Origin: Bacteroidota bacterium
GTDB taxonomy: Bacteria; Bacteroidota; Bacteroidia; Bacteroidales; VadinHA17
Reading direction: 5' to 3'
Assembly (NCBI GenBank): GCA_003250475.1
Contig: QKGI01000095.1
Coordinates: 1-45,732 of the forward strand
Length of the DNA stretch: 45,732 nucleotides
Made by a program: the position numbers and the translations under genes. Under the pieces are notes generated by a model, which was not told where the DNA came from, did no database searches, and saw only the letters and a list, made by a program, of their open reading frames with translations. Below are positions 1 to 45,732 of this stretch, piece by piece. Each line of letters opens with the position of its first letter. Position 1 is the stretch's first letter.

Positions 1-197
1 GTGAAATGAAGCTTACTGCGGTGCACAACCGGGTGCCTGTCGGTGAATGCGTCAATGTGGCGGTGAATAATAATGCCCTTGCGAATACCCTCGGGATATT
101 TCAGATAACCACGGCCTTTGACATAATCGCCAATGTAATTGCCAATAATGATATTATCCGAGTCGCCTGAGAGGTATATATGTGCCAGGACATTCAT
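1..197 (-). CDS. acpH: Acyl carrier protein phosphodiesterase-like protein (N-terminal part, cut by window edge)
   Basis: The minus strand reads an open frame from an ATG at 195-197 to the window edge, giving 65 residues that begin MNVLAHIYLSGD and contain IGNYIGDYVKG, a YPEGIRKGI stretch and HRHIDAFTDRHP. These match the N-terminus of the AcpH/DUF479 family, which removes the 4'-phosphopantetheine group from holo-acyl carrier protein using a metal-dependent HD-like fold. The family is about 190-200 residues, so roughly two thirds is missing beyond base 1. The gene is divergent from the GTPase-like gene at 446. The family match is clear by eye, but the biochemical activity of Bacteroidota members is inferred from the E. 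coli enzyme. Confidence 0.8.
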   Translation of the reverse strand, partial: MNVLAHIYLSGDSDNIIIGNYIGDYVKGRGYLKYPEGIRKGIIIHRHIDAFTDRHPVVHRSKLHF

Positions 198-213
198 CCG
201 TTATAAATTACTG

Positions 214-244
214 CAAAGATTCTGCCAATAAGTTGAGGTTTAAA
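214..244 (-). promoter_or_regulatory. Candidate promoter for the acpH-like gene
   Basis: On the minus strand AATCTTTG (214-221) matches the Bacteroidota -7 consensus TAnnTTTG at all fixed positions but one. TTTA (241-244) lies 19 bases upstream, one mismatch from the -33 TTTG. The site is 17 bases from the start codon. Confidence 0.4.
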
Positions 245-372
245 ATATTAACCAGTAAATTAATTAACAAAAACCTACTGATTTATTAACTTCCATATTA
301 TCAAAATATTATGAGCCTGGCAAAGAATGATTTAAACTGACTTATATCACTTCCCAATTCAGTTACAAATTA

Positions 373-380
373 TAAATTTG
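373..380 (+). promoter_or_regulatory. Candidate -7 element for the 446 gene
   Basis: TAAATTTG fits the TAnnTTTG core exactly and lies 65 bases before the start codon. No good TTTG is seen 19-21 bases upstream. The rest of the AT-rich intergenic stretch 198-445 holds nothing else I can recognise apart from the divergent acpH-like promoter. Confidence 0.4.
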
Positions 381-445
381 CCGGATACGGCAACTACCTT
401 AAATGAATATTATTCAAAAAAATAAATAAAAAACGAGGAGGTTTT

Positions 446-1786
446 ATGTTAAAAAGGAATGTAATCATTATTGGAGCTGCGGGCAGGGATTTTCACAATT
501 TTAATACCTATTTCCGCGGTAACGAATTGTACAACGTTGTTGCTTTTACTGCAGCTCAGATACCTGATATTGACGGCCGGAAATATCCTTCTGAGCTTGC
601 CGGGAGCCTTTATCCGTCAGGGATACCCATTTTCTCAGAGAGTGATCTGCCCCGGCTTATTAAAGAGATGAAGGTTGATGACTGTGTCTTCTCATATAGT
701 GATGTTACCTATCAGAAAGTGATGTCGATCAGCGCCATCGTCAATGCTGCCGGTGCCAACTTCATACTTCTCGGCTGGCGTGAGACCATGGTTAAAAGCA
801 CCAAGCCTGTTATAGCAGTAGGTGCCATCCGCACAGGTTGTGGCAAGAGCCAGACCTCACGCAGGGTTGTTGAGCTGCTCATGAAGAAGGGGCTGAAGGT
901 TGTGGCAGTACGTCACCCGATGCCTTATGGAAATCTTGTTGAGCAGAAGGTACAGCGCTTTGCTGTGGTGGAGGATCTTGCCAGGCATAAGTGCACCGTG
1001 GAGGAGATGGAAGAGTATGAACCCCACGTCATCCGCGGCAATGTGATCTACGCAGGTGTCGATTACGAGGCAATACTGCGCGCTGCGGAGAATGACCCTG
1101 CAGGATGCGATGTTGTCCTCTGGGACGGAGGTAATAATGACTTTCCCTTCTATAATCCCGACCTGATGATCACTGTAACAGATCCTCACCGTGCAGGGCA
1201 TGAGCTTACCTACTATCCTGGTGAGGTGACACTCCGCCTGGCCGACGTGGTGGTTATAAATAAGATGGACAGCGCTGCACCTCAGGACATACAGACTGTC
1301 CGCGAGAGTATCGAGAAGGTTGCTCCGAAAGCCGTGGTTGTTGACGGAGCATCGCCCATCAGGGTAGATAATCCTTCAGTGATCAAGGGCAAACGCGTAC
1401 TGGTTGTTGAGGATGGTCCGACACTCACCCACGGCGAGATGAAGATAGGCGCCGGTGTTGTTGCTGCTCATAAGTTCGGGGCTTCCGAGCTGGTCGATCC
1501 CAGGCCTTTCACTGTCGGAAAGCTCACAGAGACGTTCGAGAAATATCCTAACATAGGCACCCTGTTGCCTGCAATGGGTTACGGAGCCGAACAGCTGAAG
1601 GATCTTGAGACAACGATAAACAATACTGATTGTGACGCGGTAGTCATCGGCACACCGATCGATCTGAACCGTATCATAAATATCAAGCGGCCTTCAACCA
1701 GGGTATGGTATGATCTCCAGGAGATAGGCAGCCCGAACCTTGAGGAGGTGATTGATGAGTTTGTGAAGAAGCACAAGCTGGCCTGA
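446..1786 (+). CDS. Cyclic 2,3-diphosphoglycerate synthetase-like P-loop GTPase (COG2403 type)
   Basis: This 446-residue protein has a Rossmann-like N-terminus (KRNVIIIGAAGRDFHNFN), a P-loop GAIRTGCGKSQ at about 127-137, a DGGNNDFPFY region near 229 and an NKMD motif that looks like a guanine-specificity box. The layout fits the predicted GTPase family that includes archaeal cyclic 2,3-diphosphoglycerate synthetase, an enzyme that cyclises 2,3-bisphosphoglycerate. Bacterial members have no settled function, so the family name should not be read as proof of that reaction. An unusually good Shine-Dalgarno site, AGGAGG at 436-441, precedes the ATG. The gene stands alone: it has its own promoter candidate and a strong terminator at 1809-1847. 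Confidence 0.75.
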   Translation: MLKRNVIIIGAAGRDFHNFNTYFRGNELYNVVAFTAAQIPDIDGRKYPSELAGSLYPSGIPIFSESDLPRLIKEMKVDDCVFSYSDVTYQKVMSISAIVNAAGANFILLGWRETMVKSTKPVIAVGAIRTGCGKSQTSRRVVELLMKKGLKVVAVRHPMPYGNLVEQKVQRFAVVEDLARHKCTVEEMEEYEPHVIRGNVIYAGVDYEAILRAAENDPAGCDVVLWDGGNNDFPFYNPDLMITVTDPHRAGHELTYYPGEVTLRLADVVVINKMDSAAPQDIQTVRESIEKVAPKAVVVDGASPIRVDNPSVIKGKRVLVVEDGPTLTHGEMKIGAGVVAAHKFGASELVDPRPFTVGKLTETFEKYPNIGTLLPAMGYGAEQLKDLETTINNTDCDAVVIGTPIDLNRIINIKRPSTRVWYDLQEIGSPNLEEVIDEFVKKHKLA

Positions 1787-1808
1787 GGGAAGCTGTAGTA
1801 TAGCTTAC

Positions 1809-1847
1809 AGGGCACGGGGTTGTTATTCCTCCGTGCCCTTTTTATTT
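1809..1847 (+). terminator. Rho-independent terminator after the GTPase-like gene
   Basis: A perfect 9-bp stem AGGGCACGG (1809-1817) / CCGTGCCCT (1831-1839) is followed by a short T run. It lies 22 bases past the stop at 1786. Its 3' arm covers the GTG at 1833 that would open the longest gpsA frame, which argues for a later gpsA start. Confidence 0.85.
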
Positions 1848-1871
1848 CCTGTGTTGCCACATACCTTCACA

Positions 1872-2936
1872 ATGAATATCTTTGGCGAAAAATTTGTACA
1901 GATGCAGGGGACAGGCCATACTGACCTGAAAAATATCGATGCAGCCGGCAACGGGATCACTATTGTTGGATCAGGCAGCTGGGCCACAGCGATGACAATG
2001 GTGCTGACCGCCAATGGTCATCATGTCACCTGGTTTATAGACAGGCCTGAGATATTCAGGCACGTGAGACGCTACGGAAGAAATCCCTTTTACCTTCCCG
2101 CAATTGAGTTCGATCTCACAATGATCAGCCCTTCTGACAGTATCCGTTCTGCAGTAAAAGACTCCGGTGTCATAATAATGGTGACACCTGCAGCCTATCT
2201 GAAAGCTGCCCTGGAGGGATTAGATGCGGATGACATGGCAGGAAAAACAGTCTGTTCCGGGATAAAGGGTATTATCCCCGGCGATAATTGCGTTACAGGC
2301 GAGTATCTCATCAGGAGGTACCACATCCCGGACGAGAGTATAGTCATCATTACCGGGCCAAGCCATGCAGAGGAGGTATCGACAGAGAGGCTGACCTATC
2401 TTACCTTTGCTTCATTAAACAACGAAAGAGCCGGGTCGGTCGCATCCCTCTTCTCCAACAGGTGGATAAGAACTTTGTTATCGGGGGATTTCATCGGAAC
2501 TGAATACGCAGCCGTCATGAAGAATATCTATGCGATTGCTGCCGGCATAACCGCCGGGCTGGGTTACGGAGACAATTTTGTTGCAGTGCTTCTGGCAAAT
2601 GCCGCCGGCGAGATGAGCCGGTTTGTAAATGCTGTATCACCTTCCGGCCGTGACATAACAGAATCACCATACCTCGGCGACCTTCTCGTAACCGGTTATT
2701 CACCGTTCAGCAGAAACAGGGCACTGGGATTTATGATTGGCAAAGGTTATACCGTAAAAAATGCCCTGCTGGAGATGAACCAGGTGGCAGAAGGGTACTC
2801 TGCCTCATATTGCATTCATGAGGTTAATGATAAACTCAGGGTGGATATCCCGATAGCGGAAGCAGTCTACAGGATCCTTTACACCGATGCGAATCCTGCT
2901 CAGGAGATAAAAAGTATGTCAAAAAAACTCAGATAG
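1872..2936 (+). CDS. gpsA: NAD(P)-dependent glycerol-3-phosphate dehydrogenase
   Basis: GpsA reduces dihydroxyacetone phosphate to sn-glycerol 3-phosphate, the backbone for phospholipids, in the cytoplasm. The 354-residue product has the dinucleotide-binding GSGSWATA at about 33-40, a TGPSHAEEV segment and a central MKNIYAIAAGITAGLGYGDN block carrying the family's catalytic lysine. The frame opens at a GTG at 1833, but that lies in the preceding terminator. I use the ATG at 1872; an ATG at 1902 is also possible because about 25 residues precede the nucleotide-binding strand. pgi begins 3 bases after the stop, so the two are probably co-transcribed. No clean promoter is visible in the short gap after the terminator. 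Confidence 0.93.
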   Translation: MNIFGEKFVQMQGTGHTDLKNIDAAGNGITIVGSGSWATAMTMVLTANGHHVTWFIDRPEIFRHVRRYGRNPFYLPAIEFDLTMISPSDSIRSAVKDSGVIIMVTPAAYLKAALEGLDADDMAGKTVCSGIKGIIPGDNCVTGEYLIRRYHIPDESIVIITGPSHAEEVSTERLTYLTFASLNNERAGSVASLFSNRWIRTLLSGDFIGTEYAAVMKNIYAIAAGITAGLGYGDNFVAVLLANAAGEMSRFVNAVSPSGRDITESPYLGDLLVTGYSPFSRNRALGFMIGKGYTVKNALLEMNQVAEGYSASYCIHEVNDKLRVDIPIAEAVYRILYTDANPAQEIKSMSKKLR

Positions 2937-2939
2937 AAA

Positions 2940-4280
2940 ATGAAAAGTGACATCTCAGTCAAAACAAACGGTATCAGTTCATTTATAAGGACTGAAGATA
3001 TTGCCCTCTATACTGAGAGGGCAAAAACCAGTCTTATCACCCTGAGGGAGGGTAAGGGGTTAGGAAACCAGTTCACCGGTTGGCTTCGCCTGCCTGACAG
3101 GACCGTCGAGGAGACAGAAGGAATAAAACGGTGTGCAGCACGCCTCCGTTCTCAGGCTCCCGTGACTGTTGTTGTCGGCATAGGAGGATCATACCTCGGT
3201 GCCAAGGCATTAACGGAGGCATTGTCTGATCCCTTCTCGGAACATGAGCATACACTCCTGTTTGCAGGGCATACGCTCAGTGAGGACTATCATGCCTCCC
3301 TGCTCAGGTACCTGGATCACACCTCATATAATATCCTGGTTATTTCGAAGAGCGGTACCACCACCGAACCTGCCATAGCCTTCCGGATACTGCGTGATCA
3401 CATGAGAAAAACTGCCGGGGCGGAGGTCATGAAATCACGTATTGTCGCCATTACCGACGCACAGCGGGGGGCGCTTCACAAACTGGCAGTTGAAGAAGGG
3501 TACGAGACTTTTGTTATCCCTGACGATGTTGGCGGACGATACTCGGTACTCACACCGGTAGGGCTTCTGCCCCTGGCACTGGCAGGATACGATGCCGACG
3601 CCTTTGTGCGCGGCATGAGGGATATGGCACTCTCGGTACGGGAAGGTGATGACACCGCTACGAACATTGCGATAGCATATGCTGCTGCAAGGAACACCCT
3701 TTATCATAAAGGTTATACAACCGAGATACTCATCAGCTATGAGCCTTCACTCGTTTACCTGGCTGAGTGGTGGAAACAACTCTATGGTGAGAGCGAGGGG
3801 AAGGAGAGCAAGGGTATTTTCCCCTCTTCCGTTACATTTACCACCGACCTTCACTCCATGGGCCAGTACATTCAACAGGGTGAGCGGAAACTGTTCGAGA
3901 CGGTGATACATGTGGAGGAGTCCCGTCACAGCCTGGTGGTACCGGGGGCCGCGGATGATTCGGATGGCATAGGCTTCATCGCTGGCAGAAGCCTGACCGA
4001 TGTCAATCACAAGGCCGAAGCAGGCACACGGATAGCACACATCGACGGTGGCGTGCCAGTGATTAAGATCAGCATGAAACGTATTGATGAGTACAACCTC
4101 GGTCAGTTGATGTACTTCTTTGAGCTGGCATGCGCCGTGAGCGGTTATATACTCGAGATCAATCCCTTTGACCAGCCAGGTGTTGAATCCTATAAAAGGA
4201 ATATGTTCGCACTCCTGGGCAAGAAGGGTTTTGAAGCTGAACGTGAGAGACTCGAGAAGGAGCTGAAAGAAAAAAGCTGA
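2940..4280 (+). CDS. pgi: Glucose-6-phosphate isomerase
   Basis: Pgi interconverts glucose 6-phosphate and fructose 6-phosphate in glycolysis and gluconeogenesis. The 446-residue protein is the short form of the family, about 100 residues less than the E. coli enzyme. Visible landmarks are GIGGSYLGAKA (80-90), the sugar-phosphate-binding SKSGTTTEP (136-144), YGESEGK (282-288) with the likely catalytic Glu284, DLHSMGQ (303-309) and the C-terminal signature NPFDQPGVESYK (408-419) with the conserved lysine. It lies 3 bases after gpsA and is convergent with lysS. Nothing resembling a strong terminator is seen in 4281-4391. Confidence 0.96.
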   Translation: MKSDISVKTNGISSFIRTEDIALYTERAKTSLITLREGKGLGNQFTGWLRLPDRTVEETEGIKRCAARLRSQAPVTVVVGIGGSYLGAKALTEALSDPFSEHEHTLLFAGHTLSEDYHASLLRYLDHTSYNILVISKSGTTTEPAIAFRILRDHMRKTAGAEVMKSRIVAITDAQRGALHKLAVEEGYETFVIPDDVGGRYSVLTPVGLLPLALAGYDADAFVRGMRDMALSVREGDDTATNIAIAYAAARNTLYHKGYTTEILISYEPSLVYLAEWWKQLYGESEGKESKGIFPSSVTFTTDLHSMGQYIQQGERKLFETVIHVEESRHSLVVPGAADDSDGIGFIAGRSLTDVNHKAEAGTRIAHIDGGVPVIKISMKRIDEYNLGQLMYFFELACAVSGYILEINPFDQPGVESYKRNMFALLGKKGFEAERERLEKELKEKS

Positions 4281-4391
4281 CAATTGGTAAATGACCGGCA
4301 GGTGGCCCTATGACGGCTTGAAGAGGTCGTCGGCATCAGCGCCGGAGAACCCTCCGCAGGATGTGCCAGGCGTGGTGAACTGTGCCGCTAC

Positions 4392-5915
4392 TCAGGTATT
4401 CTTCTGACCCTCCGGTCTCATCTGCGGAAAGAAGAGGACATCCTGTATCGAAGGCTGGTTTGTCATGAACATTGTCAGCCTGTCCATACCGATACCCATC
4501 CCGGAGGTGGGTGGCATACCATACTCAAGGGCCCTGACGAAGTCCATGTCAATGAACATAGCCTCATCATCACCTTTTTCTGAAAGCCTCATCTGCTCCT
4601 GGAAACGTTCCAGCTGGTCTATGGGGTCATTCAGCTCCGAATAGGCATTGGCCAGCTCTTTCCCGTTCACTATCAGCTCAAAGCGTTCAGTCAGACCTGC
4701 CTTATGCCTGTGTTTTTTTGTCAGCGGCGAGGTCTCCTGCGGATAATCGATAATAAATGTCGGCTGAACAAAGTGATGTTCACACTTCTCACCGAAGATA
4801 AGGTCAATAAGCTTTCCTTTTCCCATTGAAGGAGAATGACCTATCCCGGCGGCATCGCACTCTTTCCTGAGATCGTCCTCACTCATCTCAGTAATATCGA
4901 TACCGGCATATTCCTTTATGGCATCTGTCATGGAGATGCGTCTGTAAGGAGGCTTGTAATCAATGATATGGTCACCTAATGCCACTCTCGTGGTACCATG
5001 AAGATCTGTGGCCACTTTTTCGAGTATCTGTTCGGTGAAGCTCATCATCCAGTTATAGTCCTTGTAGGCTACATAGATCTCCATCACAGTAAACTCCGGG
5101 TTATGTGTCCGGTCCATCCCCTCATTGCGGAAGTCCTTCGAAAATTCATAGACACCGTCATACCCTCCGACGATAAGCTTCTTAAGGTATAATTCATCAG
5201 CTATCCTCAGGTAAAGAGGTATATCAAGAGCATTATGATGGGTGATGAAGGGCCTAGCGGCTGCTCCCCCGGGAATGGCCTGCAGTATAGGCGTCTCAAC
5301 CTCCAGGTAACCGTTGGAGTCAAACAGCTCACGCATCGATCTCATTATCTGTGTGCGTTTACGGAAGAGCTCCCTGACCTCCGGGTTGATGATGAGATCG
5401 ACATAACGCTGACGGTATCTCATCTCAGGGTCAGTGACAGCATCATACAACACGCCGTCCTTCTCCTTGACCACCGGCAGCGGACGGAGCGACTTGCTAA
5501 GCAGGGTCAGTTCCTTCACATGGATGGTTATCTCACCCATCTGCGTCCTGAAGGCAAATCCCCTGATACCAATAATATCACCTATATCGAGCAGTTTCTT
5601 AAAAAGGGTATTGTAGAGGGTCTTGTCCTCTCCCGGGCACAGGTCGTCGCGTCTTACATATATCTGTATCCGCCCTGACGAATCCATCAACTCTGCAAAC
5701 GAGGCGTTACCCATTATGCGGCGGCTCATAATACGGCCTGCCAGACATACATCCGGGAAGTTATCCTCTCCGTCCCTGAAGTCAGTCAGTATCTTTGTGG
5801 CGGAGATATTGACGGGATACATCGCTGCAGGGTATGGATCGATACCCAGTTTACGTATCTCTTCAAGCGACTGTCTGCGAACCTGTTCCTGTTCGCTGAT
5901 GTGAAGTGTGGTCAT
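4392..5915 (-). CDS. lysS: Lysyl-tRNA synthetase (class II)
   Basis: This enzyme charges tRNA-Lys. The 507-residue product carries an N-terminal OB-fold anticodon-binding region (about 55-140) and a class II catalytic core with motif 2 FRNEGMDRTHNPEF (261-274) and motif 3 GMGIGMDRLTMF (471-482). ELANAYSELNDP (419-430) is typical of LysS. Length is normal for the family. The ATG at 5913-5915 gives the expected short N-terminal helix. The gene is monocistronic: it has a good promoter candidate immediately upstream (5931-5961) and converges on pgi. Confidence 0.97.
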   Translation of the reverse strand: MTTLHISEQEQVRRQSLEEIRKLGIDPYPAAMYPVNISATKILTDFRDGEDNFPDVCLAGRIMSRRIMGNASFAELMDSSGRIQIYVRRDDLCPGEDKTLYNTLFKKLLDIGDIIGIRGFAFRTQMGEITIHVKELTLLSKSLRPLPVVKEKDGVLYDAVTDPEMRYRQRYVDLIINPEVRELFRKRTQIMRSMRELFDSNGYLEVETPILQAIPGGAAARPFITHHNALDIPLYLRIADELYLKKLIVGGYDGVYEFSKDFRNEGMDRTHNPEFTVMEIYVAYKDYNWMMSFTEQILEKVATDLHGTTRVALGDHIIDYKPPYRRISMTDAIKEYAGIDITEMSEDDLRKECDAAGIGHSPSMGKGKLIDLIFGEKCEHHFVQPTFIIDYPQETSPLTKKHRHKAGLTERFELIVNGKELANAYSELNDPIDQLERFQEQMRLSEKGDDEAMFIDMDFVRALEYGMPPTSGMGIGMDRLTMFMTNQPSIQDVLFFPQMRPEGQKNT

Positions 5916-5930
5916 GATTTAAAATTTGTG

Positions 5931-5961
5931 CAAAGGTAATATTTGGCTGCGAGTAATCAAT
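5931..5961 (-). promoter_or_regulatory. Promoter for lysS
   Basis: On the minus strand TACCTTTG (5931-5938) matches the -7 consensus TAnnTTTG exactly. ATTG (5958-5961) sits 19 bases upstream, one mismatch from the -33 TTTG. The 5' leader would be very short, about 10 bases. Confidence 0.65.
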
Positions 5962-5978
5962 AGGTCTGAAGGTCTGTC

Positions 5979-6024
5979 GCCCCGCAGGCGGGGCTCCGTC
6001 TTGCGGTCTTGCGGTCTTGCGGTC
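5979..6024. repeat. GC-rich hairpin followed by three tandem 8-mers
   Basis: An inverted repeat GCCCC...GGGGC (5979-5994) is followed by three exact tandem copies of TTGCGGTC (6001-6008, 6009-6016, 6017-6024). The repeats fall in the gap between lysS and the D-amino-acid transaminase. The downstream bases to about 6075 are GC-rich and repeat-like (ACCGGAGCGTAGCGGAGACC) without a reading frame I can support. Confidence 0.75.
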
Positions 6025-6086
6025 ATACCGGAGCGTAGCGGAGACCCGTGACCGAGAGGCCGGGACAGTCTTACGGATTTAATGCT

Positions 6087-6944
6087 CTACCTGATGGGAT
6101 TTGCAGCTTCAATTTTATCTCTGAAAAGCCTCTGGATGTTCTTTGTTACCGGTCCAGGTGTGCCGCTGCCTATAACCTGGTCGCCTATTTTCAGCACAGG
6201 CACAATCTCACCGGTAGTGTTCGCAAAGAAGGCTTCATGCATATATGAGAGCATGTCGGCAGGGACAGCCTCTTCGATAACACTGATACCGTTTTCCCTG
6301 GCAGCGGAAAGAATATTACTGCGTGTGATGCCGGAAAGGATATAATTTGACTCAGGATGGGTATGGATAGCATCATTCTTTACAAAGAAGATATTTGAAT
6401 GAGCTCCTTCGGTAACCAGTCCTTCACGTACAAAGCACACTTCGGCACAGCCCCTGTCGTGTGCCTCCTGGTAAGGCATCACGTTGGCAAGCAATGCCGT
6501 CGACTTGATATCGCACCTGTTCCACCTGGGATCGGGTGTCAGCCACATGTTCACACCGCGTTCACAGGCCAGGGTGTTGATGCTGTGACGGCGTGCATAG
6601 CCATAAACCGTAGGTTTTACCGGGGGATCAGGGAAAGCATGGTTGCGGGGGGCAACGCCGCGCGTAACCTGGAAATAGACAATGGCGCATTCGGAGCCAA
6701 GATCATTCCTGTGTATCAGATCCAGCGATATCTGTTCGAATTTATCTGCATCATCCCATTCAATACGAGTCTCTTTGAGACTGCGCCTGAACCGGTCGGC
6801 ATGGCCCGGCAGATCGAAGAAGTAGCCTCCATACCATCTTGTTACCTCGTAAATACTGTCACCAAAGAGAAAACCTCTGTCGTCCGGACTAATAAATGCA
6901 TCATCTTTTGAAAGGTACTGTCCGTTCAGGTAAACTGTTTCCAT
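6087..6944 (-). CDS. dat: D-amino-acid transaminase (class IV aminotransferase)
   Basis: This 285-residue PLP enzyme belongs to the fold-type IV aminotransferases and resembles bacillary D-amino-acid transaminase, which interconverts D-alanine and D-glutamate with their keto acids for peptidoglycan. Diagnostic stretches are FQVTRGVAPRNHAFP (91-105), WNRCDIKSTALLANV (141-155) with the Schiff-base Lys147, GLVTEGAHSN (175-184) with Glu179 (equivalent to Glu177 of the Bacillus enzyme) and HPESNYILSGITRSNIL near 200. The GVAPRNHAFP block favours D-amino-acid specificity over branched-chain IlvE. It stands alone between lysS and the aldolase; no clean -7 box was found upstream. Branched-chain or 4-amino-4-deoxychorismate activity is less likely. 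Confidence 0.85.
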   Translation of the reverse strand: METVYLNGQYLSKDDAFISPDDRGFLFGDSIYEVTRWYGGYFFDLPGHADRFRRSLKETRIEWDDADKFEQISLDLIHRNDLGSECAIVYFQVTRGVAPRNHAFPDPPVKPTVYGYARRHSINTLACERGVNMWLTPDPRWNRCDIKSTALLANVMPYQEAHDRGCAEVCFVREGLVTEGAHSNIFFVKNDAIHTHPESNYILSGITRSNILSAARENGISVIEEAVPADMLSYMHEAFFANTTGEIVPVLKIGDQVIGSGTPGPVTKNIQRLFRDKIEAANPIR

Positions 6945-7088
6945 GTATTCAATATGTTAAATTTGACTGATAAAATATTGCGGCCCGCCCTGTAAGGCAG
7001 GGTTAAGCCTGTGTGTTTTATTTTATTGTTTATGTGTTCAGCTCCGGAGAGTTTTACTGCCATGCCGTCTCTTATAAACATTTGTGTT

Positions 7089-7889
7089 TCAGAATTTAAG
7101 TTTTGTTAACCCGTCAAGCTGGCTGACGGAGAGTCCTTCAGGGTCATATCCTGCCGAGCGGCATAAAAACCAGATTGAGGCTGACTTGGCCAGCAGGTCA
7201 ATCATGTCGAATGTCTCCTCCGGCTCCGGGCCTGTCGCGAACACACCATGCTTCTCCCACAGGGCCACAGCATGATTCTCCAGGGCCTTCACCGTAGCCT
7301 CGCCTATTGCTATCGTGCCGGGCAGACTGTAAGGGACGAAACCAACCCCGGCAGGAATAAATACACTGGTCTCAGGATGCATACCCAGAAGGGTTCTGTT
7401 AAGCTTCTCCTCATCGCATAAGTCCTTTATCTGTGTAAGGGCAATAAGCTCGGTAACGTGTGTATGCATCACCACGGAATGATCAGGTCTTTTTGCCGCC
7501 AGCATCTCGTGGATACACAGGTGCGTGGCCAGCTCGCTTGTCGGCCTGAGCCGGGTCATTTCAGCGCGCGGGAGAATATGATATCCATCCCCCTCGTCGT
7601 TTATTCTTATCAGAAGGATGTTTTCACGGGGCAGGTCAGCCACGTCACGCATCCTTGTATTTGTTCCCGTGACCAGTAAGAGTGACCCTGCAAGTGTTGA
7701 AAATCTCTTTGGCAGCGCCAGGGCTGGTGTCTTGCTCTGATCATGGGATGACAGCTGTTTCCCTTTATCCAGGCGGACAGAGATATTTCCGGCATTTCTT
7801 TCAGCCCAGCCTCTTTGCCAGAGCCATCCGGCAACAGAGGCTACAGCTCCGGTTTTTTCTTCCAACAGTGATAGCAGCTCTTGTCTCAT
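7089..7889 (-). CDS. rhaD: Class II aldolase, rhamnulose-1-phosphate aldolase (RhaD) type
   Basis: RhaD splits L-rhamnulose 1-phosphate into dihydroxyacetone phosphate and L-lactaldehyde using zinc. The 266-residue product aligns by eye along the whole E. coli enzyme: GWAERNAGNISVRL (27-40), RPTSEL with Glu119, the zinc pair in MHTHVTELIALT (His142, His144), GVGFVPYSLPGT (181-192) and EKHGVFATGPEPEETFDMID with His214. These correspond to E. coli Glu117, His141, His143 and His212. No rhamnose isomerase, kinase or transporter gene is nearby, so the substrate could be another deoxyketose 1-phosphate. A -7 box lies at 7915-7922. Confidence 0.82.
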   Translation of the reverse strand: MRQELLSLLEEKTGAVASVAGWLWQRGWAERNAGNISVRLDKGKQLSSHDQSKTPALALPKRFSTLAGSLLLVTGTNTRMRDVADLPRENILLIRINDEGDGYHILPRAEMTRLRPTSELATHLCIHEMLAAKRPDHSVVMHTHVTELIALTQIKDLCDEEKLNRTLLGMHPETSVFIPAGVGFVPYSLPGTIAIGEATVKALENHAVALWEKHGVFATGPEPEETFDMIDLLAKSASIWFLCRSAGYDPEGLSVSQLDGLTKLKF

Positions 7890-7914
7890 TACCGCATCAG
7901 CAGATAATATCCCT

Positions 7915-7922
7915 CAAAGATA
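7915..7922 (-). promoter_or_regulatory. Candidate -7 element for the rhaD-like gene
   Basis: TATCTTTG on the minus strand matches TAnnTTTG exactly, 25 bases before the start codon. No TTTG-like -33 element is seen at 19-21 bases spacing. Confidence 0.45.
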
Positions 7923-7977
7923 CACTTTCATCGTTTCGGAAAAGTAAAATTCACCCTGCGCTTTGTCTTTTATTATT

Positions 7978-7985
7978 TACCTTTG
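7978..7985 (+). promoter_or_regulatory. Candidate -7 element for lipAB
   Basis: TACCTTTG matches TAnnTTTG exactly, 32 bases before the ATG at 8018. A TTTG at 7962-7965 is too close to serve as a normal -33 element. Confidence 0.45.
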
Positions 7986-8017
7986 CATATTATCTCATTT
8001 CAGAGTGAAAAAAGGGT

Positions 8018-9694
8018 ATGTCAGGTAAGAGGAGACTGCCATCGTGGCTTAGGATGGAGAGGGCAAGCGGGGAGAACTATACTCTTGTCAAGCGTCTGGT
8101 GGAGGATAACCGTCTTCACACGATATGCACATCGGGTAACTGCCCTAATATTGGTGAGTGCTGGAATTCAGGCACTGCCACCCTGATGATACTTGGTGAT
8201 ATATGTACCCGTTCATGCAAATTCTGCGGGACAAGATCAGGCAGGCCCGTGGCTCCGGACCAGGATGAGCCCGGGAGAGTGGCTCAGGCAGTGAAAACCA
8301 TGCGCCTGAAGCACTGTGTCATCACCTCCGTTGACAGGGATGACCTGCCTGACGGTGGCGCCGGTCACTGGTCTGATACTGTCAGAAAGATCAGGGAGGT
8401 GAATCGCGGGGTCACGATAGAGGCACTCATCCCTGATTTCCGGGGTAATACCGGGGATATCGACAGGGTGATAGAAGCGGCTCCTGATATTATCGCACAC
8501 AATATAGAGACTGTAAGAAGGCTTACACCGTTGATCAGGTCGGTTGCCAGATACGAGGTGAGCCTCGGCGTACTCAGGCATATTGCTGCAAGAGGAGTGA
8601 GGTCAAAATCGGGCTTGATGCTTGGCCTCGGCGAAACGGAGGAAGAGGTGATTGAAACACTGAATGACCTCCATGCTACCGGATGCAAAATAGTAACGAT
8701 AGGTCAATACCTGGCACCCAGTCTTGACCATATACAGGTCTCGGAATATGTTACACCGGAGAAGTTTGAATTTTACCGGAGAAAGGGACTTGAGATCGGT
8801 TTTGAGTTTGTGGAGAGCAGTCCACTGGTAAGGAGCTCATTCCATGCGGAGAAACATATTGTGCACAGTACTGCTGACCCGGTAGATGATACGCCGGACA
8901 CCGGTGGTAACGGTCAGGAGACCGGGCAGGAGCATCATACAGAAGCATATGCCACTGACCCCGGGCTTGACGCATCCCGGCGTGAGACAAAAGCCGGGGT
9001 CTCTGTACCGCTTGTTATCTATGATGATCTCGGGCTGAAGGATTATAAGGAGACCTGGGAATACCAGGAGCAGTTCTTTAATGCCAAAGTGGCAGAGAAA
9101 TCCCGTACGCTGAGCCCTGCAGAAAAGACTCCTGACCGCCTCATCTTTGTTGAACATAACCATGTATATACCCTGGGAAAAAGTGGTTCAGACAGGAACC
9201 TCCTGGTTGACAGTATACAGTTGAAGGCTCATAATGCCTCGTTCTACCGTATCGACAGGGGGGGAGACATAACCTATCATGGCCCCGGCCAGCTTGTAGG
9301 GTATCCGATATTCGACCTGGAGGGACTGAAACTAGGGTTACGGGAATATATTCATCTGCTTGAAGAAGCAATTATCAGGGGCGTTTCCGTTTATGGAGTA
9401 ACGGGAAGCCGCCTGGAGGGGGCCACCGGTGTCTGGATAAAGCCCGGAGACAACACCCCTGCAAGAAAAATTTGTGCTATCGGCGTCAGGGCATCGAAGT
9501 TTGTGACTATGCACGGCTTTGCTCTTAATGTCAGCACAGACCTCTCTTATTTCAGCCATATTAACCCCTGCGGCTTTGTCGACAAAGGTGTGACAAGCAT
9601 TGAGAAGGAGACGGGGAGAAGGGTAAGCATGGATGATATTAAGAACACGATGAGTAAAACCATGAGGGAGGTCTTCGGATATGATTATTATTAA
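8018..9694 (+). CDS. lipA-lipB: Fused lipoyl synthase / lipoyl(octanoyl) transferase (LipA-LipB)
   Basis: One 558-residue frame joins both steps of lipoate assembly. Residues 1-280 are a radical-SAM lipoyl synthase: auxiliary-cluster cysteines 37, 42, 48 (CTSGNCPNIGEC), radical-SAM cysteines 63, 67, 70 (CTRSCKFC) and a terminal RSSF at 272-275 where most LipA proteins have RSSY. Residues about 282-328 are a polar linker with no recognisable fold. Residues 330-558 are an octanoyltransferase: RGGDITYHGPGQ (414-425), catalytic Lys484 in ARKICAIGV and catalytic Cys518 in NPCG. LipB moves octanoyl from ACP to the carrier domain and LipA adds two sulfurs, so the fusion places the second enzyme first. 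recJ follows after 11 bases. Confidence 0.95.
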   Translation: MSGKRRLPSWLRMERASGENYTLVKRLVEDNRLHTICTSGNCPNIGECWNSGTATLMILGDICTRSCKFCGTRSGRPVAPDQDEPGRVAQAVKTMRLKHCVITSVDRDDLPDGGAGHWSDTVRKIREVNRGVTIEALIPDFRGNTGDIDRVIEAAPDIIAHNIETVRRLTPLIRSVARYEVSLGVLRHIAARGVRSKSGLMLGLGETEEEVIETLNDLHATGCKIVTIGQYLAPSLDHIQVSEYVTPEKFEFYRRKGLEIGFEFVESSPLVRSSFHAEKHIVHSTADPVDDTPDTGGNGQETGQEHHTEAYATDPGLDASRRETKAGVSVPLVIYDDLGLKDYKETWEYQEQFFNAKVAEKSRTLSPAEKTPDRLIFVEHNHVYTLGKSGSDRNLLVDSIQLKAHNASFYRIDRGGDITYHGPGQLVGYPIFDLEGLKLGLREYIHLLEEAIIRGVSVYGVTGSRLEGATGVWIKPGDNTPARKICAIGVRASKFVTMHGFALNVSTDLSYFSHINPCGFVDKGVTSIEKETGRRVSMDDIKNTMSKTMREVFGYDYY

Positions 9695-9705
9695 AATGAA
9701 ATATA

Positions 9706-11415
9706 ATGGAAAAAAGGTGGCTCTTGAAAGGGAGAGGCGACGAACGTGTCGTTTCATCCCTGGCGACAGAGATGAAGGTGCCTTCCGCTGTCGCCAACCT
9801 GATGGTACAACGGGGCATCACATCAAAAAGCCAGGCTGAAGAATTTTTTAACCCTACACTCAGCTCCCTGCATGATCCCTTCCTGATGAAGGACATGACA
9901 CGGGCTGTTGACAGGATTACCACAGCAATATCCCGTAATGAGAAGATTCTTGTTTACGGCGATTATGATGTCGACGGCACCACTTCAGTGGCAATGCTTT
10001 ATGCTTTCCTCAGGGAGCGGCATCCGAACCTTCTCTACTATATCCCCGACAGATACCATGAGGGCTACGGGCTTTCACTCAAGGGGATTGACTTTGCAGG
10101 TGCTGAGAACTGCAGGCTGATCATCGCCCTCGACTGTGGCATCAAATCGGTGGATAAGGTCAAGTATGCGCGGTCAAAAGGGATTGATATCATCATATGT
10201 GATCACCACCTGCCGGGTGATGAGATCCCTGCCGCGACAGCAGTACTCGACCCCAAACAGCCCGGGTGCAGTTATCCCTACAAGGAGCTGTCGGGCTGCG
10301 GGGTGGGCTTCAAGCTCATGCAGGCCATATGTAAGGTGCAGAACATACCCTTTGAAAGGATCATACCCTATCTTGATCTCGTTGCAGTAAGTATAGGTTC
10401 AGACATCGTTCCCATGAACGGGGAGAACAGGGTATTGGCCTATTTCGGGCTGAAACAGCTTAACGAATCCCCCAGGCTGGGCTTCCAGAAAATTATTGAG
10501 AAGGCTAAAATACGTATGCCACTGGCTATCGAAGATATTGTCTTCAGGATCGGCCCGCGTATTAATGCCGCAGGAAGGATGGAGTCAGGCAGCAAGGCAG
10601 TGGAACTGCTTGTATCCCGGGATCCCATGGACGCACTTACTATCTGTGACGCCATTGACCGCAGTAATGATGACCGCAGGAAAAAAGACAGTGAGATAAC
10701 CTCGGAAGCCAGGAGGATGGTAAGTGAGGATAACAGGATGGGTAATGCGCGTACGACTGTCCTCTTCCAGCAGGGGTGGCACAAGGGAGTTATCGGTATC
10801 GTCGCATCACGGCTGATAGAGACATATTACAGACCCACTGTGATACTTACCGAATCAAAGGACGGGTTTGCTACGGGCTCGGCACGCAGCGTACCGGGAT
10901 ATGATCTCTACCAGGCTATTGAGTCGTGCTCCGACCTGCTGGAGAGCTTCGGCGGTCATATGTTTGCTGCAGGACTGACATTGAAGCAGGAGAATCTTCA
11001 GCAGTTCCGCGAACGCTTTGAGAAATTTGTCAGCGAGACGATAAAGGAGGAACACCTCGTTCCCTCTATAAACATAGATGAGGAGATCCCTGTTGAGGAT
11101 GTCGGGCCGGAACTGTTTAAGAATATAGACCGCTTTCAGCCTTTTGGTCCCGAGAATATGGCACCGGTATTTGTCTCGAGACAGGTCAAGACACTCTCCT
11201 GTCAGCCTGTGGGTAATAACGGGATGCACCTGAAACTCAGTTTTGCCCGTCAGAATGCCGATCCGATAGGAGCCATAGCCTTCGGGCAGGCCGATATGAT
11301 AGAGCTGTTCCGTGAGTCGGGCGGTATAGTTGATATAGCCTACTCGGTTGAACTTAACGAGTTCAGGGGAAAAACCTCCGTACAGCTGAATATTAAGGAT
11401 ATCAAGGCTGGATGA
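9706..11415 (+). CDS. recJ: Single-stranded-DNA-specific exonuclease RecJ
   Basis: RecJ degrades single-stranded DNA 5' to 3' in recombination and mismatch repair. The 569-residue product has the DHH-phosphoesterase motifs VYGDYDVDGTTS (83-94), LDCGIKS and CDHHLP (165-170), then a DHHA1 domain with GSARSVPGYDLYQAI and GGHMFAAG, and a C-terminal OB-fold ending NEFRGKTSVQLNIKDI. Length is typical. The ATG at 9706 lies 11 bases after lipAB, so the two genes are likely co-transcribed. No terminator is obvious after the stop. Confidence 0.96.
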   Translation: MEKRWLLKGRGDERVVSSLATEMKVPSAVANLMVQRGITSKSQAEEFFNPTLSSLHDPFLMKDMTRAVDRITTAISRNEKILVYGDYDVDGTTSVAMLYAFLRERHPNLLYYIPDRYHEGYGLSLKGIDFAGAENCRLIIALDCGIKSVDKVKYARSKGIDIIICDHHLPGDEIPAATAVLDPKQPGCSYPYKELSGCGVGFKLMQAICKVQNIPFERIIPYLDLVAVSIGSDIVPMNGENRVLAYFGLKQLNESPRLGFQKIIEKAKIRMPLAIEDIVFRIGPRINAAGRMESGSKAVELLVSRDPMDALTICDAIDRSNDDRRKKDSEITSEARRMVSEDNRMGNARTTVLFQQGWHKGVIGIVASRLIETYYRPTVILTESKDGFATGSARSVPGYDLYQAIESCSDLLESFGGHMFAAGLTLKQENLQQFRERFEKFVSETIKEEHLVPSINIDEEIPVEDVGPELFKNIDRFQPFGPENMAPVFVSRQVKTLSCQPVGNNGMHLKLSFARQNADPIGAIAFGQADMIELFRESGGIVDIAYSVELNEFRGKTSVQLNIKDIKAG

Positions 11416-11535
11416 TGAGAGACACTTCGTCTGCCGGCTGCCGCGGGAACTGACTTCCGGTGGTTGCTATACCATGTTACGTGCCGGTAACCCTCATTAT
11501 GGTTTCCGGTCTGCTGTAGCTTTTATATCCTTGCA

Positions 11536-11567
11536 CTTGACTTTTACACCGTACTGTCATAAATTTG
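11536..11567 (+). promoter_or_regulatory. Promoter for the outer-membrane protein pair
   Basis: TAAATTTG (11560-11567) matches TAnnTTTG exactly. CTTG (11536-11539) lies 20 bases upstream, one mismatch from TTTG. The leader to the ATG at 11588 would be under 20 bases and shows no Shine-Dalgarno site. Confidence 0.55.
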
Positions 11568-11587
11568 ATATGTAATTATGTCTCATT

Positions 11588-12394
11588 ATGATGCTGCGGT
11601 GGAATGCGGTATTATTTCTTTATTTTGTCATTGCACCAGTACTTCGTGCAGGTGAACCCCTTTATATCCCCCATGGGGCTGCCGAAGCCGGAATGGCCTA
11701 CGCGGTGACAGCCACGCCAGGCCACTGGAGTTGTTTCAATAACCAGGCATTAATGACCTCCGCCTCAGGAGTCACTGTTTCGGCTGCCATCGAGACGCGC
11801 TTTCTGATGCCGGCCCTCTCGTCTAAAGGCTTGAGTGCAGTCATCGCCCACGGAAGAGTACCGTTGGGGGTCACTGCCGTACATTACGGCAACGCCGATT
11901 ATTATAGAATAATGACTGGACTGGGAAGTGCGGTCTCGCTCTCCGGAGGAGTGTCACTGGGGGTCCAGGCTGACTATATTACCGAAAGGGCCTCCGGTGA
12001 TTATCGCGACGTATCGCACCTTACCTTTGAAGCAGGAATGGTATGTGCCCTCTCTTCATCTGTCACTTTAGGCCTGCATATATTCAATCCGCTTACAGCA
12101 CTGAATTCACTGCCCTCTTCAATTGACGCAGGTCTGCAATGGGAGCGCACAGAAGAGCTTCTGCTGACGTTAAGCTGCTCCAAGACGACCAGTGAACCTG
12201 TCTCAATTCAATGCGGAATGAGCTGGGATGTGGCCGGGCACCTGACACTCAGGTCAGGCTATATGACTTCACCCTCCTCCTTTGCCCTGGGCCTGGGCTG
12301 GGAGACAGGTCCCCTGAAGACAGATTTAGGATTTATCGTAAACAGCATAACCGGGGTAACATCTGCCCTGACATTCATATGGACTATAAAATGA
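11588..12394 (+). CDS. PorV/PorQ-like outer-membrane beta-barrel protein, uncharacterised
   Basis: The 268-residue product starts with a hydrophobic signal peptide (about 1-22, MMLRWNAVLFLYFVIAPVLRAG), then GAAEAGMAYAVTATPGHWSCFNNQA. This resembles the N-terminal signature of PorV/PorQ-like barrels in Bacteroidota (a GMG-type turn, then SxFxNQA). The rest alternates short amphipathic strands and turns and ends in an aromatic strand (SALTFIWTIK), as expected for an outer-membrane barrel. Its stop overlaps the next start by 4 bases (ATGA), so the two products are translationally coupled and may act together. The role is unknown; a type IX secretion link is only suggested by the family resemblance. 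Confidence 0.65.
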   Translation: MMLRWNAVLFLYFVIAPVLRAGEPLYIPHGAAEAGMAYAVTATPGHWSCFNNQALMTSASGVTVSAAIETRFLMPALSSKGLSAVIAHGRVPLGVTAVHYGNADYYRIMTGLGSAVSLSGGVSLGVQADYITERASGDYRDVSHLTFEAGMVCALSSSVTLGLHIFNPLTALNSLPSSIDAGLQWERTEELLLTLSCSKTTSEPVSIQCGMSWDVAGHLTLRSGYMTSPSSFALGLGWETGPLKTDLGFIVNSITGVTSALTFIWTIK

Positions 12395-14343
12395 TAAGAT
12401 ATCTCATTTTATCCTCTGTTATGTTGGGGATATGTGTGGCTGGCCGTTGCCAGGAACAGGAAAGCAGCATTGAAGATGCCGTGGAGGAGATATTGGCAAC
12501 CAACGGAGACTATGACCCTGCAGTACTACTGGAGCAACTGTCCGACCTGAAGGAGTGCCCTGTACATATCAACTACGGGGATGAAAAGGAGAATGCCCGG
12601 CTCTTCTTCCTTACAGAGTTTCAGGTTATGGTACTGACTGATCATGTCAGACGTAACGGTAACGTGGTTTCTCTGTACGAACTGGCACTGCTTCCTGCCT
12701 TTGACCGGAGCACGGTTATGCTTATGGCTCCGTACATCTCCCTTCAGCCCTCCGGGGGGAGTGATGACAAGAGATATGGCAGAACCATGATTACGATGAC
12801 AGCATCATCCAGGTTTAATACGGCAGACACTGATGAACCGGGGGCACGCACCTTACTTAAGGTCAGGCATGACGGCAACCGGATCAGTTACGGCATCACC
12901 GCGGAGAATGACCCGGGAGAACCGTTCACTTTCAGGAAGGCAATGGGACCTGATTTTCTCTCCGGGTATGTGATGTTCCAGGGTAAAGGATTGATCAGTA
13001 GTGTCATAATAGGCGACTACTGGCTCAGGGCAGGAGAGGGATTGCTTTTCAACGGCAGTGCGTTGCAGGGTTCATCTCTCAGTTCACCCTCCTTCATGGC
13101 AGGCAGGAACATCGCCTCACCATATTCATCATCAGCTGAAACAGGCTTCTTCAGGGGTATCTGTCTTACGGCAACACACGATGATTACCATGCAGTATTC
13201 TTTTTCTCATACAGGTTGATTGATGCGGGAGTGATGAACGATGCCGATGGCAGGGCCTGTGCCGTATCTCACCTTATCACCGGAGGTATTCATGTCACTG
13301 ACTATCAGCGGGAGTCGCGCGATAACCTTGGTGAGACTGTTGCCGGCTTACGTCTCTCCGGGGGAACAAACCATTACAGGGTGGGGGTTACATCCTCAGC
13401 TACATTATTTTCGCTTCCTTTTCAACCTGATATGACAGTGCCTGATAAGATTTACATGTTCACGGGTGACAGGCTCCTGAATGTAGCTGCTGATTTCAAG
13501 GCAGGCACCGGTCCCTTTCTTTTTTTTACGGAGGCAGCTGTGAGCCTTCCCGGGTCATGGGCGGCAACAGCCGGTATCAGGGCCAGACCCTCGCCGGGAG
13601 TTACATTTAACATACTGGCAAGACATCTCTCACCTCAATACTATGCATTTCATGCCGGGGCCTTCAGGACTGGATCCGGCAGCGGCAACGAAACGGGGTT
13701 GTCAGCCTCGTTGCATGTGGAGGCAGCACGCCATCTCTTTATCATAGCCGCAGCAGACCACTGCCGGATACCTTTACCCCGTTACAGATGCTCCGCACCT
13801 TCAGTGGTCAGCAGAGCTGAGATAAAGGGTGAATACAGACCGCATGAAAACCTATCCCTGAAGATCTCGTATACATGCTCCTCCAGGGAGTACGATACCG
13901 GCAGCGGGACCGGGACACCAGGATCAGAAACGAGAACAAGGAACCAGTTTGCTTTAATATTCAGCTGTTCTCCCTTATCCGGGTTGAGTCTTGTATCACG
14001 TGCCGCGGTGAGCAGTATCTCTCCCTCAGGATCACAGGGTTTTCTGCTCTGCCAGGATATCTGCCTGAGAATAAGAACAGTGCCGGTGAGACTCTGGTTC
14101 AGGTACGCCCTCTGCACCACAGATGACTATGAGAGCAGGCTCTATGCATACGAGAATGATATGCTCTCCTCTTTCAGCGTTCCGGCCATGTACGGGGAAT
14201 GTACACGTGGCAGCCTCATGATTTCATGGAAACCGTTTGGTCATGTTGAAATACGGGCAAAATATGCAATTGAAGATATGGAGGAAGATCATCAGAGGGT
14301 ATTGAAACATGAGATCAAAGGACAGATGAGAGTAGTGTTCTAG
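12391..14343 (+). CDS. Outer-membrane protein with N-terminal helix-hairpin-helix region and C-terminal barrel
   Basis: I start at the ATG at 12391, which overlaps the preceding stop as ATGA and opens with a signal peptide (MIRYLILSSVMLGICVAG). The longer frame from 12211 would run inside the upstream gene. Residues about 25-118 (VEEILATNGDYDPAVLLEQL, SLYELALLPAFDRSTVMLMAPYI) match the helix-hairpin-helix-like head of a Bacteroidota surface family in which ComEA-type repeats precede a large barrel. Residues 130-650 are rich in alternating beta strands with short turns and several EIRAKYAIEDMEE-like strands at the end. I do not recognise a biochemical function. DNA uptake or surface assembly would be guesses from the HhH head. 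Confidence 0.7.
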   Translation: MIRYLILSSVMLGICVAGRCQEQESSIEDAVEEILATNGDYDPAVLLEQLSDLKECPVHINYGDEKENARLFFLTEFQVMVLTDHVRRNGNVVSLYELALLPAFDRSTVMLMAPYISLQPSGGSDDKRYGRTMITMTASSRFNTADTDEPGARTLLKVRHDGNRISYGITAENDPGEPFTFRKAMGPDFLSGYVMFQGKGLISSVIIGDYWLRAGEGLLFNGSALQGSSLSSPSFMAGRNIASPYSSSAETGFFRGICLTATHDDYHAVFFFSYRLIDAGVMNDADGRACAVSHLITGGIHVTDYQRESRDNLGETVAGLRLSGGTNHYRVGVTSSATLFSLPFQPDMTVPDKIYMFTGDRLLNVAADFKAGTGPFLFFTEAAVSLPGSWAATAGIRARPSPGVTFNILARHLSPQYYAFHAGAFRTGSGSGNETGLSASLHVEAARHLFIIAAADHCRIPLPRYRCSAPSVVSRAEIKGEYRPHENLSLKISYTCSSREYDTGSGTGTPGSETRTRNQFALIFSCSPLSGLSLVSRAAVSSISPSGSQGFLLCQDICLRIRTVPVRLWFRYALCTTDDYESRLYAYENDMLSSFSVPAMYGECTRGSLMISWKPFGHVEIRAKYAIEDMEEDHQRVLKHEIKGQMRVVF

Positions 14344-14403
14344 GATGATTGGACATGCATGCGGAAATCACCTCATGACAGGGTGGCGGCAACAGAAACA
14401 AAC

Positions 14404-14424
14404 CCTGTTTACCGGGAAAACAGG
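14404..14424. terminator. Weak hairpin between convergent genes
   Basis: CCTGTTT (14404-14410) and AAACAGG (14418-14424) form a perfect 7-bp stem with a 7-base loop, in the 143-base gap between the barrel gene and purE. No strong T run follows on either strand, so terminator function is uncertain. Confidence 0.35.
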
Positions 14425-14486
14425 ATTACATTAAAAAGCAGTTAACCGGGTCAGGGATACCACTAAGGCTGTCCCCTGCCGGAAAC

Positions 14487-14993
14487 TCAGTTTGTCTTGA
14501 ACTTGAACCTGACGGCCCCCAGCTCCTCATTGGCCCTGACAATTTTCTGCTTCAGGCTCTCCTTGTAGGCTACCAGTTTTTCCATCACCTCCTTCTCACC
14601 TGTGGCTATCATCTGTGCTGCCAGGATGCCGGCATTAAGAGCTCCGTCGATGGCTACCGTGGCAACAGGTATACCCGGAGGCATCTGCACAATGGCCAGC
14701 AGGGCATCCATGCCGTCCAGGGAGGCTTTCACAGGGACGCCTATGACAGGTACCGTTGTCATTGCCGCTATGACACCGGGAAGATGTGCCGCCATACCTG
14801 CGCCGGCGATGATCACTTTGATGCCACGACCGGCTGCACCGCGGGCAAATGCCTCCACCTCATCAGGCGTACGGTGTGCCGAGAGAGCGTTGATCTCAAA
14901 GGGTATACCCATACTGTCAAGAAACTCTGCTGCCTTCTCCATCACCTTCAGGTCGGAGGTGCTGCCCATGATAATGCTAACTAACGGATTCAT
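14487..14993 (-). CDS. purE: N5-carboxyaminoimidazole ribonucleotide mutase
   Basis: PurE moves the carboxylate of N5-CAIR to C4 in de novo purine synthesis. From the ATG at 14991-14993 the protein is 168 residues with GSTSD (10-14), SAHRTP (38-43, catalytic His40) and GAGMAAHLPG (64-73), all class I PurE landmarks. The frame runs 23 codons further upstream, but that part has no family counterpart and covers the promoter, so the shorter start is preferred. It is divergent from hpt, another purine gene, with promoter cores interleaved in the 80-base gap. purK is not in the window. Confidence 0.96.
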   Translation of the reverse strand: MNPLVSIIMGSTSDLKVMEKAAEFLDSMGIPFEINALSAHRTPDEVEAFARGAAGRGIKVIIAGAGMAAHLPGVIAAMTTVPVIGVPVKASLDGMDALLAIVQMPPGIPVATVAIDGALNAGILAAQMIATGEKEVMEKLVAYKESLKQKIVRANEELGAVRFKFKTN

Positions 14994-15014
14994 AATCTCT
15001 TTTAATGTTATATC

Positions 15015-15045
15015 ATTGCCAGGGCAAAAATAAGCTATAAATTTA
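15015..15045 (+). promoter_or_regulatory. Promoter for the hpt operon
   Basis: ATTG (15015-15018), 19 bases, then TAAATTTA (15038-15045): one mismatch each from the TTTG and TAnnTTTG consensus boxes. It overlaps the purE promoter core on the other strand. Confidence 0.45.
15025..15032 (-). promoter_or_regulatory. Candidate -7 element for purE
   Basis: TATTTTTG on the minus strand matches TAnnTTTG exactly, 31 bases before the purE ATG at 14993. No -33 TTTG is seen at the usual distance. Confidence 0.5.
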
Positions 15046-15073
15046 TAATTTAGCGGCATCAACTACCTGAACT

Positions 15074-15610
15074 ATGAAAGAGATAACAGTCCTTGACAGA
15101 GAGTTCTCGGTTTATATAACCGAAGACGAGATACAGAGCCGTGTTTCAGCGCTTGCTGAAAAACTCAATGAAGATCTGAAAGGACATGACGTACTCTTCT
15201 TCGGGATCCTTAACGGTTCCTTTCTTTTTGCTGCAGACCTCTTCAGGCAGATAACCCTTCATGCCCAGATATCCTTCATCAAGCTTGCCTCATATGAGGG
15301 TACAAGCAGCTCGGGCAAGATAAAGGAGCTGATAGGATGGAACGAAGATATTACAGGAAAAACAGTAATTGTAATTGAAGATATTGTTGATACCGGCAGC
15401 ACACTGGAGAGGATCATCGGTGAGCTGACCCTCAGAAAGGCAAGGGAGGTGAGGATATGTGCCCTTCTCTTCAAACCTGAGGCCTACCTCAAGGATATCG
15501 CAATAGACTACATAGGTTTTGAGATTCCAAACAACTTTGTGGTGGGGTATGGCCTTGATTATGATGGTTACGGCCGCAACCTGAAAGCAATTTATAAACT
15601 CACAAAATAA
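15074..15610 (+). CDS. hpt: Hypoxanthine phosphoribosyltransferase
   Basis: Hpt salvages hypoxanthine (and usually guanine) to the nucleoside monophosphate using PRPP. The 178-residue protein has the PRPP-binding signature VIVIEDIVDTGSTL (98-111), the GILNGSFLFAADL stretch near 44-56 and the flexible-loop region LASYEGTSSSGKI (71-83). It heads a tight run: adk begins 7 bases after its stop. This hpt-adk-obgE order is common in Bacteroidota. Confidence 0.95.
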   Translation: MKEITVLDREFSVYITEDEIQSRVSALAEKLNEDLKGHDVLFFGILNGSFLFAADLFRQITLHAQISFIKLASYEGTSSSGKIKELIGWNEDITGKTVIVIEDIVDTGSTLERIIGELTLRKAREVRICALLFKPEAYLKDIAIDYIGFEIPNNFVVGYGLDYDGYGRNLKAIYKLTK

Positions 15611-15617
15611 TTTTCTG

Positions 15618-16193
15618 ATGATTAATGTTCTTATGTTCGGCCCTCCCGGATCAGGGAAGGGAACACAGTCGGTGACCCTCGCAGAGAAATATAACCTGCT
15701 TCATCTTTCAACGGGTGATATGCTCAGGGCGGAACTGGCTGCCGGCACCGAGCTCGGCAAAAAGATGGAAGCGATAATGGCTTCCGGGGAGCTTGTCCCC
15801 GACGATGTGGTGATAGATATGATAGCCCATAAGATTGACGCCACCACGGGTAAGGCCGGGTTTGTCTTTGACGGCTTTCCGCGAACGGTAGAACAGGCTG
15901 AGGCCCTTCAAAAGATGCTGGAAGAGAGAGAAATGAAAATTGATCTCATGCTTGTCCTGGAGGTGAACGATACCGAACTGATGGAGCGCATGAAGAAAAG
16001 AGCCCTGGTATCAGGCAGGGCAGATGATGCTGACGAGGCGGTCATCAACAATCGCATAGCAGTCTACAGTGCCAAGACCGAACCCGTCATTGACTACGGG
16101 AGAAAGGCTGGCGTCTCAAGAAGTGTTGACGGCGTGGGGTCGATAGACGAGATCTTCGACAGGCTTTGCAGACATATAGAAACAGTCATTTAA
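15618..16193 (+). CDS. adk: Adenylate kinase
   Basis: Adk equilibrates ATP + AMP with 2 ADP. The 191-residue protein is a short-LID form with P-loop GPPGSGKGTQ (8-17), the AMP-binding HLSTGDMLRAEL segment, DGFPRTVEQAEAL near 74-86 and the SGRADDADE region where long forms carry the zinc-binding LID. It has no LID cysteine cluster. It sits 7 bases after hpt and 3 bases before obgE. Confidence 0.96.
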   Translation: MINVLMFGPPGSGKGTQSVTLAEKYNLLHLSTGDMLRAELAAGTELGKKMEAIMASGELVPDDVVIDMIAHKIDATTGKAGFVFDGFPRTVEQAEALQKMLEEREMKIDLMLVLEVNDTELMERMKKRALVSGRADDADEAVINNRIAVYSAKTEPVIDYGRKAGVSRSVDGVGSIDEIFDRLCRHIETVI

Positions 16194-16196
16194 CTG

Positions 16197-17189
16197 ATGA
16201 GTGAGACAAACTTTGTTGACTATGTAAAAATCTTCGGACGCTCGGGCAAGGGCGGAGCCGGGTCATCCCATCTCCGTCGCGAGAAATCGAATCCAAAGGG
16301 CGGACCTGACGGTGGAGACGGCGGAAGAGGAGGAGATGTCATACTAAAGGGTAACTCACAATTATGGACACTGCTTCACCTTAAGTTCAGCAAGCATATC
16401 TTCGCTGGGAACGGCGGCGCGGGTTCTTCCAACCAGAAGACCGGTGCCGACGGCCAGGACATAGTCATTGAAGTGCCCCTGGGTACGGTAGCCAGGGAAG
16501 AGGAATCAAACAATATTATCTTTGAGATCACTCATCACGGTGAACAGAAGGTGCTGGTGAAAGGGGGGCGCGGAGGACTGGGTAACACGCATTTTAAGTC
16601 GGCTACTTTCCAGACACCACGATTCGCTCAGCCAGGCGAACCATCGGTGGAGGGATGGTTCATACTGGAGCTTAAGGTATTGGCTGACGTGGGACTGGTC
16701 GGGTTTCCCAATGCCGGCAAGTCGACCCTGCTCTCGGTGGTCAGCGCAGCGAAGCCAAGGATAGACAACTACCCGTTCACTACCCTCACTCCCAACCTGG
16801 GTATTGTAAGCTACCGCGAGGATAAGTCATTCGTGATGGCCGATATACCCGGCATAATAGAGGGAGCGGCAGAGGGCAGGGGACTGGGCCACAGGTTCCT
16901 GAGACATATTGAGCGTAACTCGGTGCTTCTTTTTATTATCCCGGCCGATACGGATGACATAATGAATGAGTACAGGATACTGGTGGAGGAACTCAGGAAA
17001 TATAACCCCGAGCTGCTTGACAAGCGGCGCGTTCTTGCCATCTCCAAAAGCGATCTGCTTGACGAGGAGCTTACCGACGCCATCAGGCCACTGCTGCCGG
17101 GCGAGCTGCCTGCCGTTTTCATATCATCGGTCAACGGTACAGGAATAACTGTTCTTAAGGACATGCTCTGGAGAGCAATAAACAGCTGA
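16197..17189 (+). CDS. obgE: GTPase ObgE/CgtA, ribosome-assembly factor
   Basis: Obg GTPases act in 50S ribosome maturation and stress signalling. The 330-residue protein has the glycine-rich Obg fold (1-158, for example [14 protein letters not shown] and [10 protein letters not shown]) and a G domain with G1 GFPNAGKST (169-177), G3 DIPG (216-219), G4 SKSD (283-286) and G5 SSVN (310-313). G4 has Ser in place of the usual Asn of NKxD. There is no C-terminal OCT extension. PAP2 starts 2 bases after the stop. Confidence 0.96.
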
Positions 17190-17191
17190 TT

Positions 17192-17740
17192 ATGATAGAA
17201 CTAGACCATAAGATATTTCTTTTCCTGAACTCAATTCACTCGCCCTTCTTCGATACGGTGATGTGGATAATAAGTATGAAGACCGTATGGATACCTCTTT
17301 ACCTGGGAATAATATGGCTTATAATCCGCAAGTATGGTAAGAGGGCGTGGACTCCTCTCCTGATTGTGCCGGTGCTTGTCCTGCTTGACGATCAGGGCTC
17401 CAGGATAATGAAAAACCTTACCGAACGCCCGAGACCTTGCCATGAACCTTCTCTTGAAGGGATGGTTCATATAGTGAAGGGGCATTGCGGAGGTATGTAC
17501 AGCTTTATCTCGGGTCATGCCGCCAACAGCTTCGGCATTGCAGCCTATTCCGCAGCCCTGCTTGGTAAGAAATGGTTTTCCTGGTGTATCTTTGTATGGG
17601 CAGCACTGGTTTCCTACTCCAGGATATATCTGGGCGTGCATTATCCGGGTGATGTGATCGGAGGTGCAATACTGGGACTGCTCGCAGGTACTTTCCTGGC
17701 ATGGGTTGCAGGTGTACTTATCAAAAACGCAGAAAAATGA
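17192..17740 (+). CDS. PAP2-family membrane phosphatase
   Basis: This 182-residue integral membrane protein has the three phosphatase motifs of the PAP2 superfamily: KNLTERPRP (74-82), SGHA (107-110, His109) and SRIYLGVHYPGD (143-154, His150), set between hydrophobic segments at about 33-46, 54-66, 128-142 and 155-178. Family members dephosphorylate phosphatidic acid, undecaprenyl pyrophosphate or lipid A. The specific substrate cannot be read from the sequence, but its position beside plsC suggests phospholipid or carrier-lipid metabolism. The stop overlaps the plsC start by 4 bases. Confidence 0.88.
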   Translation: MIELDHKIFLFLNSIHSPFFDTVMWIISMKTVWIPLYLGIIWLIIRKYGKRAWTPLLIVPVLVLLDDQGSRIMKNLTERPRPCHEPSLEGMVHIVKGHCGGMYSFISGHAANSFGIAAYSAALLGKKWFSWCIFVWAALVSYSRIYLGVHYPGDVIGGAILGLLAGTFLAWVAGVLIKNAEK

Positions 17741-18489
17741 ACCTGATAAAGTCACTCTGGGTCTGGCTCTCCAGCATAATTTTTATCCTGCTGGCCTTTC
17801 CCGTGGCGCTCATTCTCTGGGTGCTTTCCCTGGCTTTTGACAGCCGGAGACTGATGAATAACAGCTGGATGATATTCCAGGGAATAGTCCTGACAAAGAT
17901 GAGCCCTTTCTGGAAAGTTATTACCGAAGGGCGCGGGAAGATAGACAATGACCAGGCTTATATCATTATTCCCAATCACCAGTCGATGCTTGATATCGTC
18001 TTCTTTAACATGCTCCGTCACAGGCTGAGGTGGGTCTCCAAGGTGGAGATCTTCCGCGTTCCCCTGGTAGGCTGGGAGATGAAGATGGTCAAGTATATAG
18101 AACTTGTCAGAGGCAACAAGTCGAGCGTCATAAAAATGATGGAAAAGTGTGTTGAATCATTGCAGGACGGTATTTCTGTGGTCATCTTCCCCGAAGGCAC
18201 CAGGTCTCTTACCGGCGCTATTGGCAAGTTTAAGACAGGAGCCTTTCAGCTTGCAGTCAGGACAGACAAGCCTCTTCTGCCGGTGCTTATCGACGGTACA
18301 GGAGAGATCATGCCCAAGAAGGGAGGGATTATCTTCAGGAACAGGAAGACAGTAAGAATCAGGGTGCTTGATCCGATCTTCCCAGGTCAGTTCGGGACCG
18401 GCGATCCTGAAGAGCTGGCAGCCAGGGTACAGTCAGTCATGGTAAAGGCCATGGATGACCTGAGAAACGAGCCCGGCTACCTTAAATAA
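17737..18489 (+). CDS. plsC: 1-acyl-sn-glycerol-3-phosphate acyltransferase
   Basis: PlsC adds the second acyl chain to lysophosphatidic acid at the inner membrane. I use the ATG at 17737, which forms an ATGA overlap with the PAP2 stop; the frame opens earlier at 17701 inside PAP2. The 250-residue product has an N-terminal membrane anchor (about 6-34), the catalytic NHQSMLD (80-86), and FPEGTR (151-156) for glycerol-phosphate binding. It is the last gene of the hpt operon and is followed by a hairpin that could terminate it. Confidence 0.92.
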   Translation: MNLIKSLWVWLSSIIFILLAFPVALILWVLSLAFDSRRLMNNSWMIFQGIVLTKMSPFWKVITEGRGKIDNDQAYIIIPNHQSMLDIVFFNMLRHRLRWVSKVEIFRVPLVGWEMKMVKYIELVRGNKSSVIKMMEKCVESLQDGISVVIFPEGTRSLTGAIGKFKTGAFQLAVRTDKPLLPVLIDGTGEIMPKKGGIIFRNRKTVRIRVLDPIFPGQFGTGDPEELAARVQSVMVKAMDDLRNEPGYLK

Positions 18490-18541
18490 GGGCTTCATAC
18501 ACCTTTTTTTTCTCAATGACAGGGTAATAATTCACCGGTGT

Positions 18542-18570
18542 TGTTGATAAATCGGCTATCAACACCTTTT
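18542..18570 (+). terminator. Likely terminator of the hpt-plsC operon
   Basis: TGTTGATA (18542-18549) and TATCAACA (18557-18564) form a perfect 8-bp stem with a 7-base loop, followed by CCTTTT. It lies between plsC and the parE promoter core, only 9 bases before the latter. Confidence 0.55.
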
Positions 18571-18579
18571 CTAATTCTT

Positions 18580-18587
18580 TATATTTG
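18580..18587 (+). promoter_or_regulatory. Candidate -7 element for parE
   Basis: TATATTTG matches TAnnTTTG exactly and ends 16 bases before the parE ATG at 18604, giving a short leader. No -33 TTTG is visible at 19-21 bases. Confidence 0.5.
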
Positions 18588-18603
18588 CCCAAAATTTGGG
18601 ATA

Positions 18604-20451
18604 ATGGATGGCAATTATTCAGAAGAGAACATCAGAACCCTTGAGTGGAAGGAACATATCAGGCTGCGTCCCGGTATGTACATCGGCAAGCTGGGTGACG
18701 GATCGTCTCTGGATGACGGAATATACGTCATGCTGAAAGAGGTGATGGATAATGCGGTTGACGAATATATGATGGGTTTCGGCCGCAAAATAGACGTGAG
18801 CATCACGGGCAGGGAGGTAAGGGTACGCGACTACGGCCGTGGCATACCGTTGGGAAAGGTCCTTGACGTGTCATCACGCATGAATACCGGCGCCAAGTAT
18901 GATTCGAAGGCTTTCAAGAAGTCAGTGGGGCTTAACGGTGTGGGTATCAAGGCTGTCAATGCCCTGTCATCATCATTCATGATCCGTTCTTTTCGCGATG
19001 GGCAGCTGAAGGAGATAGAGTTTCAGTCAGGTGACCTGGTGAGGGATGAGCCCCTCAAGACTACCGGTGAGGAGAATGGCACTGAAGTGTTATTTCTCCC
19101 TGACGAGGCTATGTTCGGTAACTGCCATTTCATCTCTGAATATGTTGAGAGCATGATGAAGAACTACTCGTACCTCAATGCGGGTATGGTCATCAACCTC
19201 AATGGCAATAAGATCGTCTCACGCAACGGACTGGTAGATCTGCTGAATGATAATATGAACCGTGAGGGTCTCTACCCGATCATCCACCTCAAGGGCGATG
19301 ACATTGAGATAGCCCTGACTCATGGTATGCAGTACGGTGAGGATTATTACAGCTTTGTCAACGGACAGCATACCTCCCAGGGAGGGACACATCTCATTGC
19401 ATTCCGCGAAGCTATAACGAGGACTGTCAAGGAGTTCTTTAAAAAGGATTTTGATGCCTCAGACATAAGGTCATCGATAATTGCGGCAATAGCTGTCAAG
19501 ATAGAGGAACCAATATTCGAGTCGCAGACCAAGACCAAACTTGGCTCAAAAGACATGGGCCCGCAGGGTCCTTCAGTACGTAACTATATTGTGGACTTCC
19601 TGCGTAAGCATCTCGATGATTACCTGCATAAGAACGGTGAGACTGCCCGTATAATGCTGAAGAAGATACAGGAGTCGGAGAAGGAACGCAAAGCTATCAG
19701 TTCAATCCAGAAGCTGGCACGTGAAAGGGCAAAGAAGGTCAGCCTGCACAACCGTAAGCTACGCGATTGCCGTATACACTATAACTCAAACGACGAGCGG
19801 AAGCTTGATTCCACCCTGTTTATAACTGAGGGTGATTCCGCCAGCGGCTCAATAACCAAGTCACGTAATGTGGAGACACAGGCTGTTTTCAGCCTCCGCG
19901 GCAAGCCCCTCAACTGTTACGGCCTGACAAAAAAGGTTGTGTACGAGAATGAGGAGTTCAACCTCCTTCAGGCTGCCCTCAATATTGAAGAGACACTTGA
20001 AGATTTGCGTTATAACTATGTGGTCATTGCCACAGACGCTGATGTCGATGGCATGCACATCAGGTTGTTGCTGCTTACATTTTTTCTCCAGTTTTTTCCT
20101 GACCTGGTGCGTAAAGGTCATGTATATATCCTGCAGACTCCCCTTTTCAGGGTAAGGAATAAAAAGGAGACACGGTATTGCTATAGTGAAGACGAACGGC
20201 TGCTGGCCATAAAGAATCTCGGGCCCGACCCGGAGATAACTCGTTTTAAGGGGCTGGGTGAGATCTCTCCTGACGAGTTTATTCATTTCATCGGCAAGGA
20301 CATGCGTCTGGAGCCGGTAATCATGAAGAAGTCTGACCCTTATACCCAGTTCCTGGAGTTTTATATGGGCAAGAATACTCCTGAGCGGCAGGATTTTATT
20401 ATTGACAACCTGAGAGTCGAGGAGGAGATCCCCGAAACTGTGCAGGCGTGA
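18604..20451 (+). CDS. parE: DNA topoisomerase IV subunit B
   Basis: ParE is the ATPase subunit of topoisomerase IV, which decatenates sister chromosomes. From the ATG at 18604 the product is 615 residues: a GHKL ATPase with LRPGMYIG (21-28) and EVMDNAVDE (46-54), a transducer region, and a TOPRIM domain with EGDSASG (from 409) and TDADVDG (from about 477). The upstream extension of the frame to 18538 covers the terminator and promoter, so it is rejected. GyrB is ruled out by the adjacent parC and the lack of a GyrB-type insertion. parC starts 19 bases downstream. Confidence 0.95.
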
Positions 20452-20470
20452 GAGGAGGTTTTATCATAAG

Positions 20471-23116
20471 ATGAAAGAGAGTGATTCCTTTGAGTTGATC
20501 CCTGACAATGAAGGCGGGGATACAGAAGAGACAAAAAACAATTCCGTACCTGAAGCACTGCATACTGTAACGGCTCTGTCAGGAATGTACCAGGACTGGT
20601 TTCTTGACTATGCCTCCTATGTGATACTTGAACGTGCCGTTCCGCATATATCTGACGGGCTCAAGCCTGTTCAGAGAAGGATACTGTACTCCATGAAACG
20701 CATGGATGACGGACGCTTCAATAAGGTAGCCAACATCATCGGTCATACAATGCAGTTTCATCCCCACGGAGATGCCTCGATAGGTGATGCGCTGGTGCAG
20801 CTCGGTCAGAAGGAACTCCTGGTTGAATCACAGGGAAACTGGGGAAATATACTTACCGGTGACGGGGCCGCCGCACCCCGTTATATTGAAGCCAGACTGT
20901 CGAAGTTTGCCCTGGAGGTGGCCTTTAACAACAAGACCACAGAATGGATGAACTCCTATGACGGGCGTAACAGGGAACCGGTCATCCTCCCTGTCAAGTT
21001 CCCGCTGCTTCTTGCCATGGGTGTGGAAGGCATTGCTGTCGGACTCTCGTCAAAGATCCTGCCTCATAACTTCAATGAGCTGATAGATGCCTCCATCAGT
21101 TACCTGCAGGGCAAGCCATTCGTTCTGTACCCTGATTTCCCGACCGGAGGGATGATTGATGTGTCAAGGTATAATGACGGGGTCAGAGGCGGTGCTGTAA
21201 AGGTCAGGGCCAGGATAGAAAAGGTTGACAAGAAAGGGCTGGTGATCACCGAGGTGCCTTTTGGCCGTACCACATCTTCACTCATTGAATCAATCGTGAA
21301 AGCCAATGACAGGGGCAAAATCAAGGTCAGAAAGATTGATGATAATACTGCGGGCGGAGTGGAGATAGTCATCCAGCTGCAGTCAGGTGTATCTCCCGAC
21401 AAGACCATCGATGCGCTCTATGCATTTACCGACTGCGAACTATCAATCTCGCCCAATGCTTGTGTCATAACCGATGAGAACAAACCCGCCTTCCTCGGAG
21501 TAAGCGATATACTGAGACATTCTGCAGACCAGACTGTGAAGCTTCTGACAAGAGAGCTGGAGATAAGGAAGGCAGAGCTTGATGAAGAGTGGCATTTCTC
21601 TTCACTTGAAAAGATATTCATTGAAAAGAGGATCTATCGCGATATCGAAGAGTGCGAGACGTGGGAAGCGGTGATAGATGCAATAGACAAAGGTCTGCAA
21701 CCCTATAAAAAGCTTTTCAGGCGCGAGATAACACATGATGATATCATCAAACTCACAGAGATAAAGATCAAGCGGATATCCAAATATGATTCATCGAGAG
21801 CAGATGAACATATTCGTGGTATTGAAGCCGGGCTTGAGGAGGTGATCAACCACCTGGCAAACATCATTCCCTATTCAATAAACTATTACCGGCAGATAAA
21901 GAAGAAATTCGGAAAGAATGCCGAGCGGCGTACCGAGATAAGAAGCTTTGAGACCATTGAAGCTACCAAGGTTGTAGCTGCCAATGCCAAGCTGTATGTC
22001 AACCGCCAGGAGGGCTTCATCGGTACCGGCCTGAAAAAGGATGAATATGTGTGTGACTGTTCTGACATTGATGATGTCATCGTAATAAGGAAAGACGGTT
22101 CTTATCTTATCACCAGGGTCGCGGAGAAGCAGTTTGTTGGTAAAGACGTTATTCATGTGCAGGTTTTCCTCAGGAATGACACAAGAACCATCTATAATGT
22201 TGTTTACCAGGATGGCCGTGACGGACCCTGCTATATGAAGCGCTGTGCTCTTACGGGGCTCACACGCGACAAGGAATATAACCTGGGACGTAACACCTCC
22301 GGAACCAGGGTGTTGTATCTGAGTGCCAACCCCAACGGTGAGGCAGAGGTAATAAGGGTATATCACAAGCCAAAAGCACGCCTTAAGAAACTGATCTTTG
22401 AGTTTGACTTCGGTGAACTGGCAATCAAGGGAAGAGGGTCGATGGGTAATATACTGACCCGTAACCCGGTACATAAGATAAGTCTCAAGGAGAAGGGTCT
22501 CTCTACGCTGGGCGGACGTAAGCTGTGGTTCGATGATGCCGTGATGAGACTGAACGTTGATGGCCGCGGTAAATTCCTGGGAGAATTCGCATCCGACGAG
22601 ATGCTGCTTGTAGTTACACGGGGAGGGTGGTTCCGCACTTCGGGGACAGACCTCTCACTACATTTCGAGGACGACCTGCTGCTGCTTGAAAAATTCAGGG
22701 AGTCGAAGATATTCTCTGCCGTCTACTGGGACAGGGAGCAGGAGTACTACTATGTCAAACGTTTTGCTTTTGAGGAGACCGACAGACTTCAGTGCTTCAT
22801 ATCAGACAGTGAGGGATCAAAGCTGGTCAGCCTGACGGAGGTCGAGTATCCGCGGCTCGAGATTAGCTTCGGAGGAAAGAATGAAGGCCGCAGCCCGGAG
22901 ATAATAGAGGTAGCCGGATTTATCGGGGTTAAAAGTTTTCGTGCCAAAGGGAAGAGGTTGTCAAACTACAGCGTAACAGACATACGCGAACTTGAACCTG
23001 TGGTAAAGAGTGAAGCTGCTCCTCAGCAACCTGAAAATGAAATAGGGGAAGAGACGGAACAGGAATCCCAGGGCCCCCTGCCGGAAGATCCGGCACAGAT
23101 GACACTAGATCTTTAA
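20471..23116 (+). CDS. parC: DNA topoisomerase IV subunit A
   Basis: ParC is the DNA-cleaving subunit. The 881-residue protein has LKPVQRRILYSM (65-75), the quinolone-region HPHGDASIGDAL (97-108) and the active-site tyrosine in APRYIE (Tyr138), a coiled-coil/tower region and a C-terminal propeller domain, then an acidic Gln/Glu-rich tail (about 845-881). At the position of E. coli ParC Ser80 there is Ala, and Asp replaces Glu84. As far as I know this is the normal sequence in this lineage. AGGAGG lies 13 bases upstream of the ATG, rather far for ribosome binding. aroK begins 8 bases after the stop. Confidence 0.95.
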   Translation: MKESDSFELIPDNEGGDTEETKNNSVPEALHTVTALSGMYQDWFLDYASYVILERAVPHISDGLKPVQRRILYSMKRMDDGRFNKVANIIGHTMQFHPHGDASIGDALVQLGQKELLVESQGNWGNILTGDGAAAPRYIEARLSKFALEVAFNNKTTEWMNSYDGRNREPVILPVKFPLLLAMGVEGIAVGLSSKILPHNFNELIDASISYLQGKPFVLYPDFPTGGMIDVSRYNDGVRGGAVKVRARIEKVDKKGLVITEVPFGRTTSSLIESIVKANDRGKIKVRKIDDNTAGGVEIVIQLQSGVSPDKTIDALYAFTDCELSISPNACVITDENKPAFLGVSDILRHSADQTVKLLTRELEIRKAELDEEWHFSSLEKIFIEKRIYRDIEECETWEAVIDAIDKGLQPYKKLFRREITHDDIIKLTEIKIKRISKYDSSRADEHIRGIEAGLEEVINHLANIIPYSINYYRQIKKKFGKNAERRTEIRSFETIEATKVVAANAKLYVNRQEGFIGTGLKKDEYVCDCSDIDDVIVIRKDGSYLITRVAEKQFVGKDVIHVQVFLRNDTRTIYNVVYQDGRDGPCYMKRCALTGLTRDKEYNLGRNTSGTRVLYLSANPNGEAEVIRVYHKPKARLKKLIFEFDFGELAIKGRGSMGNILTRNPVHKISLKEKGLSTLGGRKLWFDDAVMRLNVDGRGKFLGEFASDEMLLVVTRGGWFRTSGTDLSLHFEDDLLLLEKFRESKIFSAVYWDREQEYYYVKRFAFEETDRLQCFISDSEGSKLVSLTEVEYPRLEISFGGKNEGRSPEIIEVAGFIGVKSFRAKGKRLSNYSVTDIRELEPVVKSEAAPQQPENEIGEETEQESQGPLPEDPAQMTLDL

Positions 23117-23124
23117 TATATAAC

Positions 23125-23652
23125 GTGAATATCTATCTGATAGGTTTTATGGGCAGCGGGAAGAGCTCCTCGGGAAGGAGGATAGCTTCTTTGCTGCGAT
23201 GGAATTTCATAGATACAGATAGTCTTGTGGAAGAGAAAGAAGGTGTTGCAGTATCGGAGATATTTACGCAGAAGGGGGAGGACTACTTCAGGACGGCTGA
23301 ACGTGAAGCGTTGCACAGCGTTTCTTCCAGGTCAAGAACAGTAGTTGCCTGCGGAGGCGGCACCCCCTGCTCGGAGGAGAATATCAACCTGATGAAATCG
23401 TCAGGCGTGACCGTCTACCTTAAACTGCCGGCTGAAGCGCTGGCTTCAAGACTTGGTAAGTCGAGGACAAAACGTCCGCTGATAGCCGGTGTTTCCGGGG
23501 ATGAACTGGTTGCAAGGGTCAGGGACCTGCTTGAGAAAAGAGATGTATGGTACGGGCAGGCAGACCTTGTAGTAGATGGACTGAATACCTCTGATGAAGA
23601 AATAACCTCCCTCATAGCAGACCTGGTAAGATCCAGGGGGGCCTATTTGTAG
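23125..23652 (+). CDS. aroK: Shikimate kinase
   Basis: AroK phosphorylates shikimate on the way to chorismate. The 175-residue protein has Walker A GFMGSGKSSSG (7-17), the magnesium/shikimate DTD (30-32), Arg57 in DYFRTAERE and GGGTP (77-81). The start codon is GTG at 23125, which gives the standard N-terminus MNIYLIGFMG. It follows parC by 8 bases and is probably part of the parEC transcript. 73 bases separate it from the next gene. Confidence 0.94.
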   Translation: MNIYLIGFMGSGKSSSGRRIASLLRWNFIDTDSLVEEKEGVAVSEIFTQKGEDYFRTAEREALHSVSSRSRTVVACGGGTPCSEENINLMKSSGVTVYLKLPAEALASRLGKSRTKRPLIAGVSGDELVARVRDLLEKRDVWYGQADLVVDGLNTSDEEITSLIADLVRSRGAYL

Positions 23653-23725
23653 GGATGGAAAAATTGTAGTATATTGTCTGAGTGAGTCTGTATCAATTCC
23701 GGGAACAATCAAATCGTTTCGGGCG

Positions 23726-26047
23726 ATGAAAACCGGGTACAAGTGGATCTTCTGGTCGGCACTGACATTAACGGTTATAACGTCAGCTGCTATTATTGCG
23801 GTTATTAGCGACCTGTCACTTTTCCGGGCCACGCCTCTGCTCTATACCGCCACGTTGACCGTCATAGGTATCGGTCTCGGGCTATTAATGAGAAACAGGT
23901 TTTACCTGCCCCTCTTAAGAAACCTGCGTCTTGCCGGAAAACTTATGCTGGCACCGCTGCTGCTGCTCATCCTGTCAATACCTGCAGCCATTATTTATAT
24001 CTATTACGATCTCAACGGCCAGGAATCGTTGAAGCTGCTCTCCGCTCTATTTGTTTCACTGGCTGCTATCTTCTACCTATCGTCCGTGTCAGTGGTTACA
24101 CTGCCATCGATGGACAGCGTGCATCATATGTTTATAAAAGTGCCGGACAGCAGGGGAAAGAACGGTGGCCTCAAGAAAAGAACCATCGTTGTTATCGTAT
24201 TGCTCGCCATTATACTGGCAACTATTAACCGGTTGTCTGACATCCGTGGGTCAGGAATGGTATTTGTCTTTCCACTGCTGGCACTGCTGCTGATCACGAT
24301 GGATATCATACTCACAGCAGACTTCAGAAACACACTCACAAACAGAATAAGGGCCATGCCGGATACCTCCGTTATCCGGAGAGAGAATTTATCTGATGAT
24401 GGTAGCATTGCCGGATTCAGGAAGGTACTGGCGATTACTGATCACTATATGGATCTTGTCTGCGGTAATTTCGATTTTCTGAAGAAACATGCTGACGACC
24501 CGTATGCATCAGTGGTAGTGGCCGTTGCGGCTAAATCATTTGATCCGGCATTGCTTCCTGCACTGGATGTAATTGCCGGGGAAAACCGGTTCACTGAAGA
24601 GGTCAGGAACCGGGCGATGGCTGTAATCCAGAATATTAACAGGTATTATTCTGATCCCGGCAGGAACAGTGACCTGCTCCGGATAGCAGGAATCTCAGAA
24701 AAATCAGCCACAGCCAGGAGTATTATGCTCAGCAGGCGGGCTCCACAGATCTCCGAGATAATAAGGCTTCTCGGGGATAGCAGTTCTGAGGTCAGGAGGA
24801 TAGGCCTCATTGCTGCCGGCAGGTATGAAATCAGGGAGCTTCGTAAAGAGGTTATGCAGGCATTCAGCAATCCGGAAACCGCAGTGGAAGCCTTTCGTGT
24901 GTTACGGCACTTCGGAGCGGAGGCGTATGGAGATATCATCGGCACAGCCGTGAAACAGGGTAATAGTGAGAGGGAAAATCTCATGATCATGAGACTGCTG
25001 GAGATGATGCCCCTATCTGCGGCACTTCCTTATCTCATTAATTTTGTGGCCGGTGGCCACATCAGCGTCCGTCTTAAGGCCGCCCGCAGCCTTTGTGAAG
25101 GCGGGTATGTGCCGATGGGGAAACAGAGAGAGATAATAGAAGATGCCCTTGATAGTACCCTTAATGCTATCGCCAGGCTTATAGCGCTGCAGCTTGAGGC
25201 AAAAAGGAACAGGTACTTTATTATGATTGCCGCCCTTGAAAAGGAGAGGGCAATGAATAATGAGTTCATGCTGTCACTGTTAACAATGCTTACAGGTAAG
25301 ACGGCTGCGGAGGTAATTATGTCCATACCGGGAAGCAACGACACCTTCCGGACAGGCATTGCTGCCGAGGCAATTGATGCCGTAGTGGATGACCCCGTAC
25401 GGAAACCGCTTAAGGCCCTGCTGGGAAATGATAATGACAGGAGCAGGCTGGCCGAACTTGCCATGTACTATCCTGTCAGAGAGACAAGAGGCAAGTCTTT
25501 AGCCTCATCCATCCTGTCTTCAGACCAGAACATAACAGGGATATGGACGAAAGCATGTGCCCTGCATATAGTGGCGGCAGAATCCCGGGGGCTTGAAAGG
25601 GAACAGGCTGTTTCTTACCTGTTCAGCAACAGTCAGCTGCTCCAGGAGGAGAGCGCCAGGGCTATAGGAGCCATTAATCCTGAATGGTATGATACCGCAG
25701 AGCCCCGTCTGGCAGAGAACGCCAGGAACCGCATCGGCGGAGTGATCAGGGGAAAGATTCCGGGTCCGGCCATGATCTTCGAGAAATCAAGGTTTCTTAG
25801 CCTTTGCTTCAATAACATCCCGGAAGAGAAAGTAATCTTACTGGCTCAGGGTATGAGATACTCTGAATCATATGACGCCGGATCTATACCGGGGCAGATG
25901 TCATGGGTGGTTCCGTCACGCGACGGTAAATCTGGACTCTACTCACTGCCTGTTGTTGATATTGAGACCTTTGTTTTTCACTATCCTGAATACACTGACA
26001 TTTTTGTTCATTACATGGACAAGCAGGGTGATTTGATTGTTTACTAG
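23726..26047 (+). CDS. Six-TM membrane protein with cytoplasmic HEAT-like repeat domain, uncharacterised
   Basis: This 773-residue protein has six predicted membrane segments (about 8-28, 36-55, 72-93, 102-126, 153-168, 177-197). Loops 56-72 and 126-152 and the region after 198 are rich in Lys/Arg, so both ends should be cytoplasmic. Residues about 230-670 are helical with HEAT-like pairs (SSSEVRRIGLIAAGRYEIRE, ISVRLKAARSLCEG, EEVRNRAMAVIQ). The last 90 residues (FEKSRFLSLCFNNIPEEKV, then a Tyr-rich end) faintly recall the start of a cyclic-nucleotide-binding fold. The layout resembles a cut-down NPT nucleotide-transporter/HEAT protein, but with half the usual 12 membrane helices. It lies 11 bases before the nSTAND gene and probably works with it. 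No promoter was recognised in the 73-base gap upstream. Confidence 0.7.
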   Translation: MKTGYKWIFWSALTLTVITSAAIIAVISDLSLFRATPLLYTATLTVIGIGLGLLMRNRFYLPLLRNLRLAGKLMLAPLLLLILSIPAAIIYIYYDLNGQESLKLLSALFVSLAAIFYLSSVSVVTLPSMDSVHHMFIKVPDSRGKNGGLKKRTIVVIVLLAIILATINRLSDIRGSGMVFVFPLLALLLITMDIILTADFRNTLTNRIRAMPDTSVIRRENLSDDGSIAGFRKVLAITDHYMDLVCGNFDFLKKHADDPYASVVVAVAAKSFDPALLPALDVIAGENRFTEEVRNRAMAVIQNINRYYSDPGRNSDLLRIAGISEKSATARSIMLSRRAPQISEIIRLLGDSSSEVRRIGLIAAGRYEIRELRKEVMQAFSNPETAVEAFRVLRHFGAEAYGDIIGTAVKQGNSERENLMIMRLLEMMPLSAALPYLINFVAGGHISVRLKAARSLCEGGYVPMGKQREIIEDALDSTLNAIARLIALQLEAKRNRYFIMIAALEKERAMNNEFMLSLLTMLTGKTAAEVIMSIPGSNDTFRTGIAAEAIDAVVDDPVRKPLKALLGNDNDRSRLAELAMYYPVRETRGKSLASSILSSDQNITGIWTKACALHIVAAESRGLEREQAVSYLFSNSQLLQEESARAIGAINPEWYDTAEPRLAENARNRIGGVIRGKIPGPAMIFEKSRFLSLCFNNIPEEKVILLAQGMRYSESYDAGSIPGQMSWVVPSRDGKSGLYSLPVVDIETFVFHYPEYTDIFVHYMDKQGDLIVY

Positions 26048-26058
26048 ATATTTTTTCT

Positions 26059-29000
26059 ATGGCAGACAAAAGCGTAATTATCAGACCTAATCCTTTTCCC
26101 GGGCTGAGAGCATTCAGACCTGACGAGGGGCACCTGTTCTTCGGCCGTACGGAGAGCACCATGAAGGTTGTTTCAAAACTGAAGGAAAACCGGTTCGTAG
26201 CAGTCCTGGGTGCTTCAGGCAGCGGTAAATCTTCGCTGGTGATGTCAGGTGTCATCCCCGCCCTGCTCAAAGAAAACCTCGACGGCAGAAAGTCGTGGTC
26301 CTACTTGGTATTCAGACCTGACAACAATCCCATCGGGCAGCTTGCAGGAGAACTGTCAGCACTCTCTGCCGGAGCGGGGTTCTCACAGCTTTCGGAGGTG
26401 AGCGTGGCAGCCTCGTTGCATAACCGGACTGAAGGACTCACTGATGTTGTTAACAGGATAAGAAAAAACCTCCGTCAGCAGATAGTTATTGTCATTGACC
26501 AGTTTGAAGAGATATTCAGGTTCAGTCCCACAACCACAAGAGGCACCCTGGGAGATAATGCCACTGACTTTATTGACATGATAGTCAATGCAGTACAGAT
26601 GCCTGACCAGGGACTTTCAATCATTCTCACCCTGCGCTCAGAGTACGTATCGGAGTGCTCACGGTTTCACTCTCTGACCAACCTGATGAACAGCAGCAGT
26701 TACCTGTTGCCGCAGATAGCTCATGACTATCTGGGAACTGTTATTGAGGAACCGATGAAGGTGTCGGGAGCCTCGATAGACCGTTCACTTGTCAGGCTGA
26801 TAATCAATGACATGGAAGACAGGCCGGGTCAGTTACCTGTACTGCAGCACCTGATGATGAGATTGTGGAACCAGTGGAGCCGGTCAGGTGATCCGAACCG
26901 GCCGATAAGTGTCGCTGATTATGAAGCGGTGGGTAAGCTGAAAGGGGCTATTTCGCAACATGCGGGCCAGGCGCTGGAATCGCTCGATGAGCGACACCGC
27001 TATGTCTGCTCACGACTGTTCCGCACGATTGCCGTACGGAATGATGACGGCAGGGAGGTGCGCAAGGCTGAGCGGATATCTACCATCGCAGAGCTGACCG
27101 GATGCGGTGAAGATGAAATCATACATGTGGCAGAGGTATTCAGATCTCCCGAATACTCCTTCCTGACACCTTCCAAAGAGGTGTCACTTAACAGGGAGAG
27201 CATCCTGGACCTATCCCATGAAAGCATCATAAGACTATGGAACACCCTCCGCAGGTGGATGGATGAGGAAGTTGTTTCCAGGAAGCTCTATGCGCAGCTG
27301 GCAGCTGCCGCCGAGCAGTACCAGGAAGGTAATGGCAAGCTCTGGGCAGGGCCTGACCTTATGCTTGCCCTTAGATGGAGAGAAGACAACAGACCTACCA
27401 TGGCCTGGGCAGGGCAGATAGATCCGGCCTATGAAAGAGCCATGCTTTTTCTTAAAAATTCGGAGGAAGAATACGCTGTTCAGGAGGAATACAGGAGAAA
27501 ATCCGGACGCATTAGGATCAAGCGCACGCGAATGATTGCTGGGCTCATGGGGCTCATTTCGCTTATCGCGCTGGCCGCTCTCGTAACGGTCTACTCGCTG
27601 AGAAACAGGGCTGAGAAACAGAAGTCAGTGGCAATGCAGATGAAGGAAGAGGCCTTTGCTCTTAATGAAAGGCTGAGGGACAGCCTGAATCTTCTTGCGG
27701 ATACACTCGAGACAGTAACGGTACAGACAGATTTAGAGAGAAAGAATGCCCGTGCTGCTGAGACAAAGGCTTTGATGGCTGAGGAGAAAGCCGGTGCTGC
27801 CCAGGCCTCTGTCAGGGAGATAACTGCCGGCAAAGAAGCTGCACTGAAAAAGGTGTCTGAAGAAAACAGGTTCAGGATGCTCTCCCTGGCCCGGTCTCTT
27901 GCGGTTCGCTCAGTCAATCACACGGGAGAGAAAGACCTGCAGATATTACTTGCCCTGCAGTCGTTTATTTTCAACGACAGGTACTCCGGGTTTACTGAGG
28001 ATGCAGATGTGTTTGCCGCCCTGTATGAGGTAGGTAAACATTATGGCAACAGGTTCTACAATCAATTTACTCCTGATATGGCTGACGTGACAGCGATGGC
28101 GGAAGGTCCTGACGGCCGCCTCTTTACGGCTGACACCAGGGGCAGGGTGCTGCGTTGGCTGATAGACCGTCCGGCCCTTGGTTATGAAGTGATATGGACG
28201 GGCGATAAGATAGTAAGAGTGATGACACTCAGCCCTGATGCCTCATGGCTGGCCTGCGGAACGGAAAAATCAGGCATAATAATGATACCTGTTGATGATG
28301 ATACTATAGGGTATCAGATGCAGGACTCATGTTGTGAAATTACATCGCTCATATTTGCCGGTGACGGCGGGAAACTGTATTACTCGACCACAACAGAAGG
28401 GGTAAATGAGTGGGACCTCAGGACACGTAAAAGCAGGAGGATCATTGACGATGAGTCCGGCATCAGGGCTCTGGAGACCTCCCATGACAGGGGCTTACTC
28501 GCAGCACTGACAGATGACGGGAGAGTACTGTTGTGGGAAACCGGTCAGGCCGGAAAGGTGTCAACACTGGAAAGCGGCGACAGGGTAATTACATCACATA
28601 AATTCATACCCGGAAGCAACCGCCTGGCAACAGGTGATAATTCCGGTATGATCGAGATATGGAACACCTCTTCGAAGAAAATGGTGAACAGTATTGAGGG
28701 TCACAATTCCCCGGTAAGGGCATTTGCCTTTGACGACACTGACGGACAGATGCTTACGGCTGATGATGCCGGGGTGATAAAGCTCTGGACCATGGCAAAT
28801 CTTTCACAACCACCGGTACTCTTCTCGGACAGCCGGGGAAAGATACTCAGTATGATATTTTGTAACGAGGGTGATGCTTTCCTCACTGCATCGGAGAACG
28901 ACGTGACCCGTCGTCCGGCACATATCAGGTGTATGACAGACGGTCTTTGTGACAAGGTAACCAGGAACCTGTCCATGCAGGAGTGGTCTGCCTATGTGGG

Positions 29001-29079
29001 ACAGGATATAGACTATGAGGCTACCTGTCACGGAGAAGCGTACACTATTAGAGTGAGAGAGGTAAGGGGAGCCCGGTAA
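26059..29079 (+). CDS. nSTAND NTPase with transmembrane segment, coiled coil and WD40 propeller
   Basis: The 1006-residue protein opens with NPFPGLRAFRPDEGHLFFGR (11-30), the nSTAND1 head motif. Walker A is GASGSGKSSL (51-60), Walker B VIVIDQFEEIF (143-153), and TLRSEY (191-196) looks like the sensor region. A winged-helix-like part runs to about 465. KSGRIRIKRTR precedes one membrane helix (about 493-514), so the NTPase should face the cytoplasm and the rest the periplasm. A charged coiled coil (about 516-605) leads to seven WD40-like blades (about 676-957) and a Cys-containing tail (QEWSAYVGQ...ATC). Database entries with this layout are often labelled Hat/HatR high-affinity carbon uptake proteins; that name has no support here. 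STAND NTPases are signal-triggered switches, many of them in defence. The function of this one is unknown. Confidence 0.85.
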   Translation: MADKSVIIRPNPFPGLRAFRPDEGHLFFGRTESTMKVVSKLKENRFVAVLGASGSGKSSLVMSGVIPALLKENLDGRKSWSYLVFRPDNNPIGQLAGELSALSAGAGFSQLSEVSVAASLHNRTEGLTDVVNRIRKNLRQQIVIVIDQFEEIFRFSPTTTRGTLGDNATDFIDMIVNAVQMPDQGLSIILTLRSEYVSECSRFHSLTNLMNSSSYLLPQIAHDYLGTVIEEPMKVSGASIDRSLVRLIINDMEDRPGQLPVLQHLMMRLWNQWSRSGDPNRPISVADYEAVGKLKGAISQHAGQALESLDERHRYVCSRLFRTIAVRNDDGREVRKAERISTIAELTGCGEDEIIHVAEVFRSPEYSFLTPSKEVSLNRESILDLSHESIIRLWNTLRRWMDEEVVSRKLYAQLAAAAEQYQEGNGKLWAGPDLMLALRWREDNRPTMAWAGQIDPAYERAMLFLKNSEEEYAVQEEYRRKSGRIRIKRTRMIAGLMGLISLIALAALVTVYSLRNRAEKQKSVAMQMKEEAFALNERLRDSLNLLADTLETVTVQTDLERKNARAAETKALMAEEKAGAAQASVREITAGKEAALKKVSEENRFRMLSLARSLAVRSVNHTGEKDLQILLALQSFIFNDRYSGFTEDADVFAALYEVGKHYGNRFYNQFTPDMADVTAMAEGPDGRLFTADTRGRVLRWLIDRPALGYEVIWTGDKIVRVMTLSPDASWLACGTEKSGIIMIPVDDDTIGYQMQDSCCEITSLIFAGDGGKLYYSTTTEGVNEWDLRTRKSRRIIDDESGIRALETSHDRGLLAALTDDGRVLLWETGQAGKVSTLESGDRVITSHKFIPGSNRLATGDNSGMIEIWNTSSKKMVNSIEGHNSPVRAFAFDDTDGQMLTADDAGVIKLWTMANLSQPPVLFSDSRGKILSMIFCNEGDAFLTASENDVTRRPAHIRCMTDGLCDKVTRNLSMQEWSAYVGQDIDYEATCHGEAYTIRVREVRGAR

Positions 29080-29145
29080 GGGGTGAACTTTTCATTTCTG
29101 GTCGTGTTATTCCGCAATGACCGTACTCCTTATGAAGGAAATGGC

Positions 29146-29153
29146 TATTTTTG
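29146..29153 (+). promoter_or_regulatory. Candidate -7 element for gpmI
   Basis: TATTTTTG matches TAnnTTTG exactly, 31 bases before the gpmI ATG. It suggests that gpmI is transcribed separately from the nSTAND pair. No -33 match is seen. Confidence 0.45.
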
Positions 29154-29184
29154 CATCCTGCCGAATAGAAAAACTTTATACTGA

Positions 29185-30705
29185 ATGAAAGAAAACAGAG
29201 TATTGCTGATGATCCTCGACGGGTGGGGGATAGGTGATGGTTCGAGAAGCGACGTGATTAGCACAACCGGTACTCCTAACATAAATGCACTGAAGAAGAT
29301 ATATCCTTCGTCCTCACTTCTGACATCAGGGGAGGATGTAGGCCTGCCCGAGGGGCAGATGGGTAACTCGGAGGTAGGTCACCTGAATATAGGTGCCGGC
29401 AGGGTTGTTTACCAGGACCTGGTTAAGATTAACAAAGCCTGCAGGACAGGCGAGATTCGCTCAAACGAGACACTCAGGGAAGCATTTGCCTATGCACGCG
29501 ACAAGAAGGTGAAGGTCCATTTTATGGGACTCCTCTCCGATGGCGGGGTGCACTCGCTCGACAGTCATCTGTATGCCCTTTGTGATATGACGATGGAATA
29601 TGGTCTGAAGGATGTTTTTATTCATGGCTTCGGAGACGGTCGCGATACCGACCCGAGAAGCGGTAAGGGATATATGGCAAACCTGCTCAGTCATCTCAGT
29701 CATAGCAACGGAAGGGTGGCATCGTTTGTAGGGAGATACTACGCCATGGATCGTGACAAGAGGTGGGAAAGGATCAGGGAAGCTTATGATATGCTGGTTC
29801 ACGGCAAAGGGACGATGACCGGTGATATCATCCAGGCGATGCAGTCATCCTATGATCAGGGCGTCACTGATGAGTTCATGAAACCGATAGTTGTCACGGG
29901 CCCCGACGGAGGACCCCTGGCAACAATCGCTGAGGGTGATGTGGTCATATTTATTAATTTCAGAAACGACAGGGCACGCGAGCTCACAATAGTGCTTACC
30001 CAGCAGGATATGCCTGAGTATGAGATGAAGACCATGCCCCTGCATTACCTGACAATGACTCCTTATGACGATAAGTTTACAGGACTGCACATCATCTTTC
30101 CGAAGGATAATGTAGACCGGACCCTTGGCGAGATACTGGGAGACCTTGGCAAGAGACAACTGAGGATAGCCGAGACAGAGAAGTATGCTCATGTTACATT
30201 CTTCTTCTCCGGAGGACGGGAGAAGGAGTTCCCGGGCGAAGAGAGGATACTCATCCCGTCACCAAAGGTGGCAACCTATGACCTTCAGCCTGAGATGAGC
30301 GCCTATAAGGTAAGAGACGCCGTCATAGGTGAGATGGAGAAAGGGAAGTTTGATTTCATCTGTCTTAACTTTGCGAACGGTGATATGGTTGGCCATACCG
30401 GGGTGTACGAAGCTATAGAAAAAGCTGTCAGGACAGTAGATGAGTGTACCGGCGATGTGGTGAAAGCTGCCCGGGCCAATGACTACGAGGTAGTGATCAT
30501 TGCGGATCATGGAAATGCAGACCATGCACTTAATCCTGATGGGTCGGCGAATACCGCCCATTCCCTAAACCCTGTTCCCATCTATATCATCAGCAGCAGG
30601 TACAGGAGTGTCAGAAAAGGTATCCTCGCCGACGTGGCACCGACAATACTGTCGATGATGGGGCTGCCTGTTCCTCCTGAGATGACCGGCAAATCCCTGG
30701 TATAA
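29185..30705 (+). CDS. gpmI: 2,3-bisphosphoglycerate-independent phosphoglycerate mutase
   Basis: GpmI interconverts 3- and 2-phosphoglycerate in glycolysis and gluconeogenesis through a phosphoserine intermediate and two manganese ions. The 506-residue product has LDGWGIGD (11-18, metal Asp12), the phosphoserine site [14 protein letters not shown] with Ser62, [14 protein letters not shown], and the C-terminal ADHGNADHA with later HS ligands. Length is standard. It is followed after 6 bases by the DUF3109 gene. Confidence 0.97.
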
Positions 30706-30711
30706 TAAACA

Positions 30712-31284
30712 ATGCTGCAGATAGATGATACCATAGTATCCCTGGCATTGATAGAAAAGAAATTCTCCTGTGACCTGTCAGCATGCAAGGGAAGCTGTTG
30801 CCGCTACGGCGATACCGGAGCACCACTGACACAGGAGGAGGCATCAACTCTTGACCGTATATGGCCCGAGTTGAAGCCTTTCCTGCGCCCGGAGGGCATC
30901 AGGGCTGTGGAAATGACTGGCACCTCCATGAAGGATATTGAGGGGGAGCTGGTTACTCCGCTCATCAATAATGAGGAGTGTGCCTATACAATATTGGAAG
31001 AGGATGTTTATAAATGTGGCATTGAGACTGCTTACAATGCAGGAGCGGTCGATTTCATAAAGCCATTGTCATGTCATCTCTTCCCGGTAAGGATAAAACG
31101 CTACCGCGACTTCAGCGCGGTGAACTACGAAGAATGGTCAATATGCCGCCCGGGTGTGGATTCCGGTATCAAAAGGGATGTTGAACTGTGTATTTTCCTG
31201 CGCGATCCGCTGGTGAGGGCTTTCGGGCAGGAATGGTATAATAAGCTGCTGTGGGCAGCAGGTGAATATGGAAGATATAAATAA
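30712..31284 (+). CDS. DUF3109 family cysteine-rich protein
   Basis: The 190-residue protein matches the DUF3109/YkgJ-like type: CDLSACKGSCC near the N-terminus (Cys20, 25, 29, 30), then Cys90, Cys102, Cys121 in PLSCHLFPVRI, Cys145 and Cys160. This spread of cysteines suggests a metal or iron-sulfur site, but the biochemical role is not established. It sits 6 bases after gpmI and 2 bases before the dipeptidase gene, so it is part of that transcript. Confidence 0.85.
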   Translation: MLQIDDTIVSLALIEKKFSCDLSACKGSCCRYGDTGAPLTQEEASTLDRIWPELKPFLRPEGIRAVEMTGTSMKDIEGELVTPLINNEECAYTILEEDVYKCGIETAYNAGAVDFIKPLSCHLFPVRIKRYRDFSAVNYEEWSICRPGVDSGIKRDVELCIFLRDPLVRAFGQEWYNKLLWAAGEYGRYK

Positions 31285-31286
31285 TC

Positions 31287-32663
31287 ATGGAAAGCATTGC
31301 AAACTACATCGAAGCAAACAGGGAGAGGTTTATTGAAGAACTTTTCGGCCTGATAAGAATTCCCTCAGTGAGTGCTGATGAGGCTAACAAACCTGATATG
31401 ATCAGGGCGGCAGAATATATCCGCGACCTTATACAAGGCAACGGGGCCGACCGTGCGGAGGTCTATCCCACACCCGGTAACCCGATAGTGTATGGGGAGA
31501 AGATTGTTGATCCCGCTTTGCCTACAATACTTGTCTACGGGCATTATGACGTAATGCCTGCCGAACCTCTCGGGATGTGGGTCTCACCTCCTTTCGAGCC
31601 GGAGATACGCGAAGGAAAGATATATGCGCGCGGCGCCGACGATGACAAGGGTCAGTTGTTCATGCACCTGAAGGCCTTTGAGATGATGATGGCAACCGGT
31701 ACCCTCGCATGCAACATCAAGTTCATGATTGAAGGTGAGGAGGAGGCCGGTTCTGCCAGTATAGCAGGATTCTGTTCCGAATACAGGGAGATGCTGCGTT
31801 CAGATGTGATTCTTGTCTCCGACACAACAATGATCTCATCTGACATTCCTTCTATCACTTCAGGTCTCCGTGGCCTGTCTTATATACAGATCGAAGCCGA
31901 AGGCCCTGACCATGATCTTCACTCCGGGTTATACGGCGGAGCTGTTGTTAACCCTTGCAATGCCCTCTGCGATATTATATCTCAACTGAAAGACAGTGAC
32001 GGACATGTCACCATACCAGGATTCTACGATGCCGTAATGGTGCCATCAGATGAGGAAAGAACCAAAATGGCGGAGAGACCTTTTGATCCGGAAGCATATA
32101 AGAAATCAGTAGGGGTTGATGCACTAGCCAGGGAAAAGGGATTTTCCACTATGGAAAGTGTTGGTATAAGACCTACCCTTGATGTGAACGGTATCTGGGG
32201 AGGTTATACAGGTGAGGGTGCCAAAACCATCCTTCCCTCAAAAGCTTCAGCCAAGATATCGATGAGACTTGTCCCATATCAGAGTGCTGAAAAAATTGCA
32301 GAACTGGCTATCAGCCATATAAAATCACTCGCTCCGGCAGGGGTGAGGATCAAGGCTGAATACCTGCACGGCGGCGAGGCATATGTCAGTCCCCTGGATA
32401 CCCCAGAGTACCTGGCAGCGGAACGGGCTTATGAAGAGGTGTTCGGAAAAAGGCCTATCCCGGTACGCAGCGGCGGAAGCATACCCATCATCTCTACCTT
32501 TGAGAAGGTGCTGGGAGTAAAATCAATACTTATGGGTTTCGGCCTCGAGGCGGATGCCATTCACTCGCCCAATGAAAACTATCCCCTGGATCATCTTTTT
32601 GCAGGTATGAGGGCTATACCTCTATATTTCAAGTATTATTCAGAGATGAAGAAGCCTTTGTAG
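31287..32663 (+). CDS. M20 family dipeptidase
   Basis: This 458-residue zinc peptidase belongs to the M20 CNDP/PepV-like group that hydrolyses dipeptides. Metal and catalytic positions are visible: YGHYDVMPAEP (His86, Asp88), GADDDKGQ (bridging Asp119), EGEEEAGS (catalytic Glu151, metal Glu152), Asp179 in VSDTT, and a late His in DAIHSPNE. There is no signal peptide, so it should be cytoplasmic. It ends the gpmI-DUF3109 run; only 8 bases separate its stop from the convergent CNNM gene. Confidence 0.9.
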   Translation: MESIANYIEANRERFIEELFGLIRIPSVSADEANKPDMIRAAEYIRDLIQGNGADRAEVYPTPGNPIVYGEKIVDPALPTILVYGHYDVMPAEPLGMWVSPPFEPEIREGKIYARGADDDKGQLFMHLKAFEMMMATGTLACNIKFMIEGEEEAGSASIAGFCSEYREMLRSDVILVSDTTMISSDIPSITSGLRGLSYIQIEAEGPDHDLHSGLYGGAVVNPCNALCDIISQLKDSDGHVTIPGFYDAVMVPSDEERTKMAERPFDPEAYKKSVGVDALAREKGFSTMESVGIRPTLDVNGIWGGYTGEGAKTILPSKASAKISMRLVPYQSAEKIAELAISHIKSLAPAGVRIKAEYLHGGEAYVSPLDTPEYLAAERAYEEVFGKRPIPVRSGGSIPIISTFEKVLGVKSILMGFGLEADAIHSPNENYPLDHLFAGMRAIPLYFKYYSEMKKPL

Positions 32664-32671
32664 GAGGCTCT

Positions 32672-33931
32672 TCAATCAATATGAAGCTTAAGTAGCTCTA
32701 CCTTTGTTGAGGTGCTGCGCAACACAGTGAAGAGGTGAGTGCCTATGCGTATCTTTTCCTGCTGCCTGGGTATGTTACCGTGTGTTGAGAGAATCAGGCC
32801 TGCAAGGGTAGTGTATTCATCGCTCTCCGGCAGGTTCAGATCATACTCTTCATTCAGGTAGTCTATATCAAGCCTTCCTGAGAGGACATATTCCTTTTCG
32901 TTGATCTTCTTATCTATCAGGTCGCTTATATCATGCTCATCTTCAATGTCACCTACAATCTCTTCCAGTACGTCTTCAATTGTAATGATTCCGGATGTTC
33001 CCCCGAACTCATCAACAACAAGGGCGATGCTCTTCTTGACATCGGAGAGAAGCCTGAGCACCTTGTTGGCTGTCATCGTCTCAGGAACAACCGGCAGCTT
33101 ACGCATACCGGAAACCGTATCTGACGGCCTGTGTAATATATCCTTCAACTCATAGTACCCGACCATGTTGTCAATGTTATCTCTGTAGAGAAGTATTTTC
33201 GAATGGCCTGATTCAATGAACTGTTGTATCAGGGCATCAGGTGAAGACTCAACCGGAAGGGCTACTATCTCGGTACGTGGCACCATGCACTCACGTGCCT
33301 TAACCGAGGAAAAGTCAAGAGCATTCTGAAAGATCTTCAGGCTGCTGTTCTCCTCCTCCTGCTCCTCCTTGGTCTCAACAAGGTCATTGACAAAGTGGTC
33401 CAGGTCTATACGTGTAAAGATCCTGTTCTCCTGCTCCCGTCGTTCATCTTTGATACCGAATAGCAACCTCATCAGCATATTGGCCAGCCAGAGCGTAAAC
33501 TTGCTGACAGGGTAGAAAAGGAAATAAAATATGGCTGTAGGGACTGCAAACAGTTGCAGGAAGAAGTTAGGGTTGATCCTGACAAATGATTTGGGGAGGA
33601 AATCGGCGAATACAAGGATGATAAGAGTGGTGATGACGGTCTGGATAATGAGTATGATGACTTCCGAAGGAATTAGATTTGCCAGCCAGCCGTCGATCAG
33701 GTCAGCCGAGAGCATGCTGAAAATAACCGTTGAGATGTTGACGCCGATAAGCATCGTAGAGATGTACAGGCCCGGGTTACTGGTGAATACGGAGATGATT
33801 CCCGATCCGAACAGGCCATGTTTGCGGTCAAGCTCGATACGAAGCTTATTGGAGGCAATGAATGAGAGTTCCATTGCCGAGAAAAAGGCGGCAAGAAGTA
33901 TAGCGAACGGAATTATCACCACCGGGTTCAT
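32672..33931 (-). CDS. CNNM/CorC-HlyC family membrane protein with CBS pair
   Basis: The 419-residue protein has a DUF21/CNNM membrane domain (helices about 3-25, 52-75, 85-110, 120-145; opening FSAMELSFIAS), a cytoplasmic CBS-domain pair (about 200-330) and a C-terminal CorC/HlyC transporter-associated domain. Family members are linked to magnesium or cobalt export; the older hemolysin label is not informative. In Bacteroidota the relative GldE belongs here, but the genes that usually accompany gldE are absent. It is the last gene of the mfd-lptC minus-strand group and follows the small membrane protein by 9 bases. Confidence 0.88.
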   Translation of the reverse strand: MNPVVIIPFAILLAAFFSAMELSFIASNKLRIELDRKHGLFGSGIISVFTSNPGLYISTMLIGVNISTVIFSMLSADLIDGWLANLIPSEVIILIIQTVITTLIILVFADFLPKSFVRINPNFFLQLFAVPTAIFYFLFYPVSKFTLWLANMLMRLLFGIKDERREQENRIFTRIDLDHFVNDLVETKEEQEEENSSLKIFQNALDFSSVKARECMVPRTEIVALPVESSPDALIQQFIESGHSKILLYRDNIDNMVGYYELKDILHRPSDTVSGMRKLPVVPETMTANKVLRLLSDVKKSIALVVDEFGGTSGIITIEDVLEEIVGDIEDEHDISDLIDKKINEKEYVLSGRLDIDYLNEEYDLNLPESDEYTTLAGLILSTHGNIPRQQEKIRIGTHLFTVLRSTSTKVELLKLHID

Positions 33932-33940
33932 AACCCAAAT

Positions 33941-34123
33941 TTACAGCTTTTTTCGCTGTGAATCACGGACCCATGCAAGAGTAAAAGCGACGGCAGACAT
34001 TACGATGAAGAGCCATGCCTGTCGCATGCCGTTCGTTGTTATCTCCCTGATGGCAATACCCAGGCACACCAGTCCCAGGATGATCCATATTATTTCAATC
34101 AGCAGGAGCGACTTTTTGTTCAT
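33941..34123 (-). CDS. Small two-helix membrane protein, uncharacterised
   Basis: A 60-residue protein with two hydrophobic segments (about 6-24 LLLIEIIWIILGLVCLGIA and 35-50 AWLFIVMSAVAFTLAW) and a basic tail RDSQRKKL. Its start lies inside the end of lptC (29-base overlap), and it is followed by the CNNM gene. The hydrophobic pattern, start codon and tight packing support a real gene. I do not recognise a function; a link to LPS export or to the CNNM transporter is only positional. Confidence 0.7.
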   Translation of the reverse strand: MNKKSLLLIEIIWIILGLVCLGIAIREITTNGMRQAWLFIVMSAVAFTLAWVRDSQRKKL

Positions 34124-34673
34124 TTTCGACGTATATGGTGCCGGTTACATTCTTTATTGTCCAGTTAGAAAAACGTGTGTCAGATTCAAAGCCGGTGCCC
34201 ATTATTATCTGATCTCCCTGGGTGAAGCGTACGAACCTGTCTGACCAGATCCTGTCTCTGGGCTCGTTCCAGAACAGGAGCTCGGTCTCAAGTATCTCGC
34301 CCTCCGAGCTGATAGCCACCACGCTGTCACGAAGCTCCCATAACTCATCTTCATCCGTATAACGGGCATATTTTGACGCAATGCTTGCCTGGGGTTCGGT
34401 CTGCTTATTATAGAAGAGCACCTTGAGTCCTTCAGGGAAGAGGGTATAAGGTTTATCCAGGGATGAAAACTGCTCTATCCTGGGAGTGCGTAAAAGCATA
34501 GTGACCTTGCCCGAGTCTGTATACATTGTCTCTATATTGGTAGCAGACAATGAAGGCATGTCCTTAATCTGCAGATCCTTGACAACCAGCTCCTTCTTCT
34601 CGCATGAAGAAAGCAAGGCAGCCCCGGTAACCAGGACTGCCAGCATGTATTTGAATGTTCTGCAGTATTTCAC
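34095..34673 (-). CDS. lptC: LPS export protein LptC (lipoprotein form)
   Basis: LptC bridges the inner-membrane LptBFG transporter to periplasmic LptA in lipopolysaccharide export. The 192-residue protein has a lipobox ALLSSC (Cys24) instead of the E. coli transmembrane anchor, then a beta-jellyroll-like repeat pattern (YTDSGKVTMLLRTPRIEQF, ASIASKYARYTDEDELWELR, GEILETELLFWNEPRDRIWSD, GTGFESDTRFSNWTIKNVTG) typical of OstA/LptC folds. The start is GTG at 34671-34673; the later ATG would leave a signal without positive charge. It follows the TPR gene by 5 bases. Confidence 0.88.
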   Translation of the reverse strand: MKYCRTFKYMLAVLVTGAALLSSCEKKELVVKDLQIKDMPSLSATNIETMYTDSGKVTMLLRTPRIEQFSSLDKPYTLFPEGLKVLFYNKQTEPQASIASKYARYTDEDELWELRDSVVAISSEGEILETELLFWNEPRDRIWSDRFVRFTQGDQIIMGTGFESDTRFSNWTIKNVTGTIYVENEQKVAPAD

Positions 34674-34678
34674 TGCTG

Positions 34679-36007
34679 TTATTCTTTTTTGAACCTTATG
34701 GTTGTAGATTCATTGACCCATCCGCCAACATGGTAGGGGGCACCCTCCTCGACCAGGCTTCTGAAAAATGCTTCTTCCTTGCTCGGGAACAGTCTCGAAT
34801 ATATGGCAATCCTGTCATCCACCTGGTCCTTGAGTGTAGGATCGGTATTCTTTGCCCTGTTGAGGTAGTCAACGACAACCCAGTAAACAGTCTGGTTCTC
34901 GAATGCTTCACCTATCCTTGCCCCTGCATATGCCTCGCCAATGATGTAGAGAGCATTTCCATTTGTCGGATCGAGTGAGTAGGCTGCTTTTGCAAAATCG
35001 CGTGCTGCCTGTTTGCTGTCAGAAGCGAGCTCAAGGGTGGCAAGCTTGGTCAGGAGTCCCGACTTGATTTTCTGATCAGTCTCCAGATCGACAGCTTCAG
35101 TATAATATTTCTCGGCCTCCTTGTACTTTTTCCTTGCCACGTTCATCTCGGCAAGCTGTGCTGCGGACGAGGCACTAGGCTCCGACTTGTACATGTTGGT
35201 TGCAGCCTTATAATAGAGTTCTGAATCTTTGCATCCGGTCTCAGTAAGGAGGGTGAGTACCTTTCTGAGCATGGCGGTGTCATTCGGGTTTTTGTCAACG
35301 CCGGCAGTGAACAGCTCTTCTATGTTGCTGCATGAGGCCGCTCCGCTTGATCTGAAGACGGCGTCAATATTCTTTTTTGCCTCCAGGTAACGGGCATTAC
35401 CTGGCTTACGTGCTAACTGGTTCTCCACAACATTCATCGACTGTGAGTAGGCGGAGATAACTGCCGGGGCTTCTATTAACTTGAGAGCATAGCATTTGGC
35501 AGTTATTGCCATGTATAGGCTCGAATAGGTGTAGTCAAAATTTTGCGGGGAAGACTGCATGACACTGTTGATGATGTCATAGCACTGTTTGGCATAAGCA
35601 GGGTCATTGCCCCCGAATTCATAAAGAGCAAAAGCTTTACGCAGGTTATTGGCAGGCTCTTCGTTGAAGTATTTGGTACGCTGATCGAGAATCATCATCA
35701 CCGTATCGATATAAGCCTTATTGCCTGTTTTGCGGAAGAAATCCTTGAACATTGCCTCGCCTTTGATATAGGTGTTCTTTGATGATCCGGGGCACTCATT
35801 GAAAACCGGTCTCCAGAACTGAACAGCCATATTATAGTCCTTGTTCTCATAGTAGGTTGAATACAGGGAAGTGTTGCGCAAACACCGTGTGCTGTCCTCT
35901 CCCTGACCGAATGGGGTGCCAGTTTCAACTCCATTCTGCGCCTGCAGTGTGAAAGAAAGTGCTGACAGAAATACTACGGATAAAATCGTGCTTAATGTTC
36001 TTTTCAT
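34679..36007 (-). CDS. Periplasmic TPR-repeat protein
   Basis: The 442-residue product has a cleavable signal (MKRTLSTILSVVFLSALSFTLQAQ) and helical repeats of TPR type, clearest at NVARKKYKEAEKYYTEAVDL and AARDFAKAAYSLDPTNGNAL, ending with a conserved basic tail (STTIRFKKE). It lies between an outer-membrane barrel gene and lptC, an order seen in many Bacteroidota, which points to a scaffold role in envelope assembly. The precise partner is unknown. Confidence 0.8.
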   Translation of the reverse strand: MKRTLSTILSVVFLSALSFTLQAQNGVETGTPFGQGEDSTRCLRNTSLYSTYYENKDYNMAVQFWRPVFNECPGSSKNTYIKGEAMFKDFFRKTGNKAYIDTVMMILDQRTKYFNEEPANNLRKAFALYEFGGNDPAYAKQCYDIINSVMQSSPQNFDYTYSSLYMAITAKCYALKLIEAPAVISAYSQSMNVVENQLARKPGNARYLEAKKNIDAVFRSSGAASCSNIEELFTAGVDKNPNDTAMLRKVLTLLTETGCKDSELYYKAATNMYKSEPSASSAAQLAEMNVARKKYKEAEKYYTEAVDLETDQKIKSGLLTKLATLELASDSKQAARDFAKAAYSLDPTNGNALYIIGEAYAGARIGEAFENQTVYWVVVDYLNRAKNTDPTLKDQVDDRIAIYSRLFPSKEEAFFRSLVEEGAPYHVGGWVNESTTIRFKKE

Positions 36008-36023
36008 CTCTCTCTATACTTGT

Positions 36024-37298
36024 TTATTCATACTGTCGTTTCAGGAACCAGTAATCAAAAAGATTAAGACTGATTCCGACCGTTAACCGTGTCTCTTCCG
36101 GGATGCCTGTGTCCTGACCACCCCGTTTTGACAGATCCACCACCAGGGAGAACCTTGATCTCGATCTTCTCATCGGTATACCTGCTCCAAAAGTTATGCC
36201 GTACTCTTTCACATTATCTCCCACGTACAGGGCATAACTCTCACCATAACGGCATCCTATGCGGTACTCTATACGATCAAAAAAGTTGTAATTTGAGTAT
36301 TTGTCCGGTATATACTCGGCTCCTGCATGGAAGGATAAAGCATCATCATAGGTACCGTATGTTCCGGGAAGGACGGCTTTTGACCACTTTGTGTAGACTA
36401 TATCTGCGCCGGCGGTGAACTTATCATTCTTCCCTATGGTGAACCCTCCCCTTATGCTATGAGGCATATTGCTTGTGGTACGTAATGTATTACTGTAGAG
36501 GGTGTCGAAGGCGAGGTAGTTAGTCTGAATATTGGAGTACCTGAAAAGAATGTCGTCGTTATCTGTCCTGAGATTATAACCCGGTGTGTAGGTAAGCCCT
36601 GCATTAATGAACCTGGAACGTGCGAGGGGAATCATGAACTGTACCGAGGCATCATAACCGAATCCGTTCAGGGCTGAGCTGCTCTGTTTCCTGGTGTTAA
36701 AATAATTGTTGTCGGTGGTAAACGAGAAATCATTGATCCGCGTCACATCACCGAAAATAAGGAACATATTTACCCCGGCAGAGAAGTATTTTACAGGAGT
36801 GAATCCGGTTCCCAGAATCACCTTCTGATACCCTCCTGATCCTATGTGATGCTCGTAAACAGGCCCTGTGATATCATCTCCCTCCGATTCGAAGCCAATG
36901 TCATAAGCTCCGTTTGAAAAGGGCATGATGCCAACGGCAACTCCCCATCCCTTCATTATCGGAAACCCCATGACAAGGTGAGAGAATGACATATCCTGTG
37001 AATAATAGGTCACATCATCCTGCCTGAGTCTTGTTACTCCGTAGTCGAGGCCGAAGTCGAAGATGAACGAAGCCGTGTCGATGCTGCTGTATGACGCTGG
37101 TGTCGGGTAGTTAAGGGTAATATTACTCCTTATTCCGCTGCTGATACCGCCCATGGCACGTGTCCGGAAAGTACCCACCTGTTCGAGGTTGCCTATGCCG
37201 TACCTGGCAAAAGGAGAATATACTTTCTTCTGGCCGGTTGCAACAGTAGTCACCAGGGCCAGCAGGCAAATCAGACTAAATTTTATGGTCTTATACAT
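36024..37298 (-). CDS. Outer-membrane beta-barrel protein, uncharacterised
   Basis: I start at the ATG at 37296-37298 (424 residues). The longest frame opens three codons earlier at a TTG. The signal peptide is MYKTIKFSLICLLALVTTVATG, followed by KVYSPFARYGIGNLEQVGTF, RAMGGISSGIRSN and a barrel pattern of alternating aromatic strands ending FDYWFLKRQYE. The RAMGG stretch resembles the N-terminal turn of FadL/PorV-like barrels. The start overlaps the end of coaX by 8 bases. The transported substrate, if any, is unknown. Confidence 0.75.
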   Translation of the reverse strand: MYKTIKFSLICLLALVTTVATGQKKVYSPFARYGIGNLEQVGTFRTRAMGGISSGIRSNITLNYPTPASYSSIDTASFIFDFGLDYGVTRLRQDDVTYYSQDMSFSHLVMGFPIMKGWGVAVGIMPFSNGAYDIGFESEGDDITGPVYEHHIGSGGYQKVILGTGFTPVKYFSAGVNMFLIFGDVTRINDFSFTTDNNYFNTRKQSSSALNGFGYDASVQFMIPLARSRFINAGLTYTPGYNLRTDNDDILFRYSNIQTNYLAFDTLYSNTLRTTSNMPHSIRGGFTIGKNDKFTAGADIVYTKWSKAVLPGTYGTYDDALSFHAGAEYIPDKYSNYNFFDRIEYRIGCRYGESYALYVGDNVKEYGITFGAGIPMRRSRSRFSLVVDLSKRGGQDTGIPEETRLTVGISLNLFDYWFLKRQYE

Positions 37299-38010
37299 TG
37301 GTTTCAAGTAAATAATTTAAACCCTCTGCCACAAGGTCAGGGTAATGCAGCATTTTTCTCTTGGAAAGGGAAGATATTAATCCTCCGTCGCCGCCCGTGA
37401 TGACTGTGACAAGCTTCCGGTACTTTTCTTCGAATGTGCGAATATACTCATTTATTTCAAAAACGATGCCAGTGACAACTCCTCCTGCTATAGCATCATC
37501 GGTAGTCCTGCCGGGGAAGGTGAAGTCTTCCCTTTTCTCAACCAGTGGCAGGCGGCCGGTAAACTCATGGAGAGCCCTGAATCTCATTGAAAGACCTGGA
37601 GATATACTCCCTCCGCGGTAAGCTCCTCCGGATACAAGGTCAACAGTCATGGCGCTGCCGGCGTCAATAACCAGCAGGTCTGATGAGGGGTGATGAACAT
37701 AAGCTCCGGCAGCGGCGGCCAGACGGTCAACACCAAGGGTTTCCGGAGTTGCATAGTCTATGTTGAAGGGAAACACAGACCTCCAGGTAAGATGATGCAC
37801 CCTCGGGGTGAGACCTGACAGGAAGGCAAGCAAAGGCCTGGGGTCTTTAACAACACTTGACACTATGGCCCCGTGAAGTGTATCCTGACCTAAAAACCTG
37901 GCAATATGATCGTTGTCAGCTGATGCCAGCCTTGTCCTCCTGACAAGCGCTCCCTCCTCGAGGAGGGCTGCCTTGACGGCGGTGTTGCCGATGTCAATAA
38001 CCAGGTTCAT
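37291..38010 (-). CDS. coaX: Type III pantothenate kinase
   Basis: CoaX phosphorylates pantothenate, the first step of coenzyme A synthesis, without feedback inhibition by CoA. The 239-residue protein has the ASKHA-fold landmarks LVIDIGNT (3-10), GVDRLA (93-98), DAGSAMTVD (116-124) and GGSISPG (133-139). Its ATG overlaps the mfd stop by one base (TGATG), so translation is likely coupled to mfd. Confidence 0.94.
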   Translation of the reverse strand: MNLVIDIGNTAVKAALLEEGALVRRTRLASADNDHIARFLGQDTLHGAIVSSVVKDPRPLLAFLSGLTPRVHHLTWRSVFPFNIDYATPETLGVDRLAAAAGAYVHHPSSDLLVIDAGSAMTVDLVSGGAYRGGSISPGLSMRFRALHEFTGRLPLVEKREDFTFPGRTTDDAIAGGVVTGIVFEINEYIRTFEEKYRKLVTVITGGDGGLISSLSKRKMLHYPDLVAEGLNYLLETNV

Positions 38011-41000
38011 CAGTTAGTTTTCAATCCTGCGCTTGACTCATGAAAAGAGATAATCTTACCCAGGAGCGCAATAGCCTGGGGCACAGATGTCACATCCTTC
38101 ACACTAAGACTGAGCTTGTTGTTATTTTGCTTCACAGACATATTACTCTGTCTTCTGTTTACGTAGTTCATCACAGACACAAAAAGGGTGCTCCTGTAAA
38201 ACTGTGACGTCTGATCGGTCACAAAGTTAGCAATCAGGATGTTATTTTTTAGTATTATCTTTTCTATTCCTGTCTGAGAGGCAGCCCATTTGAGCCTGAC
38301 AAGCTCCAGCAAAGCTCTGGCCGGCGGTGGCAGGGAGCCAAAGCGGTCAGTGAGATGTGCCTCATAGGCTTTCAGGGCGGCTTCATCTTTTATTTCATTC
38401 AGCTCCTTGTACAGCCGGATACGCTCCGGTATGTTTGAAACATAATCGTCAGGGAACATGATCTCCAGGTCGGTCTCCACGGTGACATCGGTTACAAACA
38501 CCCTTGATATATCATCAGTTTCTGTCTCTCTTTTCTGTACCCCGGCGGGAAAGAGATCCTTGAACTCTTCCTCCCTGAGTTCCCTGACGGCTTCATCCAG
38601 TATCTTCTGATAGGTCTCATATCCCACATCGGCAATGAAGCCGCTCTGTTCGCCTCCCAGGAGGTTACCGGCACCTCTTATGTCGAGGTCCTGCAGGGCT
38701 ATGTTAAAACCGCTCCCGAGCTCATAGTTTTCCTCAATCGCCCTGAGCCTCCTCCGTGCTTCTCCTGTGAGTACTGACAGGGGAGGGGTGAGAAGGTAGC
38801 AGAATGCCTTTTTGTTTGAACGGCCGACCCTTCCGCGCAACTGATGCAGCTCAGAGAGGCCGAAGGTATGAGCTTCATTGATAAAGATAGTATTGGCATT
38901 CGGTATGTCAAGCCCGGATTCGATAATGGTGGTCGCAAGCAACACATCGTAATCGCCACGGATGAAGTCAAACATAACATTCTCAATCTCTTCACCTTCC
39001 ATACGTCCGTGGACAACAGCAATCTTCACCTCCGGGCATATGTGTGCTATGGTACTCTTCACCTCCATTATGTTGTTGATACGGTTATGGATGAAAAATA
39101 CCTGTCCGTTCCGGCTTACCTCATAGACTATTCCTTCCCGGAGAATATCTTCATTAAAGCCGTGCAGTTCGGTGATGATAGGCATCCTGTTGGGAGGCGG
39201 GGTGCTGATCACCGACAGGTCACGGGCACCCATAAGTGAGAACTGCAGGGTACGGGGTATAGGTGTGGCGGTAAGCGTCAGCGTGTCAACACCCGCCTTC
39301 AGGGTCTTCAGGCGCTCCTTCACAGCCACACCGAAACGCTGTTCCTCATCAATGATGAGAAGTCCCAGGTCTTTGAATTTTACCTCTTTTCCCGTTAGCT
39401 TGTGTGTCCCGACGATGATATCTATCTCACCGTCTTGCAGTTGCTTGAGTATCTTTTTCTGTTCGGAGGGTTTCCTGTGCCTGCTGATGTAATCAACCCG
39501 GCAAGGAAAGTTCTCCAGGCGTGAGGCAAAGGTCCTGTAATGCTGCAGCGCCAGGATGGTCGTGGGCACAAGTATGGCGGTCTGCTTACCGTCTGTGGCG
39601 GCCTTGAAAGCAGCCCTGACTGCCACCTCTGTCTTTCCGAATCCGACATCACCGCAAACAAGCCGGTCCATCGGCACGGAAGCCTCCATATCCTCTTTCA
39701 CGGCAACGGTACTTGCCAGCTGATCAGGCGTATCTTCCCATATGAATGACGCTTCCAGCTCGCGCTGCAGATAAGAGTCGGGCGAGTAGGCGAAACCACC
39801 CGAAGCCTTGCGCTTCGCATATAGCTTAATGAGGTCACGGGCAATATCCTTTACCTTCTTTTTGGTTGCCTGCTTCATCTTCTGCCATGCCCCTGTACCC
39901 AGCTTGTTAATACGGGGGGGCGTGTCATCCTTACCTTTATATTTTGAGATACGGTGAAGAGCATGGATGCCTACAAACAGGATATCGTTATCCTTGAAGA
40001 CAAGCTTTATAGCCTCCTGCATGCGGCCATTGACCTCCATCTTCTCAAGACCTCCGAAACGTCCTATACCATGGTCTACATGCACCACATAATCTCCGGG
40101 ATTGAGATCGGTCAGCTCCCTTATGGTCATGCTGTCACGGCGGGTGAAGAAGCCTTTTATCCTGAACTTATGATAACGGTCGAAGATCTGGTGATCAGTG
40201 TAAACGGCAATTTTAAGATCATGATCCGCAAAGCCCTGGTGAAGATTGAGCAGGAGGGGAGTGAACTCAGCCGAGGGATCAGTCTCGGCGAATATTTCCT
40301 TCAGCCGTTGTTCCTGTATGTCACTCTCTGAGATGATAAAGTTACGGTAACCATCCCTGGCATTGGCAACAAGCCTGGAGGTCAGCAGTTCGAAGTTCTT
40401 ATTGAAGGCAGGCTGCGGCTCGGTACGAAACTCCAGGTTCACGGCCCCCTCGAGCTTCCTGCCCCTGCCGAAGAAAACCTGCCGGTGACGCGAACAGAGC
40501 TCATTGAGGTGCTGTCCGGTAATAATAAGGTTACGCTTGTCTGAGATGTCTCCGCGTGCACTACGGGTGACAGCCTGTGACCATATATTGTCTGTCTTCT
40601 CAATGATGTAGTCGAAGTTATCGCTCCATATTATCGAAGAGGGAGGGATGAAGTCGATGAAGCTGTCAGTGGTCTCGTGTATTGCCAGCTCCTGGATATC
40701 AGGTATCACCTGTATCTCTTCAAAGAGCACGAGGGAGAGCTGGTCGTCAGGATTGAAGGAACGTATAGACTCCACCTCCTCGCCGAAGAAATCGATACGG
40801 TAAGGTTTGTCTGCAGAATAAGAAAACAGGTCGGTGATACTACCCCTGACTGAGTACTGTCCCGGTTCATAGACGAACTCAGTCCTTTTGAAATTGTATT
40901 CACGTAATACCTCTTCCAGGAACTCGATTGAGAGCTTCTCCCCCTTTTTTATCGCAAAGGTGTTTCTCTTCAGGTTGACCTTGCTGACCACCTTCTCCAT

Positions 41001-41387
41001 TATCGACTCCGGGTAGGTAACAATGATGCATTTCCTCCGGCCCGAACTAAGGAAGTTAAGCACCTCGGCCCTGAGGATTATGTTTGCCGGTTCGGTCTGG
41101 TCATACATCACCGATCTCTTATAGGTACCGGGGAAGAAGAAGATGTTGTCGTCGCCGAGAAGTGTTGTCAGGTCATTGTAAAAGTAGGCGGCATCCTCCT
41201 TCTCAGGCAGCAGAACCACATGGGTCGTGGGTTGCTGCGACAGGACGCCGGCCATAACCACGCTACGTGACGAACCTGTCAGACCATGAACCATTACCGG
41301 CTCATTGCTGTCGCCCGCCAGGAGAGCCTCCAGCCTGTTAAAGGAGGGATGCTGCCGGTAAAGGTCCCTGAAGATGGTGTTTACCAT
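38010..41387 (-). CDS. mfd: Transcription-repair coupling factor
   Basis: Mfd removes stalled RNA polymerase and recruits UvrA. The frame opens at a TTG at 41408, but the ATG at 41385-41387 gives a normal start (MVNTIFRDLYRQHPSF, 1125 residues) and leaves the promoter core outside the gene. It contains the UvrB-like N-terminal modules, the CarD-type RNA-polymerase-interaction domain (LNPGDYVVHVDHGIGRFGG), and a RecG-like motor with GDVGFGKT (around 578-586) and DEEQRFG (around 678-684). It heads the coaX-OMP-TPR-lptC-CNNM run. Confidence 0.96.
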   Translation of the reverse strand: MVNTIFRDLYRQHPSFNRLEALLAGDSNEPVMVHGLTGSSRSVVMAGVLSQQPTTHVVLLPEKEDAAYFYNDLTTLLGDDNIFFFPGTYKRSVMYDQTEPANIILRAEVLNFLSSGRRKCIIVTYPESIMEKVVSKVNLKRNTFAIKKGEKLSIEFLEEVLREYNFKRTEFVYEPGQYSVRGSITDLFSYSADKPYRIDFFGEEVESIRSFNPDDQLSLVLFEEIQVIPDIQELAIHETTDSFIDFIPPSSIIWSDNFDYIIEKTDNIWSQAVTRSARGDISDKRNLIITGQHLNELCSRHRQVFFGRGRKLEGAVNLEFRTEPQPAFNKNFELLTSRLVANARDGYRNFIISESDIQEQRLKEIFAETDPSAEFTPLLLNLHQGFADHDLKIAVYTDHQIFDRYHKFRIKGFFTRRDSMTIRELTDLNPGDYVVHVDHGIGRFGGLEKMEVNGRMQEAIKLVFKDNDILFVGIHALHRISKYKGKDDTPPRINKLGTGAWQKMKQATKKKVKDIARDLIKLYAKRKASGGFAYSPDSYLQRELEASFIWEDTPDQLASTVAVKEDMEASVPMDRLVCGDVGFGKTEVAVRAAFKAATDGKQTAILVPTTILALQHYRTFASRLENFPCRVDYISRHRKPSEQKKILKQLQDGEIDIIVGTHKLTGKEVKFKDLGLLIIDEEQRFGVAVKERLKTLKAGVDTLTLTATPIPRTLQFSLMGARDLSVISTPPPNRMPIITELHGFNEDILREGIVYEVSRNGQVFFIHNRINNIMEVKSTIAHICPEVKIAVVHGRMEGEEIENVMFDFIRGDYDVLLATTIIESGLDIPNANTIFINEAHTFGLSELHQLRGRVGRSNKKAFCYLLTPPLSVLTGEARRRLRAIEENYELGSGFNIALQDLDIRGAGNLLGGEQSGFIADVGYETYQKILDEAVRELREEEFKDLFPAGVQKRETETDDISRVFVTDVTVETDLEIMFPDDYVSNIPERIRLYKELNEIKDEAALKAYEAHLTDRFGSLPPPARALLELVRLKWAASQTGIEKIILKNNILIANFVTDQTSQFYRSTLFVSVMNYVNRRQSNMSVKQNNNKLSLSVKDVTSVPQAIALLGKIISFHESSAGLKTN

Positions 41388-41405
41388 TGACTGAGTATGA
41401 GGATG

Positions 41406-41436
41406 CAAAAATAGTAAAGCCGGCGGTCACTGCAAT
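41406..41436 (-). promoter_or_regulatory. Promoter for the mfd operon
   Basis: On the minus strand TATTTTTG (41406-41413) matches TAnnTTTG exactly, with ATTG (41433-41436) 19 bases upstream. Part of it lies inside the fbp-side hairpin at 41421-41453. Confidence 0.6.
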
Positions 41437-41453
41437 ATAAAAGTTGACCGCCG
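41421..41453 (-). terminator. Hairpin after fbp overlapping the mfd promoter
   Basis: CGGCGGTCA (41421-41429) and TGACCGCCG (41445-41453) form a perfect 9-bp GC-rich stem with a 15-base loop, 17 bases past the fbp stop. On the minus strand it is followed by GGCTTTACTATTTTT, so the T run is broken. It may act as the end of the fbp transcript. Confidence 0.55.
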
Positions 41454-41469
41454 AAGAGATGCATTGATG

Positions 41470-42474
41470 TCAGCAACACATCCCTACCAGCTTCCCTATC
41501 ATCTCGGACGAGCCGCAGTAGAATGGGGTTCGCTGGTGCAGCGACTCCGGCGTGAGCGACAGTATCCTCCTGGCGCCGTCAGTGGCAACGCCACCGGCCT
41601 GCTCGACAAGAAAAGATACCGGGTTACATTCATAGACCAGCCTCAGCTTACCGGAAGGGTAGTTTACCGAAGGCGGGTACAGAAAAATGCCTCCGGTAAG
41701 TATGTTACGGTGCACATCGGAAACAAGAGACCCAATATACCTTGAGATATATGGCCGCCCGGTGCCGGGGTCATTTTCCTGGCAGTACTTGATATATCTC
41801 TTCACGCCGTCAGGGAATTTGATATAGTTGCCCTCATTGACTGAATATATCCTTCCTTTTTCAGGGGTCTTCATGTTGGGATGGGAGAGGCAGAATTCAC
41901 CTATGGTAGGATCGAGAGTAAAGCCGTTGACGCCATTGCCTGTTGTATAGACAAGCATTGTTGAGGAACCATATATTACATAACCGGCAGCAACCTGATC
42001 GCTTCCCGGCTGAAGGAAGTCGATTATGCCTGCTTCGGCATCACGTTCTGTAACACGGCGGTAGATGGAGAAAATTGATCCGACCGATACGTTGTAATCT
42101 ATGTTGGATGATCCGTCGAGAGGGTCAATACAGACTATGTATTTACCTCTCCTGGCGAACTCCTCAGTGAAGATTACTTCGTTCTGGTTTTCCTCAGATG
42201 CCACTCCGCAGCACTCTCCTGATGCTTTCAGGGCGTCAATGAACACCTCATCCGCATAACGGTCGAGCTTCTGCTGTTCTTCTCCCTGGGGATTCTCAAG
42301 TCCTGACCTCCCCAGTATCTCTACCAGGCCTGCCTTGCGAATCTTGGAGTTGACCATCTTTGCCGCTGTGCCTATATGATGGAGCAGGCTTGAGAGCTCG
42401 CCACGGGCATAGGGGAAATCTTTCTGTTTCCTGATGATGAAGTCATTCAGGCTTATTATATCATAGCTTGACAT
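41470..42474 (-). CDS. fbp: Fructose-1,6-bisphosphatase, class I
   Basis: Fbp makes fructose 6-phosphate in gluconeogenesis. I use the ATG at 42472-42474 (334 residues, normal class I length). The frame extends 32 codons upstream into the lipoprotein gene. Motifs include SEENQNEV near 93-100, the metal site [10 protein letters not shown] (117-126) and the C-terminal [20 protein letters not shown]. Many Bacteroides use a class III enzyme of about 660 residues, so the class I form hints at another lineage. The gene lies 28 bases after the lipoprotein gene. Confidence 0.95.
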
Positions 42475-42502
42475 CGCAGTGATGTTTTGGTTTGTCGCGA
42501 AA

Positions 42503-42973
42503 TCAGTTGAGGTCTGCCCTGAAAGCTGCCCTGTAGGCATATACCTTCCCCACATTGTTGTAGAGCTCATAGCCGAATGTCACTGACTTTGCTCTCTTCT
42601 GCACGCTGTTTGAAGAAGGGTAGTAGTACCAGTCCTCGGTAAAGGAGAGCTTTCCTATTTTCGACCTGTCACCGTTGAACTCCTCTTCTATCTTTTTTAC
42701 ATCATCAGGAGTCAGCTTTTCTCCACTGTGATAATCAAATACTGTTAGACTGCCGTCATATATCCGCCGGAAGATCCCGTCAACAAGAGCGTCACCGCTG
42801 TAGCCGGCTACCTTCTCGATCTCCCAGGGGTCACCTTCAGGATCAGGTTTTATTATGACCTCAGCGACTATGTCACGGGCTATCACTACGGCCCCTTCAG
42901 GTGTCTTATCTTTCTTTTCCCCGCAAGAGGAGAGGGATATTGCCACCAGCAAAAGGAAAATACTTTTTCTCAT
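42503..42973 (-). CDS. Putative lipoprotein, uncharacterised
   Basis: From the ATG at 42971-42973 the product is 156 residues with a lipoprotein signal [17 protein letters not shown] (Cys17). The longer frame runs into pyrC. The mature part ([37 protein letters not shown], then a Tyr-rich strand region) has a faint GldN/PorN-like look, where a short helical segment precedes an ITAYD-type turn. That is a weak visual resemblance, not an assignment. It lies 10 bases after pyrC and 28 before fbp, where related genomes often carry a DUF4296 lipoprotein. Confidence 0.6.
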
Positions 42974-42983
42974 GCGCCCTTTT

Positions 42984-44345
42984 TTATCGTTTGAACTGAA
43001 GCATCTCTGGGGCCCTGTTCCCCGTAAGATGTCCGCCGGCAACAACCGGAACACCATTGACCAGAGTCATGATCACGCTGCTGCCAAAGGTGGTGCCTTC
43101 CAGTGGTGACCACCCGCATTTATAAAGAATGTTACTGCTGTTAACCGTCCACGGAGAGTCAGGGTCAACAAGCACCATATCGGCTTTGTATCCTTTTCGT
43201 AAAAAACCACGGTCTCTTATTCCGAATACCAGGGCCGGGTTATGACACATCTTTCTTACAACCAGTTCAGGAGTTAGTTCTCCGCGATGACACAGCTCAA
43301 GCATCATAACAAGTGAGTGCTGCACCGTAGGGCCTCCGGAGGGAGCGCTGAAGTACGGCGCACTCTTCTCAGTGAGGGTGTGTGGTGCATGATCGGTAGC
43401 GATGACATCTATCATCCCTTCCCTGACGGCATGTATCAGTGCCTCCCTGTCAGAAGCCCTCCTCACCGGCGGATTCCACTTGATCAGGTTTCCCTTTTTT
43501 GCATAATATGTATCGTCAAACCAGAGATGGTGTACACAGGCCTCTGCCGTGACCTGCTTTCCTGACGGGTCGTGGCCGGCAGTGAGCAGAGCTGTCTCCT
43601 CTGCTGTTGAGAGGTGCAACAGATGCAGCCTGGTGCCGTTCCTGCGGGCTCGGTTAATGGCGGCTGATGTAGAGACCAGGCATGCCTCGCGGCTCCTGAT
43701 GACAGGATGGTACGAGGGGTCGATATCTTCGCCATAGGCTTCACGGTATGCCGAGATGTTAGCCCTTATCATCCTTTCGTCCTCGCAGTGGCACGCCAGA
43801 GGAAAGCCCTTTATACGAAATATTTCGTCGAGAGCCTGCTCATCACTTACCAGCATGTTGCCTGTGGAGGCTCCCATGAACAGCTTGATCCCGGGAACCA
43901 GCCCGCGGTCCGCCCTGTGAAGCTCCCTGATGTTGGAGTCCGTGGCACCGAGATAGAAAGAGTAGTTTATTACCGATGTCGTGGCTGCCAGGGCATTTTT
44001 CCTTTCCCACTCCCCGAGGTTTACAGTCTGCGGAACAGTGTTGGGCATCTCCATGAAAGAGGTCACCCCTCCTGCGGCAGCGGCAGCACTCTCACTGGCT
44101 ATATCACCTTTATGAGTAAGCCCCGGTTCACGAAAATGAACATGGTCATCAATAATACCCGGCAAGAGCCAGAGGCCGCCGGCATCAATGATGTCTGCCT
44201 CCGGCGCTGCAGTGGCACTTCCCGGAGGCAGTATCTCTGAGATATGATCTCCGGAGATGACTACATCAGCTTCGGTCCTGCTCTCTTCGTTGATAAGCAG
44301 GGCATTACGTATTATGATAATGTTTTCCTGTTCCTGACGCATCAT
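42984..44345 (-). CDS. pyrC: Dihydroorotase
   Basis: PyrC cyclises carbamoyl-aspartate to dihydroorotate in pyrimidine synthesis. The 453-residue amidohydrolase has DHVHFREPG (67-75; metal His68 and His70), GIKLFMGAS with the carboxylated Lys154, ACHCED (His186), LHLLHLS (His244) and the catalytic ATDHAPHT (Asp318). The two Met codons at the start (44345, 44342) cannot be separated. It follows the polyprenol-phosphate-mannose synthase gene by 7 bases, a pairing frequent in Bacteroidota. Allantoinase is the main alternative but is less likely given this context. Confidence 0.93.
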   Translation of the reverse strand: MMRQEQENIIIIRNALLINEESRTEADVVISGDHISEILPPGSATAAPEADIIDAGGLWLLPGIIDDHVHFREPGLTHKGDIASESAAAAAGGVTSFMEMPNTVPQTVNLGEWERKNALAATTSVINYSFYLGATDSNIRELHRADRGLVPGIKLFMGASTGNMLVSDEQALDEIFRIKGFPLACHCEDERMIRANISAYREAYGEDIDPSYHPVIRSREACLVSTSAAINRARRNGTRLHLLHLSTAEETALLTAGHDPSGKQVTAEACVHHLWFDDTYYAKKGNLIKWNPPVRRASDREALIHAVREGMIDVIATDHAPHTLTEKSAPYFSAPSGGPTVQHSLVMMLELCHRGELTPELVVRKMCHNPALVFGIRDRGFLRKGYKADMVLVDPDSPWTVNSSNILYKCGWSPLEGTTFGSSVIMTLVNGVPVVAGGHLTGNRAPEMLQFKR

Positions 44346-44352
44346 CAGTCGA

Positions 44353-45087
44353 TCAGGTTTCTATCCTGCGCGGTTTTCTGAAAATACTGGCCAGCTTCAT
44401 GCGGAGCACGCCCCACATGGCCTCTCCGAAGATGCTGCCTGACATCTTGGATGTCCCTGCCCTCCTGTCTGTGAATATTATGGGCAGCTCGACAATCTTA
44501 TAACCAAGCTGCCATGCAGTGAACTTCATCTCTATCTGAAAGCCGTATCCTACCAGGCGTATGTGGCCCGGGTTAATGTTCCGCAGCACTTCACGACGGT
44601 AGCATTTGAAGCCGGCAGTGGTGTCCATGATCTTCATGCCTGTCACCAGTCTCACATACATGGAGGCTATGTACGACATCAATACCCTTCCCATGGGCCA
44701 GTTAACAACATTTACTCCCGAGATGTATCTTGAGCCGATAGAGAGGTCGGCGCCTCCGTTCTCACATGCATCCCACAGCCTTATAAGGTCTTCCGGGTTG
44801 TGTGAAAAATCAGCGTCCATTTCACAGATGTATGAGTAATCTCTTTGCAGTGCCCATTCAAACCCTGCTATATACGCCCTGCCGAGGCCCATTTTACCAG
44901 GCCTTTCAATAATGTGAAGGTTGGGGAATGAGGGCATCATCTCCTTTACCAGTGAGGCGGTGCCGTCAGGAGAGTTGTCATCGATGATAAGTATGTCAAA
45001 CGGAACGGAGAGAGAGGTTACTGCTCTGACCACAGCGTCAATGTTTTCTTTCTCGTTATAAGTCGGTATTATTACAAGGTTTGGCAT
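44353..45087 (-). CDS. Polyprenol monophosphomannose synthase (GT2)
   Basis: This 244-residue glycosyltransferase resembles DPM1/Ppm1, which transfers mannose from GDP-mannose to a polyprenyl phosphate on the cytoplasmic face. It has the GT-A features VIIPTYNEKENI (5-16), IDDNSPDGT (35-43) and MDADFSHNPED (90-100), plus TTAGFKCYRREVL and FTDRRAGTSKMS. No C-terminal membrane domain is present. It is the first gene of the minus-strand group leading to pyrC and fbp. A weak -7-like TAAATTCG lies at 45105-45112. Confidence 0.9.
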   Translation of the reverse strand: MPNLVIIPTYNEKENIDAVVRAVTSLSVPFDILIIDDNSPDGTASLVKEMMPSFPNLHIIERPGKMGLGRAYIAGFEWALQRDYSYICEMDADFSHNPEDLIRLWDACENGGADLSIGSRYISGVNVVNWPMGRVLMSYIASMYVRLVTGMKIMDTTAGFKCYRREVLRNINPGHIRLVGYGFQIEMKFTAWQLGYKIVELPIIFTDRRAGTSKMSGSIFGEAMWGVLRMKLASIFRKPRRIET

Positions 45088-45234
45088 ACAGTACTCTGAC
45101 TTCGCGAATTTAACTATTTTTATTTCTCCGGGCTGTCATTTTATACATATCCTCTTTAACAGGTCCTGTTTTCAGTATCACCGGCCGGCAGATGGTTTTT
45201 ATGTGGCAGCAGTAAAAAATATTTGAGAAAATAT

Positions 45235-45265
45235 TTTGCATGTTTAAGAGGAAGCATTACTTTTG
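45235..45265 (+). promoter_or_regulatory. Promoter for the tRNA-Ile/tRNA-Ala group
   Basis: TTTG (45235-45238), exactly 19 bases, then TACTTTTG (45258-45265): both boxes match the Bacteroidota consensus perfectly. The best promoter in the window. It begins 84 bases before tRNA-Ile. The remaining bases of 45088-45318 show a 6-bp hairpin (45267-45296) and nothing else. Confidence 0.85.
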
Positions 45266-45318
45266 TCACCCCCAAATGATCGAAAATCCTGGGGTGTTCT
45301 TTTTAGTGTGCGCTTATC

Positions 45319-45392
45319 AGTCCCATAGCTCAGTTGGTTAGAGCGCTACACTGATAATGTAGAGGTCCCCAGTTCAACTCTGGGTGGGACTA
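45319..45392 (+). tRNA. ileT: tRNA-Ile (GAT)
   Basis: A full 74-base cloverleaf: acceptor AGTCCCA (45319-45325) pairs with TGGGACT (45385-45391), D arm TAGCTCAGTTGGTTAGAGC, anticodon arm CTACA-CTGATAA-TGTAG with anticodon GAT, and T loop GTTCAACTC. CCA is not encoded. It is normally found between 16S and 23S rRNA genes together with tRNA-Ala, but no rRNA gene is in the window. Confidence 0.97.
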
Positions 45393-45405
45393 CGAAAAAA
45401 GCAAC

Positions 45406-45497
45406 GGGGATTTAGCTCAGTTGGCCAGAGCATCCCGTATCCGCCAGCCGGCGGATCGGGAGGGTCAAGGGATATGAATCCGGTTCTTTACAGAAAT
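45406..45497 (+). pseudogene. tRNA-Ala-derived 92-bp unit, copy 1 (palindrome replaces the anticodon arm)
   Basis: The first 27 bases are identical to the intact tRNA-Ala gene at 45498 (acceptor 5' strand and D arm). The anticodon arm is then replaced by a 29-base palindrome at 45433-45461: TCCCG/CGGGA outside, ATCCGCC/GGCGGAT inside, loop AGCC and one bulged T. GGTCAAGGG follows as in the tRNA, but the T arm and 3' acceptor strand no longer pair (ATGAATCCGGTTCTTTACAG). It cannot work as a tRNA-Ala. It abuts the intact gene directly. Confidence 0.85.
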
Positions 45498-45571
45498 GGG
45501 GATTTAGCTCAGTTGGCCAGAGCACCTGCCTTGCACGCAGGGGGTCAAGGGTTCGACTCCCTTAATCTCCA
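45498..45571 (+). tRNA. alaT: tRNA-Ala (TGC)
   Basis: An intact 74-base gene: acceptor GGGGATT (45498-45504) with AATCTCC (45564-45570; one G-T pair), D arm TAGCTCAGTTGGCCAGAGC, anticodon arm CCTGC-CTTGCAC-GCAGG with anticodon TGC, and T arm AAGGGTTCGACTCCCTT. CCA is not encoded. It is embedded in the array of decayed copies of itself and closed by a terminator. Confidence 0.97.
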
Positions 45572-45575
45572 CAGA

Positions 45576-45605
45576 AGAGTCATCAGCAACGATGGCTCTT
45601 TTTTT
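45576..45605 (+). terminator. Rho-independent terminator after tRNA-Ala
   Basis: AGAGTCATC (45576-45584) and GATGGCTCT (45591-45599) form a 9-bp stem with one G-T pair and a 6-base loop, followed by seven T residues. It ends the tRNA-Ile to tRNA-Ala transcript, so copies 3 and 4 downstream would need another promoter. Confidence 0.85.
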
Positions 45606-45606
45606 A

Positions 45607-45698
45607 TGTGTGTATGGTCAGTTGGCCGGAGCATCCCGTATCCGCCAGTTGGCGGATCGGGAGGGTCAAGGGATCTGAATCCGGTTCTTTACAGAAAT
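45607..45698 (+). pseudogene. tRNA-Ala-derived 92-bp unit, copy 3 (5' end decayed)
   Basis: Same period and layout as copy 1: the first 11 or so bases have diverged or are lost, then TCAGTTGGCC, and a palindrome at 45634-45662. Between copies 1 and 3 the palindrome differs only in the loop (AGCC in copy 1, AGTT here). GGTCAAGGGATCTGAATCCG and TTCTTTACAGAAAT follow with a single base change from copy 1. Confidence 0.8.
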
Positions 45699-45732
45699 GG
45701 GGATTTAGCTCAGTTGCCCGGAGCATCCCGAC
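45699..45732 (+). pseudogene. tRNA-Ala-derived unit, copy 4 (cut by window edge)
   Basis: Begins GGGGATTTAGCTCAGTTG exactly 92 bases after the inferred start of copy 3 and continues GCATCCCGAC to the window end. That is the left arm of the palindrome with a small change (CCCGAC in place of CCCGTA). The array therefore runs beyond this window. Confidence 0.75.

Follow-up and report, generated by a model that had tools for sequence, protein, structure and literature searches.

Palindrome-bearing tRNA halves and a small GIY-YIG nuclease lineage in Bacteroidia: probable traces of a tRNA-linked homing system

Closest described systems

SegB of T-even phages is a free-standing GIY-YIG homing endonuclease encoded in a tRNA cluster. 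According to the accessible part of the published account, phage T6 carries tandem repeats of tRNA-Tyr and segB, with microhomology between the 5′ end of the tRNA and the 3′ end of segB, and SegB homologs are reported in phages of Bacteroidota, among others (PMC13096335). As far as that part extends, the loci described here resemble SegB in that a GIY-YIG gene adjoins tRNA genes, its presumed targets, and that tRNA and nuclease recur in tandem; as with a free-standing homing endonuclease, the parts are present or absent at an orthologous site, here tRNA-Val(TAC). Unlike SegB, they lie on the chromosomes of one bacterial class, encode a protein of ~85 aa, and have displaced tRNA halves in which a palindrome stands in for the anticodon arm; the accessible part of the SegB account (PMC13096335) makes no mention of anticodon-arm palindromes. 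Within the portions of the literature accessible to our search, no account was found of GIY-YIG genes linked to tRNA in Bacteroidota chromosomes, or of palindromes in the anticodon arm there.

In Allomyces atp6, an insertion with an endonuclease ORF brings along a substitute for part of the interrupted gene, the original part being displaced downstream. The present loci are similar in that the replacement part would be supplied by the element and the displaced part lies downstream, but the Allomyces target is a mitochondrial protein gene, without palindromic replacement of an RNA arm. By sequence, the solved structures that best match the nuclease are 1zg2 (UPF0213 BH0048, E 3.6e-12), 1ywl, and SLX1 chains, and PF01541 was matched by 14/14 members of the profile A1 introduced below. 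To our knowledge, GIY-YIG proteins of the UPF0213 and SLX1 types have not been described as tied to tRNA genes. The Neisseria Ssn proteins form a single-strand-specific GIY-YIG family.

From the comparisons given below, the units described here are probably what is left of a homing system that resembles SegB and is linked to tRNA; it would consist of a tRNA gene and a ~85-aa GIY-YIG nuclease and supply a replacement tRNA. Such a system would apparently be a selfish element dwelling in tRNA genes, of a kind so far undescribed.

The tRNA-Ala array and its counterparts in the genus

The window, i.e., the whole stretch of DNA that was analyzed, is the entire contig C29 (45732 bp) of a source genome of 3.47 Mb in 168 contigs (97.8% complete; a 16S search of this MAG gave no match). 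The right end of C29 falls inside an array on the plus strand, in which a promoter-like sequence, tRNA-Ile(GAT), unit 1, tRNA-Ala(TGC), a terminator-like stem, and units 2 and 3 follow one another, the third unit being interrupted at 45732. The promoter-like TTTG-N19-TAnnTTTG (45235–45265), seen in the sequence 5′ of tRNA-Ile, is presumably a version of the Bacteroidota promoter consensus. ARAGORN and Rfam placed tRNA-Ile(GAT) at 45319–45393 and an intact tRNA-Ala(TGC) at 45498–45572 and reported these two alone in the window, the units not being called as tRNA. A test for a group I intron was likewise negative across the window: Rfam at gathering thresholds returned the two tRNAs only and no intron core RNA. 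The terminator-like stem with its T run (45576–45606), 3′ of tRNA-Ala, was read by eye from the sequence.

The units were delimited by sequence comparison. Unit 1 (45406–45497; 92 bp) is of the upstream type and is composed of the tRNA-Ala 5′ half, a hairpin, GGGTCAAGGG, and a tail, its 5′ half being identical to the neighboring tRNA-Ala. In the unit architecture, tRNA-Ala positions 1–26 are unaltered, the hairpin TCCCGTATCCGCCAGCCGGCGGATCGGGA substitutes positions 27–43, and GGGTCAAGGG comes next as in tRNA-Ala; the tail is non-tRNA and abolishes the T arm and the 3′ strand of the acceptor. The palindrome TCCCG-TATCCGCC-AGCC-GGCGGAT-CGGGA (45433–45461), located from the sequence and the genus and class patterns, takes the place of the anticodon arm as the preliminary description had claimed, and positions 27–43 give the exact extent. 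In the tail, GGTTCTTTACA (45482–45492), which we take to be boxA-like, is almost unchanged among the genus units read. Unit 2 (45617–45698) is 5′-truncated and has a hairpin at 45634–45662 and a tail of the upstream type, and only the start of unit 3 (45699–45732) precedes the contig end.

Re-analysis recovered the array as it had first been reported, with the units, the intact tRNA-Ala, the spacings of 92 and 201, and two hairpins with identical arms and different loops (AGCC at 45433–45461 versus AGTT at 45634–45662). The 5′ half that had been said to be common to all copies was found in copies 1 and 3 (copy 3 being incomplete); the copy placed at 45607 begins with ~10 bases that are not tRNA-like and matches from ~45618, so a full 5′ half stands at the start of copies 1 and 3 only. 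The stretch 45618–45725 is homologous to 45417–45524 (94%). The concern that the array might be an assembly artifact was not borne out, because comparable units recur in independent assemblies, including the single-contig genomes G193, G116, and G320.

The relatives were searched for the unit as the preliminary description had proposed. The first search for genus loci used TCCCG by design; a pattern that left the arm free (18–48 any bases), with no TCCCG requirement, then recovered 14 units, from 10 of the 22 genomes of the genus, against none in the reversed control. TCCCG..CGGGA is present in 13 of these units, and the 3′ arm of the G014 unit has one base changed. The inner hairpin varies among ATCCGCC..GGCGGAT, ACACTTGTGT, ACTTGAAAGT, and ACTTACAGT. 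All nine comparable units (seven genomes; G010 stands outside this comparison, its tRNA being out of view) have a 5′ half exactly equal to the local tRNA-Ala, and the first base differs in the G007 unit. A second, downstream unit type, seen in G012 and G014, is a 5′-truncated copy with a hairpin, a 3′ half, and an additional terminator-like stem; that of G014 has more palindromes inserted. The tRNA-Ile/Ala operon is common to the genus loci, some with units and some without: no upstream unit precedes tRNA-Ala at seven of the genus loci read (G001, G006, G009, G013, G015, G020, and G021), and G001 retains a degenerate unit piece downstream of tRNA-Ala. As a separate observation, the tRNA-Ile/tRNA-Ala spacer of L027, L031, and L041–L045 is built from inverted heptamer-like repeats (CGATTTT../AAATCG), which are missing from the window, G012, G010, and G015.

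The units could be a functional leader or small RNA, in which a rod would insulate or process the tRNA-Ile/Ala transcript with the help of the boxA-like tail. The folds lend this some weight inside the genus: each of the 10 genus units extracted gives a single rod, the tail and the 5′ strand co-change in G005 and G014, and the pairing of these strands exceeds shuffles in 5/8 genus tRNA-Ala units. The pairing of the window's own unit is not beyond shuffles (fraction 0.13), and in a swap control, in which the own strand was compared with strands of other tRNAs, the 5% level was reached in 12/43. The seven genus loci without an upstream unit argue against a leader function, and outside the genus only 1/31 units pair beyond shuffles, on which ground a general RNA insulator was rejected. 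We therefore regard this explanation as improbable for the units as a whole, and a later leader-RNA role within the genus is possible. The processed tRNA-like small RNA of the preliminary description accordingly keeps its footing inside the genus by the rod fold and tail pairing, but not outside it.

Palindromes and GIY-YIG genes at tRNA genes of the class

The class pattern, an AGAGC anchor with a TCCCG stem (TCCCG by design), matched 51 of 395 genomes of class Bacteroidia, with three matches in the reversed control. Four of the 51 (G418, G177, G187, and G102) were left out of the PF01541 search as having matches that are not tRNA-like, of which the G418 match alone was read. The class loci read adjoin tRNA-Ala, tRNA-Val, tRNA-Arg, and others, singly or in tandem, and in many genomes the palindrome-bearing halves adjoin an intact copy of the same tRNA. 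The palindromes occupy the anticodon arm of the displaced halves, and the complete tRNA retains its own arm, by a check that was free of TCCCG, yet made on loci mostly fetched through hairpins. The sixth base pair of the hairpin, which the pattern leaves free, is complementary in 69 of 82 distinct genome–hairpin pairs (three are G-U and 10 are unpaired); four pair types are represented, and it follows that the fold is kept rather than one sequence. The bare stem TCCCG..CGGGA occurs 188 times in the own genome versus 149 in the reversed control, so the stem alone is weakly informative.

A scan of named genomes, again with TCCCG by design, gave 15 stretches, of which 13 are labeled Bacteroidota or an order or species thereof; the remaining two are one from Candidatus Uhrbacteria and L062 (Opitutaceae), which is without tRNA likeness. 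The former (L056; JACRQE010000002.1, a Candidatus Uhrbacteria MAG of the CPR) carries three hairpin units in tandem 3′ of tRNA-Ala(GGC), along with terminator-like stems, and this array may be a matter of binning or of transfer.

A small GIY-YIG ORF of ~85 aa was found 3′ of the tRNA at palindrome loci. After PF01541, a profile (A1) from 14 such proteins was used as the query and had matches in 254 of the 395 class genomes (E ≤ 1e-8). Seventy nuclease loci were taken from the A1 ranking, 30 from the profile search and 40 chosen mostly in rank order without a TCCCG criterion, four of the 40 being tandem arrays selected for their spacing. At 56/70, a same-strand tRNA ends 16–251 bp upstream (within 300 bp), and at 50 the distance is 16–65 bp; a further 3/70 have a tRNA ≤100 bp downstream. 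Eleven of the 70 loci hold source proteins of A1 (nine tRNA-adjacent), and 47/59 are tRNA-adjacent when these are excluded. Over all loci fetched, 60 of 97 distinct nuclease proteins have a same-strand upstream tRNA (53 at 16–65 bp). The adjacency depends on the score, with 57/78 at ≥70 bits, many of these 78 proteins having been fetched through hairpins, versus 3/19 below, which serve as a cousin control.

The complete locus has the order 5′ half–palindrome–tail, intact tRNA, nuclease, and (5′ scrap)–palindrome–3′ half; from this order at loci with both units, the outer halves sum to one interrupted tRNA gene. Among the 57 tRNA-adjacent loci, an upstream unit with a palindrome is present at 27 and a downstream 3′ half at 38, of which 28 show a classed palindrome; 16 loci have both. 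At least one classed palindrome is present at 44/57; the 13/57 without one are an upper bound, as the search windows were short. Ten downstream copies lack a classed palindrome, and some of them carry another palindrome or a mismatched one. The cassettes read contain little besides the ~85-aa ORF, which may extend into the downstream unit and terminate at a stop codon within the tRNA-derived part of that unit. Three nuclease genes of the A1 type are present in the own genome, two beside tRNA-Val and one immediately before tRNA-Pro: C46 carries a unit, tRNA-Val(TAC), and the nuclease, and C30 carries tRNA-Val(GAC), both units, and the nuclease, whose ORF stops at TTAG of TTAGCTCAG. Of the three readings in the preliminary description, a remodeled integration site comes nearest, in that tRNA halves lie displaced beside an intact copy of the gene, and at other loci of the class such halves flank a tRNA–GIY-YIG cassette; the interpretation as a whole was partly supported.

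The nuclease was absent from 26 tRNA-Ala or related unit loci, the window included (profile E ≤ 1e-3; several of the records cover one and the same site). At the locus in the window, none was seen in the visible part before the contig end inside the array, and only 9/30 loci fetched by hairpin have a nuclease within 1.5 kb. In view of the 26 loci, the array in the window is either a relic after nuclease loss or the product of a nuclease at another locus. Parts evidently come and go at the orthologous tRNA-Val(TAC) site, and units occur without nuclease, because empty, unit-only, and unit-plus-nuclease alleles are found there. The own genome has a unit and a nuclease, interrupted by a contig end; in G006, G020, G021, and G007, a unit is present (partly decayed in G021, G007, and G020), and the profile search found no nuclease; in G002 and G011, unit arrays reach the contig ends; and G003, G015, G019, and G008 show the empty allele. 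In G017, an empty tRNA-Val lies close to the same gene but is oppositely oriented, and the contigs of G016 and G001 stop too early for the state to be scored.

The nuclease lineage tracks the palindrome class and, exceptions apart, the tRNA identity. On the 58-row nuclease tree, made from an alignment of 82 columns and with many forks open, tRNA isotype requires 17 changes (minimum 11; shuffled mean 35.0; 0/200 as low), and taxonomic family requires 45 changes for 28 families (unshuffled); the four tRNA-Arg rows are scattered, with four changes. The palindrome class, callable for 58/78 proteins with TTCCG counted as TCCCG (20 uncalled, 2 mixed and 18 none), changes once between TCCCG/TTCCG and TCCGYC (shuffled mean 15.0; 0/500 as low), on a branch with an SH-aLRT of 99. 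The palindrome class is not simply set by the tRNA, since TCCGYC occurs in two Val(GAC) rows and TCCCG in one Met row.

The same data bear on whether the loci are neutral debris, in which tandem duplication left partial tRNAs, common palindromic repeats landed later, and the nuclease is a bystander. The decay of units in G021, G007, and G020 would fit such a history, as would the abundance of TCCGYC palindromes in the own genome (G000, 33 sites) and G012 (35). Two findings speak against it: the displaced halves have the palindromes at their anticodon arm while the complete tRNA preserves its own, and palindrome class changes a single time on the nuclease tree. By a count over 50 genomes, with a pattern for 4-base loops only, only G000, G012, and G187 (43) are rich in TCCGYC palindromes. 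The other 17 of 20 genomes taken as carrying the TCCGYC-type nuclease, some of which (e.g., G207) are without a called palindrome, hold 0–7; 10 more nuclease-bearing genomes hold 0–6, and 20 genomes without an A1 match hold 0–7. Such palindromes are thus scarce (0–7) in 27/30 genomes taken as nuclease-bearing, and we consider debris an unlikely origin. The proposal that the nuclease mobilizes the dispersed palindromes was rejected on the same count, palindrome numbers being unrelated to nuclease presence in the 50 genomes. Besides, TCCGCC..GGCGGA palindromes lie away from tRNA genes in G000 C42, C111, and C112 (L086–L088) and at L074–L085, and in several relatives they sit within CAGTCGGCAGT-like repeats.

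Short palindromes with many dispersed copies in the genus also recall REP/BIME elements with RAYT, and a Y1/RAYT transposase might have carried REP-like palindromes into tRNA genes. However, the 97.8%-complete own genome has 0 matches to Y1_Tnp (PF01797), where a control search was positive in 5/14 genomes, the arm is replaced and not simply interrupted, and the palindrome class follows a GIY-YIG lineage. This origin was rejected and is very improbable. The earlier suggestion of a tRNA-embedded mobile palindrome gains from the agreement of palindrome class with nuclease lineage, but loses from the restriction of numerous TCCGYC palindromes to 3/50 genomes and from the missing Y1 transposase.

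A model for the tRNA-linked system

Here, we propose how the homing system that we favor may work. The nuclease would cut a tRNA gene where it encodes the anticodon arm, a stretch that is a small palindrome in its own right, and repair would copy the cassette into the cut gene, the complete tRNA in the cassette keeping the cell alive. In the displaced halves, the palindrome may label the cut site or block it, and tandem arrays might arise from repeated rounds or unequal crossing-over. The cutting and the origin of the palindrome are inferred from locus structure. Likeness to UPF0213 and to the structure-specific endonuclease SLX1, seen in sequence comparison, would be in keeping with a substrate that forms a hairpin or is branched. 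More tentatively, the loci might represent a class of chromosomal elements on essential tRNA genes, in which a GIY-YIG mini-nuclease opens the palindromic anticodon-arm DNA and the element splits the resident gene and supplies a full tRNA, with a lineage-specific palindrome (TCCCG.. or TCCGYC..) as the end of the element and its recognition or immunity mark.

Several findings count against the model. The intact cassette tRNA still has the presumed target, which leaves self-protection unaccounted for. The numbers of upstream and downstream units often differ (0 and 3 in G119; 2 and 4 at G167 C9:624300-626700), which argues against simple nested re-insertion, and strict nested self-insertion was rejected because these numbers do not match. 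The nuclease-free tRNA-Ala loci, the low share of hairpin-fetched loci with a nuclease, the tRNA-adjacent loci without a classed palindrome, and the unclustered Arg rows are also to be weighed, as are the independence of palindrome numbers from nuclease presence and the short alignment behind the trees. A search of viral contigs and phages with one query protein found no relative of the nuclease; viral or phage carriers were set aside on this result, which likewise counts against the model.

If the model is true, tRNA genes of a major bacterial class host a selfish system that does no harm because it brings a copy of the gene that it disrupts. Pseudo-tRNAs and unusual tRNA arrays would then be explained, the tiny UPF0213-like GIY-YIG family would gain a target and a function, phage SegB would have a cellular counterpart, and the correspondence of palindrome class with nuclease lineage would be a testable specificity code.

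Some arrays are described here for their own structure. In the own genome, C78 (L153, 915–1150) has tRNA-Lys(CTT), a terminator-like stem, a 3′ half with TCCCGACTTTAGTCGGGA, and a second copy of the stem, with no nuclease seen within the 2.1-kb stretch. Nuclease plus 3′ half also recurs in tandem in the class. G167 has a GIY-YIG array with a 457-bp period at C9:905500-910500 (L200; nine listed in the profile search and ten matches at the fetched locus, no tRNA called inside) and another with a 379-bp period at C9:624300-626700 (L201), after tRNA-Asn(GTT) with two upstream units. On G368 C12 (L132/L189), nine tRNA-Asp/Gly genes, with 5/8 spacings of 101 bp and interleaved palindrome units, are followed by a GIY-YIG gene.
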